Virus record (IMG/VR): IMGVR_UViG_3300021424_000043
Coordinates: 1-54,468 of that record
Reading direction: 5' to 3' (one strand)
From: a virus
DNA length: 54,468 nucleotides
The translations under genes were made by a program, and so were the position numbers. Below the pieces are notes generated by a model. The model saw nothing but the letters and a program-made list of their open reading frames with translations, made no database searches and had not been told where the DNA came from. The stretch's first letter is position 1; every line of letters starts with the position of its first letter. Shown piece after piece: positions 1 through 54,468 of this stretch.

Positions 1-852
1 TGTGATATTTGGCTGTGCGGCTGTTGTTAGATTGCCAGCAATAGTTGTTGCTTCAAGATTACCTTTGAATGTCTGCGCACGAACATTACCTAATGTACTA
101 AATGTAACTATCTCGCCTGCTATACTTGTTTGACTACCAAATGCAAATTCTGCATTGCTAGTATCCCAACCCATAAATGCGATACGTGCTTGTGTATCAT
201 AATAGTTTAGTGCTGAACCAACATCTTTGCCACTATTACTTGAAGGGGCTGCACCGTTTGGCCCAGTGTTTAAATTAATTATTGGATCTTCAATTGATAA
301 TTCTTCAACATTTACATAGATAAGATTGCCATTTACAGTTAAGTTTCCACCAACTACTGCGTTCCCATTTACATTTAAGTCAGTTAATGTACCAACACTT
401 GTGATATTGGGTTGTGCTGCTGTTGTTAATGTACCACTTACAAAGTTTGCACTTACTAAGTTACCACCTGCAAGATTTGCTACTGTAGCATTACCTGAAC
501 TATTCAGAGTACCGGTAATATTTGCTCCAGTAGATGTGATTACTAATACGTTTGCTACACCACCTACACTTGTATTAACATTGCCATTGGCTGTTGGTAT
601 GTCAGTATTTGATGTACCATTACTGATACCTGATGTAAGTACAGTTGCCCAACTTAAGTTACCTGAGCCGTTAGTTTGTAGAAACTGTCCGCTTGAACCA
701 CCAGTAATAATTACATTGCTATTAGGGCCTAAGTTGCTTACGCCGTTGGCTGTAAAGTTGATAGTAGATACATCGCCATTAGCTTGTATTATTGTTACTG
801 CAAGATCGCCTGTAGAGAATCCTGCTATTGAATTAAGCGGTTTTAATGCCAT
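1..852 (-). CDS. Tail fibre-like structural protein (3' end beyond window)
   Basis: Only the first 284 codons are present; the gene continues past base 1. The ATG at 850-852 gives a start (ALKPLNS) nearly identical to that of the next gene upstream (start 5115), so the two fibres share an N-terminal module. The body is Asn/Gly/Thr/Val-rich beta-repeat sequence of the SVGTLT and GNxNVG type. A segment with GPNGAAPSSNSG and [17 protein letters not shown] recurs in the giant fibre at 28573-34167. The gap to the upstream gene is 30 nt with no promoter core, so it is probably co-transcribed with 883-5115. Fibre identity is inferred from composition and context; the receptor-binding tip is not in view. 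Confidence 0.75.
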   Translation of the reverse strand, partial: MALKPLNSIAGFSTGDLAVTIIQANGDVSTINFTANGVSNLGPNSNVIITGGSSGQFLQTNGSGNLSWATVLTSGISNGTSNTDIPTANGNVNTSVGGVANVLVITSTGANITGTLNSSGNATVANLAGGNLVSANFVSGTLTTAAQPNITSVGTLTDLNVNGNAVVGGNLTVNGNLIYVNVEELSIEDPIINLNTGPNGAAPSSNSGKDVGSALNYYDTQARIAFMGWDTSNAEFAFGSQTSIAGEIVTFSTLGNVRAQTFKGNLEATTIAGNLTTAAQPNIT

Positions 853-882
853 TGTATGTAACTACCTGTAAAGGATATATCA

Positions 883-3800
883 TTATATAGTTCTATATTG
901 AGTCACCCAAACAGTTGAGTTAGAACTTGAAGGGGTAACTTGCAACGCTATATTACTACCTACTACATTAACTGCTATTGTACCAGTACCGCTGCCTAAA
1001 TTTACACCTCCAAACGTTGAGTAATCTACATTAGTACCATTAGTAACAGCAGTGACTAGTGCCATACTATATTTTGAACCTGTGTTATCAGTTGCCTTAA
1101 CTATCCATTCAATACCAGTTACTCCACTTACAGGAATAGTTGATATTGTTTGGTTAGCAGATGTAGTAGTTGTAGTAACTGTGCCCCAATAAATCGCAGT
1201 ATTACCTATTTGAGTTCCAACACTAGCACTTATGTTTCCACTAGTAATTAAATTACCACCAGTTATATTGCCAGTAGCACTTACTACGCCGGTTAAACTT
1301 ACGTTACCTGCGCTTACGTTAGCAGTAAAGACACCTGCTGCTGCACCGATGTTGCCAACATTAGCATTGCCAGTTACACTTAATGCTCCAGCAGTAGTTA
1401 AATTACCGCCAGTGACGTTGCCTGTAGCAACAATCAATCCTGCAGTGCCTAAATTACCTACGTTAGCATTACCTGTAACAGCAAGTGTTGTTAGCGAACC
1501 AACGCTTGTAACGTTAGGCTGAGCAGCTGTTGTTAATGTACCAGTTAATAAACTTGCGCCTATAGTACCACTATTAGCATATACATTACCTGCTATAGCA
1601 TTGCCTGTGACTGCTAATGAACCAAGTGTACCAACACTTGTCAAACTTGAATTTATAATACTTGCGTTTAGTGTTGTGCCAGTTAAGTTAGCAGCGTTTG
1701 CTGTAATAGATGTATTTGCAGCATTAGTCAACTGACCTTGTGCATTAACAGTAAACGTTGCTACCGCATCGCCATTACCATATGTACCTGCTGTTACAGT
1801 GGTATTAGTTATACTGAAAACTGTACCGGTTAATGTTAGACCTGTACCTGCTGTAAATGTACCAGCACCACTAAATTGAACCCATTCAATTGGACTTGTG
1901 CCTACTGTCGGAACTGCATCAATCTGCACCCAACCAGTTGAGTCGTATTCATTGCCGCCTGTGACAAATGTAAAGTCACCACCTTGTATCTCACTAGAAG
2001 TGTTATAGTCAGTTGCTCTTGTTAATACTGTGCTGCTTGTAAAGACATAGATACCATTTTGTGCAGCAGCCGTCTGATTTTTAACAAGTATGCGAGTACC
2101 AACTGTTGCGATATTTACACCGTCAATAGTTGTATATGATCCTGTGGTTGTGAGTGTTGCACCTACACCTGCAGTGCCGTTATTATATGTAACAGTACCG
2201 CCTGATATTACAGCAAGTGTATTTGGTGTTGCCGCTGCACAACTTGCGTGTATGTGCAAACCTTCTGCCACTTCATCAACATATTGTTTGGTAGCTGCGT
2301 CTGTACTTGCTACAGGTGTAGCAAGATTTGAAATTTTCTTAGTTGATACATCGACAGCACCTGTGCCAGTTGGTGCTAGTGTAATATTTTGATTAGTACC
2401 AGCTGCTGTAATACTAATACCTGATGTTTTACCAACAATTAAATCCGTAACAATATTTGCACTTGTTGTGACGTTGCCAGTAACACCTAATGAAGTTAAT
2501 GTACCAACACTTGTGATATTTGGTTGTGCTGCTGTAGTCAGCGTGCCTGTTAGTAAACTTGCACCTATAGTACCACTATTAGCATAAACATTTCCTGCTA
2601 TAACATTTCCAGTTACATCTAATGAAGTTAATGTTCCAACACTTGTGATATTTGGTTGTGCTGCTGTTGTTACAGTACCTGCAGTGCCTGCAGTTGCTAC
2701 GTTTAAGTTAGCAACTTGAGTTGTGCTTGTAACTACGAGTGGGGCAGTTCCGGTCGCTACATTACTTTCTAGCGTACTTGCAACAACTTTGCCGGCAGTA
2801 TTTATATTACCACCTGATACATTACCTGTGGCTGCTACCACACCAGCAGTAGTTAGATTACCACCTGAAACATTACCTGTTGCTGCCACTACACCTGCTG
2901 TAGTAAGATTACCGCCGCTAACATTTCCTGTAGCCGCAACGACTCCTGCAGTAGTAATATTACCGCCAGTAACATTGCCTGTCGCTAAAACCAGTCCTGC
3001 TGTAGTTAAATTGCCGCCAGTTATATTGCCTGTTGCGTCTACTACACCGGCTGTAGTTAAATTACCACCAGTGACGTTACTTGTAGCATTTAATGTACCA
3101 GTAATATTGGCACCAGTTGCAGTAACTACTAATACATTAGCAGTGCCATTCACACTTGTGTTTACATTGCCATTTGCTACTGGAATATTAACATTTGATG
3201 TGCCGTTACTAATTTGTGACTGCTCAATAGTAGTCCAACTTACATTACCTGATCCATTAGTTGATAGGAATTGTCCGTCAGTGCCGCCAGTGATTATTAC
3301 GTTACTGTTAGGGCCTAAATTACTTACGCCATTAACTGTTAATCCAGTTAGTGTCCCAACACTTGTTATATTTGGTTGCGCTGCGTCATTTACCGTATTT
3401 GACAATGCCGCCGTCGCTGCCCTTAGATTTGCTACTAATGTAGTAGATACCACTACAAGTGGGGCAGTGCCAATTGCTACATTACTTTCTAATGTGCTTG
3501 CTACAACCTTGCCTGCTGTATTGATATTGCCACCTGTAATATTACCGGTAGCAACAATTACTCCACCTGTAGTTAAATTACCACCTGATACGTTACCTGT
3601 TGCTGTAATTAATCCAGCAGTACCTAGATTACCTACGTTAGCATTACCTGTAGCATTTATTGTGCCTGCAATATTAGCACCAGTTGCAGTAACTACTAAT
3701 ACATTAGCAGTGCCATTCACACTTGTGTTTATATTGCCGCTTGCTACTGGTATATTGATATTACTAGTACCGTTCGCTACTTGCCCTTGTAAGTTACCTA

Positions 3801-5115
3801 TAAAAGTGTTTGCTACAATATTACCATTAGCGCCAATATTGATACTAGCCGGGGTAACTAAATCGCCATTTGTTTTAAATTGCCAAGTTTTTACATTACC
3901 TGCATTACCCAGGTTTGTTGCAATATATGCACCGTCTGGCGAATCTTCTACCCAAACTGCTGTGTTTGCATCTCCACTAAGTATTTCTACAAATTTTGAT
4001 GTTGTGCCTGCTTTGATTGATACGTTTCCATCGGTAGTATTAATTCTAGCATTACCTGGTAATGTAATATTACCAGTAGATTGAAATTCTAGTGCTTTCG
4101 AAGTGCCTGATGTATTAGCAGTCAATGTAATAGAATTTGCTGATTGTATGTTTGACGTAATTACACGTTCTGTGCCTAAGTTACCAACATTAGCATTACC
4201 TGTAGCATTTAATGTACCTGCAACATTGGCTCCTGAACTAGTTACTACTAATACATTAGGTACACCGCCAACACTAGTGTTAATATTGCCATTTGTTGCC
4301 GGAATACTAACATTTGATGTGCCGTTGGCTAACGGCCCTATGAGGTTAGCGCCACTTATATTACCAGTTGCAATTAATATTTCTGTACCAATATTTCCAA
4401 TGTTAGCATTGCCAACAATATTAGCAAGACCAGCAACATTTACGCCTGTCGCTGTTACTATAAATTGAGCCGAGGCATTACCTGCAACAAATGTTGCAAC
4501 GTTTCCACCTTGGGTTAATGTTATATTAGTAGTACCATTTTTTAGTAATCCACTATTAATAGTAGTAATATTACCAGTGGTAATGATTGCTGTATCAGTA
4601 CCTAAATTACCAACATTAGCGTTACCTGTAGCATTTAATGTACCTGCAACATTTGAACCTGTAGTTGTTACTGTAAATACGTTTGCTACACCGCCGACAC
4701 TTATATTAACATTGCCGTTTGCTGTAGGAATAGCAACATTACTTGTACCATGTAGAATTTCGTCTGTTTCTAAAGACCCAGCAGTTAATACGCCAGTTAC
4801 GTTTGCATTACCTGTTACTTTAAATAATTGTGTAGTATTATTAAATGTTAAATTTGCGCTTGCTGCAAAGTTATCATTCATGTTAAATTGCAATTCAGTA
4901 TCACTTCCTGCTGCTTCTTGGAAGTCCCAGGGCACACCATTGCTATAATATAAATTATCTGTTAAAATTCCAAATGCTGCATTTGTATTGCTTATCGCAA
5001 CATTGCCTACAAAAGTACCTTTATTTGCTGTAATATCTGCGTTTGGTAAAATTACATTGGCAGGAACTTCCCCTACCGAGAAGCCACCTACTGAATTTAG
5101 TGGTTTAAGTGCCAT
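883..5115 (-). CDS. Large repetitive tail fibre / virion structural protein (1410 aa)
   Basis: Long low-complexity protein of Asn/Gly/Thr/Ala repeats (ATGNVSGGNLTTAG type), typical of T4-like marine phage fibres that fold as trimeric beta-helices. Mid-protein it has the common fibre signature ATKQYVDE. Around residues 530-830 there are tandem 17-residue units encoded by 51-bp DNA repeats. The C-terminal ~110 residues, beginning near QTISTIPVSGVTG, resemble the C-terminus of the neighbouring fibre (5152-6993), which suggests a shared tip domain. The start is ATG at 5115 with a CGGAG Shine-Dalgarno and a GATAAATA late core 22 nt upstream. The exact fibre role (long, short or accessory) cannot be told. 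Confidence 0.8.
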   Translation of the reverse strand: MALKPLNSVGGFSVGEVPANVILPNADITANKGTFVGNVAISNTNAAFGILTDNLYYSNGVPWDFQEAAGSDTELQFNMNDNFAASANLTFNNTTQLFKVTGNANVTGVLTAGSLETDEILHGTSNVAIPTANGNVNISVGGVANVFTVTTTGSNVAGTLNATGNANVGNLGTDTAIITTGNITTINSGLLKNGTTNITLTQGGNVATFVAGNASAQFIVTATGVNVAGLANIVGNANIGNIGTEILIATGNISGANLIGPLANGTSNVSIPATNGNINTSVGGVPNVLVVTSSGANVAGTLNATGNANVGNLGTERVITSNIQSANSITLTANTSGTSKALEFQSTGNITLPGNARINTTDGNVSIKAGTTSKFVEILSGDANTAVWVEDSPDGAYIATNLGNAGNVKTWQFKTNGDLVTPASINIGANGNIVANTFIGNLQGQVANGTSNINIPVASGNINTSVNGTANVLVVTATGANIAGTINATGNANVGNLGTAGLITATGNVSGGNLTTGGVIVATGNITGGNINTAGKVVASTLESNVAIGTAPLVVVSTTLVANLRAATAALSNTVNDAAQPNITSVGTLTGLTVNGVSNLGPNSNVIITGGTDGQFLSTNGSGNVSWTTIEQSQISNGTSNVNIPVANGNVNTSVNGTANVLVVTATGANITGTLNATSNVTGGNLTTAGVVDATGNITGGNLTTAGLVLATGNVTGGNITTAGVVAATGNVSGGNLTTAGVVAATGNVSGGNLTTAGVVAATGNVSGGNINTAGKVVASTLESNVATGTAPLVVTSTTQVANLNVATAGTAGTVTTAAQPNITSVGTLTSLDVTGNVIAGNVYANSGTIGASLLTGTLTTAAQPNITSVGTLTSLGVTGNVTTSANIVTDLIVGKTSGISITAAGTNQNITLAPTGTGAVDVSTKKISNLATPVASTDAATKQYVDEVAEGLHIHASCAAATPNTLAVISGGTVTYNNGTAGVGATLTTTGSYTTIDGVNIATVGTRILVKNQTAAAQNGIYVFTSSTVLTRATDYNTSSEIQGGDFTFVTGGNEYDSTGWVQIDAVPTVGTSPIEWVQFSGAGTFTAGTGLTLTGTVFSITNTTVTAGTYGNGDAVATFTVNAQGQLTNAANTSITANAANLTGTTLNASIINSSLTSVGTLGSLAVTGNAIAGNVYANSGTIGASLLTGTLTTAAQPNVTSVGSLTTLAVTGNANVGNLGTAGLIVATGNVTGGNLTTAGALSVTGNANVGNIGAAAGVFTANVSAGNVSLTGVVSATGNITGGNLITSGNISASVGTQIGNTAIYWGTVTTTTTSANQTISTIPVSGVTGIEWIVKATDNTGSKYSMALVTAVTNGTNVDYSTFGGVNLGSGTGTIAVNVVGSNIALQVTPSSSNSTVWVTQYRTI
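2805..3075 (-). repeat. 51-bp coding tandem repeats
   Basis: About five units of 51 bp encode a 17-residue motif (VVAATGNVSGGNLTTAG and variants). The protein sequence is nearly constant, but third codon positions differ from unit to unit. Confidence 0.75.
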
Positions 5116-5137
5116 GTCTGCTAATCTCCGTTATCAT

Positions 5138-5145
5138 TATTTATC
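5138..5145 (-). promoter_or_regulatory. T4-type late promoter core for 883-5115
   Basis: GATAAATA on the minus strand, 22 nt before the ATG, followed by the Shine-Dalgarno CGGAG. This is the leadered form of the late promoter seen across the window. Confidence 0.7.
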
Positions 5146-5151
5146 GTTTTC

Positions 5152-6993
5152 TCATGTTTGATATGATGTGATCTGCATTTTATGCGATTGTAAATCTGCT
5201 GATTGTGGACTTAATTGTAAAACTAATGCCGGATCTGCTATAGTATTTCCAGCGAAATAATTTACGCTAAAGTCCCCTATATAACCGTTCACAGGTAATG
5301 TACTAAATTCTACATAGTTTACAGTAGTACCATATATTACTGCTGATATCTTTGTAATATTTCTAATATTTGCTGATGACTGAGTAGATATAATAGTAAA
5401 ATCGACTCCGGCTAAGTTGGCAACTGGTAAGCTTATAATGGTTTGGTCAGAAGCTGCACTATTAGTTGTAGCGAAATAAACATTACTGTAACTAAACTTA
5501 TATATACCTGCACCTATTACCATTGAGTTGGCTATTAAGTTACCTGCTAATTGCAAGTTACCTGTAACAGAATTATAAACTAAGTTTGGACTACCAGCAA
5601 ACGCACCGTTGTTGTTAAATTGTATTTGTGTATTACTACCACCAGGCGTGCCGTTGCCCCCACCACCTCCTTCTATCCAACTTAGATTGCCAAAGCCGTC
5701 AGTAGACAATACATAACCATCAATACCGCCGGTAATATGAACATTACTATTACTGCCTAAATTTACATTAGCAGAGTTAGCAAAGTTGGCCTTACCTAAT
5801 ACTATCAAATTTGCATTTGCATTTATATTAGCATTACCTGAGGTTACAGTTAATCTAGCTGTTTGCGTTAACCCACTGGTTGTAAAATTACCAGAATTAG
5901 TTGTGCCATTAACAGTTAATGAAGTTAATGTACCAACGCTAGTAATATTTGATTGTGTACCTTCACTAACTGTATTTGCAATATCTGCACTATCAACGTT
6001 TAAGTTGGCAACGCGAGTTGTTGATATTACTTGTAATGGAGCAGTACCGTCAGCTACATTTGATATTAATACGTTTGATGCTGTTATATTACCTATAACT
6101 TTTAATGATGATAATACATTACCGACAACTGTGATGTTACCAGTTTGTGTATTTCCATTAACAACAAAAAGATTATTACTTGTAGCAAAAGTAAGATTTG
6201 CTGAAGCAGCAAATACATTATTATTATTAAATTGAATTTGTGTATTACTACCTGCTGGGTTAGCACTACCAGCAGGTCCGGTAGCTCCTTCTGGTCCAGT
6301 AGAGCCAGTCGATCCTGTTAGCCCAGTAACACCTGTACTACCTGTAGCACCTCTAGAGCCTGCTGGACCTGTGGCTCCGCTTGGTCCTGTTGGACCCAAA
6401 TTACCTGTAGCACCTTCTGCGCCTGCTGGCCCAGTAGCACCAATTGGACCTGTAATGCCAGTAGCGCCTCTTGGTCCAGTTGCGCCTGTTGGGCCAAAGC
6501 CCGCATCACTCCAATATAATACACCGTTACCATATGTTGTTAAAACTTGATCTAAATTGCCGCCCGGTATATTAATATTACCAACATTAGAAAAGTTTAC
6601 TTTATTACCTACAGTAAGATTTGAGGTAGTAGTTTGATTTACAACAGTTAAACTATTACCAATAGTAGTATCATCGCGTAAATCAATAGTTAAAGTTTGT
6701 GCTGAATTACTGTAGACAGCATAATTTGCTGTGCTGTTTCCAGCACCTATACCTATACCTAGACTACTTGTTTGTACTTGTACGCAAGCAATTTTTGCAC
6801 TAATAATAACATTACCAGTGGGTTGATTGACACTTATTCCTGCCCCAGACTTTACGCTTAGTACAGAGCCTGATTCTTGTGAATCAAATAATTGATCAAA
6901 ATTAAATTGTACTTTTTCAAACGCAACACGGATCGCATCTGCATTTGGATCATCGGGAAAACTACCGAAATCAATATTTTGTTGTGTGGCCAT
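5152..6993 (-). CDS. Collagen-like tail fibre protein (613 aa)
   Basis: Three regions are visible. The N-terminus ([20 protein letters not shown]) resembles the head of T4-like cyanophage fibre proteins. The middle (coding bases about 6250-6500) is a Gly-X-Y collagen-like run rich in GATGP triplets. Beta-repeat sequence with QIQFNNN modules follows, ending in a C-terminal domain similar to that of the 1410-aa fibre. Such fibres form trimeric rods for host attachment. The ATG at 6993 lies 23 nt from an AATAAATA late core. The next gene follows after about 36 nt. Confidence 0.8.
6255..6500 (-). repeat. Collagen-like Gly-X-Y coding repeat
   Basis: 9-bp-based imperfect repeats encode G-P/A/S-T triplets in the 613-aa fibre. 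Confidence 0.8.
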
Positions 6994-7016
6994 TGATAAT
7001 AATACCGTTAATATAG

Positions 7017-7024
7017 TATTTATT
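7017..7024 (-). promoter_or_regulatory. T4-type late promoter core for 5152-6993
   Basis: AATAAATA on the minus strand, 23 nt before the ATG at 6993. It lies directly downstream of the terminator of the preceding gene, so the fibre has its own late transcript. Confidence 0.65.
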
Positions 7025-7025
7025 C

Positions 7026-7056
7026 TTAAAAAAGAAATGCCCGGCTAAGCCGGGCA
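7026..7056 (-). terminator. Rho-independent terminator after the 777-aa gene
   Basis: On the minus strand the perfect 7-bp stem GCCCGGC/GCCGGGC with loop TTA (7039-7055) is followed by ATTTCTTTTTT. It ends transcription from 7085-10063. Confidence 0.85.
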
Positions 7057-7084
7057 CTCTAGTTAAGTAATATACTAAAATAAC

Positions 7085-9418
7085 TTACTTTTTAACAGCA
7101 GGCTTTATACCCGCCAACTTAATCCATGAATTTAAATCTTCTTTTTCGCCGGTTCTAGCATCTTGTCCTGTAATGACAGGAATAGTTGTTTGACCAGTTA
7201 CCTTAGGCTTGTTTAAACCACCTGCTATAGTTTTAGTCATAAACTCAATATCTTGTTCAAATGCTGTGTCTGTGCCTTTGCCCCCGGCATTGTTTGCCCA
7301 CTCATCAACTTTCTTTTTCTTATCTTTCTTATCATCGTATTCAATGTCTTTAGTTACTTTCTTACCAGCCTTTTCTGCTTTATCATCATCTTTACCCTTA
7401 TGACCTTCATCATATTCTATATCTTTAGTAACTTTCTTACCAGCTTTTTCTGCCTTTTTATCTTTTTTCTGAGTTGATTCCTCTGCTATCCATGCTAGTT
7501 TCTTGTATAATGATAAAAAGCTTGATTCGCTCATTGTGTCATTCTTTTCTTCTCTGTCTTTCTTGTCGTCATATTCAATATCTTTAGTTACTTTCTTTCC
7601 TGCCTTTTCTGCTTTATTGTCATCTTTACCTTTATGACCTTCATCATATTCTATGTCTTTAGCAACTTTCTTTCCTGCCTTTTCAGCATGTTGATCCATT
7701 TTATCAGTTGATTCTTCGTTTACATCTTCTGCTTCTTCTTGTTCTGCCTGACCTACTGAATTTGAACCCGGGGCTTCTGCGCCATCTTCGTTGGTAGCAC
7801 CACCGCTTGCTGGTTTCCCAACATTATCTAACTCAGTGTTTCTTGCACTAGCATCGAAACCATCATCTTCAGAACCATCACTTTCTGATGTTGTAGCATA
7901 TAATGTTTGATCTTTTGTTAGAACTTCATCTACTGCCTCTTTGTTACATACGTGATTTTCTTCCATTGTGCCGCCACATTCATCACAAGGCTCTTTCTTC
8001 ATATCCTCATTTCCATGCAAATCTTCATCTTTATAATCATCATCGTCTGAGCCTATTTTTTGTAATAGCCCTTTCATATCTGAATGATGCATTTTTGGAG
8101 CACCATAGTCACTTACTGTAGTAACTACTGCTGCTGGTTCTTCAGCATCGCCCATACCACCTAGGCCAACTTGCTTAATGAATGCTAATAATTTACCTGC
8201 TTCATCTTCTGTGCCAGTTACGCTTACGCTATCTGGTGCCCCTTGATTACCAGTTGACATAGAAACACTTAGACCTTCATTTACAGTTTCTTCTACATCT
8301 TCTTTTAATAATTCATTTAGTTGTTTGTCTAATGATTCAAATGCTAATGACTCTGTTTCTAATACGTCTGAGTCTTTAAATTCTTGACCAAATGCCTTGA
8401 AAGTATTGCCAGGAGTAGTTTTGGCTTTGTGCTGCATGTATGCAGTCTTGTCCATCTCGTCTAGTCCTGCTTCCATTGTTGCTACTGCTTCTTCCATACC
8501 AGTAATTGGTTCGTTCTTAACGCCCATACCATAGCATTCATCTAGGCCAGTCTTGTAGCCTTCATAATAATGTTTTGCTTCTTCCATATCTTCATAATGT
8601 TTGACACGGCATGCGCGTTCTCTTAAACCATCTGCCTGACCTTCTTGATAGGCTGCTCTGTGTTTCTTGTTCATAGATTCTTTTACCTGTGTAATTTCTA
8701 GTATGTTGTCATTACGACCGGCGCCTAGACCTGCACCGTAGTCAGGACCTGACTTAGGAATTTCTGCCTCTTCAGTTTTTTTCTTGATGTTCTTAGCAAT
8801 ATCATGTGCCTTTACAATTGTTGACTTTTTCAATGGTGGCGTATCGCCAGTTCTTTTCATTGCTGCCGCCATACCAATTGCATATGGATTCTTTGCTTTT
8901 TCGTCAAGTGATTCTTCTTTCATAGCAGCGCCTTCGCCACTCTTCCAACCACCTTTTGCACGTAATGCGAAATTGATTTGACGCATCTTCTTTGCTGCTG
9001 GACTATCTTTGTCATGTGGGCCACTCTTGTGTAGTTTTGCCAACATTGACTTCAATTCTTCTTTGGTCTTATCTTTATACTGACCAGTTGGTTTTACTTT
9101 AGCATCGCCTGCCCACTTTTCATCAAGTTCTTCTTCTTTCATTGGTTGGTCATTCATAGTGATTTGACCGTCTTTAATTGCTTGAGCCATGGTTTTTGCT
9201 AACATGGGATCTGTAACTTTGCCTACTACCTCGCCGTCTTTTTTAAGTACTGAAGTTTCTTGCTTTTCCGGTTCAATTTTAAGGTTTGATGAAAGTTGTT
9301 CAAAAATCTTTTTCAAGGAAGGAAGATTTGATGCCTTTACTTCAACAGTTGCTTCTTCCGTTGTTTCAACAGATTGTTTTTCATCGTATAATTTTACAAT
9401 CAAATCTCTAAATTCCAT
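7085..9418 (-). CDS. Large acidic, repeat-containing protein of unknown function (777 aa)
   Basis: No family is recognised with certainty. The N-terminus (MEFRDLIVKLYDEK) leads into a highly charged Glu/Lys/Asp-rich protein. A segment near residues 115-160 (KTKEELKSMLAKLHKSGPH) looks like a small folded domain found in phage proteins. Mid-protein there is a CDECGG...HVCNK stretch that could bind zinc. The C-terminal third contains a duplicated block (EKAGKKVTKDIEYDEGHKGK and variants). Position among head and tail genes, and downstream of a late promoter, suggests a virion or assembly (scaffold-like) protein; this is inference. It starts 16 nt after the 209-aa gene ends and is followed by a strong terminator. 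Confidence 0.6.
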   Translation of the reverse strand: MEFRDLIVKLYDEKQSVETTEEATVEVKASNLPSLKKIFEQLSSNLKIEPEKQETSVLKKDGEVVGKVTDPMLAKTMAQAIKDGQITMNDQPMKEEELDEKWAGDAKVKPTGQYKDKTKEELKSMLAKLHKSGPHDKDSPAAKKMRQINFALRAKGGWKSGEGAAMKEESLDEKAKNPYAIGMAAAMKRTGDTPPLKKSTIVKAHDIAKNIKKKTEEAEIPKSGPDYGAGLGAGRNDNILEITQVKESMNKKHRAAYQEGQADGLRERACRVKHYEDMEEAKHYYEGYKTGLDECYGMGVKNEPITGMEEAVATMEAGLDEMDKTAYMQHKAKTTPGNTFKAFGQEFKDSDVLETESLAFESLDKQLNELLKEDVEETVNEGLSVSMSTGNQGAPDSVSVTGTEDEAGKLLAFIKQVGLGGMGDAEEPAAVVTTVSDYGAPKMHHSDMKGLLQKIGSDDDDYKDEDLHGNEDMKKEPCDECGGTMEENHVCNKEAVDEVLTKDQTLYATTSESDGSEDDGFDASARNTELDNVGKPASGGATNEDGAEAPGSNSVGQAEQEEAEDVNEESTDKMDQHAEKAGKKVAKDIEYDEGHKGKDDNKAEKAGKKVTKDIEYDDKKDREEKNDTMSESSFLSLYKKLAWIAEESTQKKDKKAEKAGKKVTKDIEYDEGHKGKDDDKAEKAGKKVTKDIEYDDKKDKKKKVDEWANNAGGKGTDTAFEQDIEFMTKTIAGGLNKPKVTGQTTIPVITGQDARTGEKEDLNSWIKLAGIKPAVKK
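7325..7690 (-). repeat. Duplicated ~130-bp coding block
   Basis: Bases about 7325-7455 and 7563-7690 encode two copies of an AEKAGKKVTKDIEYD/GHKGKDD block. The copies are similar in DNA but not identical. Confidence 0.7.
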
Positions 9419-9433
9419 TTTAATTACCCTGTA

Positions 9434-10063
9434 TTAGCGTGCGCCAGTCTTTGGTTTATCTGGTACTTTAATTTTAGAAAATGGACTCTTATCACCCATC
9501 TTTTTATCATCTTGATATGGCTTGAATGGATCAAAACTATCTGGAGTTTTCTTTGCTGCGAAAGGAATATCTTTGATGCCAAATTGATCCTTGCTTTGAT
9601 CTTTAATGCTATTTAAATATGAGTTAGCATAATCAGCACTTGCTTTTTTACTTGCATCACCACCATCTTCCATTTGTTCATGTGTTAGAACTGGACTGTG
9701 TGACATTTGATTTTCATATTGTTCGCTTTCAGTGTCAATGCTTTCATCATACTTTGTATTCACTGCACGTACCATATTAATATTATAACCTAGTAATTGT
9801 GCCATTTGTTGTATCATTGGTTCTGTTGCTGGATAACGAAACTTACACTTAATAATTGTAACAGGTTGATTTGATAAGTTAGGAAAACCATATGGCGACT
9901 TCATTACTGGGGTAGTTTTTGGTGGTCCCATTTCTACTGGCTCAAACTTCTTTAGATTATACATAAACATGTCTAAAAAGTTTTTATCCACTTCGCCCGC
10001 AACTTTTACTGTAATATCATATGTATGTAGGCTTTCTACAATGTATTGTTTCAAACTTTTCAT
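9434..10063 (-). CDS. Unknown phage protein (209 aa)
   Basis: It starts MKSLKQYIVESLHTYDI, an opening seen in many T4-like marine phage virion proteins. An alpha/beta-looking N-terminal half (to about residue 100) precedes a hydrophilic tail with DPFKPYQDD. No catalytic motif is seen. The start is ATG at 10063 with AGGGAA and a GATAAATA core 16 nt upstream that overlaps the stop codon of the preceding gene. It is co-transcribed with the 777-aa gene. A structural role is inferred from context only. Confidence 0.55.
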   Translation of the reverse strand: MKSLKQYIVESLHTYDITVKVAGEVDKNFLDMFMYNLKKFEPVEMGPPKTTPVMKSPYGFPNLSNQPVTIIKCKFRYPATEPMIQQMAQLLGYNINMVRAVNTKYDESIDTESEQYENQMSHSPVLTHEQMEDGGDASKKASADYANSYLNSIKDQSKDQFGIKDIPFAAKKTPDSFDPFKPYQDDKKMGDKSPFSKIKVPDKPKTGAR

Positions 10064-10079
10064 ATTTGTTCCCTAATAA

Positions 10080-10087
10080 TATTTATC
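10080..10087 (-). promoter_or_regulatory. T4-type late promoter core for 9434-10063
   Basis: GATAAATA on the minus strand, 16 nt before the ATG. The TGA stop of the upstream gene (10086-10088) is embedded in it (TGATAAATA). Confidence 0.65.
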
Positions 10088-10568
10088 ACTGGTCTTTGTT
10101 TTTATTGGTCAAGATTTTAAGCAATTCTGTACGATCTAATGCTTTACCCTCGCCCAGAGGTATAGATTCTAGTTGTTCTTCATTCTTGGCTTGTTTTTGA
10201 TCTATTGTTGCTTTCTTTAACTGCAATTCAATCATTTTAAGTTTTTTCTGTACTTTAGCAGTTTTAGCAGTAATAGCATGTCCTAGCATTGTGCCTGCAA
10301 CACCGAATATTTCACTACTATAACGACTATCAACTTGCATACCTAAATCCATTAAATCTTTATAACTATTCTGTGCGAGATTTGCCAAATCATCCATTTC
10401 AATGTCGGCACTTTCTAAGCCACGTACTTGTGGTAATGCATTTTCTATCTTGTCAAGATTTTTAAGAGCTGCTTCTGTTATTTCTTGTGTTTCTGGTGGT
10501 AATTCGACATCATTAGATTCTGACGACACGTTTGCTAACTGAAACAATTCTTCTAACTTTTTGGTCAT
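10086..10568 (-). CDS. 16: Small terminase subunit-like protein (gp16-like)
   Basis: 160 residues, close to T4 gp16 (164 aa), and mostly helical. The central segment (SSEIFGVAGTMLGHAITAK followed by KVQKKLKMIELQLKKA) matches the gp16 pattern of an AxxM(A/G)xxM helix and a coiled-coil helix pair used for oligomerisation. By family, TerS recognises the packaging substrate and stimulates the gp17 motor. It sits next to gp4. The large terminase is not in this window. The ATG lies only 4 nt after an AATAAATA core and has no Shine-Dalgarno, so a leaderless message is likely. The call is by pattern, not search. Confidence 0.6.
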   Translation of the reverse strand: MTKKLEELFQLANVSSESNDVELPPETQEITEAALKNLDKIENALPQVRGLESADIEMDDLANLAQNSYKDLMDLGMQVDSRYSSEIFGVAGTMLGHAITAKTAKVQKKLKMIELQLKKATIDQKQAKNEEQLESIPLGEGKALDRTELLKILTNKNKDQ

Positions 10569-10572
10569 ACAT

Positions 10573-10580
10573 TATTTATT
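10573..10580 (-). promoter_or_regulatory. Late promoter core at leaderless spacing (gp16-like gene)
   Basis: AATAAATA on the minus strand ends 4 nt before the ATG at 10568, so the expected start site falls at the start codon. The stop codon of gp4 (10579-10581) overlaps it. Confidence 0.55.
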
Positions 10581-11016
10581 AACCCCGTTTTCCATTATAG
10601 AAAATATCATCTTCTGTAATTACACGAAAGGTTAGTCCTTGACGTTTGCAATATACACTGGCTGCTTGCCATTTGGCATAATTCAATGCTACTGTAGCAC
10701 GGTCTTTAGCACTTGCAATTTTACTTTCAATAATACTTTGCTTTTTTGGTTTTATTTCTACAATCTCGCCCCGTTTATTACCGTGTTTGTCTTGGTACAT
10801 TACGAAAAAATCTGGGACATACACCGTTTGCTTGCCAGTAAATGGATTTTTATAGGGCACTTTTATTGCTTCACTAGCCCATGCTATGATATTGTCATTA
10901 TTATCACAAAACTTCATAAAGGTTAATTCCCAACCACTGCGAAATTTAGGCTTATGATTACCTACATATTTTTGTGAGTTTTGTGGGGTATAAACACCCG
11001 ACGCAAATTTTTTCAT
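10579..11016 (-). CDS. 4: Head completion protein gp4
   Basis: 145 residues versus about 150 in T4 gp4. Family features are visible: FRSGWELTFMKFCD near the N-terminus, IIAWASEAIKVPY, then YVPDFFV followed by EIVEIKPKKQ. This is the PD-(D/E)XK-like core (D...E-x-K) typical of gp4/gp50. A C-terminal GLTFRVITEDDI corresponds to the T4 GIKFRILTEDG. The protein completes DNA-filled heads before tail joining. It overlaps the upstream 119-aa gene by ATGA, so translation is coupled. Confidence 0.92.
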   Translation of the reverse strand: MKKFASGVYTPQNSQKYVGNHKPKFRSGWELTFMKFCDNNDNIIAWASEAIKVPYKNPFTGKQTVYVPDFFVMYQDKHGNKRGEIVEIKPKKQSIIESKIASAKDRATVALNYAKWQAASVYCKRQGLTFRVITEDDIFYNGKRG

Positions 11017-11372
11017 CTTACAACATTTCTTGCTACAGGAAATACCGGAACAGGTTCAGTACTTATGCCATATAAGTTTGTTTTGGGTCTAAATGAATTA
11101 AGATAGAATATTAATGTTTGGTTTATAGTTACTTCATCTGTTTTTAAAGATTGCATTTGTTCTAATAATTCGATAGCAGGTATGCCCGACTCTGTAGAAA
11201 CTCTAAATAAAAATGCCGTATATTGTTCTGCTTGATTTTCAGTTGTGCATACAGAAATAAAAAAACTACGAACTAAATCAAATTCAGCAGTAGGAACTAT
11301 AACATCTGTCTTATAAAAACTATCAAATATTTGTGTAGTTTGATCTTGTTGATTTTTAGAAATATATGGCAT
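11013..11372 (-). CDS. Unknown virion-cluster protein (119 aa)
   Basis: Mostly helical, with no recognised motif. It lies between the tube-like gene and gp4 and is translationally coupled to gp4 through an ATGA overlap. A role in head or tail completion is inferred only from position. The start is ATG at 11372 with a GATAAATA late core 18 nt upstream. Confidence 0.55.
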   Translation of the reverse strand: MPYISKNQQDQTTQIFDSFYKTDVIVPTAEFDLVRSFFISVCTTENQAEQYTAFLFRVSTESGIPAIELLEQMQSLKTDEVTINQTLIFYLNSFRPKTNLYGISTEPVPVFPVARNVVR

Positions 11373-11389
11373 ACTATGAACCGCTTTAG

Positions 11390-11442
11390 CTATTTATCAA
11401 TAGAAAAATGGGGTCATCGGTATATACATAAAATTTAAATTA
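11390..11442 (-). repeat. Promoter/3'-flank repeat, copy 1
   Basis: 53-bp segment about 87% identical (by hand, one gap) to 12883-12936. Each copy covers the stop codon of a tube-fold gene and the downstream late promoter. Confidence 0.8.
11391..11398 (-). promoter_or_regulatory. T4-type late promoter core for the 119-aa gene and gp4
   Basis: GATAAATA on the minus strand, 18 nt before the ATG at 11372, inside the short palindrome CTATTGATAAATAG. Confidence 0.65.
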
Positions 11443-12861
11443 ACCGCCCCTACCTCTGGGGGCATTATTATCAACAACAGGAGTGCCTTTGTCTGATTGT
11501 TTGCCGTCTGGCGTTTCTGCTTTCTTTCTTAAGTCAATACCCGTTACATCCTTAATTGTGCCACCTACTGCCCCACCAACATTGGTAAATCCGCCTAATA
11601 CTTGTTTGCCTAAGGTTTTAATACCATTAATTATTGGATTTCCTTGTCTAATATCAACTTTGTTTTCTTCACCACCATAGACTGTTCCTGTAGTCGGAGC
11701 TCCTGCAGCCAGTGCATCAGTTGCTTGGCTAGCTTTGTTATCGAATGTAAAAGATAAATTTCTAGTTTCGTTTGGTTTTGCACGTAAATTGTTTAATAGT
11801 GAGTTCTTTAATTCTGTTTTTAGCGTTTGTTTTATATCAGTGTTCTTTAATGTTTTATACGCTGCACCTGCTGCTCTAATTGCACCTAGTGGATTGTCGC
11901 CTGCGCCCTTTAATGCCCCGCCGACGCTATCAATTAATCCGTCCTTACCAAGTATCTTTCCAGTTGACCCAGGCATAGCAATAGGACTTTTTGTTCTATC
12001 ATAATTTGCTACATCGCCAAAGCCAGGAACAAGATTACTAGGCTTATCTCCGTCTATTGCACCCTCATTATATACTACTGTTTCATAATCAAGTGTCATA
12101 ATATTTTTCATAACACCTGCAGCTTCATCATAGGCATAGGTGTCATGTGCAAATTCTGTTATGGTTGGGTTTATTAAAGTGTAGGCTATAAAGTTTTTTT
12201 GATAAAATCCATATATAGTTATTTCACTAAAGAAATTAGGTTTTTTAGGCGCGCTATCATTTATTGGATTATATCCATAGAAAAGTTTTCCTGACAAATC
12301 ATTTTCATAAATGTTTCTATTTTTAAAATCAGGATCTTGCACAGGCGCTGCTGTTTTACTACCTGCACCTGCCAACCCTCTTACTTCTCCTGTTTGTGTG
12401 TTTTTACTTAGGTCTTGACCGAAACCGCCGCGTGTACCACTAAATGAAACTTTAGGTACAGCACCATCATAATAATAATATGTATAATATGCAGCCCACA
12501 ATTTATTCATACTGTTGCCGTTATCGTCGAAAAAAGTAAACTGTACTGGATTATATTTTATTTTTGTTTGTACAATACGTTTACGATTGTATTGATTCAT
12601 TTGATGAGTAGCAAATTGATAACTAGGCAATTTTACATCACGCACTAATAGACCAAAATTTTGTTGTGTACCAAGGTTTGCATCTAAGTCATAAACTATT
12701 GAGTTTACATTAAAATAACAATGAAATAGAAATTTATTTTTAGGGGCGTTTTGATATGCATAAGGCCCGAACGTTTTACTTGCGTGGCGATAATCTCGCA
12801 GATAATCATTGCCGAAAAATCCGCTGCCTACGTCTTTAAGTAAATTTTGAAAAACACCCAT
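11440..12861 (-). CDS. Tail-tube-fold protein, probable gp19 paralogue or gp54-like tube initiator (473 aa)
   Basis: Residues about 40-150 (NKFLFHCYFNV, LPSYQFATHQMNQYNRK, then YNPVQFTFFDDNGNS) and 215-275 (ITIYGFYQKNF...MTLDYETVVYN) follow the layout of the tube protein encoded just upstream (LRDDASGS, WEIYGCFIQ, LTLRYDNA). The C-terminal ~200 residues are low-complexity and Gly/Pro-rich. The 3' flank is a near copy of the gp19 3' flank, which supports origin by tandem duplication. In contractile tails such paralogues start the tube at the baseplate (gp54) or occupy another ring. Start ATG at 12861. Confidence 0.65.
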   Translation of the reverse strand: MGVFQNLLKDVGSGFFGNDYLRDYRHASKTFGPYAYQNAPKNKFLFHCYFNVNSIVYDLDANLGTQQNFGLLVRDVKLPSYQFATHQMNQYNRKRIVQTKIKYNPVQFTFFDDNGNSMNKLWAAYYTYYYYDGAVPKVSFSGTRGGFGQDLSKNTQTGEVRGLAGAGSKTAAPVQDPDFKNRNIYENDLSGKLFYGYNPINDSAPKKPNFFSEITIYGFYQKNFIAYTLINPTITEFAHDTYAYDEAAGVMKNIMTLDYETVVYNEGAIDGDKPSNLVPGFGDVANYDRTKSPIAMPGSTGKILGKDGLIDSVGGALKGAGDNPLGAIRAAGAAYKTLKNTDIKQTLKTELKNSLLNNLRAKPNETRNLSFTFDNKASQATDALAAGAPTTGTVYGGEENKVDIRQGNPIINGIKTLGKQVLGGFTNVGGAVGGTIKDVTGIDLRKKAETPDGKQSDKGTPVVDNNAPRGRGG

Positions 12862-12869
12862 ATAAGGTA

Positions 12870-12909
12870 AACCCCATTTAAACTATTTATCAATAGAAAA
12901 AATGGGGTT
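12870..12909. repeat. Inverted repeat enclosing a late promoter
   Basis: Arms 12870-12879 (AACCCCATTT) and 12900-12909 (AAATGGGGTT) are perfect over 10 bp. The 20-bp loop holds GATAAATA and an inner CTATT/AATAG pair. No T-tract follows on the minus strand, so it is not a simple terminator. Confidence 0.75.
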
Positions 12910-12936
12910 ATCCTTATATACTAAAAATTAAAATTA
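12883..12936 (-). repeat. Promoter/3'-flank repeat, copy 2
   Basis: Partner of 11390-11442. It runs from the gp19 stop codon into the late promoter of the 473-aa gene. Confidence 0.8.
12884..12891 (-). promoter_or_regulatory. T4-type late promoter core for 11440-12861
   Basis: GATAAATA on the minus strand, 22 nt before the ATG at 12861, in the loop of the inverted repeat 12870-12909. Confidence 0.7.
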
Positions 12937-13572
12937 ACTGCCGCCGCCAATACCAGTAACTGATGCTCCTGCTAAACTTCTTCCGATAGCCTGACCAACT
13001 CCACTAGTTAGTGGTGATTGTATAGCATTATCATAACGTAATGTTAATGCAATTTGTGCAGGTTCATTAGTGTTATAGTCTAAGTTGTTATAGTTTGCTG
13101 TTTGAATAAAGCAACCATAAATTTCCCAAGTTTCAAGAACGTTTGGTTTGTTTGCTCCATTTCCACCATCTAATACTTCAATATTAGTTTGGAACTTATA
13201 ATCTTGACCAGTTGCAGCACTTGACATTTCTACGAAATCTAATTGTTTCTGTAATTGTTGTCCTACTGCTTTTGATACACTACCTGATGCATCATCACGC
13301 AATGAAACATTTATTGGCTGCCATGCGTATCTACCTGCAAGATATAAAGTTGAGTTATAAATTGGGATAGTGATTTCAGGAAACTGAACTTGTGGTCGTG
13401 ATACGTTCATTACTTGCTTTGTTAATTGTAGACCGCTGGACGTGTCAACACCAAAGTTAATGAAGTTTACTCTAAAGCGAAATTGTAGTTTAGGCATCAA
13501 CAGGCCCTGATTGCCTCCGGCATTATCAGATGCTACTGTCATGTTAAACAATGATTGTGAGGCTGTTGCCAT
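12934..13572 (-). CDS. 19: Tail tube protein gp19
   Basis: 212 residues; T4 gp19 is 163. The fold pattern is clear: LMPKLQFRFRVNFINFG at the N-terminus, PEITIPIYNSTLYLAGRY, the DD loop (VSLRDDASGS), WEIYGCFIQTANYNNLDYN and LTLRYDNAIQSPL at the end. It polymerises as hexameric rings to form the inner tube through which DNA leaves the head. It lies directly after the sheath gene, as in T4 (18-19). A stable hairpin and a CTAAATA late-type core lie between the two genes, with a CGGAG ribosome site, so it can be expressed independently of the sheath. Confidence 0.92.
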   Translation of the reverse strand: MATASQSLFNMTVASDNAGGNQGLLMPKLQFRFRVNFINFGVDTSSGLQLTKQVMNVSRPQVQFPEITIPIYNSTLYLAGRYAWQPINVSLRDDASGSVSKAVGQQLQKQLDFVEMSSAATGQDYKFQTNIEVLDGGNGANKPNVLETWEIYGCFIQTANYNNLDYNTNEPAQIALTLRYDNAIQSPLTSGVGQAIGRSLAGASVTGIGGGS

Positions 13573-13593
13573 TTTAATTCTCCGTATATACTA

Positions 13594-13600
13594 TATTTAG
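13594..13600 (-). promoter_or_regulatory. Late-promoter-like core for gp19
   Basis: CTAAATA on the minus strand, 21 nt before the ATG and followed by CGGAG. It is a variant of the common GATAAATA. Confidence 0.5.
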
Positions 13601-13605
13601 TCAGT

Positions 13606-13627
13606 GTGCGCCACTTGCATGGCGCAC
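13606..13627. other. Stable hairpin between gp18 and gp19
   Basis: An 8-bp perfect stem GTGCGCCA/TGGCGCAC with a 6-nt loop. There is no U-tract on the minus strand, so an mRNA end-stabilising, processing or attenuating element is more likely than a classical terminator. Confidence 0.65.
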
Positions 13628-13638
13628 TGTTATTTCAA

Positions 13639-16600
13639 TTATGCTCCTGACAATTCACCAGTGTTCAATATACGTACTGGGATGTAGATAAATTCTGCTG
13701 CCTTGACTGGTTCAAGAGCAACGTCGATCCACAATTCATTACGATCTATTCTTGCTGGAGTATTGTTTGATTCATCGCAGACTACCAAGTAGTCATAGAT
13801 ACCTCTCTTAGCAACAAGATCAATCATTAGTGATTCTACTACTCCAGCGATTTGTTGACGAGTCAACGCATCGTTAGGTTCGAATACGAATGGTCTTGCT
13901 GCGATAGTCAATTGACGACGTACATAAGCGACCAAACGTGCTACGTTTGTACGATCAAGTGCGCTTTGACTATTAAATGATGTCTTATTACCATAGTTCA
14001 ATAAGCCATTACCAGTAAAGAATACTAGTGGGTTTATGAAGTTAGTATACAATACATTACGTATGCCTAGTGGTGTCTTACTAACCACGAACTCTCCTGT
14101 GTCACGATCTAAGTAACCGATACCTGTAGCGTTGTCAATCAGACCACGACGAGTACCAGCAGCCGCTAACCAAGGAAATGCAACTGTATCATTTTTAATA
14201 AATGTACGCAACATCATATGACTTGCTGGGACAGCAACTATATTACCGCTCAAGTCTGGAGCGACACCGCTTGGATAGAACAAGCCAAGATAAGTATCGC
14301 GTGTTACACAACCTGTTTCACCAGTGCCTGTAGCACCAGCAGCATTAGTTGCCCATGCTTGAATATCTGTTGCACTTTCTGCTAGACCCATTGGAGTGTC
14401 ACCCAAGATATAACCTGTCTGCCCACGATCATTGTTTAATACGACCATGTTTGGTTGTAGTTCAGGATAATTAGGTGTTGCCATTAAGTTGAAGAAGTTA
14501 TCTTCATCGCGTAGTGATTGATTTGTGTCCATTGTCGAACGCATAGCCTTTACAACCATGTTGCGCTGTGCCTTGCGTCCCATATACGCCTTACCTTTAT
14601 CATCTAATCCACTCGCTGAAACCCATGTTGAAGAAATTGTTGGGTATGTTGATTTGTCTGGGAAATTAGTTGAAGTCAAGTAATTTGTGCGATACTGCTT
14701 AACATTATATCCTGAGCGGCGTGTGTTGAACAACAGTATACCAGTTGGATATAAATTTGAGTTAGGAGCATCAACATCAAGATAATTGGCGTTGACAGTA
14801 GCCGTGCTTTTCAACATTGATTTAATAGTTGGGATAGGATCATCTGCTGGGTTAGTTGTGCCGTTAAGTGCCCAACGCGCATCTGCAAACAATACTCCTG
14901 TTGCACTTGTTTGATCATTTGTATCTAACAATACCCAAGTACCTGTTTCTGGTGCTACATATGTACCATTGCTATTTCTCTTTGCTTGCCAACGATAGAT
15001 TACTGGGAAGTTTTCTAAGTCGCTAGTATCAATCCATAGATCACCATAACTTAATGCAGTAGTACCATCACTTTGTGTTGTTGGTGCGCTTGCTGCCATA
15101 ATTGGGCCATTTGGATCAGTTGTATTTGTTCCAGTAGTTTTTGGGAAACCATTCTTATCGTATGCTTGGTTACGATATGCCTTCCAGTATGCACCAGTTG
15201 TTGCATCTGCTGTTTGGCATCTAACCATAATATCTGCTTGGTCAGCAACAGCCCAGAACCAATTAGTTCTATCTGGCGGGGCAACATTTGGGAAACCTTC
15301 GTTTGGTTCGTAGTCCACATAATACCAGTTACTTAACATAGTAGTGAACATAGTTGGAGCAACACTTGCTGTTGATCCTGCTAACGCAACTGCTGTGACG
15401 GCTCCGCCGCTTACTGCTGTAATCTTTATGTTTACGTCATTAGTTGTAGCAGCGCCGCCAATTAATGTGCCTAATACTTTTACAGTATCGCCAGCAGCAT
15501 AGCCTGAGCCTGCATTACCAAAAGTATCTCTATCAACTGTTACATAACCATATTGAGTCGATAAATTAACAGTTAGACCTGTACCTGATGATGAGATATT
15601 AGTTGTTGCAAATGCAGTATCAGAAATTGCTACTGATGGTCCCCACTTACAGCCATCTGTAGTACCTGATACTAAACCTGCCTCGTCTAGTACACCGATT
15701 GACGCATAGTTTGTACCAGTATTTTCATTGATAACAATTTCACCGCCTTCTGTGTGAGTTATTACGATTGCGCCATCACTGTTTACAGCTGCCGTAGTGT
15801 AACTAATATTTGCTGCACTCCATGCTGTTGCAAACTGTGCTGCATTACTGCTAGCAGCAATAGTAACTTCCCAAGGTTCAGAAGTTAATGGATTATTTTG
15901 AAACGCTGTTTCGCCAGGAGCACTTACTTGAACTTTTAATGTACCACCTGAACTAAATTCTGGGCTAGTGTTGCTGCCTGTAACAACAGTTGGCCCTATA
16001 GAATTACGCTTCCAAATATATACTGGAGATTGATCATATGCTCCATACGGATCGACCTGCATATATACGCTACCTGCTGGAATATTCTTACCACCAAGAG
16101 TATCTACTGCATTAGTGGCTAGCATGTCACTTTGGAATACGTTACAAGTACGTGATCTCCAAGTAGCAAGTGTTGAATCAAAACTACTAACTTTTGGATT
16201 TAATCCATTAGTTACAGTTGAGATTTTAATCCATACTGAATTAGTTGGAGCAGGTGTTGTTCCTGCAACTGCTGGAAGACTGCCCTGCCACAATGGCTGC
16301 TGCGCTGACGTACCAAAGAACATTTGTGGTTGATAGTAATCACCTGCAGTTATACCTAGTGATGATAATGCTGTACCGCCCAATGTCCATTTTGTTGCAC
16401 TGGAAGTTGGGTCATCGTCAATTAGGCTACGACCAAATATGTTAAGTACATTATTGGTTGAACTTGCAGCAATATCTTGTATTGCTAATGTATTATTAAT
16501 TTGACCAACAAGTGAACTTAGTGTAGTTCCAGTCGCAGTAACAGTATATGTTACTCCGCTATTAGTAAATGTTACTGTATCGCCAATAGTAATAGTTGGG

Positions 16601-17307
16601 CTAGTAGTACTTCCCGAAACCATTGGGATAGAACTTAGCCAATCGAAACTACCTACTTCGACCCAAGAATTCAAATAATTCTTATAATAATAAGTAGCCT
16701 TTTCTGTTACTGGATTGCCTTCTTTGGCTTCATAATCAACTATAGCAAAATCGCCTATTGCGCCAATGCTTGCAGCAGGGGCACCTGAAGATGTATCCTC
16801 TTCGTCAGTGATTATTGCTACAGGTGACTTATAATAATATGATTGTTTTTCGTTGCTCCAACAATAGATACCCCAAGTTGTTGTAGTTGTATCTAACCAG
16901 TATGTGCCATCTGCTGGATTTGCAGTTGGGCGTCCTGTTCTACCTACTAGACTTGCTAGATCAATATCTGCCCTTAATATATAAGCATTGTTTGTTACAC
17001 CCAATACTGAGTACGCTGCTAATAGACCATACTCATTTAATTCATACCCTTGAATTGGAGTACCGTCAGCAGTCTGATAGAAGAATGGATTACCATATAG
17101 TGTAACCAAATCTCTCTGACTAGTGACTTGAAATAATTTACCTGCATTTGCAGTTGTTGTTGCTTGCGCAATACCTACGCCTGCTGGGTTAGCCTTATTT
17201 GCTGCTGTAGCAACCATTACGAATGGTACACTTCCGCCTGCTGCGGGTAGATATTGTGACTGGTCGATAATTGTAACTTCGACGCCTGGTGATGTTAAAG
17301 CTGGCAT
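13639..17307 (-). CDS. 18: Tail sheath protein gp18 with very large insertion (1222 aa)
   Basis: The N-terminus (MPALTSPGVEVTIIDQS) and roughly the last 350 residues (RNMVVKAMRST, GIRNVLYTNFINPLVFF, ALDRTNVARLVAYVRRQL, AEFIYIPVRILNTG) are typical T4-like sheath. T4 gp18 is 659 aa. The excess here is a central region (about residues 130-850) of Thr/Ser/Gly-rich beta-type sequence with recurring units such as GTYWLDTTTTTWGIYCW and YGDLWIDTS...VIYRWQA. These are likely extra domains exposed on the tail surface. The sheath contracts to drive the tube through the cell envelope. Start ATG at 17307 with AGGAAA and a long leader. Confidence 0.93.
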   Translation of the reverse strand: MPALTSPGVEVTIIDQSQYLPAAGGSVPFVMVATAANKANPAGVGIAQATTTANAGKLFQVTSQRDLVTLYGNPFFYQTADGTPIQGYELNEYGLLAAYSVLGVTNNAYILRADIDLASLVGRTGRPTANPADGTYWLDTTTTTWGIYCWSNEKQSYYYKSPVAIITDEEDTSSGAPAASIGAIGDFAIVDYEAKEGNPVTEKATYYYKNYLNSWVEVGSFDWLSSIPMVSGSTTSPTITIGDTVTFTNSGVTYTVTATGTTLSSLVGQINNTLAIQDIAASSTNNVLNIFGRSLIDDDPTSSATKWTLGGTALSSLGITAGDYYQPQMFFGTSAQQPLWQGSLPAVAGTTPAPTNSVWIKISTVTNGLNPKVSSFDSTLATWRSRTCNVFQSDMLATNAVDTLGGKNIPAGSVYMQVDPYGAYDQSPVYIWKRNSIGPTVVTGSNTSPEFSSGGTLKVQVSAPGETAFQNNPLTSEPWEVTIAASSNAAQFATAWSAANISYTTAAVNSDGAIVITHTEGGEIVINENTGTNYASIGVLDEAGLVSGTTDGCKWGPSVAISDTAFATTNISSSGTGLTVNLSTQYGYVTVDRDTFGNAGSGYAAGDTVKVLGTLIGGAATTNDVNIKITAVSGGAVTAVALAGSTASVAPTMFTTMLSNWYYVDYEPNEGFPNVAPPDRTNWFWAVADQADIMVRCQTADATTGAYWKAYRNQAYDKNGFPKTTGTNTTDPNGPIMAASAPTTQSDGTTALSYGDLWIDTSDLENFPVIYRWQAKRNSNGTYVAPETGTWVLLDTNDQTSATGVLFADARWALNGTTNPADDPIPTIKSMLKSTATVNANYLDVDAPNSNLYPTGILLFNTRRSGYNVKQYRTNYLTSTNFPDKSTYPTISSTWVSASGLDDKGKAYMGRKAQRNMVVKAMRSTMDTNQSLRDEDNFFNLMATPNYPELQPNMVVLNNDRGQTGYILGDTPMGLAESATDIQAWATNAAGATGTGETGCVTRDTYLGLFYPSGVAPDLSGNIVAVPASHMMLRTFIKNDTVAFPWLAAAGTRRGLIDNATGIGYLDRDTGEFVVSKTPLGIRNVLYTNFINPLVFFTGNGLLNYGNKTSFNSQSALDRTNVARLVAYVRRQLTIAARPFVFEPNDALTRQQIAGVVESLMIDLVAKRGIYDYLVVCDESNNTPARIDRNELWIDVALEPVKAAEFIYIPVRILNTGELSGA

Positions 17308-17364
17308 TTTTCTGTTTCCTATGTTGTAATATTTTGAGGGTTACATACCCTGGTTTCTTAATAA

Positions 17365-17372
17365 TATTTATT
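17365..17372 (-). promoter_or_regulatory. T4-type late promoter core for gp18
   Basis: AATAAATA on the minus strand, 57 nt before the sheath ATG. The predicted leader of about 50 nt contains a small GGGTATGTAACCC hairpin and an AGGAAA ribosome site. Confidence 0.6.
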
Positions 17373-17399
17373 AATTAATAGGAAAAACTGCCCAATAGC

Positions 17400-17418
17400 A
17401 AACCTTCGAAGGTTTTTT
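17400..17418 (+). terminator. Palindromic terminator-like hairpin
   Basis: A perfect 16-bp palindrome (AAACCTTCGAAGGTTT) is followed by T residues on the plus strand. It sits immediately upstream of the plus-strand late core of the HNH-like gene. No plus-strand gene precedes it, so it may block antisense read-through from the sheath region or act as a cruciform. Confidence 0.55.
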
Positions 17419-17419
17419 G

Positions 17420-17426
17420 TTAAATA
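17420..17426 (+). promoter_or_regulatory. Late-promoter-like core at leaderless spacing (HNH-like gene)
   Basis: TTAAATA on the plus strand ends 5 nt before the ATG at 17432. No Shine-Dalgarno is seen. Confidence 0.45.
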
Positions 17427-17431
17427 AGTTT

Positions 17432-17785
17432 ATGATTAAAATAAGACCTATTTGTACTGTTTGTAATAAGAATTATAGTGCTATTAACTATATAAAGGAT
17501 AATATTAAGCATTATCGCAGTCATTGTGATGATTGCGGCAAAAAGAAAATTAAAGCAAAAAAAAGATTATTTAATTGGGAAAAGGCTGGTTATAAAAAGA
17601 AACTAGTATGTGATAATTGTGGTTTTAAATCAATATATCCTAGTCAAATGACTGTATTTCACATTGATGGAAATTTAAAAAACATTAAACTTGTAAATCT
17701 AAGGACTATTTGTTTAAATTGTGTAGAAATTGTTAAGCGAAAAGAATTGTCCTGGAAGCGCGGCGATTTACAGATTGATTATTGA
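17432..17785 (+). CDS. Zinc-binding HNH-like protein (117 aa)
   Basis: Cys pairs at C8/C11, C32/C35, C60/C63 and C94/C97 suggest two zinc sites. The core FHIDGN (residues 76-81), followed by N89-L-R-T-I-C-L-N-C97, has the layout of an HNH/His-Me endonuclease motif. Related small proteins in T4-like phages act as homing-type or packaging-associated nucleases, but activity here is unproven. I chose the ATG at 17432 over an in-frame TTG 15 nt upstream because a late core ends 5 nt before this ATG. It is a lone plus-strand gene, and its last 18 bases overlap the end of the convergent kinase gene. Confidence 0.7.
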   Translation: MIKIRPICTVCNKNYSAINYIKDNIKHYRSHCDDCGKKKIKAKKRLFNWEKAGYKKKLVCDNCGFKSIYPSQMTVFHIDGNLKNIKLVNLRTICLNCVEIVKRKELSWKRGDLQIDY

Positions 17786-18400
17786 GTCAATTTGACGATG
17801 TAGTTCATCTACTGTGCTATTATTATCAATGTAGTAATCATATTTAAGTCCCACACTACTATATTCACTAGCATGAATATTATGTTCTTCTAGTATTTTT
17901 CTAGCATTCATATATCCAGCACTATAATAACCACGACTATATTCAAGAGCCGCATCATACCAAAAAGGGTTTTCCCCACGATTAACTCTTATTGTATTTC
18001 CCCCTGCGTTCTTAATTGCTTTAAGTTCATTAGGGAAACGTGCATCGCTCAATACTATGTTGTCTTTTATACTACGTAGTTTATTTTCTACGCTAGCAAT
18101 CCATATATCATCGTGAAACGCACGACGGCCTACTTCTGTTCCCCACTGCTGTAATACAAAACGTGGCGTTAAATGCGGCAAATCTAATCTTTTTGCCCAC
18201 CAAATATCAACTTGCTCTCGCCATTCACGACTATGGGCTGTTCTACCTTCAAGTAATTCACGGTCCCAGCCAAAGATTGCGCTAATTGCATCTTTGAGCG
18301 GTTCCGCAAAACTCATACGTCTGAATCCCTTAAAGGTTACAAGATAATCAGCAATCGTGTCCTTACCAGACCCAATAAAGCCAGTAATGCTGATAATCAT
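17768..18400 (-). CDS. 1: Deoxynucleoside monophosphate kinase (gp1)
   Basis: 210 residues versus 241 in T4 gp1. The P-loop is GFIGSGKDT at residues 7-15. Further family motifs are RMSFAEPLKDA, FVLQQWGTEVGR (81-92) and DARFPNE (119-125). The enzyme phosphorylates dNMPs to dNDPs in the cytoplasm, feeding phage DNA synthesis. Start ATG at 18400 with GGAAA upstream. A TATAAT hexamer lies about 20 nt before the ATG, but I see no good -35. Its 3' end overlaps the plus-strand HNH-like gene. Confidence 0.92.
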   Translation of the reverse strand: MIISITGFIGSGKDTIADYLVTFKGFRRMSFAEPLKDAISAIFGWDRELLEGRTAHSREWREQVDIWWAKRLDLPHLTPRFVLQQWGTEVGRRAFHDDIWIASVENKLRSIKDNIVLSDARFPNELKAIKNAGGNTIRVNRGENPFWYDAALEYSRGYYSAGYMNARKILEEHNIHASEYSSVGLKYDYYIDNNSTVDELHRQIDSIINL

Positions 18401-18481
18401 ATACTAATTTCCATAATACTATTATATAAGGCTTGATTACAAAAATCTAGCGTTATTTTTACCAATATTTAATAACCAAGA

Positions 18482-19771
18482 CTATATAGCACTTCCAGCC
18501 TTTCTATCTATCGCCTTATCAGTTGAAGCGACCAAATATAGGAACTTTTTTAAATCAGATTGAAAATAGCATCTATCAGAGACATAATTTACACATCTAT
18601 TGTAGTTATGTTGTAAAATAGGCTCCATTTCGTTTAATATTACTTGCCATTGTTTAGCATTTAAACTGGTCAATCTTTTAACTTCCATTGCTATTTTTTC
18701 CATTCTTTTAATGTCGTTTACTTCTTGATCATAACTTTCATCAAACCATTTGGAGAAGGTAAGAAATCCCATGTCTTTTATATATTCTAATGTATAGGGT
18801 CTAGCAAAAGTAATAAAGGGATGTTTTGCCAATATAGATTTAATTTCCTTTTCATTAATAGATACTGAACGTTCCTGTTCTTCTAAAGCCCATGTGCCGA
18901 TAATTAAACTGAAATATGTTTGTTGACAAAACTCTATAGGAAATGACGTATACCCTACATGATTAGTAATAAAATCATTTGTATCTACTGTTAATGGAAA
19001 CTTATGTTTAATTTTTTCAAATCCTATACGTAATCTTTCGTCTCTATCCAATTCGCAGCACCTTACATTAGGAGTGGTGCCTAAACTTACGTATCCATAT
19101 TGTAAAAGATCATAGTAAGATAATAATGATACCATCATTATTCTATGCTCTCTAGGCATTCTATTCAAACAAAGATAAGTTTTAATTTTAGGTTTAGTTC
19201 TGTCGTAATCATATAATGGGAATTCAAGTTTGTTAAACGTATTGAATAAGTGTGGCGAATATATAGTTAAAATTTTATCTTTAATATTTTGTTCATTTGC
19301 AAAACTTTCATAGTGTTCATTTAGTTTATAGGCATTACATACATAGATTACTTTATGAGCAGGTAACTGTGTATTTTTTAAAAGCTGATGTGTTTTTTCA
19401 AAAAAACATCTAGTGTGACTTTCCCAACTATTGTTAATTACAAGATAAGCACATCCTTCTATCAATTCTTTCTTAACATCATCATTTATACTGTCTAAAA
19501 TATTCCCATCAAATTCACTGTAATTCCACCAATTTAGACTAACATCAACAATCCATGGTAATTTTTTATCTATTTCCTCAAAATGTAACAAATCAACTTG
19601 TATGCCTATCTGTAAAAAATTTTCCTTGATTATTTTATAATAGCAGGGAGCATGTAAATTTGCCTTATTACTATGTTTAAAATTTTGTTTGCCTGGCCAC
19701 TTAATCTTGTCTAAATCGCTAGGTGTATCTTTTAGAAATCCCCTTTCAGATGAAAGAATTTGAAATTTCAT
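18482..19771 (-). CDS. Possible glycosyltransferase-like protein (429 aa)
   Basis: No family is assigned with certainty. Residues near 200 read YLCLNRMPREHRIMMVSLL. The C-terminal half has an E-x-S-V-S-I-N-E-K element followed by KHPFITFARPYTLEYIKDMG and a W-F-D-E-S-Y-D element. This order (EK..K.....HPFI......L...GF) resembles exostosin/fucosyltransferase-like phage proteins and would bind a nucleotide sugar. The ATG at 19771 is preferred over a TTG 12 nt upstream; neither has a clear ribosome site. It lies between the dNMP kinase and a neck protein and may modify virion or host glycans (inference). Confidence 0.45.
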   Translation of the reverse strand: MKFQILSSERGFLKDTPSDLDKIKWPGKQNFKHSNKANLHAPCYYKIIKENFLQIGIQVDLLHFEEIDKKLPWIVDVSLNWWNYSEFDGNILDSINDDVKKELIEGCAYLVINNSWESHTRCFFEKTHQLLKNTQLPAHKVIYVCNAYKLNEHYESFANEQNIKDKILTIYSPHLFNTFNKLEFPLYDYDRTKPKIKTYLCLNRMPREHRIMMVSLLSYYDLLQYGYVSLGTTPNVRCCELDRDERLRIGFEKIKHKFPLTVDTNDFITNHVGYTSFPIEFCQQTYFSLIIGTWALEEQERSVSINEKEIKSILAKHPFITFARPYTLEYIKDMGFLTFSKWFDESYDQEVNDIKRMEKIAMEVKRLTSLNAKQWQVILNEMEPILQHNYNRCVNYVSDRCYFQSDLKKFLYLVASTDKAIDRKAGSAI

Positions 19772-19809
19772 AAAATCATGCAACTAAAAACTACTAAGTG
19801 CTGTAATCT

Positions 19810-20595
19810 TTAACCTTGAATCCAAGTTAGAGGCTGACTATAATCTACATACTTACGCAACTCATCCATTAAACGATTCATCTCTTCTTTACTTTCATTT
19901 TTCATTGCAGTACCATTCAAAGTTGTGCCACCACCGGGTCCGGCAATACTACCATATTTTTCACGGGCTTCGCCAATTATACCTTTAAGCACTGCCAAAA
20001 TCATATTACCTATCCAAACGCCTGCGCCGGGATCTAGTAATAATTCTAATTCTGGTCGCTGAACATCTGCCCAAATAAGTACACGCTCACCTGTACCTTT
20101 AAAGTCACGTACCATTTTCAACACTTTTGTTACTGGATTAAATGTGTATGTAACATAGCCACCGAACATACGTGCTGCTAATTCAACATAGCCTGCATAA
20201 AAGTCGTATGTAGCCATACCACCTGTGTAGTTATAGTTTAATAGATAAGTGTTTAATATAGCACTTGAAAATGGATCAAAACTTGTGCTACTTGGTCCTG
20301 TTTCAAGACCTACTGTTCTACGAAATATTGCACGTACATTTATAAATTCTGCAGGAAGAGTATAGGTATCAATATTTTTAATAATTGTAAGTAAAGTATA
20401 AGACTCTATATTAGCATTTTGTGCTGCCTGACGATATAATTTAATAGTGTAGTTATATGCAGCCTCATAGTGTTGCGGATCTAATTCTAGATCAATTATA
20501 TCACCACCTAAACGCAAGCGTAGATTATTGAATAAACCTTGTTTTGCTTCTTCTAAAGTAGCATTTGTAGGTGTTGCTAGTGGATCGTTAGCCAT
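19810..20595 (-). CDS. 13: Neck protein, gp13-like
   Basis: 261 residues. The layout matches T4-like gp13 neck proteins: an N-terminal helical region (YNYTIKLYRQAAQNA), SYTLLTIIKNIDTYTLPAEF, the segment FDPFSSAILNTYLLNY, GGMATYDFYAGYVELAARMFGG split over a short beta stretch, WIGNMILAVLKGIIGEAREK and a C-terminal GG...LNG element. gp13 and gp14 form the connector that closes the filled head and docks the tail. The start is ATG at 20595 with a GGGAAG ribosome site and a GATAAATA core 20 nt upstream inside an inverted repeat. T4 has 13-14-15 together; here the 14/15-like genes lie on the other strand 2.7 kb away. Confidence 0.7.
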   Translation of the reverse strand: MANDPLATPTNATLEEAKQGLFNNLRLRLGGDIIDLELDPQHYEAAYNYTIKLYRQAAQNANIESYTLLTIIKNIDTYTLPAEFINVRAIFRRTVGLETGPSSTSFDPFSSAILNTYLLNYNYTGGMATYDFYAGYVELAARMFGGYVTYTFNPVTKVLKMVRDFKGTGERVLIWADVQRPELELLLDPGAGVWIGNMILAVLKGIIGEAREKYGSIAGPGGGTTLNGTAMKNESKEEMNRLMDELRKYVDYSQPLTWIQG

Positions 20596-20596
20596 A

Positions 20597-20631
20597 AAAC
20601 TTCCCGATAATAAACTATTTATCGGAAGTTT
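20597..20631. repeat. Inverted repeat enclosing a late promoter
   Basis: Arms AAACTTCC (20597-20604) and GGAAGTTT (20624-20631), continued inward by GATAA/TTATC after a one-base bulge. The GATAAATA core forms part of the inner arm. Confidence 0.7.
20616..20623 (-). promoter_or_regulatory. T4-type late promoter core for the gp13-like gene
   Basis: GATAAATA on the minus strand, 20 nt before the ATG at 20595. Confidence 0.7.
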
Positions 20632-20640
20632 ATGTATAAG

Positions 20641-21396
20641 TTAAACTATATCTGATGCTTGATATTGTATAAAATTGTGTGATATGAGATATGGTAAAAT
20701 ATACTCAAATGCAAGACTTGTATGTGCTGTGGTATCATAATGTCCAGCAGCGGGTCCTGTCTTTACTCTTTCAATCTTTTTCTCATGGAAAAAACCTTCA
20801 GCAGTTCCTGGTATAAAATTCAAGTTATTATACACAGTAGCATAATTGTTTTCTTTCATAATTTTTTCTATATCATCACACCAACTAAAGAAAACAATTG
20901 GAATACCATACATTCTAGCCAAATTTTCCATGGCGCAAATGGTATGTACAATTTTATGATATAAATTATATTCGCTTGTAATTATGTGATTAATAATCAA
21001 ATCGTCAACATCACTATGATATGATTTATTAAGATGTCTTTTAAGGTTTTCTAAATTACTAGTATGATTGAAAGTATAATAAGTTACGTTATTAACATTA
21101 TGAGTGCCTGTAAGGTCTTTGTCTGATGATATAGGTTCATAAAAATTAAAACTTTCAGAATTTAGTCCCAAAGTTAATCTGCCGGCGCTTGTTAACTGAA
21201 CTATTACTAAATCTAATTTATTGTTTACTAGTAGTTGATTTAATTTTGTTACATTCATTTCGTTCCCAGCACCTGCACTATATGCCATTTTTAGTTCACA
21301 ATTCAATTTTTGTGAAAGCATAATAGGCCAGGGTGTACCAGCATAATAACTACTATGGGAACAGCCTAAACTTGCAAATGTAAATTTTGTTTGCAC
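20641..21396 (-). CDS. SGNH/GDSL-hydrolase-like protein (251 aa)
   Basis: Block I reads SLGCSHS with the candidate nucleophile S13. A second block SAGAGNE (residues 40-46) supplies the Gly/Asn of the oxyanion hole. The C-terminal YDTTAH gives the D221/H225 pair expected of block V. This order is diagnostic of SGNH esterases, which act on acyl, acetyl or other ester groups of carbohydrates and lipids. The substrate is unknown; with the nearby glycosyltransferase-like gene it could modify surface glycans. GTG start at 21396, 3 nt after MazG ends. Confidence 0.7.
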   Translation of the reverse strand: MQTKFTFASLGCSHSSYYAGTPWPIMLSQKLNCELKMAYSAGAGNEMNVTKLNQLLVNNKLDLVIVQLTSAGRLTLGLNSESFNFYEPISSDKDLTGTHNVNNVTYYTFNHTSNLENLKRHLNKSYHSDVDDLIINHIITSEYNLYHKIVHTICAMENLARMYGIPIVFFSWCDDIEKIMKENNYATVYNNLNFIPGTAEGFFHEKKIERVKTGPAAGHYDTTAHTSLAFEYILPYLISHNFIQYQASDIV

Positions 21397-21399
21397 TTT

Positions 21400-21852
21400 T
21401 TATATATCTTCAATCTTCCTATGTTCACTTTGATATACATCAAACTTGCCGCCAGGGTATCGTGCTTCAAGTTTACGTACATTCTCCGCAATTACATCAT
21501 TTGGATCTAACTCAAGTGCGCGACAAGTACTAATCCAGTACCACATAATATCTCCCAATTCGCGTTTCATATGAAAGACGTTTTCTTGGCTTAGTGGTTT
21601 ACCTTGAAATAGTATCTTTTTTACGATCTCGATTAACTCGCCGGCTTCACTATTCAATCCTATAGCGCCTGTAAGTAATAAAGGTACATTAGCCATTGGC
21701 CCATGCATATACTCGCCATCTGGACCATATGATTCATAATTCGCATCTAACTGGTCCAAACGATTCATAAACTCTGTAAGATCATTACTTTCTTTGCTAG
21801 TAACAGCCTTTACAAACTCTTGATATTTTTTTAAATCAATTTGGTTACTCAT
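21400..21852 (-). CDS. mazG: MazG-like nucleoside triphosphate pyrophosphohydrolase
   Basis: The family core is present: SEAGELIEIVKK (E69, E72, E75) and, 25 residues on, MKRELGDIMWYW (E98, D101). These four acidic residues bind Mg2+ in all-alpha NTP pyrophosphatases. The enzyme hydrolyses (d)NTPs to NMPs and PPi; in marine phages it is a common accessory gene proposed to alter host nucleotide or stringent signalling. It overlaps the upstream 66-aa gene by ATGA and belongs to the operon driven from the sigma70 promoter at 23212-23240. Confidence 0.93.
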   Translation of the reverse strand: MSNQIDLKKYQEFVKAVTSKESNDLTEFMNRLDQLDANYESYGPDGEYMHGPMANVPLLLTGAIGLNSEAGELIEIVKKILFQGKPLSQENVFHMKRELGDIMWYWISTCRALELDPNDVIAENVRKLEARYPGGKFDVYQSEHRKIEDI

Positions 21853-22049
21853 ACTAAATCCTTAAACATCGTTTTACGTCCACTCTCGCCTAATGTATAG
21901 TCAAAAATTTCTCTTGTGCGTTGCAGCATAGCACACGCTAGCATCAAGTGATCGTTACGATCATTGGTAGATAGTATAGCTGTATCTATAATTTGCATTA
22001 GTGTTCCCATTCTTGATTTGATAGGATCAAATTCATATTTATTATCCAT
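21849..22049 (-). CDS. Small unknown protein (66 aa)
   Basis: Helical small protein (IKSRMGTLMQIIDTAI...HLMLACAMLQRTREIF) with no recognised motif. It is joined by TAATG to the 376-aa gene upstream and by ATGA to MazG downstream, so it is translated as part of that early operon. Confidence 0.7.
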   Translation of the reverse strand: MDNKYEFDPIKSRMGTLMQIIDTAILSTNDRNDHLMLACAMLQRTREIFDYTLGESGRKTMFKDLV

Positions 22050-23179
22050 TAGAATGCCCTCAATATAATCATGTTAGCATTAAAGCGACCATTAGGCTTT
22101 GCTGCTACTGCCTTAATGCTATCAAAGAATTTACGCGCAGCAGGCTTGCTACCCATAATAACTTTAATTTGCTCTTCAGGCTTGCGTAGAGTTTTGATCT
22201 GCGATTCCTTAGTACAGAAACCAATCAGAGTATTACTCTTGACACTAAGACTTTTGGTATACTCATCAGCAACATAATGATGCAGTTTACGCTTCTTAGT
22301 ATCGTATACCCATGCCTCACTACAGCCATGCAGTTTAGTTGGGCTAATACTTGTAAGTTCTAATTTTTCAAGTTTGAGAGATTTGAGATACTTCAAACGT
22401 CTGACAATTTTCTCAACAGGCACTGTCTTTTTAGCACGGGGCTTCTTGCCTGCTTTCTTCATACCAACATATGCGTTAAGATCGGCAATTACAGTCTCAA
22501 TACTGCCTATGATGTTACGTAACTGAATCTTACCGAAACGCTCATACGCCTCGTTTAACTGTTCATCTTTACCCGATGCAACTTCGTTGTACTCATCAAG
22601 TTTAGTTTGCCAGGCTTCAATAAGAATAGGAACGTGCTGCGGTAATATGTTGCTTTGTGACAACACTTCAATTGCCTTGATACCATCTTTACCAGCACCA
22701 TTTTTTATATACTCGTCCCACAAGCCTTCAAGTTCGCCGCCAAGATTCAGAGTACGCTCACGCATGATCTCCTGCACATTGGGGCGATTACCCACAACAG
22801 GAACGTCTGTAGTGTCATCGGGCTGAGTGAGTGACACAAGACGATCAATCTCAGATTGCAACTTAGACAGAGTATCATTATCTACTACGCTGCCCCTGAC
22901 AATGCATCGTGCAAGCCAACCATAAGTGGGCTTGACATGACGATCATTGACGCGGCGTAGCGTTTTCGCAACTTGTTGCTTGCCCACAACATCTAGATAT
23001 TGGGCAAGAAATTCCTTAGCGTCCTTATTATCATAAAAGTGATTATACCAATTAAATGCTTTGGCGAGTTCCCACGTAGTGCTAACCGCTGCATAGTCGA
23101 ATGTGGGTTCGGGCCCAATGTACTTTGCGTCAGTGTCGCGTGGGTGCAACTCTTTAATTTCTGATTTTGACTTAACCAT
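22049..23179 (-). CDS. Early-operon protein of unknown function (376 aa)
   Basis: Mixed helical protein with a lysine-rich stretch near residue 240-260 (KKAGKKPRAKKTVPVEK). The last 110 residues are beta-rich (HGCSEAWVYDTKKRKLHHYV, LIGFCTKESQ). I do not recognise the family. The basic linker suggests nucleic-acid contact, which is inference. It has the best sigma70 promoter in the window and a CGGAG ribosome site, so it should be expressed early. It heads an operon with the 66-aa gene, MazG and the SGNH-like gene. Confidence 0.75.
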   Translation of the reverse strand: MVKSKSEIKELHPRDTDAKYIGPEPTFDYAAVSTTWELAKAFNWYNHFYDNKDAKEFLAQYLDVVGKQQVAKTLRRVNDRHVKPTYGWLARCIVRGSVVDNDTLSKLQSEIDRLVSLTQPDDTTDVPVVGNRPNVQEIMRERTLNLGGELEGLWDEYIKNGAGKDGIKAIEVLSQSNILPQHVPILIEAWQTKLDEYNEVASGKDEQLNEAYERFGKIQLRNIIGSIETVIADLNAYVGMKKAGKKPRAKKTVPVEKIVRRLKYLKSLKLEKLELTSISPTKLHGCSEAWVYDTKKRKLHHYVADEYTKSLSVKSNTLIGFCTKESQIKTLRKPEEQIKVIMGSKPAARKFFDSIKAVAAKPNGRFNANMIILRAF

Positions 23180-23211
23180 GAAAAACTCCGTAATTATACT
23201 TCAACCCTACT

Positions 23212-23240
23212 ATTATAAAGCCTTATTTAAATAGAGTCAA
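23212..23240 (-). promoter_or_regulatory. Sigma70-type early promoter for 22049-23179 operon
   Basis: TTGACT (23235-23240), 17-bp spacer, TATAAT (23212-23217). A leader of about 26 nt contains CGGAG. Confidence 0.9.
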
Positions 23241-23265
23241 GTCTATGTAAGCCATTGATTTTAAA

Positions 23266-23272
23266 CTAAATA
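23266..23272 (+). promoter_or_regulatory. Late-promoter-like core at leaderless spacing (gp14-like gene)
   Basis: CTAAATA on the plus strand ends 4 nt before the ATG at 23277. There is no Shine-Dalgarno. Confidence 0.5.
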
Positions 23273-23276
23273 CTAT

Positions 23277-25004
23277 ATGCCTAAACTGTCCTTATATAGC
23301 CCTACCAAACAAAACGACTACAAATTTATGGATACAACAATATCCGAAATGTTGACAGTTGGTGGCACTGACTTATATATTCATAAGTATCTAGGCCCAG
23401 ATGCACAGACACCTAGTGTTGATTATACTCAACCCCAATACCTGACAACTGATCCAAATCAGATACAAGATTTATTGTTTTTAGAAAATCGTGATCGTAA
23501 ATATGATCCAAACATTTATAGATTACGTGGTCATTATAGTGTTCAAAACTTAGACTTCGATCTAAGCCAGTTTGGCTTATTCTTGAATAATGACATTATA
23601 TTCATCACCGTTCACTATAACGATATGATCGATATCGTTGGTAGAAAGTTAATGGTGGGCGATGTTCTTGAGTTGCCACATTTATTAGACTATAATCCTT
23701 TGAAAGAAACTATACCAGTAGCACTTAAACGTTTTTATCAAATTACAGATTCTAATTTTGCTAGTGAAGGGTTTAGTCAAACATGGTATCCACATCTATG
23801 GCGTATTAAATGTGAACCATTAGTAGACAGTGAAGAATTTAGTAACATACTTAAAGAACCAATTAATCAAGATAATTATTTAGGAGATTGGGATAAAACT
23901 AAAACATATGCTGCTGGTTATGTTGTAAGTTTTGGCGATAAAAATTATATTAGTATTACTGATGTACCGGCAAATACAAGCCCTCCTGATTCTACTTACT
24001 GGAGATTAGATACAGGACAAAACCTAAAAGATATACTTGCTACATACAATAGAAATATTGAAATTAACAATGCTCAACTTGAGGAAGCGAAACGTATTGT
24101 TCCTAAAGCAGGTTATGATCGTAGCAAACTTTATATAGTACCTACATATGGCGTCTTTGAAGAAAATGGTGTTAAGTCAAATAAGTTCGATCAGCCTGCA
24201 CCCCCAGAGGGCATAGAACAAGCAAATGACGGTCCACCTAATGTTAATAGTACCGGCACAATATTATTTGTATCGAATCCATCATACAGTATGAAAAGTG
24301 CTGCTTTGCGTATCCCTAAAGCCACAGTAGAAAATTTATGGAACATGACAGTTGATGGTGTTGATAAATTAGTAGGCAAAAATCCAGTAAGTTTACAAGT
24401 ACGTGAATATAAACCTGCCCCACTACAGGACGTAGGCACAAGCCGTGTAGTAGAAAATGACAGAGTATTGACTATATTACCATTAGGGCCAGTAACTGGC
24501 CCTTATGGTACTGCTGACAACACTTATGCTACGGCTGACCAAAATCCTGTAGCGTCTGGTTTTACAGGTACGGAACCATATGGACCACAAACTATGAACT
24601 ATCGTGCAGATTGCGATCCAGCGTTTCAGTTTATCATGCGAGCCAGTCCAAGATCGTTTGGGTATACTAGCGGTTATCTTGATGGCACTGGAGAGGCACC
24701 AAATGGAATTCCTACAGGGGCAGGTATTAGTTTTCCACAAAGTCCACAAGTTGGAGATTATTTCTTACGTATAGATTATTTGCCACAAATATTATATCGC
24801 TGGGACGGACAACTATGGGTACGTATTAGCACTAAAGTAAGAACTGACACAGGATTTACATATGCTGATAAATCACAACTTAGTGGCTTTATTAATGATG
24901 ACGGGGAAATCTACGTAAATAATCAAGAGAAATTAATAAAGTCAGCACAGCCATTAAGTCAAATATTAAACTTACCACAAACACCTATACCACCAGAAGA
25001 ATAA
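23277..25004 (+). CDS. Neck or tail-completion structural protein, gp14-like (575 aa)
   Basis: The N-terminal ~200 residues are conserved-looking: KFMDTTISEMLTVGGTDLYIHKYLG, LDFDLSQFGLFLNNDIIFIT, GDVLELPHLLDYNPLKETIP and FSQTWYPHLWRIKCEPLVDS. The rest is Pro/Gly/Thr-rich with one segment (YLGDWDKTKTYAAGYVVSFG) resembling a small carbohydrate-binding-type fold. Position directly before gp15 mirrors T4 gene order 14-15, which is the main reason for the gp14-like call; T4 gp14 is only 256 aa. The next gene follows after 3 nt. Confidence 0.6.
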   Translation: MPKLSLYSPTKQNDYKFMDTTISEMLTVGGTDLYIHKYLGPDAQTPSVDYTQPQYLTTDPNQIQDLLFLENRDRKYDPNIYRLRGHYSVQNLDFDLSQFGLFLNNDIIFITVHYNDMIDIVGRKLMVGDVLELPHLLDYNPLKETIPVALKRFYQITDSNFASEGFSQTWYPHLWRIKCEPLVDSEEFSNILKEPINQDNYLGDWDKTKTYAAGYVVSFGDKNYISITDVPANTSPPDSTYWRLDTGQNLKDILATYNRNIEINNAQLEEAKRIVPKAGYDRSKLYIVPTYGVFEENGVKSNKFDQPAPPEGIEQANDGPPNVNSTGTILFVSNPSYSMKSAALRIPKATVENLWNMTVDGVDKLVGKNPVSLQVREYKPAPLQDVGTSRVVENDRVLTILPLGPVTGPYGTADNTYATADQNPVASGFTGTEPYGPQTMNYRADCDPAFQFIMRASPRSFGYTSGYLDGTGEAPNGIPTGAGISFPQSPQVGDYFLRIDYLPQILYRWDGQLWVRISTKVRTDTGFTYADKSQLSGFINDDGEIYVNNQEKLIKSAQPLSQILNLPQTPIPPEE

Positions 25005-25007
25005 AAT

Positions 25008-26390
25008 ATGGCACAATTTTTTTACGATAATCAAATACGTAGATTCTTATTACAATTTGCTAAGATTTTTAGTAATTGGTATGTAACTAAAGGTAAGGAT
25101 CCCAACGGCAATGACATACTTGTTCGTGTTCCTGTAATGTACGGCGATGCTAGTAGACAAGCTAGTACAATTATTGCAAAAAATAGTGCAAGTAATTTAC
25201 CCAGTGCTCCATTAATAACTTATTATATTACTGGATTAGAATATGATCAAGGACGTATGCAAGATCCTACATTTATAGATAGACTTAATGTACGACAACG
25301 TGCATATAATTCTGAAAGTCAGACATACGAAACTACACAAGGGCAAGCATTTACTGTAGAACGTTTGATGCCGGTACCTTATACATTACGTTGTCAAGTT
25401 GATATGTGGACTACAAATTATAATCAAAAATTACAATTAATGGAGCAATTAGGTACGCTTTTTAATCCTGCATTAGAAATTCAAAGTACAGACAACTTTA
25501 TAGATTGGACGTCATTAAGTGTTGTTTTTCAAGATGGTATTACATTTAGTAGTCGCAGTATACCTATTGGTACAGGCAATCCAATTGACGTATTAACTTG
25601 GCGTTTTTACATGCCTATATTCATCAGTACAAGTAGTAAACTGAAAAAGATGGGAGTAATTCATAAAGTTATTGCTAGTATATATAAAGGTAAATCATTA
25701 CTTGATATTAAAGATGAAGATTTATTATTAGGTACACGACAAAAAATTACTCCATATGGTTATAAAGTTTTATTTCAGAATGGAACATTACAACTTTTAC
25801 CTAACGATGAACCGTTCTATCCAAGTAATGAAACTTTTGAAATGCCAGCACCTCCAAATACTAATTTATATTGGACTGCGTTATTGAACGTATATGGTAA
25901 ATGGAAACCAGGCATTAGTCAAATATGGTTACAGAACCCTTATATGGAGGATGAAATTGTTGGTACAATTGTTCCAGATCCATTAGATGATAGAATATTA
26001 ATTTATCAAGTAGACACTGATACATTACCTCAAAACACATTAACTTCAGTCAGTGGTGTTATTAATCCACTAATGGTAGGCCCAAATGCAGGTTTACCAG
26101 GGCCTATAAATGGACGCAGATATTTAATTGTTGAAAATATAGGACATGAAGATAATAGTACAGCTGCTTGGGGAGATTTAATTGCAAGCACTAATGATAT
26201 TATACAATTTAGTTCGACGACCATGAGTTGGAGCGTAGACTTTGATGCCAGTGACGCTGAAGAAGGTGATGTTGAATATGTAACTAATCTTGCTAATAAT
26301 GTACAATATAGATATGTTCAAGAAGAAGGACAATGGATGAAATCATATGAAGGTTGGTATGAACAGGGTGATTACAGTATAGTGATCTAA
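25008..26390 (+). CDS. 15: Tail sheath stabilisation/completion protein gp15 (460 aa)
   Basis: The N-terminus aligns by eye with T4 gp15: MAQFFYDNQIRRFLLQFAKI versus MFGYFYNSSFRRYATLMGDL, then VRVPVMYGDASR versus IRVPITYASKEH. Later elements also match: LMPVPYTLRCQVDMWTTNYNQ and QLMEQLGTLFNPALEIQ. T4 gp15 has 272 aa; here an extra ~190-residue C-terminal part (VLFQNGTLQLL onward) is added. gp15 caps the tail and anchors sheath and tube to the neck. It runs straight into the Nudix gene (TAATG). Confidence 0.9.
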   Translation: MAQFFYDNQIRRFLLQFAKIFSNWYVTKGKDPNGNDILVRVPVMYGDASRQASTIIAKNSASNLPSAPLITYYITGLEYDQGRMQDPTFIDRLNVRQRAYNSESQTYETTQGQAFTVERLMPVPYTLRCQVDMWTTNYNQKLQLMEQLGTLFNPALEIQSTDNFIDWTSLSVVFQDGITFSSRSIPIGTGNPIDVLTWRFYMPIFISTSSKLKKMGVIHKVIASIYKGKSLLDIKDEDLLLGTRQKITPYGYKVLFQNGTLQLLPNDEPFYPSNETFEMPAPPNTNLYWTALLNVYGKWKPGISQIWLQNPYMEDEIVGTIVPDPLDDRILIYQVDTDTLPQNTLTSVSGVINPLMVGPNAGLPGPINGRRYLIVENIGHEDNSTAAWGDLIASTNDIIQFSSTTMSWSVDFDASDAEEGDVEYVTNLANNVQYRYVQEEGQWMKSYEGWYEQGDYSIVI

Positions 26391-26794
26391 TGAATAATAC
26401 AGCAGTTGGAATATTCTTTTATTGTAAAATAACAAAACGTTTCTTATATCTTTTTAGAAACGATGGTAAAGCCTATGTATGGAGTATACCTGGAGGAAAA
26501 ATAGATCCAGAAGAAACATTACTAAATGGATTAAAACGTGAATGTTTAGAAGAAACTAGTTACTGGCCTACTAACGCTAAATTAATTCCTATTCAAAAGT
26601 TTGTGAATGGAAGTTTTACTTACCATACTTTTTTCTGTGCGATAAATGAAGAATTCAAACCATTACTTAATGATGAACATTGTGGATATGCATGGGTAGG
26701 CGATGGACAATATCCACGACCACTACATCCTGGATTATTTTCAACTATTAATATTGATGTAGTGCAAGAAAAACTAAAAACACTTACACAATAA
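26390..26794 (+). CDS. Nudix hydrolase
   Basis: 134 residues with a nearly complete Nudix box at residues 36-57 (GGKIDPEET...KRECLEET), including the metal-binding RE..EE; the usual final Gly is Ser. Nudix enzymes hydrolyse nucleoside diphosphates linked to another moiety (for example oxidised NTPs, ADP-ribose, NAD or capped RNA). The substrate cannot be told here. It is translationally coupled (TAATG) to gp15, which is unusual for a metabolic enzyme and implies late expression. A strong terminator begins within its stop codon. Confidence 0.93.
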   Translation: MNNTAVGIFFYCKITKRFLYLFRNDGKAYVWSIPGGKIDPEETLLNGLKRECLEETSYWPTNAKLIPIQKFVNGSFTYHTFFCAINEEFKPLLNDEHCGYAWVGDGQYPRPLHPGLFSTINIDVVQEKLKTLTQ

Positions 26795-26819
26795 AAACGG
26801 GGCTTTATGCCCCGTTTTT
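26793..26819. terminator. Bidirectional rho-independent terminator
   Basis: An 11-bp perfect stem AAAAACGGGGC/GCCCCGTTTTT with a 5-nt loop, A-tract on one side and T-tract on the other. It separates the convergent Nudix and 103-aa genes. Confidence 0.93.
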
Positions 26820-26839
26820 ACTAGTCATATAGACTATAC

Positions 26840-27151
26840 TCAGCCTACAATCATCTGAATTGCTTCGACACCCGTAGCGCCCAGTATTGCTGCTGCGCCC
26901 ATTAGCATCCATTTTATCTTTTCAATGCCTGATACCTTGTCTGCTAATTCTTCATGTGCTTTATTTTGGCTGTCTTGAAACTCTTTTAAGAAATCTCTCG
27001 TTTCAGCCATGTTACGATCTAAACATTCGTGTAAATCTTTAACATCAATTTTCAATTCATCAACCTTATCATGTAGATTGCGAACTTCTAATTGCAATAC
27101 TGCCACATCGGTAACAGTTTGTTCAAAACGCTTTCTTACTGTTGTTGGCAT
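26840..27151 (-). CDS. Coiled-coil protein with one C-terminal membrane segment (103 aa)
   Basis: Residues 15-75 form heptad-rich coiled coil (LQLEVRNLHDKVDELKIDV). A hydrophobic helix of about 20 residues (81-102, WMLMGAAAILGATG) ends the protein. This architecture recalls XhlA-type hemolysin/holin-accessory proteins and some phage tail proteins. A lysis role is possible but unproven. It follows the 335-aa structural gene by 13 nt with an AGGAAG ribosome site. Confidence 0.6.
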   Translation of the reverse strand: MPTTVRKRFEQTVTDVAVLQLEVRNLHDKVDELKIDVKDLHECLDRNMAETRDFLKEFQDSQNKAHEELADKVSGIEKIKWMLMGAAAILGATGVEAIQMIVG

Positions 27152-27164
27152 TTTTTACTTCCTA

Positions 27165-28172
27165 TCAAGCCTTATTAATACTTACTAATGGATAAGGCAT
27201 ACCATTATCAGCGTTAGCCACAGCAGCAGTATTGAATGTACCGAATGCTGGTGAACTATTGTTAATATTTGCTGCATCATTTGGCAATGCTGTCTCGCCA
27301 GAAGTTGCTGTAAATATTTCAAGAGTATGATCACTTAGGCTTTGTACTAGAGTAGTGTCTGCGTTAGCATATGTTGCAATGATTGACATAGTGTTTGGTA
27401 ACAACGCTGTGTTTGCTAGGTTCGCTGTATAGCACGCACCTACTAATCCAGATGTTGATCCTTTTACCAAATACTTCTGTTTGCCTTTTTGACGCACGAT
27501 GAATCCCGCTTCATTGTCAGCATATGCAAAACTTCCGCCTGATACAGCGACCGCCGCATTAGCGGTTAATTCAAGCTCGTCAGCAGCAGTAATACTATCT
27601 ACATAGCCAATCAAATCTCCATCACTATTGGCTAATACTGAACCTGCTGATAGTTGAGTATCAAATACAGTGCTACTGCCTGTTACAGTAGTGCTATTTG
27701 TAGCTGCTGTTAAAGTCCCTGTACCTGACTGGCCAACTGCAACGCGACATAGAACTTGATTACCAAATATTGCAGTATTACCCCCAACTACACCAAATGT
27801 TGCTGTGTTAGTTGCTGGATACCCTTCGCCGCTGATTGGATTGTTGAAATATGCATCAACAACGCCAACTGTTAGGGCTACAGATTGTGCTGCTGTAGTT
27901 GAAAGATCAACTTTCTCAGAAGTTGGATTTGCAGAAAGTGTAGTTGCAGACACAGTAAATGTACTGTTAGCACCTGCGTTAATTACCTCTAGAATAAAAT
28001 ATGTAGTACCTGCTACTAAACCACCTACGCTGCTTGCTGGAATGAATGGCATGCCTGCAATAATGCCTAGAGTAGTAAAGTTTGCTGAAGTAGTTACGAT
28101 ATCTGTTGCCGCTGCTGTTGCTGTTAATGTAACCACAGCCTGGGCTTTTGCGATTTTTAGTGGACGACCCAT
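27165..28172 (-). CDS. Putative virion structural/decoration protein (335 aa)
   Basis: Ala/Thr/Ser/Gly-rich beta-type protein without enzyme motifs. It opens MGRPLKIAKAQ and then has Ig-like or small beta-sandwich repeats (LVAGTTYFILEV, GQSGTGTLTAATNSTTVTG). A basic loop, VRQKGKQKYLVKG, follows. Proteins of this type in T4-like marine phages are virion components. A late core 82 nt upstream and an AGGAG ribosome site at the end of a highly structured leader suggest regulated, abundant late expression. Confidence 0.65.
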   Translation of the reverse strand: MGRPLKIAKAQAVVTLTATAAATDIVTTSANFTTLGIIAGMPFIPASSVGGLVAGTTYFILEVINAGANSTFTVSATTLSANPTSEKVDLSTTAAQSVALTVGVVDAYFNNPISGEGYPATNTATFGVVGGNTAIFGNQVLCRVAVGQSGTGTLTAATNSTTVTGSSTVFDTQLSAGSVLANSDGDLIGYVDSITAADELELTANAAVAVSGGSFAYADNEAGFIVRQKGKQKYLVKGSTSGLVGACYTANLANTALLPNTMSIIATYANADTTLVQSLSDHTLEIFTATSGETALPNDAANINNSSPAFGTFNTAAVANADNGMPYPLVSINKA

Positions 28173-28189
28173 TGTTTTTCTCCTATAAT

Positions 28190-28247
28190 TTCGGGTTCTA
28201 GCCGATACGCGGCGGGAACCGCATAAGTCAATACAACAACGTATTGA
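28190..28247 (-). promoter_or_regulatory. Structured 5' leader with consecutive hairpins
   Basis: Between the late core and the ATG at 28172: a 7-bp perfect hairpin TCAATAC/GTATTGA (28228-28247), a GCGG/CCGC pair (28209-28222) and a TCGG/CCGA pair (about 28190-28205), followed by AGGAG. Confidence 0.55.
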
Positions 28248-28254
28248 ACAGTAT

Positions 28255-28262
28255 TATTTATC
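28255..28262 (-). promoter_or_regulatory. T4-type late promoter core for 27165-28172
   Basis: GATAAATA on the minus strand, 82 nt before the ATG. The predicted leader is about 76 nt. Confidence 0.7.
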
Positions 28263-28287
28263 AAAAAAGTAGATTTTTTTACGCTAC
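28263..28287 (-). terminator. Weak terminator after the 89-aa gene
   Basis: The minus-strand AGTAG...CTACT stem with an A-rich loop is followed by TTTTTT. It lies just upstream of the next late core. Confidence 0.5.
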
Positions 28288-28289
28288 TA

Positions 28290-28559
28290 TTATTCGCCGA
28301 TAGCTGCGCCAAGTTCTGTGACTGAAAATATACCAGTACCGCTTACACTGATATAAGCAATCTTATTTCCTTCACCTACAATAAAACTATTGTTTACAGT
28401 ATTTGCTGGAATTATTTCACAACCAGTTAAATTTGCTGTTGGATTACTACCTACTGCAACCGCGACTGCACTAGTAGTAGTTGATATACGTACCTTATCA
28501 GTGCCTGAGGCTGATGTTTGTTGACTTGTTCCGCTGGGTGTGTAAATTACTGCTGCCAT
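28290..28559 (-). CDS. Small beta-rich virion protein (89 aa)
   Basis: Short Thr/Ser/Ala-rich protein (VIYTPSGTSQQTSASGTDKV) with a compact beta-sandwich look, similar to small capsid decoration or fibre-associated proteins of marine phages; no motif confirms this. The ATG at 28559 lies 5 nt after a GATAAATA core and has no Shine-Dalgarno, so a leaderless late message is predicted. It follows the giant fibre gene by 13 nt and has a weak terminator behind it. Confidence 0.6.
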   Translation of the reverse strand: MAAVIYTPSGTSQQTSASGTDKVRISTTTSAVAVAVGSNPTANLTGCEIIPANTVNNSFIVGEGNKIAYISVSGTGIFSVTELGAAIGE

Positions 28560-28564
28560 AATAT

Positions 28565-28572
28565 TATTTATC
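28565..28572 (-). promoter_or_regulatory. Late promoter core at leaderless spacing (89-aa gene)
   Basis: GATAAATA on the minus strand ends 5 nt before the ATG at 28559, the exact T4-late spacing for a start at the A of ATG. Confidence 0.6.
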
Positions 28573-34194
<5,622 letters not shown>

Positions 34195-34195
34195 C

Positions 34196-34203
34196 TATTT
34201 ATG
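34196..34203 (-). promoter_or_regulatory. T4-type late promoter core for the giant fibre
   Basis: CATAAATA on the minus strand, 28 nt before the chosen ATG at 34167. Confidence 0.6.
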
Positions 34204-34212
34204 CTATTGGGA

Positions 34213-34905
34213 CTAATGAACGAAACTTGAATAATACTGTTCTAGTCGTTTAAACCAACATTCTGTCCATTGATCGAACTCAATGCCTTCTATAATAAAC
34301 TCTTGATATTGATTATCAGCACTACACATAAAGATAACACCCTTACGTATTTTAGTGCCATAGACTTCATTATGCGCATTTGCATAGGCTGCTAACTGTA
34401 TAAAATAATCTTCAATCCATTCGCGCTTTTTCGGCTTATTAGTTTGTTTGTGATCCATAATAGCATCACTATTTTGATGTACCCCTACAAGATCAGTAGT
34501 TCCTGCATAGACTTCAGGATAATATAAACTTACTTCTGTACCCCAATATTCCTGACATTTGCATAGTCCTTTTTCTATTATAGTTTTAGCCATATTATGG
34601 CTTTGTATACTATAAGGATTAGTGCCTGGATTGCCCGCTTCTCCAGTCTTTATATGATTCTCTAACCATTTATGCATACGTGTGCCACGACCAGCAGCCT
34701 CAGTAGTAATCTGTTTAGCTTTTTCTTCGCCTACACGTTTACGCCATTCTTGTAATGCTTTTTTCTTTTCCTCTGGCTTAGTAGCATCTAGTATTGTGGT
34801 GACACTGGGTACTGCAAATCCGTCTGGGGTCACATATTTCCTTGACCCATCTATAGTTTGCTTTTTTAATTCAGCATAAGGATATTTTGTTGGGATATAT
34901 ATCAA
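34213..34905 (-). CDS. PD-(D/E)XK exonuclease (MGME1/RecB-like)
   Basis: 230 residues. Motifs in order: GTRMH (74-78), E124 in GTEVSLYY, GTTDLVG (135-141, D138), IMDHKQ (149-154, D151/K153) and QLAAYANA (170-177). This is the core of the RecB-type nuclease superfamily closest to mitochondrial MGME1 and cyanophage nucleases. It would degrade single-stranded or flapped DNA during replication, repair or host DNA breakdown. It starts with TTG at 34905, overlapping the TGA of the Fe-S carrier gene, so the two are co-translated. Confidence 0.9.
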   Translation of the reverse strand: MIYIPTKYPYAELKKQTIDGSRKYVTPDGFAVPSVTTILDATKPEEKKKALQEWRKRVGEEKAKQITTEAAGRGTRMHKWLENHIKTGEAGNPGTNPYSIQSHNMAKTIIEKGLCKCQEYWGTEVSLYYPEVYAGTTDLVGVHQNSDAIMDHKQTNKPKKREWIEDYFIQLAAYANAHNEVYGTKIRKGVIFMCSADNQYQEFIIEGIEFDQWTECWFKRLEQYYSSFVH

Positions 34906-35222
34906 ACAGTAAAACTCTCGCCGCAGCCGCAGCGTCCACTTTCATTAGGATTAATAAATTCAAATTTTTCATTTAATCCCTGTCTAATATAATCAACTGT
35001 CATACCTTCAAGATGCTTATATGCATCTTTTGTGACCCAAACATAAACATCATCATGTATGCTTAAAAAATCTTCTGATTTCCATTCATCAGCAAATTCA
35101 ATTTTATAGGCATAACCACTGCATCCTGTTTTAGTTATACCCAATCTTATTCCTAATCCTTTGCCGCGATCTTTTAATTGTTCTTTAAATCTAGTTTTAG
35201 CATTACTGGTTAATGTTATCAT
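34902..35222 (-). CDS. A-type iron-sulfur cluster carrier (IscA/SufA/HesB family)
   Basis: 106 residues, the usual length. The three family cysteines are present: C34 in KTGCSGYAY and C98/C100 in GRCGCGESF. These proteins bind and transfer [2Fe-2S]/[4Fe-4S] clusters. It is coupled to the PD-(D/E)XK nuclease, and some nucleases of that superfamily carry Fe-S clusters, though I see no such cysteine cluster in this nuclease. A TTGACT/TATAAT promoter places the start site at or within a base of the ATG, so the mRNA is probably leaderless and early. Confidence 0.95.
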   Translation of the reverse strand: MITLTSNAKTRFKEQLKDRGKGLGIRLGITKTGCSGYAYKIEFADEWKSEDFLSIHDDVYVWVTKDAYKHLEGMTVDYIRQGLNEKFEFINPNESGRCGCGESFTV

Positions 35223-35228
35223 ATCTAT

Positions 35229-35256
35229 ATTATAATATAAAGCAACCTAAAGTCAA
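35229..35256 (-). promoter_or_regulatory. Sigma70-type promoter at leaderless spacing (Fe-S carrier gene)
   Basis: TTGACT (35251-35256), 16-bp spacer, TATAAT (35229-35234), then 6 nt to the ATG at 35222. Confidence 0.75.
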
Positions 35257-35264
35257 GTAATAGA

Positions 35265-35624
35265 TTATTTGTTTAGTGCTTTTTTAGCCATTTTACTTAC
35301 TGTGTCTTTACTACTTTCGCTTGACTGAGGTTCAGGAGGTGGTTGCTCTTTATTTCCTCTAAACACTACCTCACCATTTTGAATATTTAATATACTTTTC
35401 TTAAATGGGTTTTTATCACTAGAAACCATTTTTAAAACATCTTTTTCAGTAAGTGTATAGTTTGAATCGCTTTGCTGTAAATAATTATTAATCCATTTAG
35501 TAAGTTGATATAATGACCAATTAGATTTTAGTTGTTGTTGATTACGCAAATCTTCAAGACGGCCAGCTGCAACTAAAATCGCATTAACCTCATCATTTTG
35601 ATTTTCAAACTCAAAGAGATACAT
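35265..35624 (-). CDS. Unknown protein (119 aa)
   Basis: The N-terminal two thirds look folded (NAILVAAGRLEDLR, WSLYQLTKWINNYLQQ, YTLTEKDVLKMV). The C-terminal tail is disordered and Pro/Ser/Lys-rich. No family is recognised. Only 3 nt separate it from the upstream 222-aa gene and it has no promoter of its own, so it is part of the late unit 35265-36296. A virion or assembly role is inferred from context. Confidence 0.6.
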   Translation of the reverse strand: MYLFEFENQNDEVNAILVAAGRLEDLRNQQQLKSNWSLYQLTKWINNYLQQSDSNYTLTEKDVLKMVSSDKNPFKKSILNIQNGEVVFRGNKEQPPPEPQSSESSKDTVSKMAKKALNK

Positions 35625-35627
35625 TTA

Positions 35628-36296
35628 TTATCTCTTTGCGCGGCCAACTGCTCCAACTGGTTCTTCTGGTTCTTCAACTGGGGCTTTATCAGGTGCTGCT
35701 GGTTCAGTAGTAGCAACTACATCTGTAACTGCCATTTCTTCGCCGCCGCTTGCAGGCGTAAATTCGCCATCTGTTTGTTGTCCTGTTAAAGCATTTAATG
35801 CTTCATTTAATGTTGAGCGTGTTTGGCTTAATGTTTGATTTAGTTGTGTCAAAGCACTGCTTGCTGCTTGGTTGTATGTGTTTGCTTCATTTACTCCAAC
35901 TTCGCTTTGCATACTGTCAACTAATGCTGGTAATTCTTTAACCAACATATCGTTACATTGTTCTACCATTTTTTGAACTTTATCAACTATTTCTTGAGCC
36001 GCAAGTGTCACAGTTGCCTGTTCTACTGCTTGATTTTCTATAATTATTGAAGAATTAGAAAATGTTTTATAATGCTGTGTTAGGGCTTCAGCAATCATTA
36101 ATGCCTTTAGATAGGATGAATTGTTATGTGAATCATATGAAGCCTTCTTTTTAGTTTCTTCAATAACATTCATAAATTGAACTAGCATTTTTCTAGTTTG
36201 TATTTTATTAAACTTGCTTACATCTAAGTCATAGTTAAAGTTATTTTTTAGTGCTGATACGGCAACGTCCGTATTATCAAAATGTTCTAGTTTCAT
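35628..36296 (-). CDS. Probable virion/assembly protein, helical (222 aa)
   Basis: Helix-rich protein: KMLVQFMNVIEETKKKASYD, NSSYLKALMIAEALTQHY, then a long coiled-coil-like region (LTQLNQTLSQTRSTLNEALN) and an acidic, Pro-rich tail. It resembles core/scaffold-type proteins of T4-like marine phages, but I cannot name a T4 equivalent. An in-frame TTG at 36329 lies upstream of the GATAAATA core, so I start at the ATG at 36296, which has AGGATG 8 nt before it and the core 19 nt upstream. Confidence 0.6.
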   Translation of the reverse strand: MKLEHFDNTDVAVSALKNNFNYDLDVSKFNKIQTRKMLVQFMNVIEETKKKASYDSHNNSSYLKALMIAEALTQHYKTFSNSSIIIENQAVEQATVTLAAQEIVDKVQKMVEQCNDMLVKELPALVDSMQSEVGVNEANTYNQAASSALTQLNQTLSQTRSTLNEALNALTGQQTDGEFTPASGGEEMAVTDVVATTEPAAPDKAPVEEPEEPVGAVGRAKR

Positions 36297-36315
36297 GGTA
36301 TTACATCCTATAGTG

Positions 36316-36323
36316 TATTTATC
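36316..36323 (-). promoter_or_regulatory. T4-type late promoter core for 35628-36296
   Basis: GATAAATA on the minus strand, 19 nt before the ATG and followed by the AGGA ribosome site. Confidence 0.65.
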
Positions 36324-36340
36324 ATCCAAATAAAAAATTA

Positions 36341-36784
36341 TTAATGAGTTGTGTATTCTTTAAATGTCTTGTTCTGCCAATATTTACTATATTCAACGTA
36401 AAGATTCATGGCTTTTTGTGCAGTTTTACGTCTAATTTTATCTTCAGATAGTTTGGCTAAATGCACATATCTATTCTCAATATTTCTATCAACAAGTCGT
36501 TTATGATTAGTAATAGTAGCACTTAAACTATCCAATGTTTCATCTAGTTCTACGATTTTATTTAAATCTTTATGCTTATTATTTTTATGAAATACACACC
36601 AAGTCACTGCATATTTAAGTTGTCCAAACTTTATAATGATAGTCGGATCTTTTATCCATTGTACAGTATATAGTCCTTTGGAGTCTTTCGTTATTTGATA
36701 TTGTCCAAAAAGGTGGTAACTGCCATCATCTTGTTTAAGGACTAGTAAGTCTTTAATCTTTTTTGATAAATCAATATGATTCAT
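36341..36784 (-). CDS. Unknown protein (147 aa)
   Basis: The beta-rich N-terminal half (YHLFGQYQITKDSKGLYTVQ, FGQLKYAVTWCVFH) is followed by a helical half (LDSLSATITNHKRLVDRN, KTAQKAMNLYVEYSKYWQ). No motif is recognised. The late-type core TTAAATA ends 5 nt before the ATG and there is no Shine-Dalgarno, so a leaderless late message is predicted. It lies 1 nt after the 139-aa gene in a run of small late genes. Confidence 0.6.
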   Translation of the reverse strand: MNHIDLSKKIKDLLVLKQDDGSYHLFGQYQITKDSKGLYTVQWIKDPTIIIKFGQLKYAVTWCVFHKNNKHKDLNKIVELDETLDSLSATITNHKRLVDRNIENRYVHLAKLSEDKIRRKTAQKAMNLYVEYSKYWQNKTFKEYTTH

Positions 36785-36785
36785 A

Positions 36786-37205
36786 TTAATATTTAATAAA
36801 ATGTATATTTTTTATAGGTTTTTCTATGCTTAAGTAAGGTTTTAATCTTAAATCTTCTGTACCACATATAAGCATAGGCACAGTTTTTACATCCTCCTTA
36901 AGATATGCTAATTCATCGTTGCCATCACTAAACACTGCGATACTACGTATCTCAAAATCAAACATCCAACAACTTGTAACATCCATATCAAAATAATTTA
37001 CTGAAATATCAATATATTTCGGCACAGATATATTTTCAGGCTGACTACGCAAAGATATAGATTGTATTATAGTATCAAAGTTTATTTGTGTGTTACGTTT
37101 ATGAACCCAGTCTTTATAATCTATACCCTCAGGCGGTTTAGCCCTATTAGGAATTCCAGTCTGCGTAATATCAAACAGTGTATAACAAGCAATTTTATCG
37201 CTCAT
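36786..37205 (-). CDS. Unknown late protein (139 aa)
   Basis: No recognised family. It looks like a compact alpha/beta protein (MSDKIACYTLFDITQTGI, YIDISVNYFDMDV, WMFDFEIRSIAVFSDG, TVPMLICGTEDL). The GTAAATA core ends 4 nt before the ATG with GAGG between, directly after the terminator of the 122-aa gene. It is therefore an independent late unit shared with the 147-aa gene. Confidence 0.65.
   Translation of the reverse strand: MSDKIACYTLFDITQTGIPNRAKPPEGIDYKDWVHKRNTQINFDTIIQSISLRSQPENISVPKYIDISVNYFDMDVTSCWMFDFEIRSIAVFSDGNDELAYLKEDVKTVPMLICGTEDLRLKPYLSIEKPIKNIHFIKY
36790..36796 (-). promoter_or_regulatory. Late-promoter-like core at leaderless spacing (147-aa gene)
   Basis: TTAAATA on the minus strand ends 5 nt before the ATG at 36784. 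Confidence 0.4.
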
Positions 37206-37209
37206 CCTC

Positions 37210-37216
37210 TATTTAC
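37210..37216 (-). promoter_or_regulatory. Late-promoter-like core at leaderless spacing (139-aa gene)
   Basis: GTAAATA on the minus strand ends 4 nt before the ATG at 37205. It follows a strong terminator. Confidence 0.45.
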
Positions 37217-37221
37217 AAACA

Positions 37222-37253
37222 TAAAAAAGCCCGGGAATTTTAGTTCCCGGGCT
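37222..37253 (-). terminator. Rho-independent terminator after the 122-aa gene
   Basis: A 10-bp perfect stem AGCCCGGGAA/TTCCCGGGCT with a 6-nt loop is followed on the minus strand by TTTTTAT. Confidence 0.9.
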
Positions 37254-37279
37254 CTATGTCGCATAACTTTAACTAATTA

Positions 37280-37648
37280 TTAGTTAGTGAAAGTTGCTGA
37301 GGCTGCTACTGTTACTGCTGCTGGGGCAACTGCGTCTACTGCTGTTTTTAGAGTAGCTGCTGTATATGCTCCAGTTGGATACAATGCTAGTGCGATTGTG
37401 TCGTTAGCTGCATCAGTATATTCATAAATCATAACTGTTGAAATCTGTTGAACAGTTTGCATGATTGTGTTTACTTCTGTACCAGTCAATGCGCCGTCTG
37501 CTGTGATTGTGAAAAAATCAAGCTTTGGGCCTTGTGGCTGTACAGTAAGTGCTGAACTGACTGCGTTTACACCTGAATTTGTGTATGAGTTTGCATCTAA
37601 GTGAAATACTGGTTTTAAGTCGCCAGAGACTCTAGTGAATTGTGCCAT
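37280..37648 (-). CDS. Small virion structural/decoration-like protein (122 aa)
   Basis: Ala/Thr/Val-rich protein (FTRVSGDLKPVFHLDANS, LDFFTITADGALTGTEVN, TVMIYEYTDAANDTIALALY) with no enzyme motif; the composition is that of small phage decoration proteins. It is an isolated cistron: a late-type CTAAATA core 44 nt upstream, a leader with a GACCT/AGGTC hairpin and a GGAGAT ribosome site, and a strong terminator behind it. That arrangement suggests high, autonomous late expression. Confidence 0.65.
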   Translation of the reverse strand: MAQFTRVSGDLKPVFHLDANSYTNSGVNAVSSALTVQPQGPKLDFFTITADGALTGTEVNTIMQTVQQISTVMIYEYTDAANDTIALALYPTGAYTAATLKTAVDAVAPAAVTVAASATFTN

Positions 37649-37692
37649 TTTTTAAATCTCCATGTTGTTTGACCTTCAAAGAGGTCTACTAT

Positions 37693-37699
37693 TATTTAG
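37693..37699 (-). promoter_or_regulatory. Late-promoter-like core for the 122-aa gene
   Basis: CTAAATA on the minus strand, 44 nt before the ATG, preceded by the same GGA/GA sequence context as the gp19 core. Confidence 0.5.
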
Positions 37700-37740
37700 T
37701 CCATTTACTAAAATACATGGATTTGGACAGACTTTTTAAC

Positions 37741-37989
37741 TTATTCTTGTGTACCTAAAGCCTGTCTTATTTGTGCTTTTTGTTGCTGTGGTAGATTTTT
37801 AACAATATTAATAAGTTTGTCAACTTTCTGTATACGTGGTGTTTGAGAGGTAACTGCTGGACTTGTAGACGCAGAAGGTTGAGTTGAAGTTTTTGCTGCT
37901 GTTTTCTTTAAACCAGCTGCTGTTTTTAGTGAGGTTGGACTTACTTCATCCAACTCTTTACTTTCATTAATAATTTCATGCATTCTCAT
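37741..37989 (-). CDS. Small unknown protein (82 aa)
   Basis: It starts MRMHEIINESKELDE, an opening seen in many small T4-like phage proteins. An Ala/Thr/Ser-rich linker and a C-terminal helical motif (VDKLINIVKNLPQQQKAQIR) follow. No function is recognised. The GATAAATA core ends 5 nt before the ATG, with no ribosome site, so a leaderless late mRNA is predicted. Confidence 0.6.
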   Translation of the reverse strand: MRMHEIINESKELDEVSPTSLKTAAGLKKTAAKTSTQPSASTSPAVTSQTPRIQKVDKLINIVKNLPQQQKAQIRQALGTQE

Positions 37990-37993
37990 ATTA

Positions 37994-38245
37994 TTATTTA
38001 TCTATTTGTTTGTTTTTTTTAACAGATTTTGCGAATCGACTAGGCTCTCTATTTTTAATAGAACTTAGTAACTTCTTTTCAAATAATTCTGCTGTTTCGG
38101 TATTATAGTGGCGCTCCATTAATTTAATTAAATTAATAGCACTAGTAATAATATTAGTGCCGCGACTTTCGACAATATGTGGAATATCACGGTTTAAAGA
38201 TATGGAGTCTAATTCCTCTAAGAGGCTTTTAGTTCTTTTTTGCAT
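37994..38245 (-). CDS. Small unknown protein (83 aa)
   Basis: Basic helical protein (NIITSAINLIKLMERHYNTE, LFEKKLLSSIKNREPSRFAK). The family is unknown. It lies directly downstream of the gp41 helicase. The promoter core GATAAATA is 16 nt upstream with an AAAGG ribosome site, and both sit inside a 12-bp inverted repeat that also covers the helicase stop codon. It is a separate late unit with the 82-aa gene. Confidence 0.65.
   Translation of the reverse strand: MQKRTKSLLEELDSISLNRDIPHIVESRGTNIITSAINLIKLMERHYNTETAELFEKKLLSSIKNREPSRFAKSVKKNKQIDK
37995..38002 (-). promoter_or_regulatory. Late promoter core at leaderless spacing (82-aa gene)
   Basis: GATAAATA on the minus strand ends 5 nt before the ATG at 37989. 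Confidence 0.6.
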
Positions 38246-38285
38246 ATAGATACCTTTCTAATATTTATCTTGTAAAGGTGTCTAT
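38246..38285. repeat. Inverted repeat enclosing a late promoter
   Basis: Arms 38246-38257 (ATAGATACCTTT) and 38274-38285 (AAAGGTGTCTAT), one G-T wobble. GATAAATA is in the 16-nt loop. The left arm touches the start codon of the 83-aa gene and the right arm covers the gp41 stop. Confidence 0.75.
38262..38269 (-). promoter_or_regulatory. T4-type late promoter core for 37994-38245
   Basis: GATAAATA on the minus strand, 16 nt before the ATG. Confidence 0.65.
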
Positions 38286-39670
38286 TGTCCTAAATCTCTT
38301 AATAATGACTTTAGTTTAGAAGCCCCTATATTTGCTGATACTTTGCTTGATTCTTCTGATATTGTATTAGCAGTAATCTGTGAGGTGTTCTTAATTTGTG
38401 CTAATAATTCACTACCTGTAGTCTGCGGTTTTGGGTCATTTAGATGATTGTTATCAGTAATACGTAGTGTTTCAACATCAAACGCAAGTTCAATCTTCTG
38501 ACCTACACCCGAACTACTACGTGTTTTCATCAACTGTATCTGATAAAGTCCACGCTCACGCATACTGCGACTTGTAAATATACCAAACACATTATCCGCA
38601 GTATTGATCTTACTGATACCACCTGCTATATGACTATGATCAAATTCGATTTCTTCAACTGCACTACGATTTAACTGACTAGCCGTTACAAACACTACAT
38701 TAAGTTCCTTAGCAAGATTGCGTAGTTCTTCGCTAACATACTTGTCTTTAACAAACAAATCATTGGGACTGACTTTAGCACTTACAGGCATGACTAAATC
38801 TAGATAGTCTACACACAAGAAGTCTACACGCATATCTGTTTGTATCTGTAATTCTTTTACATATGCTCTTATATCGTTGACATTGCTTTGTGCTGGCATA
38901 TATTTGATACGCAGTTGTCCAGACTTTTTAGATACCATCTTTACTTTCATTTCAACATTATCTAGATCCTTAAAGATTTCTCTAGTACTTGTATCTGTCA
39001 TCATACTATCTAATCTCATACTACATAAACCTTCACTCAACTCTAGAGTAATGTATACCCCATTCATACCTTTCTGTACCCAATTTACAGCAAGATTTTG
39101 CATGATCAAACTTTTACCAGAGCCACTACCACCTGCAAAGATTTGTAGTTCACCACGATTGAAACCACCATATAATTTATTATCCAGTGTAGGCCAGCCT
39201 GTGCTATTTTGTCCATTATTACTTTTTAATGCCATGAGTCTTGCACGTGGGTCAGCAAAGTAATCTGTACCCATGTCCTTCTGTAGAGAAATCTGAACAG
39301 CATCTTTGATCAGTTTTTCTACAGGCCCATATTCGCCCTTCTCAAGATAATCTGCGCTCTTAAGAATAGCCCTCTCAAGTTCTTGTCGTTTAGTAAACGA
39401 TTCAAATTCTTCTAGAAACCAATCATAATGCCCTTCATCTAATTCTGGAATAGTTTCTATACTGATTTCTGTAGTAGCCTTGATCTGAATTGGATCTGGC
39501 ATAACATTATATTTTTTAGTATGTTCTATTATGAACTCCGCAACAGGACGTAATCTACGATCAAAGTTAGCACCATTCATAATGTTCATAACACGGGTAT
39601 ACAACTCCGCATTCGTTACCATCATACGTAAAAATAATGTTTGAACTTCTATATTATAATCGTTTATCAA
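38282..39670 (-). CDS. 41: Replicative DNA helicase gp41 (DnaB family)
   Basis: 462 residues (T4 gp41: 475). Walker A GGSGSGKS at 180-187 and Walker B FLCVDYLDL at 284-292. DnaB-like motifs follow: VFVTASQLNRSA, HIAGGISKINTADNVFGI and IQLMKTRSSSGVG. The N-terminal ~130 residues form the helical collar. It unwinds the lagging-strand template 5'-3' with the gp61 primase. The TTG start at 39670 is kept because AGAGGAAG lies just upstream; it overlaps the end of the primase gene. Confidence 0.93.
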   Translation of the reverse strand: MINDYNIEVQTLFLRMMVTNAELYTRVMNIMNGANFDRRLRPVAEFIIEHTKKYNVMPDPIQIKATTEISIETIPELDEGHYDWFLEEFESFTKRQELERAILKSADYLEKGEYGPVEKLIKDAVQISLQKDMGTDYFADPRARLMALKSNNGQNSTGWPTLDNKLYGGFNRGELQIFAGGSGSGKSLIMQNLAVNWVQKGMNGVYITLELSEGLCSMRLDSMMTDTSTREIFKDLDNVEMKVKMVSKKSGQLRIKYMPAQSNVNDIRAYVKELQIQTDMRVDFLCVDYLDLVMPVSAKVSPNDLFVKDKYVSEELRNLAKELNVVFVTASQLNRSAVEEIEFDHSHIAGGISKINTADNVFGIFTSRSMRERGLYQIQLMKTRSSSGVGQKIELAFDVETLRITDNNHLNDPKPQTTGSELLAQIKNTSQITANTISEESSKVSANIGASKLKSLLRDLGQ

Positions 39671-40625
39671 GTTGCTTCCTCTTTACTTCAATTTTAATTT
39701 TGCTATTAGTAGTTGATTGTAAAATACTTAGTATAGTTGATAAGCGTCCATATTTTACTACACTATCGTTAATGTCCTTTATTCCTGGATTCCATTCAGG
39801 AATACTAACATAAAATCCTAAATCTAGCGCACGATTTATAATTTCTAATCCTGACTTATCTTGGTCTGGAACAATAATTATTTTTTTGTTTAATCTTGAA
39901 AGAATAGCAGCTTGCCCATCATTAATAGAATTTGTAGTCAAGGCACAACCATTTATACTAAGAGCATCAAATATACCCTCTGAAACAATACATACACTAG
40001 ATTCGGGCTTTTGTAAGTCATATCCAAATACAAATCCTTTTTGTTGTTCGTTTATAAATTTAGGTTTATGATCATCTAAATATCTGCTAGTATAACCTAC
40101 TATTTTATTTTCAAATGTATATGGAATAATAATACGATTTGCATTACGTCCTTCTGCATCAGGAGTACATAAAAAAGGATAATCTTCTAATTGTATTTTA
40201 CGATTTAGTAAATATTCTACAAATCTATTATGTTTTTGGTTATCTTTACTAATCAATTCAGCGTCAGGTAATTTAATTTCTTTAAATTTAATTATTCGTG
40301 CTTCTCGTTTAGCCTTAACAAAATCAATTAAATCTTTGTGCTGTAAACTTTCAAAACTCCATCTATCAATTTGATCTTTATCAATACCACAATACGAAAA
40401 CAATAGTCTTGTACTTCTGCTTAAACTTTTTCCTAAGGTAAATCCAGATTTGAAGCCACAATTGAAACAATGATAACTCCAGTTATCGCCATCAAACTTT
40501 ATACCCCCTCGACCTCTACGATCAGATTTATGTCCACGATACTGGCAGCATACAGCGTTAAAACTATGCCAACCACTTTGCGTTGTTTTTTTCTTGCCTG
40601 GAATTATTTGAAGAATATCGAACAC
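39654..40625 (-). CDS. 61: DNA primase gp61 (DnaG/TOPRIM type)
   Basis: 323 residues (T4 gp61: 342). The zinc-binding motif has C26/C27, H32 and YHCFNCGF (C53, C56). The TOPRIM core shows SEGIFDAL (215-222) and PDQDKSG (253-259). It makes RNA primers for lagging-strand synthesis and works with the gp41 helicase encoded in overlap downstream. GTG start at 40625. A TATAAT lies 6 nt before the GTG with a weaker -35 (TTGTTT, 16 bp), so the transcript probably starts at the start codon. Confidence 0.92.
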   Translation of the reverse strand: MFDILQIIPGKKKTTQSGWHSFNAVCCQYRGHKSDRRGRGGIKFDGDNWSYHCFNCGFKSGFTLGKSLSRSTRLLFSYCGIDKDQIDRWSFESLQHKDLIDFVKAKREARIIKFKEIKLPDAELISKDNQKHNRFVEYLLNRKIQLEDYPFLCTPDAEGRNANRIIIPYTFENKIVGYTSRYLDDHKPKFINEQQKGFVFGYDLQKPESSVCIVSEGIFDALSINGCALTTNSINDGQAAILSRLNKKIIIVPDQDKSGLEIINRALDLGFYVSIPEWNPGIKDINDSVVKYGRLSTILSILQSTTNSKIKIEVKRKQLDKRL

Positions 40626-40631
40626 TTTGTA

Positions 40632-40659
40632 ATTATAACACAGTGTTGCGTAGAAACAA
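40632..40659 (-). promoter_or_regulatory. Sigma70-like promoter at leaderless spacing (primase-helicase operon)
   Basis: TTGTTT (40654-40659), 16 bp, TATAAT (40632-40637), then 6 nt to the GTG. The palindrome AACACAGTGTT (40637-40647) overlaps the -10/spacer and could be an operator. Confidence 0.55.
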
Positions 40660-40673
40660 ATACTATTGGTAAC

Positions 40674-41477
40674 TTATCTTGCCAAAATATTAGTGACTAC
40701 CCCAGCATTACTAGTAAACACCATACGTACAAATGGATGGTAACCTTCTATTGTATATCCTTTTGTTGCGCTCACGTTTTCATATTCATCACTTGTAATA
40801 ATTGGATACCAATCAGTTAATGTTTGAGTAAATGTGCCTTCTACAGCAACATATCCATTATATTCAGTAAGTTTAGTTTGAATAGTGAGTACAGGATTAT
40901 TTTGTGTATTGATAACTGAACTATAATATGTATTAGCATTAGCCAATGGATTTTCACTATTAACATTAGCATCTAGATTAGGGAAGGGCTGACCCGTTGG
41001 AATAGTTACAATTTGACTTGGCACAAAACTTGGTAACACACTGTTTAATATATTCATATCTCCGCGCGCACCGGCTGCTGGATCTACAAACACAGGATAG
41101 TCGAAATCACCTACTGGAATCTCTAAACTATAATATGCTTTTTGAGCAGGAATATCTTCTAGATCGGCTGCATCTAAATGTAGATATGCTATACCAGTAA
41201 CTGGTAGTTCAAGTGTTAGCGATTTTTGTATTAGTACAATTGTACCATTATAGTTAATAATACGACAAGTTATTGTCTTGCCTGTAATATCAACTGGTTT
41301 CTGCTCCTGATTTAAGAACTGAAACTGTATTTTATTATCTACCCCTTTATGTAGATTAAGTGTTTTAGCATAGTTTGGCATATAGGCCCTCGGACTGTTG
41401 CCTGATAAGAGAACAACAATCTGACGTTGAGTAAAAAGTAAAACTGATGTACTATATCCTACATTTGTGACCGTCAC
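40674..41477 (-). CDS. Baseplate/tail structural protein with BppU-like N-terminal domain (267 aa)
   Basis: Residues about 35-130 (NLHKGVDNKIQFQFLNQEQK, DITGKTITCRIINYNG, AYLHLDAADLEDIPAQKAYY) follow the pattern of the phage BppU/upper-baseplate N-terminal Ig-like domain. The C-terminal part has further beta structure (VEGTFTQTLTDWYPI). It is probably a virion tail component, but its exact place is unknown. GTG start at 41477 with an AGGAGC ribosome site and an AATAAATA core 18 nt upstream. It sits between early genes, so transcription class changes here. Confidence 0.65.
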   Translation of the reverse strand: MTVTNVGYSTSVLLFTQRQIVVLLSGNSPRAYMPNYAKTLNLHKGVDNKIQFQFLNQEQKPVDITGKTITCRIINYNGTIVLIQKSLTLELPVTGIAYLHLDAADLEDIPAQKAYYSLEIPVGDFDYPVFVDPAAGARGDMNILNSVLPSFVPSQIVTIPTGQPFPNLDANVNSENPLANANTYYSSVINTQNNPVLTIQTKLTEYNGYVAVEGTFTQTLTDWYPIITSDEYENVSATKGYTIEGYHPFVRMVFTSNAGVVTNILAR

Positions 41478-41495
41478 AATTATTGCTCCTACTAA

Positions 41496-41503
41496 TATTT
41501 ATT
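41496..41503 (-). promoter_or_regulatory. T4-type late promoter core for 40674-41477
   Basis: AATAAATA on the minus strand, 18 nt before the GTG at 41477. Confidence 0.65.
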
Positions 41504-41540
41504 CATATAAAAAGTAAAATTTATATATGGGTGAAGTAGA

Positions 41541-41547
41541 GTAAATA
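41541..41547 (+). promoter_or_regulatory. Late-promoter-like core for 41565-41945
   Basis: GTAAATA on the plus strand, 17 nt before the ATG. No clear Shine-Dalgarno. Confidence 0.4.
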
Positions 41548-41564
41548 ATACTGACTTATTACAC

Positions 41565-41945
41565 ATGATACCTAAAGATTTTTTTAAAAAATTAAGTGAA
41601 AATCATCCTTTTATCAGCGTTTGCTCAGTAGCAAATCAAGATTATGTAGGGATAATGCAAAACCGTGATGATTCCTATACCACTATATATGATTATGGCG
41701 CTATAACAGATTTGCGTAACAAGCAAAAGTTCTTAGAATTAGGAGAAGTCTGGTGGTGGGAAAGCAATCGTCAGATACCAATTAATATATTTTTAAAAGA
41801 GGAATGGTCTATTTTTAGACCCTACATCAAGACTTTTAGTAACAAAAATCTAACACTAATACATGGGCCTATAATAAGTTTAAGTGAATTTAACAAAAAG
41901 CGAATACGTAGAAAAAGTATTACCTTAGTTCGTAAAATTTCATAA
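41565..41945 (+). CDS. Unknown plus-strand protein (126 aa)
   Basis: Alpha/beta protein with a distinctive Trp-rich motif (GEVWWWESNRQIPINIFL) and a basic C-terminus (NKKRIRRKSITLVRK). I do not recognise a function. It is a lone plus-strand gene between minus-strand blocks. Its stop region overlaps the stop of the convergent deformylase gene by 6 nt, with no terminator between them. Confidence 0.65.
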   Translation: MIPKDFFKKLSENHPFISVCSVANQDYVGIMQNRDDSYTTIYDYGAITDLRNKQKFLELGEVWWWESNRQIPINIFLKEEWSIFRPYIKTFSNKNLTLIHGPIISLSEFNKKRIRRKSITLVRKIS

Positions 41946-42425
41946 TTTTCGCCTACGCTTTTCTTTAGCGAGTGCTAGTGCTACAGGTCCAACCCTAGTA
42001 TCAAAACATATACCATCTAAATGATCTATCTCATGTTGGAAAACTCTGGCTTTAATACCTGTAAATTCTGTTGTAATTTTTTGACCTGATATGTCTTGAT
42101 ATGAAACTTGTATCCTACTACTACGATTAACGCGCAACCATAGTTTAGGAAAACTCAAACAGCCTTCTATATCTTTAATGACATCACCCTCTTTTATCAA
42201 AATTGAAGGATTAATTATAGCATAGAGTTGCTGTTCATTACCCATGATAAACAATCGTTTCTGTATTCCTACTTGTGGGGCGGCAAGACCTATACCATTG
42301 TTCTCAAACATAATCTTAGTCATGGCTTTGATCAATTCTGAAGGGTCGCCGTCGATATCAAAATCATATAATAAACTAATTTCTTGTAATTGTTTATGAC
42401 CTTCTTCAAGTAATTTGAGTTGCAT
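41940..42425 (-). CDS. def: Peptide deformylase
   Basis: 161 residues. All three signature motifs are present: GIGLAAPQ (44-51), EGCLS (87-91, metal Cys) and QHEIDH (130-135, two metal His and the catalytic Glu). It removes the formyl group from N-terminal Met of new proteins. Phage copies are known accessory genes and may favour translation of phage or short-lived host proteins. Its start overlaps the end of the DnaE-like gene by 20 nt, so it is translated in the same operon. Confidence 0.97.
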   Translation of the reverse strand: MQLKLLEEGHKQLQEISLLYDFDIDGDPSELIKAMTKIMFENNGIGLAAPQVGIQKRLFIMGNEQQLYAIINPSILIKEGDVIKDIEGCLSFPKLWLRVNRSSRIQVSYQDISGQKITTEFTGIKARVFQHEIDHLDGICFDTRVGPVALALAKEKRRRKL

Positions 42426-43038
42426 TTTCGCTTAATAAATTCATATGCACTACGACAAGATTTGCATAAGCAACAGCGTGTGACTTTTTAAAACTATATG
42501 TATCCTGCTTTAAATCCCATATTGTTTTACTTACTTCTTTCCAAGATAACCCAATCAAATGTTTTTTACCTGGTCTTATAACTGCTAGAAACATTGCTAA
42601 TCTTGGTATACTATTTATTGGCTCAGGCATGCGTTGTATAGAATTGTAATGATTACCTACGTGTATTAGTTGTTTTACAAAGTTTATATCGTTAAATAAA
42701 GCCCAGTTAGGTTCACGCATTAGTTCAACTAAATGTTTTTCATCACGTACCATTTTATATACATGTATATTAAGCATGTCTAGTTTCATGTAGCCACGTG
42801 CTTCAGCTATTTCATAATCTATGGATGCCATACCAGATACAGGATCATAGGGTATTTCTGTAACATAAACACCAGTAGCATGTTTACGTATGATTGATTG
42901 ATGATTTTTTTGTTTTGATACTTTTGCGTTGTACATTGCCGCAGGAATATGATTGATCTTTTCTAAGATTAGATCACGATTTCCAAAATCAATATCAATA
43001 TCACTACGAAATTTCATTTCCATCTTAGTAAAAACCAT
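42406..43038 (-). CDS. Miniature DnaE-like (C-family DNA polymerase) protein (210 aa)
   Basis: Motifs of bacterial Pol III alpha occur in the same order but compressed: SDIDIDF (12-18; D15/D17 match the E. coli PDFDVDF aspartates), KHATGV (52-57; KHAGGV), GYMKLDMLN (82-90; D87 matches the third catalytic Asp in VKFDFLG), AVIRPG (152-157; ALFRPG) and FKKSHAVAYA (183-192; FNKSHSAAYA). PHP, most of the fingers, and beta-binding and OB regions are absent. It may be an active mini-polymerase, a nucleotidyltransferase or a structural relic. It overlaps the 82-aa gene upstream and deformylase downstream. Confidence 0.75.
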   Translation of the reverse strand: MVFTKMEMKFRSDIDIDFGNRDLILEKINHIPAAMYNAKVSKQKNHQSIIRKHATGVYVTEIPYDPVSGMASIDYEIAEARGYMKLDMLNIHVYKMVRDEKHLVELMREPNWALFNDINFVKQLIHVGNHYNSIQRMPEPINSIPRLAMFLAVIRPGKKHLIGLSWKEVSKTIWDLKQDTYSFKKSHAVAYANLVVVHMNLLSENATQIT

Positions 43039-43262
43039 GTCTCTTTTTCTGGATCTTTAATTTCTATAAATAGTTGCGGAGGAAATCCTGCTACACGTAA
43101 AATCCAACTCTCCAAATCTTTACTACGCCATTCTACAAACTGCGATACGCTATTCATATCATATTTTCCTAAAGCATCATTAAAATTATCTTGTACATTC
43201 TCTGTTAGCCATGTTAATACTTCGTTTTTTTTATCATATGGCAATGTATGTCGCTTATTCAT
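43014..43262 (-). CDS. Small unknown protein between exonuclease and DnaE-like genes (82 aa)
   Basis: Basic N-terminus and a Trp-rich C-terminal half (SKDLESWILRVAGFPPQLF, ETWFLLRWK). No family is recognised. It overlaps the exonuclease gene by ATGA and the DnaE-like gene by 25 nt. The three are therefore translated together and may act together (inference). Confidence 0.7.
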   Translation of the reverse strand: MNKRHTLPYDKKNEVLTWLTENVQDNFNDALGKYDMNSVSQFVEWRSKDLESWILRVAGFPPQLFIEIKDPEKETWFLLRWK

Positions 43263-43804
43263 TTTTTAATACTTAGTTTCTTATATGCTTCTTGTACAAC
43301 AATAGCCTGACGTTCAGCATCTTCTACAGCCTTATGTGTAGTAACATGCCCTCCATCTTTTAATTTAACATCTGCAATTTCGTAAAGAGTTCGTGTATCT
43401 CTAACTGTATAGAATGGCCAAGGAATAGGATTAGGCCTTTCACTAGTCTGTCGCATACCTGTTTCACAAGCAACAATATCAAATGGCGCGCCATGACTCC
43501 ATACTGCTCTACGATTCCAACCTATCTTATATAGTATTTCCATACAGTCTTTAAATGGCAGTCTGTCACGTTCATCAAATGCTTCATCAAGCGCAGCAGG
43601 ATTTTGTTGGCTCCACCACTGAATAGTACTATCACAAATGATACGATTGTATTTTTCAGTTTGATCTTCGATTGTAGGCTTTAGTGTCCAACCCTCAGCA
43701 ATACCTTGACCATAAGGATCAAATCTTACAATACCAATAGTAAGGATAACACAATAAGGACTTGTGTCCAGTGTTTCCAAATCTATCATTAAATCATTTG
43801 CCAT
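43259..43804 (-). CDS. DEDDh 3'-5' exonuclease (Rv2179c/DexA-like)
   Basis: 181 residues with all five catalytic positions visible: D8/E10 in MIDLETLDT, D109 in SHGAPFDIVA, and H157/D162 in HKAVEDAERQ. This His-type order belongs to the DnaQ superfamily; the overall pattern resembles the Rv2179c-like/T4 DexA group. It degrades RNA or DNA 3'-5' and could proofread. It heads an operon of overlapping genes with the 82-aa and DnaE-like proteins and deformylase. A TTGACG/TATATT promoter sits 7 nt before the ATG. Confidence 0.92.
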   Translation of the reverse strand: MANDLMIDLETLDTSPYCVILTIGIVRFDPYGQGIAEGWTLKPTIEDQTEKYNRIICDSTIQWWSQQNPAALDEAFDERDRLPFKDCMEILYKIGWNRRAVWSHGAPFDIVACETGMRQTSERPNPIPWPFYTVRDTRTLYEIADVKLKDGGHVTTHKAVEDAERQAIVVQEAYKKLSIKK

Positions 43805-44081
43805 ACTTAAGAATATACACTATAAACTTCTTCTCGTCAAGTACCTTATAATCGTCGGTCATCATACCTTCGTTTGTTTCTATTGGTCTAAACCCATATT
43901 TGTTTTCAAGCCATATAGTAAATTCTCTATGATCTCGACTTTGTGTTTCGTTATAAAACTCTAGTTTGAGATTCTTTAGATTTGACCAATATTTGAAACG
44001 TGATAATCTTTTATCTATATTTGGATCGTCATCATCAAAATCTTGAAAATCTTTAGGAATTTGCATTACTTGCCCAAACAT
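43794..44081 (-). CDS. Small unknown protein (95 aa)
   Basis: Charged alpha/beta protein (YWSNLKNLKLEFYNETQSRD, FTIWLENKYGFRPIETNEGM) of the type often found next to other small phage genes; the function is unknown. It overlaps the upstream oxygenase gene by 28 nt. An internal ATG 15 nt downstream is an alternative start. Its 3' end overlaps the exonuclease start. Confidence 0.65.
   Translation of the reverse strand: MFGQVMQIPKDFQDFDDDDPNIDKRLSRFKYWSNLKNLKLEFYNETQSRDHREFTIWLENKYGFRPIETNEGMMTDDYKVLDEKKFIVYILKYGK
43812..43840 (-). promoter_or_regulatory. Sigma70-type promoter at leaderless spacing (exonuclease operon)
   Basis: TTGACG (43835-43840), 17-bp spacer, TATATT (43812-43817), then 7 nt to the ATG at 43804. 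It lies inside the 95-aa gene. Confidence 0.7.
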
Positions 44082-44766
44082 TATCCAGTTGTTTCACTTC
44101 TTCAAGTATACTACTATCAAGATAATTGATCAAGAGGGCTGGCCGATCATGCACACTAGGATTGGGCATACTACTATGAAGTATACGGCAGTTATATAAT
44201 AATACAGTACCCCTAAGCATATCTGGTTGTATGGCATTCTCAGTAAACCAGCGATCATAATTTCCAGTATAGCATTGTTTGATTTCATAGTTGCGCTTTT
44301 GACTATATGGAACTAATCCAGTGCTACCATTTTCTTTAGTAGTGTCCTCAAGTGAAATAATACATTGTATGCCTAATAATCTAGGGTCATAGTTCCATTT
44401 AGTAAATCTATGCGGAGTATCAACATGTGGGTTTATCCATGTTGATTTAGCATTGATAGTTACAACATCACTTACGTAAAATGCAAAGTTGGCGAAATTT
44501 TGAGTTACTAACGGATCCAATAATCTACGTATAGCCAATGTTTCTGGATAATCGTTTACTGTTTGGCTCCACCATACACTGATATCTTCTAGGTTCTTGA
44601 TATCGTCGCGTTCAGCATAAACTTTCTTGCTGCTGCTGGCACGTACAGGACGCAAGTCAAACATGCGTTTTCTGAAGTTTGTAATTAGATGATTAGGAAT
44701 AAAACTTTGCAAATTTATATATCCTTCGCCTCTTGATAGTGTTTCATGCATATTTTTCACATTCAT
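44053..44766 (-). CDS. 2OG-Fe(II) oxygenase, PhyH-like (237 aa)
   Basis: The iron triad is visible: NPHVD (H114, D116) and ILHSS (H197). R208 in DRPALLINY is placed to bind 2-oxoglutarate. The pattern resembles phytanoyl-CoA dioxygenase-type enzymes. These hydroxylate proteins, nucleobases or small metabolites; the substrate is unknown. It directly follows a second, different oxygenase gene, joined by ATGA. Confidence 0.85.
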   Translation of the reverse strand: MNVKNMHETLSRGEGYINLQSFIPNHLITNFRKRMFDLRPVRASSSKKVYAERDDIKNLEDISVWWSQTVNDYPETLAIRRLLDPLVTQNFANFAFYVSDVVTINAKSTWINPHVDTPHRFTKWNYDPRLLGIQCIISLEDTTKENGSTGLVPYSQKRNYEIKQCYTGNYDRWFTENAIQPDMLRGTVLLYNCRILHSSMPNPSVHDRPALLINYLDSSILEEVKQLDNVWASNANS

Positions 44767-45401
44767 TCTACTTCATAAGTTTTTATATTTCGTAATGATT
44801 GAATCATCATAGGTTCACTTTTTTCAAATAACTCTGGACTTGATGCTAGTATAAAACTGTTACAACTATATCTTACACCACTATCAATATTTGAAACTTC
44901 ATGCACCCAAAAAGGACCTGCAGGGAAAATAAGAGCATCACCTTGATTCATACGTATTGTATATTTACCGTTCCAAAATTTGAATATGCCACCCTCAAAT
45001 TCATCGTTTAGTTGAAATGTACAACTAGCATAGATAAATGGATTGCCGTCAATATGTGGATGTATCCAACCGCCTGGATTATACTTCATAAGTCTATAAC
45101 GATGACTACATTTTAAATATATTTTTAGTAATGGAATATGAAAACTTTCAAATTTTTCTAGATGCTTTACCCATTCATTTATCATGTACTCAGTTTTATT
45201 GAATAGCAAGTTATAGGTATATGATATAGGTCGTAAGTCTACTTTTGTATATGTTGATACTGTATTAATACCAGTATTGGCATGCATACAACTTTCTTTA
45301 TGTGCTTTTGCTTGTCTTGATTCATATTCATCAATAAGCTTCTTACAATCTTCTTGACTAATTACATTTTTCAAATGTAAAATTTGATTTGTCATATCCA
45401 T
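44763..45401 (-). CDS. 2OG-Fe(II) oxygenase, prolyl-hydroxylase-like (212 aa)
   Basis: The double-stranded beta-helix core has RLMKYNPGGWIHPHIDG (iron ligands H116 and D118), then FPAGPFWVHEV (H167) and GVRYSCNSFI (R177 for 2-oxoglutarate). This resembles prolyl-4-hydroxylase/PKHD-type phage enzymes. The TTG at 45410 is in frame, but the ATG at 45401 follows the upstream stop by one base and has AGGTTGA before it, so I use the ATG. It is coupled to the PhyH-like gene, giving two oxygenases in tandem. Confidence 0.88.
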   Translation of the reverse strand: MDMTNQILHLKNVISQEDCKKLIDEYESRQAKAHKESCMHANTGINTVSTYTKVDLRPISYTYNLLFNKTEYMINEWVKHLEKFESFHIPLLKIYLKCSHRYRLMKYNPGGWIHPHIDGNPFIYASCTFQLNDEFEGGIFKFWNGKYTIRMNQGDALIFPAGPFWVHEVSNIDSGVRYSCNSFILASSPELFEKSEPMMIQSLRNIKTYEVE

Positions 45402-45402
45402 A

Positions 45403-45603
45403 TTATTCAACCTTTAGACTGAACCAAATCGCATCTGTTTCTTCTTTGAAGCAGAAATCCATATAATCTTTACAAACATTGGTAGTAAATCTATCACCCG
45501 GTAAACCAAAATATTCTATTGCTATAGCGCAAATATCATTCCAATTTTGGTAATAGTTAGTCCAATGTATTCTTACACGGTATTTATTGTTGTCAATAAC
45601 CAC
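45403..45603 (-). CDS. Small unknown protein (66 aa)
   Basis: Aromatic-rich small alpha/beta protein (RIHWTNYYQNWNDICAIAIE, DAIWFSLKVE). It resembles short phage proteins of unknown function that occur in chains of overlapping genes. GTG start at 45603, overlapping the 3' end of the zinc-finger gene by 11 nt. Confidence 0.65.
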   Translation of the reverse strand: MVIDNNKYRVRIHWTNYYQNWNDICAIAIEYFGLPGDRFTTNVCKDYMDFCFKEETDAIWFSLKVE

Positions 45604-46303
45604 CGGCTTTTAATAAACTTTTAACTTCTTTCAACATATCACTATGACGTTTGAAACGTATAGCCCACTGTTCTGGTTGTATATAGTCTACAATCATTTT
45701 GATTTGTGTCTCATCCAAATTAGACAGGAATTCAGTGCCACTTTCACTTTGATATAACATCCAAGGACTTATTTTGCCCTTAGTTATATTATAACAAATA
45801 CGATTTTTGTTACCATATCTAAAGATATCTTTAGTTTGTATACCATCTTGTTTAGCAAGATCAATAGTTGTTTCAATACTACGTGCAATAGCATCTAGTG
45901 GATCTTCTTCTTTTAAGTATGATATAATAAAATCAGTATAGGACTTATCCTTCGCCCAACGATCAATACTAATCTTATTTTTAATCAAATAATTAGCATA
46001 TCTTCCTACATTGATAACATGTGCATCGATGCAGTAATGTCCAAATTTTACAAAGGCAGAATAATATGCACTCTTTATAAAATCCATATACTGACGTTGC
46101 TTCTTGCCTGCTGTGTTTTTTTTATAAAATTCTAGCCAGGTATTATAGCCAATAATATTACCTTTAAGATCACGTTGTTGATATCTGCGTTTTGTTTCGC
46201 ACATATGTACAATTATACTTGTTTCTCTAGCGAACTCCTTCCCACAGAATTCGCAGACATGTTTAATTACCTGCGTTTTTTTCGTATTCTTGGATTTCTT
46301 CAT
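45593..46303 (-). CDS. Zinc-finger protein of unknown function (236 aa)
   Basis: An N-terminal zinc finger, CEFCGKEFARETSIIVHMC (ligands about C17, C20, H33, C37), is followed by an all-helical body (FIKSAYYSAFVKFGHYCIDA, SIDRWAKDKSYTDFIISYL) and a C-terminal EQWAIRFKRHSDMLKEVKSL. It probably binds nucleic acid. The exact role is unknown; it follows the gp62-like gene, where T4-like genomes carry replication and transcription regulators. The ATG at 46303 is preferred to one at 46318 because it shortens the overlap; either is possible. Confidence 0.65.
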   Translation of the reverse strand: MKKSKNTKKTQVIKHVCEFCGKEFARETSIIVHMCETKRRYQQRDLKGNIIGYNTWLEFYKKNTAGKKQRQYMDFIKSAYYSAFVKFGHYCIDAHVINVGRYANYLIKNKISIDRWAKDKSYTDFIISYLKEEDPLDAIARSIETTIDLAKQDGIQTKDIFRYGNKNRICYNITKGKISPWMLYQSESGTEFLSNLDETQIKMIVDYIQPEQWAIRFKRHSDMLKEVKSLLKAGGY

Positions 46304-46844
46304 CAGTAATAAGCTCATTTAAAACATTAAGGTCTGTAATTTTCATAGTTGGAAATTTTTCTGCCAAATAACAAGTTCGTTTTTGTTGTTCAATATATAA
46401 CTTAGATATTTCATCTATCAATTTAACATCAACCTTAGGATGTAATTTTGTAAAATATTTTACAACTTCTTCTCTAGTAGCGGGCTTTTTGTATTCAACA
46501 ACTGATTTACTAAGTGTCGGAAGATATTCTCTAAATTGTTTTCCTTTGCCTAGACTGGCTGCACACAAAGTTAGCCATTGTAATTTAGGATTATCCTGCA
46601 TTTTTTCTGCAAACATATGTGTGTTTGCTATACGATTAGTTTGTTTGAGTGCAAGATTTTGGTCTTTGCCTTTAACACTTGACATCCATATTAATAACAT
46701 ATAAGGCTTAAACTTGCGCTTTTGCTCTTCAGTTAAGTTGTCATAATAATTGTAATCCTTATTATCAATGGCGGCTAAAGCCTCGAAGAGGTCAAAATCT
46801 ACATTCGTTAACTTTTCATCAACTGATGTCTTTGTTTTGGACAT
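46263..46844 (-). CDS. 62: Clamp-loader small subunit-like protein (gp62-like)
   Basis: 193 residues (T4 gp62: 187), all-helical. The segment YMLLIWMSSVKG, then KLQWLTLCAASLGKGKQFREYL, corresponds in position and pattern to the gp62 AVYAMNLIGSG and LMAAVPRGKRYGKW elements. The C-terminus ends in an acidic helix (LITDEEIQEY). With gp44 it loads the gp45 clamp; neither gp44 nor gp45 is in the window. A TTGAAA/TATAGT promoter lies 8 nt before the ATG within the upstream gene. The call is by pattern only. Confidence 0.55.
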   Translation of the reverse strand: MSKTKTSVDEKLTNVDFDLFEALAAIDNKDYNYYDNLTEEQKRKFKPYMLLIWMSSVKGKDQNLALKQTNRIANTHMFAEKMQDNPKLQWLTLCAASLGKGKQFREYLPTLSKSVVEYKKPATREEVVKYFTKLHPKVDVKLIDEISKLYIEQQKRTCYLAEKFPTMKITDLNVLNELITDEEIQEYEKNAGN

Positions 46845-47019
46845 ATTCTTCTACTATAGCACTATACCCATATAATTTCAAGGCATATTCTAAAGCTAGT
46901 TCTTTATCTTCAAATAATAATGGATTAAGTTTAAACTGGCTATCTTCTGTAACCCATAACCAATCATTATACTCACCATGATTATCTAAGGATATTGGAA
47001 CTTTAATACCGTACATCAT
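46819..47019 (-). CDS. Small unknown protein (66 aa)
   Basis: Small alpha/beta protein (VPISLDNHGEYNDWLWVTED, ALEYALKLYGYSAIVEEYV) of a type common in phage early regions; no function is known to me. The ATG at 47019 is chosen because it overlaps the upstream stop (TGATG) with AGGTG before it. It overlaps the gp62-like start by 26 nt. Confidence 0.7.
   Translation of the reverse strand: MMYGIKVPISLDNHGEYNDWLWVTEDSQFKLNPLLFEDKELALEYALKLYGYSAIVEEYVQNKDIS
46853..46881 (-). promoter_or_regulatory. Sigma70-like promoter at near-leaderless spacing (gp62-like gene)
   Basis: TTGAAA (46876-46881), 17-bp spacer, TATAGT (46853-46858), then 8 nt to the ATG. It lies inside the 66-aa gene. Confidence 0.5.
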
Positions 47020-47519
47020 CAAAACACCTGATTATAATCAACAACTTCACAATTTCTACTAATTTCTTTTACAAAATATACACAGGGAGGTTTAGGACTA
47101 TCATTTAATGGTACACATAAGAATTGTCCATTGCGTAGTCTTGGGCTGTACCATGTCACATCATTGTAAATATCTAATATTTCTACTGTTTGAAATGTAG
47201 GACTGAATGCACTAAGTGGATTATATTCGAACGCACTAAAACCTCTATCATTCAGACTACTCAATGGCAGTGTTTCTAAGTCTCCATATTCCTTTTCACC
47301 AATCAATATTTGCCAATCTAATGGCATCTTAATTTTATGCTTACCAATCTTAAGTACAAGTGCTGGACTGTTAAATGATTCTAAAAAGATTAATGGTATG
47401 TAATGATAATCTACACCTTGAGGATTGCTATTGTCCAGTATAGCAAAACGCATGTCATCAATTTCTTCGGGTAGTGTTTCTAAGTTATAGGCTATGTTAT
47501 CTAATGTTAATATACGCAT
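47019..47519 (-). CDS. Conserved-looking phage protein of unknown function (166 aa)
   Basis: Beta-rich protein with strong local patterns: MPLDWQILIGEKEYGDLETL, PLSSLNDRGFSAFEYNPL and LRNGQFLCVPLNDSPKPPCV. It resembles unnamed proteins of T4-like marine phages. The promoter TTGACT/TAAAAT ends 6 nt before the ATG and there is no ribosome site, so the mRNA is predicted to be leaderless and early. The -35 lies in the last codons of uvsW. Confidence 0.75.
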   Translation of the reverse strand: MRILTLDNIAYNLETLPEEIDDMRFAILDNSNPQGVDYHYIPLIFLESFNSPALVLKIGKHKIKMPLDWQILIGEKEYGDLETLPLSSLNDRGFSAFEYNPLSAFSPTFQTVEILDIYNDVTWYSPRLRNGQFLCVPLNDSPKPPCVYFVKEISRNCEVVDYNQVF

Positions 47520-47525
47520 GTTCTA

Positions 47526-47554
47526 ATTTTACTACTATATAAATCAATAGTCAA
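47526..47554 (-). promoter_or_regulatory. Sigma70-type promoter at leaderless spacing (166-aa gene)
   Basis: TTGACT (47549-47554), 17-bp spacer, TAAAAT (47526-47531), then 6 nt to the ATG at 47519. Confidence 0.75.
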
Positions 47555-48998
47555 GTTTCTCCAATGTAAATGGATACTTTGCTTCCTTATAAAATGCTTT
47601 TCTTTGTGTCAAATGACGTTTGGCAAATTTACAATCGCTTGTAATATCCCAAATCTCTACATGATCCTTGTCTTCCGCTTTTCTAATACCGCGTCCAATC
47701 GATTGGATAACTCTGACAAATGACTTGCCGGGCTCAATAAGAACAAGATTGAAAATGCGAGGGATATTAATACCCACAGCAGCAACTCCATAAGTGGCAA
47801 CAATAACTTTAGTATTGCTAGTCTTAATTTCATCATATTCTTCTTTACGCTCCATTAGTTTTGTCTCGCCTGAGATGAATACACTATCATCTATACGTGA
47901 TTGTAATTCGCGTCCTGCATTGACACGATCAACAAGTACTAGTGTATTACCACTATCTTTAATTTTGTTAATTAACTGGCCAATTTTGTCTAGGCGCTCA
48001 CTATGCTCTAACAAATATTTGAGTTCGCTTTGATAATTGGTAAACTCTACACCATCTTTTAATTGAACTATGTTCACATGACATTGTGCTAACACACCTT
48101 TTTCTTGTAATTCAGCCGCGCTAAGTTTTCCTATTACAGGTCCCAGACTTACAAGTAAACTAATTTGCTCATACATGGCTTTAGGTATAGTGCCTGTCAA
48201 CCCCCAGCGTATAGGTATTTGACTAAATGGGCCTGTAAGTAAGGACTTTAACGCATCAGCCTTAGCCATATGTACTTCATCTACCATTACACAAACAACA
48301 TCCTCGATAAACTCTTTGATACTGACTTCTGCTTCGCCTGCTTTAGTATTCTTTAACATATTGTTAAGGCTTTGCCAAGTACAGATCGTATGCTGCTTGT
48401 TATATTCTTTTCTATCTCCAAAGTACACACCAACATCTAAGCCTAGATTGATGTAGTCTGCTTCAGTTTGCACTACAAGGCTTTTATTTGGAACTATCAC
48501 TATGCTGCGTCCATAATGCTCAACGCTTTTTGATAGAGCCGCTGTCATTATAGTCTTACCTGCACCTGTGGCTACCTCTTGAATACACTGAGTGTTATTT
48601 AAAAAGTTATTGATAATTTCTACCTGATAATCACGAAGGACGATTGGTTCGCCTTGTTGCGTATGACCTTTAGTCCAAACCTTATTGCTAAAACTATCTT
48701 CTTTAATCTGATCAAAACTATATGATGTTTGATACTCGCGTAGGTCTACAAGATCAATATCGTAATCATATTCTTGTAGTATGGGTACAACATCTGGTAT
48801 TAAATTTATATATGTACTGCCTGCCAAACTACAATAACTTACCTTTCCGTTCCATCTACCAAGACGGACTGCGGGTAGATAACGTGCGCCCGGAATTTCA
48901 TGTTCAAATTTACGCATCAATGCCTTACGGCAGTCCAACTCAAGACCTTCTATCTTGCAGTTGACTTCATCTTTGATAATTATTTTCGCTGTTCTCAT
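47544..48998 (-). CDS. uvsW: UvsW DNA/RNA helicase
   Basis: 484 residues (T4 UvsW: 503). Superfamily 2 motifs: LRDYQVEII (Q-type motif), ATGAGKT (143-149, Walker A), DEVH (240-243, Walker B), WGLTGTIP (motif III-like), VATYGVAAVGINIP (motif V) and QSIGRGIRK (motif VI). The N-terminal ~100 residues include RYLPAVRLGRWNG and match the UvsW-type DNA-binding domain. It remodels stalled forks and R-loops and unwinds branched recombination intermediates. Its start overlaps the CWC gene by 32 nt. Confidence 0.95.
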   Translation of the reverse strand: MRTAKIIIKDEVNCKIEGLELDCRKALMRKFEHEIPGARYLPAVRLGRWNGKVSYCSLAGSTYINLIPDVVPILQEYDYDIDLVDLREYQTSYSFDQIKEDSFSNKVWTKGHTQQGEPIVLRDYQVEIINNFLNNTQCIQEVATGAGKTIMTAALSKSVEHYGRSIVIVPNKSLVVQTEADYINLGLDVGVYFGDRKEYNKQHTICTWQSLNNMLKNTKAGEAEVSIKEFIEDVVCVMVDEVHMAKADALKSLLTGPFSQIPIRWGLTGTIPKAMYEQISLLVSLGPVIGKLSAAELQEKGVLAQCHVNIVQLKDGVEFTNYQSELKYLLEHSERLDKIGQLINKIKDSGNTLVLVDRVNAGRELQSRIDDSVFISGETKLMERKEEYDEIKTSNTKVIVATYGVAAVGINIPRIFNLVLIEPGKSFVRVIQSIGRGIRKAEDKDHVEIWDITSDCKFAKRHLTQRKAFYKEAKYPFTLEKLDY

Positions 48999-49152
48999 GG
49001 TATAATTCTATTACACATCTTTCGCATAAACAATCAGTATATTGTTCAGTTTTATCCAATCTAATATAAGGCTGGTCAAAACACCAACAATCGTACCCTG
49101 AACCATTACATATAAATTTAGTCCTACATTTCTCGCAAATTAACTCTCTCAT
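48967..49152 (-). CDS. Cysteine-rich CWC-type protein (61 aa)
   Basis: Eight cysteines (C6, C9, C15, C22, C24, C41, C43, C46) in the order CxxC...C...CWC...CLCxxC, the layout of the cysteine-rich CWC family, which probably binds zinc. The function is unknown. It overlaps UvsW by 32 nt downstream and the 325-aa gene by 4 nt upstream (ATGA), so it is translated with both. Confidence 0.75.
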   Translation of the reverse strand: MRELICEKCRTKFICNGSGYDCWCFDQPYIRLDKTEQYTDCLCERCVIELYHENSENNYQR

Positions 49153-50126
49153 TTTACGTATACAGGTCTAGAATTTTTTATTAATATAACTTTACACGCT
49201 CTGCCCGGATTCCAAACAGCGGGGTTATTTTTAAAAGTTAGTATTATTTGGAAATCATTAGAATCGCTATCACTCGGTATTGAAACTTCTATGTCCGATA
49301 ATTTAAATTTATTCACTATCTCTTTGTAAAGAGTATTTCTATATAACACATGCCCTTCAATAAGTATTTTTTTGATGTTTAGGTTATGTAGATAATTTAT
49401 TAGTATATCAATTTCATCAATATCAATATCATAAATTTGTGAGGTAGCAAATTTTTGCTCCTCATTTACAACTAGATCATCGTCAATTTTAATTCCATAC
49501 TTACTTAAAAAGAATATTGTTTGTGAATCATCACTAAGTTTAGTTGGTAAAACATTATAAAGTGGTTCGTTAAGTGCTGCAATATAAAAGTTATTGCCCA
49601 CTTTTACAAGAGTAGGATCCCAGTAACAGTTTTCATATTTTTTAATATCGATTAACAAATCTTGTATATTTTTACTACATACCACATCTTCAAAGTTTTT
49701 ATAAACTAAATCTAATGTATGTTTTAAATTAAATGTATTATAATCAGCCGTATAACATTTACGTTTTTTATTCCATATCAAATCACTACGACTTTTTTGT
49801 AATGCTGAGATAAATTTCTTACTAAAAGGATTTCTAACAGTAATTTCTTTATTAGTAACATTAATATAAGTTTTACGATATTCGGCTAATGTTTCAAGTA
49901 ATGGATTTTTCCAAGATAAATTTTTTAGACTTTGTATATCCAAATTGTTATTGCGTAATTGCTTTTGGTACTTGTCTATCAATTTATCCAATAGTTTATT
50001 CTGCCCGGTCGTGACATTACGCTCAACGGCAATTTTGGCAAGATTACTAAAGAACAAATAATCTTGCTTACTTACATGAATGTGTCCTTGAGTTAGATAA
50101 TCTACAAGGTCATCTTTTAATAGCAT
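49149..50126 (-). CDS. HARP-like-domain protein next to UvsW (325 aa)
   Basis: Residues about 88-145 (INVTNKEITVRNPFSKKFIS, LIWNKKRKCYTADYNTFNL) match the HARP-type substrate-recognition pattern: beta-strand, Pro, helix, then (W)-N/D-K-x-x-x-x-(W/Y). HARP is found with fork-remodelling helicases such as SMARCAL1, and UvsW is the phage counterpart encoded in the same operon. The rest is alpha/beta without an ATPase motif. I infer a DNA-structure-binding partner. A TTTACA/TAAAAT promoter ends 7 nt before the ATG. Confidence 0.5.
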   Translation of the reverse strand: MLLKDDLVDYLTQGHIHVSKQDYLFFSNLAKIAVERNVTTGQNKLLDKLIDKYQKQLRNNNLDIQSLKNLSWKNPLLETLAEYRKTYINVTNKEITVRNPFSKKFISALQKSRSDLIWNKKRKCYTADYNTFNLKHTLDLVYKNFEDVVCSKNIQDLLIDIKKYENCYWDPTLVKVGNNFYIAALNEPLYNVLPTKLSDDSQTIFFLSKYGIKIDDDLVVNEEQKFATSQIYDIDIDEIDILINYLHNLNIKKILIEGHVLYRNTLYKEIVNKFKLSDIEVSIPSDSDSNDFQIILTFKNNPAVWNPGRACKVILIKNSRPVYVK

Positions 50127-50133
50127 ATCGTAT

Positions 50134-50162
50134 ATTTTACTATTATTTTATTTTGTTGTAAA
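50134..50162 (-). promoter_or_regulatory. Sigma70-like promoter at leaderless spacing (HARP-like/CWC/uvsW operon)
   Basis: TTTACA (50157-50162), 17-bp spacer, TAAAAT (50134-50139), then 7 nt to the ATG at 50126. The -35 overlaps the 3' end of the preceding terminator. Confidence 0.6.
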
Positions 50163-50188
50163 GGAAAGAGGGTCATTACGACCCTCTC
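50160..50188 (-). terminator. Terminator after the AAA+ ATPase gene
   Basis: An 8-bp perfect stem AGAGGGTC/GACCCTCT (50167-50187) with a 5-nt loop is followed on the minus strand by TTCCTTT. Confidence 0.75.
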
Positions 50189-50209
50189 GCCTCAGCGGGT
50201 AACGGAGTA

Positions 50210-51241
50210 TCAAGCCCGCTTCATAACAGTATTCTCAGCCAACATTCGCCAGTTAGCCGGGCTAATCTTAACAAGATCAGCAATCTTAAGAGCCATACGC
50301 ATACTCAGTTCACGCAACTTTGCCTTGTTATCCCACATAAACTGCATGACCTGATCTGCCTCGCCATATTCAAAACTGTAGTCACGGAACAGGCCGCCAT
50401 CAGTATCACGATGCACCTGCTTGATACGCAACAATTTGTCACGATCGGTGTCAATTGTTAAGTCAAGAAAGTGACAACGACTCTGAAGTGCCTCAAGATG
50501 ATCCTGCAACTTTTTGCTTCTAATATGATCAAACTTAATGTTAGTGATAAAGATAGCCGAACCGTTGAAGTCAAACGCATCGGGTATGCCTTCACGCCTT
50601 AACATACTACTGTCACTATTCCAGTAAATACGCCGCTTTTTGCCACTATCAAGAGCAGCCTTGAGAATGTTGAGCGAGAGATCGTCCATCAACACACTGT
50701 CACAGTCATCGAACACTAGTACGTGATTTTTGTCACTATGCTTGAACAGTGTAGCATAGAGACCAAGTGCTGTCATAGCACCCTTGACGACCTCATACTT
50801 TAGAGTCTTACCTGCTATACGATCAAACATACTAGCCTTTTCTAACTGCTGCTCAACTCCAAAACTCTTGCCAACGCCGGGAGGGCCACTCACAATCATA
50901 GCACGTATGCCACCGTTCGTAGTAGCACGTGCCATTTCATCAAGAATCGCAAAGCGGGTAGCAATACGATTCATAGCCTCGTCATCAGATTCCTGAACGA
51001 CAGTAGCAGCGGGAACAAACTGACTAATATTTGCAGGGGCAGCACCGCCCACAAATTCATAGTCATGCTGATCCGTAACCTTGATACGAATGAGTGAACT
51101 CTGATTAGGGAACAGACCACCGTTTTCAACAGTAATCCACTTACCCGTCTTGCCACTCTGAAGTCCCTTTACCAACTTGAACTGGGTATTAATCACAGGG
51201 ACCTTGCGATACGACCCATTCTTAACAAGAACAACTGACAT
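50210..51241 (-). CDS. AAA+ ATPase (343 aa)
   Basis: Walker A GPPGVGKS (119-126), Walker B VLVFDDCD (174-181), and an AAA+ sensor-1-type IFITNIKF (about 230) followed by an arginine-containing SRCHFLDL. The ~100-residue N-terminal domain (YRKVPVINTQFKLVKGLQSG) is phage-specific. It is not gp44 by sequence. AAA+ proteins of this kind act as remodellers or chaperones; the client is unknown. Start ATG at 51241 with CGGAG. A TTGACC/TATACT promoter indicates early expression, and a terminator ends the unit. Confidence 0.85.
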   Translation of the reverse strand: MSVVLVKNGSYRKVPVINTQFKLVKGLQSGKTGKWITVENGGLFPNQSSLIRIKVTDQHDYEFVGGAAPANISQFVPAATVVQESDDEAMNRIATRFAILDEMARATTNGGIRAMIVSGPPGVGKSFGVEQQLEKASMFDRIAGKTLKYEVVKGAMTALGLYATLFKHSDKNHVLVFDDCDSVLMDDLSLNILKAALDSGKKRRIYWNSDSSMLRREGIPDAFDFNGSAIFITNIKFDHIRSKKLQDHLEALQSRCHFLDLTIDTDRDKLLRIKQVHRDTDGGLFRDYSFEYGEADQVMQFMWDNKAKLRELSMRMALKIADLVKISPANWRMLAENTVMKRA

Positions 51242-51274
51242 AAAATACTCCGTTAATAATCAATCAACTATACT

Positions 51275-51303
51275 AGTATACGAAAAATCGTACCCTAGGT
51301 CAA
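51275..51303 (-). promoter_or_regulatory. Sigma70-type early promoter for the AAA+ ATPase
   Basis: TTGACC (51298-51303), 17-bp spacer, TATACT (51275-51280). Leader with CGGAG. Confidence 0.85.
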
Positions 51304-51334
51304 GAACTATAAATCCAACAAAATCAACGACTTA
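51301..51334 (-). repeat. Upstream promoter-region repeat, copy 1
   Basis: 34-bp segment matching 51980-52013 at 29 of 34 positions. It ends in the -35 of the ATPase promoter and covers the 3' end of the 66-aa gene. Confidence 0.75.
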
Positions 51335-51524
51335 GAATCTCTGTAAGTCTTTGATTTATAAGATCCATTTCAGCCTGCTCAACATAGAAGTCTGTTGTAG
51401 GATCGTAGTACTGCCCTGCTTTGGTATCGTAGTACAGTGTACGACCACTGAAGTCAAACGGACCTTCAAGACCCTTGCGTGGACCATATTTCTGCTCACG
51501 CAGGGGAAGTGTACGATAGCCCAT
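51324..51524 (-). CDS. Small unknown early protein (66 aa)
   Basis: It starts MGYRTLPLREQKYGPRKGLE at the ATG at 51524, two bases after the upstream stop; a longer in-frame extension to 51590 would overlap the previous gene. The pattern FDFSGRTLYYDTKAGQYYDP resembles small phage early proteins of unknown role. It is part of the unit driven from 51954-51982. Confidence 0.7.
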   Translation of the reverse strand: MGYRTLPLREQKYGPRKGLEGPFDFSGRTLYYDTKAGQYYDPTTDFYVEQAEMDLINQRLTEILSR

Positions 51525-51525
51525 A

Positions 51526-51732
51526 TTAGCCCCAATCCTTGAAGTTACCAGATGCTTGATTATCTCTGTAGCCCCTAGCATATTCCTCACACTCCTGAAG
51601 GGTCATGCGGTCCTGACCAATTTCTTCAGAATTGTAAGTATCACCCACAAAGTAGTGGGGGCGAAAACCACGCTGATAATAACTATCAGCTGCTCCGCGA
51701 TCATAGGGACCGCCGTGACGCTTATTGACCAT
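51526..51732 (-). CDS. Small conserved-looking early protein (68 aa)
   Basis: MVNKRHGGPYDRGAADSYYQ followed by RPHYFVGDTYNSEEIG and YARGYRDNQASGNFKDWG. This pattern is widespread in phages but unnamed. The ATG at 51732 overlaps the end of the 67-aa gene by 11 nt, indicating coupling. An in-frame extension upstream to 51795 looks spurious because it lies within that gene. Confidence 0.75.
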   Translation of the reverse strand: MVNKRHGGPYDRGAADSYYQRGFRPHYFVGDTYNSEEIGQDRMTLQECEEYARGYRDNQASGNFKDWG

Positions 51733-51925
51733 TTGACAACTCCATATAAACAGCCTCGCGGACATCAGTATCCGTAGCCTCTTCAAACCCATCAAGTGTA
51801 CTCAGATCATAGAGTAAGTCCATGACTTGGTCCCAGTCAAGTTCCGCTCGTTTTGCGGTCTCAACCACGCCCATTATCAGAGCATTACCTGCGTCTGTGA
51901 ACATACCATAATACTTGATAGACAT
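51722..51925 (-). CDS. Small unknown early protein (67 aa)
   Basis: Acidic helical protein (AGNALIMGVVETAKRAELDW, DQVMDLLYDLSTLDG). No known family. The ATG at 51925 is chosen because CGGAG lies before it, and the promoter 51954-51982 gives a leader of about 23 nt. It heads a three-gene early unit. Confidence 0.75.
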   Translation of the reverse strand: MSIKYYGMFTDAGNALIMGVVETAKRAELDWDQVMDLLYDLSTLDGFEEATDTDVREAVYMELSNGQ

Positions 51926-51953
51926 AAAAACTCCGTGAATCAACTGTATAGAT

Positions 51954-51982
51954 AGTATGCGCCCAAACTAGGCCTAAATCAA
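51954..51982 (-). promoter_or_regulatory. Sigma70-type early promoter for 51324-51925
   Basis: TTGATT (51977-51982), 17-bp spacer, CATACT (51954-51959). Confidence 0.75.
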
Positions 51983-52013
51983 GAACTATAATTCCAATAG
52001 AATCAATAACTTA
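51980..52013 (-). repeat. Upstream promoter-region repeat, copy 2
   Basis: Partner of 51301-51334, in the same position relative to the -35 of the next early promoter. Confidence 0.75.
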
Positions 52014-52111
52014 CGTAGCCGTCTAGAACCTAATAGGCCTGGATATAAGCGGGTCTGCTTAAATGTATAGCAATATAGCACTATACGCTGCTCTGGGGCT
52101 TTAAGACGATA

Positions 52112-52324
52112 CTATTTCTTTAATTCATCAATTATTCTATTTTGTTCGTATTCCAATTGACTTACGCGAATATTAAACAAACAATACAAGATATAGGCTG
52201 CTACAATGCCAGTATATATTATGAAGCCATACTTAGGCGAAAGATATTCAAGTCCGTAGGCTATACCTGCCATTATACCTATAGCCATAGTAATTTGTAA
52301 AAAAGCCTTGGTGCGAATTTTCAT
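52112..52324 (-). CDS. Small membrane protein with two transmembrane segments (70 aa)
   Basis: MKIRTKAFLQITMAIGIMAG begins the first hydrophobic helix; the second is YGFIIYTGIVAAYILYCLF; a charged C-terminal tail follows. The ATG at 52324 has an excellent AGGAGAGG ribosome site, so the longer in-frame extension to 52438 is rejected. It is expressed from a consensus sigma70 promoter, so it is an early inner-membrane protein, possibly affecting host membrane functions or superinfection (inference). Confidence 0.75.
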   Translation of the reverse strand: MKIRTKAFLQITMAIGIMAGIAYGLEYLSPKYGFIIYTGIVAAYILYCLFNIRVSQLEYEQNRIIDELKK

Positions 52325-52354
52325 TAACCTCTCCTTAAATTTATCACAAGATGT

Positions 52355-52383
52355 AGTGTACACAGGTCTATATATTGTGTCAA
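52355..52383 (-). promoter_or_regulatory. Sigma70-type early promoter for the membrane protein gene
   Basis: TTGACA (52378-52383, full consensus), 17-bp spacer, TACACT (52355-52360). Leader of about 25 nt with AGGAGAGG. Confidence 0.85.
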
Positions 52384-52397
52384 ACTTTATTAGCCCA

Positions 52398-52652
52398 TTA
52401 CTGATAACGTAGTGTGTAGAGTTTATCCATTTCGCCACGAAATGTTTTTATACTATCACAAATAGCATAAGGTATATTATCAATTTTTAATTTTATAAAA
52501 GTAGAATTGTATATACAAACTTCTACATCACTGCCTTGATATACAAAATTTATAATAGTTGCGTATGAATTTATAAATATTTTTGGTTTACTATCTAGGT
52601 AGTAGTTTTGTGTTGTAAGGTAGGCGTTGATTAAATGCACCACCTGTGTCAT
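52398..52652 (-). CDS. Small unknown protein downstream of UvsY (84 aa)
   Basis: Alpha/beta protein (MTQVVHLINAYLTTQNYYLD, KIFINSYATIINFVYQ) with no recognised family. The ATG at 52652 overlaps the uvsY stop (ATGA); a longer in-frame start at 52715 lies inside uvsY. It is the last gene of the uvsX-uvsY unit. Confidence 0.7.
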   Translation of the reverse strand: MTQVVHLINAYLTTQNYYLDSKPKIFINSYATIINFVYQGSDVEVCIYNSTFIKLKIDNIPYAICDSIKTFRGEMDKLYTLRYQ

Positions 52653-53110
52653 CAGGAGACCGTAACGTCTTCCATACCCGCAGTACGCAGGCGAACGATA
52701 TGGCCTAGTTGCCATTGCTTGCTATCAAGACCCTTCATAATGCCAAGCCACTTGTTACGCAAAAGTGCTACCTCGTTGATTAGAACTTCAAAGTCAATAA
52801 CTTCATCTTCGCCGTCCACATACTTTTCAGCATCACGGCTTGTTAGGGCCCTATTATATCCTTCTAAATATTTCTGAAAGTATTTACGTCTTAACTTACG
52901 TAATTGTATGTTAAGATAATTCAATACTGCCTCAATCTCTTGTAATTGATTGAAGCGTTCTTCTGTGATACCGGGTAAGTTTGAGATATTTTTCTCTACC
53001 CTTCCACCTACACGGCAATCATATTTTGCTTGTAATAGTTCTGCTTCATAATGACTTATGAAGTCGGGGATTACACTTAAATCAGTTGTGATTCTGGTAT
53101 ACCAGTTCAT
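52652..53110 (-). CDS. uvsY: UvsY recombination mediator
   Basis: 152 residues (T4 UvsY: 137), helical. The central RRKYFQKYLEGYNRALTSRD followed by AEKYVDGEDEVIDFEVLINE matches UvsY of T4-like marine phages. UvsY displaces single-strand-binding protein and loads UvsX on ssDNA. It lies two genes downstream of uvsX in the same transcription direction, with ATGA coupling to the next gene. Confidence 0.9.
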   Translation of the reverse strand: MNWYTRITTDLSVIPDFISHYEAELLQAKYDCRVGGRVEKNISNLPGITEERFNQLQEIEAVLNYLNIQLRKLRRKYFQKYLEGYNRALTSRDAEKYVDGEDEVIDFEVLINEVALLRNKWLGIMKGLDSKQWQLGHIVRLRTAGMEDVTVS

Positions 53111-53113
53111 TCA

Positions 53114-53371
53114 TCACCAATTATCGTCGTAATCCTCATCTTCCTCTTCTTCCTCTTCGTACTCGTCCTCTTCCTCTTCCTGTGATGCGACATACGCTTT
53201 TATAGCATCCATTACATCACTATCTCTACGAAACTCTGCCTTGATATCGCTTGCTTCATAATCATTTTGAATAAGAACATCTACAAGTGATTCCGCAGCA
53301 TCTGGAAGATTCGTTTCATCAATTTCGCTTTTAACAGCACGCCATACTTCAGCTACAACTGTAATACTCAT
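53114..53371 (-). CDS. Small acidic protein between uvsX and uvsY (85 aa)
   Basis: The folded helical N-terminal part (VAEVWRAVKSEIDETNLPDA, VLIQNDYEASDIKAEFRRD) is followed by a 20-residue tail of nearly pure Glu/Asp with Tyr. The tail could mimic DNA or bind a basic protein. A small gene in this place occurs in T4-like marine phages, but the function is unknown. GGAGG ribosome site; 5-nt gap from uvsX. Confidence 0.75.
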   Translation of the reverse strand: MSITVVAEVWRAVKSEIDETNLPDAAESLVDVLIQNDYEASDIKAEFRRDSDVMDAIKAYVASQEEEEDEYEEEEEEDEDYDDNW

Positions 53372-53376
53372 CTGAG

Positions 53377-54435
53377 TTATTCCTCCACTACAGAATTTGT
53401 ATTACTTATCTTTTGTTTACGATTTTGATATTCTAACATTACTTTGTCGAGGCAATGATCTTCGTTGCTTTCCCAACCCTTGCGAAAGAATTTAAGTGAC
53501 TCTCCATCTTCAGTAACATAACTAAGTCTATTACCTTCTTTTGTTAAAATATTTGCTTTCTCAAATAAATCAAGCAATCCACTATATGGATTCATGCCAG
53601 TTTCATAAGGAATCTTAACTTGTACACTTTCAAATGGCTTTGCGTATCGTGTTTTCATGACCTTACAAGCACTACGAATACCACGCACTTCAGTAATCTT
53701 ATTACCATCATCATCTTCCTTTAGTTTAAGTTTTTTCATAGCGACAACAATACTTGACGCATAGATGAAGCCTTGACCACCGCTGATCTTGTCATCTGGA
53801 TCAAACATATCTTGTGACGCATATGTATGATTAGTTGCGACTAGACCAACATTATGACTACCAAACATGTTCACACAGTTACGAACAAGCGCAGTCAATG
53901 CTTTGGGCTTGCGACCCATGTCACCCTTCATATCGCCTGCTTCAAATTGATTCACATCAGTTGGAGTCAACAACATACCAAGGCTGTCAATGATAAACAA
54001 TACCTTAGGCTTTTCACCTTCAGGCATAGTTTTATATGACTTCATAAATTCACTGATAGTTTTGGCAACATCGTCAATCATTGCCATATTGAGTTTCAAT
54101 AACTTATCTTCACTAGTATCAACATCAAGCGCCTTTAGCCAAGTTTCATCTAATGCATTTTCTGTATCAACTAATACGACAAAAATGCCCTGTTGTTGAG
54201 CATGCCTTACAAGGTTGCCTGAACAAATATAACTCTTGCCTGAACCGGGTTCGCCTGCGAATACAGTGACCTTACCTAATGGGACTCCTTTGTTAAAGTC
54301 TCCGCTAATAAGATAATTGAGAGCGTGGTTACCGGTACTGATCCAATCAGTAGGATCATTGAAACCAATGCTAAGACCTTCAATACTTTTGGTAATATCT
54401 TTTCTAAATTTACTAACATCAAATGGTTTGGCCAC
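53377..54435 (-). CDS. uvsX: UvsX recombinase (RecA family)
   Basis: 352 residues (T4 UvsX: 391). Walker A GEPGSGKS (61-68) and Walker B VLFIIDSLGML (145-155). The polymerisation and L2 regions are visible (SGGQGFIYASSIVVAMKKL). It forms filaments on ssDNA for strand exchange, repair and recombination-dependent replication. GTG start at 54435 with a strong AGGAGG ribosome site. The promoter is outside the window. Confidence 0.96.
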   Translation of the reverse strand: MAKPFDVSKFRKDITKSIEGLSIGFNDPTDWISTGNHALNYLISGDFNKGVPLGKVTVFAGEPGSGKSYICSGNLVRHAQQQGIFVVLVDTENALDETWLKALDVDTSEDKLLKLNMAMIDDVAKTISEFMKSYKTMPEGEKPKVLFIIDSLGMLLTPTDVNQFEAGDMKGDMGRKPKALTALVRNCVNMFGSHNVGLVATNHTYASQDMFDPDDKISGGQGFIYASSIVVAMKKLKLKEDDDGNKITEVRGIRSACKVMKTRYAKPFESVQVKIPYETGMNPYSGLLDLFEKANILTKEGNRLSYVTEDGESLKFFRKGWESNEDHCLDKVMLEYQNRKQKISNTNSVVEE

Positions 54436-54468
54436 AAGCCCTCCTTATTTAAAAATATTCTTTCGTAA

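Follow-up and report, generated by a model that had tools for sequence, protein, structure and literature searches.

A minimal Pol III alpha split into two proteins and standing beside a B-family polymerase has been described in the group 2.2 jumbo phages from genome comparison (Iyer et al. 2021, PMC7824862). In that description, the enzyme comprises an N-terminal, NTP-binding protein and a C-terminal, Mg2+- and template-binding protein that are encoded far apart. No report of a biochemical or other experimental test of the split enzyme was found in the searchable literature.

The window analyzed here, that is, the whole stretch of 54,468 nucleotides, is T4-like (homologues of UvsX, UvsY, UvsW, gp41 and gp61 are present) and adds a new member to this already described system. 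What is added to the 2021 description is the invariance of active-site residues, the R390E replacement together with further residue losses, and the coupling of the C-terminal half (C-half) to an upstream DEDDh exonuclease gene. The initial annotation had considered a C-family core unexpected in a T4-like phage replicating with a B-family polymerase. A B-family polymerase was indeed found in 10/10 cultured phages carrying the C-half, and motifs A, B and C could all be read in 8 of the 10 records inspected, but the combination itself had already been reported. No B-family polymerase was found in the 54-kb window, which is a fragment, so that neither this enzyme nor the phage's own N-terminal half (N-half) of the split polymerase is seen there. 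The split polymerase of Slicko01 (141 kb) showed that such enzymes also occur outside the jumbo phages (>200 kb), and at least 550 sequence relatives of each half were present in IMG/VR.

Apart from the two halves, a larger DnaE-like protein was observed in one T4-like contig (G012, the contig of L148; 54886-55167; locus L220 1504-3183). This contig encodes both minimal halves and a separate 559-aa DnaE-like protein without PHP, which carries GSS, DIDLDF, KHCGG, KID and RAHA motifs and lies near the B-family polymerase.

Gene, homology and fold of the C-half

The open reading frame initially annotated at 42406-43038 was confirmed on the minus strand. Its start is most likely the ATG at 43017, giving a product of 203 aa, because it and the stop codon of the preceding ORF share the sequence ATGA and because relatives begin at the same position (Table 1). 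The protein contains the motifs DxDxD, HATGV, KLD, RPGK and FKKSHAVAY and matched the "DNA polymerase" family PHROG 11778 at E=4e-55, while a Pfam search of the C-half returned no match. Orthologues in RefSeq phages, e.g., RaK2 and PBECO4, are annotated as 'DNA polymerase'.

Table 1. Features at and around the C-half gene; positions are those of the window.
Feature	Position	Strand	Remarks
gp41-type DnaB-like replicative helicase	38282..39670	-	downstream in the conserved cluster
gp61-type DNA primase	39654..40625	-	downstream in the conserved cluster
Peptide deformylase	41940..42425	-	overlaps the C-half end by 20 nt; an adjacent gene, no component of the enzyme
C-terminal half of split minimal Pol III alpha	42406..43017	-	203 aa; PHROG 11778
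Seven extra codons of the initially annotated ORF	43018..43038	-	probably untranslated; start at 43017 preferred
Small 82-aa ORF	43014..43262	-	directly upstream of the C-half, ATGA overlap; no family match
DEDDh 3'-5' exonuclease	43259..43804	-	Rv2179c-like, PF16473; D8/E10, D109, H157/D162; overlaps the 82-aa ORF
UvsW-like helicase	47544..48998	-	upstream in the conserved cluster

The five DnaE landmarks listed in the initial annotation were borne out in order and with one-to-one positions in E. coli DnaE. In the numbering of the 203-aa protein, positions 5-11 correspond to PDFDVDF (400-406), position 46 to the histidine of HAGG (511), 78-80 to KFD (553-555), 148-150 to RPG (639-641) and 176-180 to FNKSH (756-760). 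A single-sequence phmmer search of the C-half against PDB sequences did not find DnaE, and a HMMER profile reached it only at E 1.4, a suggestive result in which the matches in the RPG and FNKSH regions were colinear. As these searches fell short, homology is argued here from profile-profile and fold comparison. The profile-profile comparison of 19 C-halves with 11 C-family cores gave a probability of 97% and E=1e-10, in an alignment that was colinear from H511 to past the FNKSH helix, and so agreed with the initial assignment to the C family.

The AlphaFold2 model of the C-half, built with 45 sequences, had a pLDDT of 91 and a pTM of 0.79. Residues 1-202 of the model aligned with E. coli DnaE 397-781 and with PolC 968-1299 (full length). 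The fold comparison scored Z 9.7 over 198 residues for PolC (3f2b) and Z 8.5 for the 397-781 segment of E. coli DnaE (2hnh). The top 15 rows were all C-family enzymes, and the best unrelated fold reached Z 3.8; the clear matches of the model were thus to C-family polymerases only.

The alignment covers only the palm and part of the fingers, in accordance with the initial observation that PHP, most of the fingers, and the beta-binding and OB parts are missing. No counterpart of the PHP, thumb, HhH/beta-binding or OB parts was found in the 203-aa protein. The thumb was judged from spacing: about 35 residues separate the DxDxD strand from the H511 equivalent in the C-half (residues 11-45), versus about 105 in E. 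coli DnaE (406-510), which implies that the thumb is gone. In a thumbless enzyme, the grip on DNA would have to come from elsewhere.

The N-half and the point of division

Altogether, the C-half gene codes for one half of a reduced Pol III alpha, the other half being encoded by a separate gene, and not for a complete core. The description of the protein as a miniature catalytic core therefore stood as regards the C-family palm but not as regards completeness, the half with the GS motif being a separate phage protein. The GS motif (R362-G363-S364), needed for a complete active site of the Pol-beta type, is absent from the C-half, which begins beyond it; in relatives it is carried by the N-half, where GRGS was found in 91/91 sequences. 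This protein of about 175 aa was identified with PF07733 in 10/10 cultured phages having a C-half and in a 130-kb contig (G006). Its C-terminal 100 residues matched E. coli DnaE 277-393 (hhalign against 11 C-family cores: 97.8%, E 1e-12). The AlphaFold2 model of the N-half (pLDDT 93) aligned through residues 78-178 with the same segment, 277-393, at Z 7.3-11.8, all rows being C-family.

Counted from GxGRGS, the N-half ends after 35-41 residues in 91/91 sequences, and after exactly 35 in 79 of them. Since the N-half ends at the equivalent of position 393 and the C-half model starts at the equivalent of 397, the two proteins lie end to end along the DnaE palm, which is divided at 393/397. Among 206 loci (with flanks of up to 8-10 kb if the contig was long enough), neither a fusion of the halves nor both halves in one locus was seen, and in cultured genomes the distance between them ranged from about 11 kb (Slicko01) to more than 200 kb (Phosso).

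No convincing N-half was found in the 54-kb window, a fragment, by PF07733 and a GRGS motif scan; a contig whose C-half is about 70% identical to that of the window (G010) does contain one. The N-half was present in 10/12 large contigs with a C-half, and the C-half was detected in only 7/14 large contigs with an N-half, the PHROG 11778 search at E up to 10 giving nothing in the other seven. These contigs may be incomplete records, so the missing C-halves are unexplained rather than contradictory. The divergences of the N- and C-halves were correlated (r 0.92, 26 genomes, 0/2000 permutations) in a comparison of these two proteins only, and this may reflect nothing beyond shared inheritance.

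A 359-kb contig (G025, the contig of L070) encodes an N-half and a B-family polymerase, with no C-half even at E up to 10. It is either incomplete or has the N-half alone.

Residues kept and lost, and what the enzyme may do

Residues D6, D8, D10, H46, G49, K78, D80, R148, P149, K151 and F176 never varied in 101 distinct C-halves, and H180 and Y184 were kept in 100/101, the remaining sequence being truncated. In terms of DnaE, the equivalents of D401, D403, D405, K553, D555 and H511 were invariant in about 100 sequences, as was that of H760 save for one truncated sequence. The metal-binding D401, D403 and D555, whose role is described in PMC3919608, correspond to D6, D8 and D80, found in 101/101 C-halves; D405 is conserved in DnaE groups and is Asn in PolC (PMC3919608). 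H760, the steric gate on the finger helix (PMC8485763), corresponds to H180. The initial annotation was thus correct that all catalytic aspartates are retained, none being lost in any of the 101 homologues, and its D87 (D80 here) is the D555 equivalent. Its numbering of the other two needs revision, as D401 and D403 correspond to its D13 and D15 (D6 and D8 here) and its D17 to D405.

This conservation bears on two readings in which the protein would not act as an enzyme. The N-half of phage CBB (CBB_328) has been called truncated (PMC5259590), in keeping with a degraded remnant of a host-derived dnaE. Such an origin is extremely improbable for a family with hundreds of sequence relatives, invariant active-site residues and a conserved gene order, and a truncated host dnaE is refuted by that conservation. 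If the protein instead had no catalytic role and served the phage's B-family replisome as a scaffold or accessory factor, or joined host Pol III as the initial annotation also offered, this would fit the loss of polymerase-specific residues and the B-family replicase already owned by the relatives. We regard this as quite unlikely, as metal ligands, GS motif and steric gate that do not vary across about 100 diverse sequences per half would be unexpected in a dead scaffold. The host partnership in particular was rejected: the phage supplies its own N-half, which completes the site, so that host DnaE is unneeded.

Other positions were changed or lost. The position of R390 in the N-half is occupied by Glu in 89/91 sequences and by Asp in 2/91, a family-wide charge reversal (R390E), and R396, F609-Q610, Q687-E688 and R709 are without counterpart, falling in deleted or unmatched segments. 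R390, R396, F609, Q610, Q687, E688 and R709 were all invariant in 11/11 full-length C-family cores. Changes at such polymerase-specific positions, together with the missing thumb, argue that the split enzyme is probably a nucleotidyltransferase with altered substrate handling and not merely a small DnaE.

With palm, metal ligands and steric gate retained, the changed pocket (R390E, loss of R709) could belong to a two-chain nucleotidyltransferase that does not copy a template but serves in end-tailing, in nick or gap repair, or in transfer to some other acceptor. The charge reversal in 91/91 N-halves, the loss of R396, R709 and Q687-E688, and the absence of the thumb and most of the fingers speak for such an activity, whereas the invariant H760 equivalent, DxDxD, K553 and RP, and the position of the genes among replication genes, speak against it, and we consider it unlikely.

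The preferred reading, with a probability of about 0.68, is that the C-half belongs to a two-protein minimal C-family DNA polymerase acting as a two-chain second polymerase or gap-filling enzyme. Homology, fold, split point, residue conservation, co-occurrence and gene context are its demonstrated parts; as regards activity, which we infer, a thumbless two-chain accessory polymerase or gap-filling nucleotidyltransferase is most likely. In the proposed mechanism, the GRGS motif would come from the N-half, whose gene lies elsewhere in the phage genome, and the C-half would contribute three aspartates for Mg binding, the equivalents of K553 and H511, the RPG segment and the helix that carries the steric gate (H760 equivalent). 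Both would assemble into one Pol-beta-fold active site. Working beside the B-family replicase, the enzyme would then incorporate dNTPs, either as a non-processive second polymerase or as a gap-filler, and the neighbouring DEDDh exonuclease may assist it. Against this reading count the lost residues and the R390 replacement, the missing thumb, the large N-half contigs in which no C-half was detected, and the failure to find an N-half in the 54-kb fragment. A more far-reaching version is held only tentatively, as a possible but rather improbable one: the halves might form an obligate heterodimer with a Pol-beta fold but no thumb, whose nucleotide pocket has been remodelled (R390E, loss of R709) and which has a DEDDh exonuclease of its own as partner. 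Such an enzyme might constitute a two-gene polymerase type that works differently from DnaE/PolC and has a separate role in the phage, in repair or in the synthesis of one strand.

If active, the split enzyme would be a DNA polymerase with a palm put together from the products of two unlinked genes and with a size far below that of any bacterial C-family enzyme, in a widespread phage group that already has a B-family replicase. With an active enzyme, the suggestion of Iyer et al. that it models ancestral Pol III (PMC7824862) could be put to the test, and the R390 charge reversal and the exonuclease coupling provide specific hypotheses on its role.

Gene neighbourhood and comparison with known systems

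The C-half lies in a cluster with the order uvsW - ... - C-half - convergent small gene - ... - primase - helicase, which is common, wholly or largely, to RaK2, PA5oct, Atu_ph07, Phosso, Vibrio phage 2.275.O, PBECO4, SCTP-2 and Slicko01 (141 kb). In RaK2 and PBECO4, the N-half gene is close to that of the gp44 clamp loader. Of 60 non-redundant loci, those of the window's clade, 34 have a DEDDh exonuclease gene within 2.5 kb upstream of the C-half, and in 19 of these 34 it adjoins or overlaps the C-half, usually as ATGA. In the window, the single 82-aa ORF, with homologues at the corresponding position in L130 and L148, separates the two, and all three genes overlap. A DEDDh gene was near the N-half in only 5/91 cases. 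A different exonuclease, DnaQ-like and annotated 'DNA polymerase exonuclease subunit', is encoded a few genes upstream in RaK2 and PBECO4. To judge from the gene arrangement, the coupling suggests that the DEDDh exonuclease may be a proofreading partner of the split enzyme.

Several other genes of the cluster were recorded. The convergent small gene (41565-41945 in the window, PHROG 11637) comes after the C-half in all cultured relatives inspected, including RaK2, PBECO4 and Phosso, and in the window the deformylase gene stands between the two. Two adjacent genes for 2OG-Fe(II)/PhyH-type oxygenases occupy 44053-45410; these, the exonuclease and the deformylase are insertions in an otherwise conserved cluster. 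The cluster also contains a C2H2-like zinc-finger protein (45593-46318, PHROG 11058), and similar-looking proteins lie directly upstream of the C-half in L009, L013, L026 and L183, often with an ATGA overlap.

Compared with known systems, the arrangement, as seen in the cultured relatives, resembles the group 2.2 split Pol III alpha (PMC7824862) in its two distantly encoded proteins, the T4-type B-family polymerase alongside and the lack of PHP and other Pol III domains. It differs in the DEDDh exonuclease often coupled upstream in the window's clade, an exonuclease being unmentioned in the main text of that paper. The orthologues RaK2 gp411, PBECO4 gp488 and Phosso 437 (PHROG 11778; about 38-46% identity) occupy the same place between UvsW and the primase-helicase, but have a coiled-coil or structural ORF upstream instead of the exonuclease. 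With bacterial DnaE and PolC, the split enzyme shares the palm fold, D401/D403/D555, K553, H511, R639-P640, F756 and H760, and with DnaE also D405. Unlike them, it is divided at 393/397, lacks PHP, thumb, HhH, OB and clamp-binding parts along with most of the fingers, carries R390E, and is missing R396, F609-Q610, Q687-E688 and R709.
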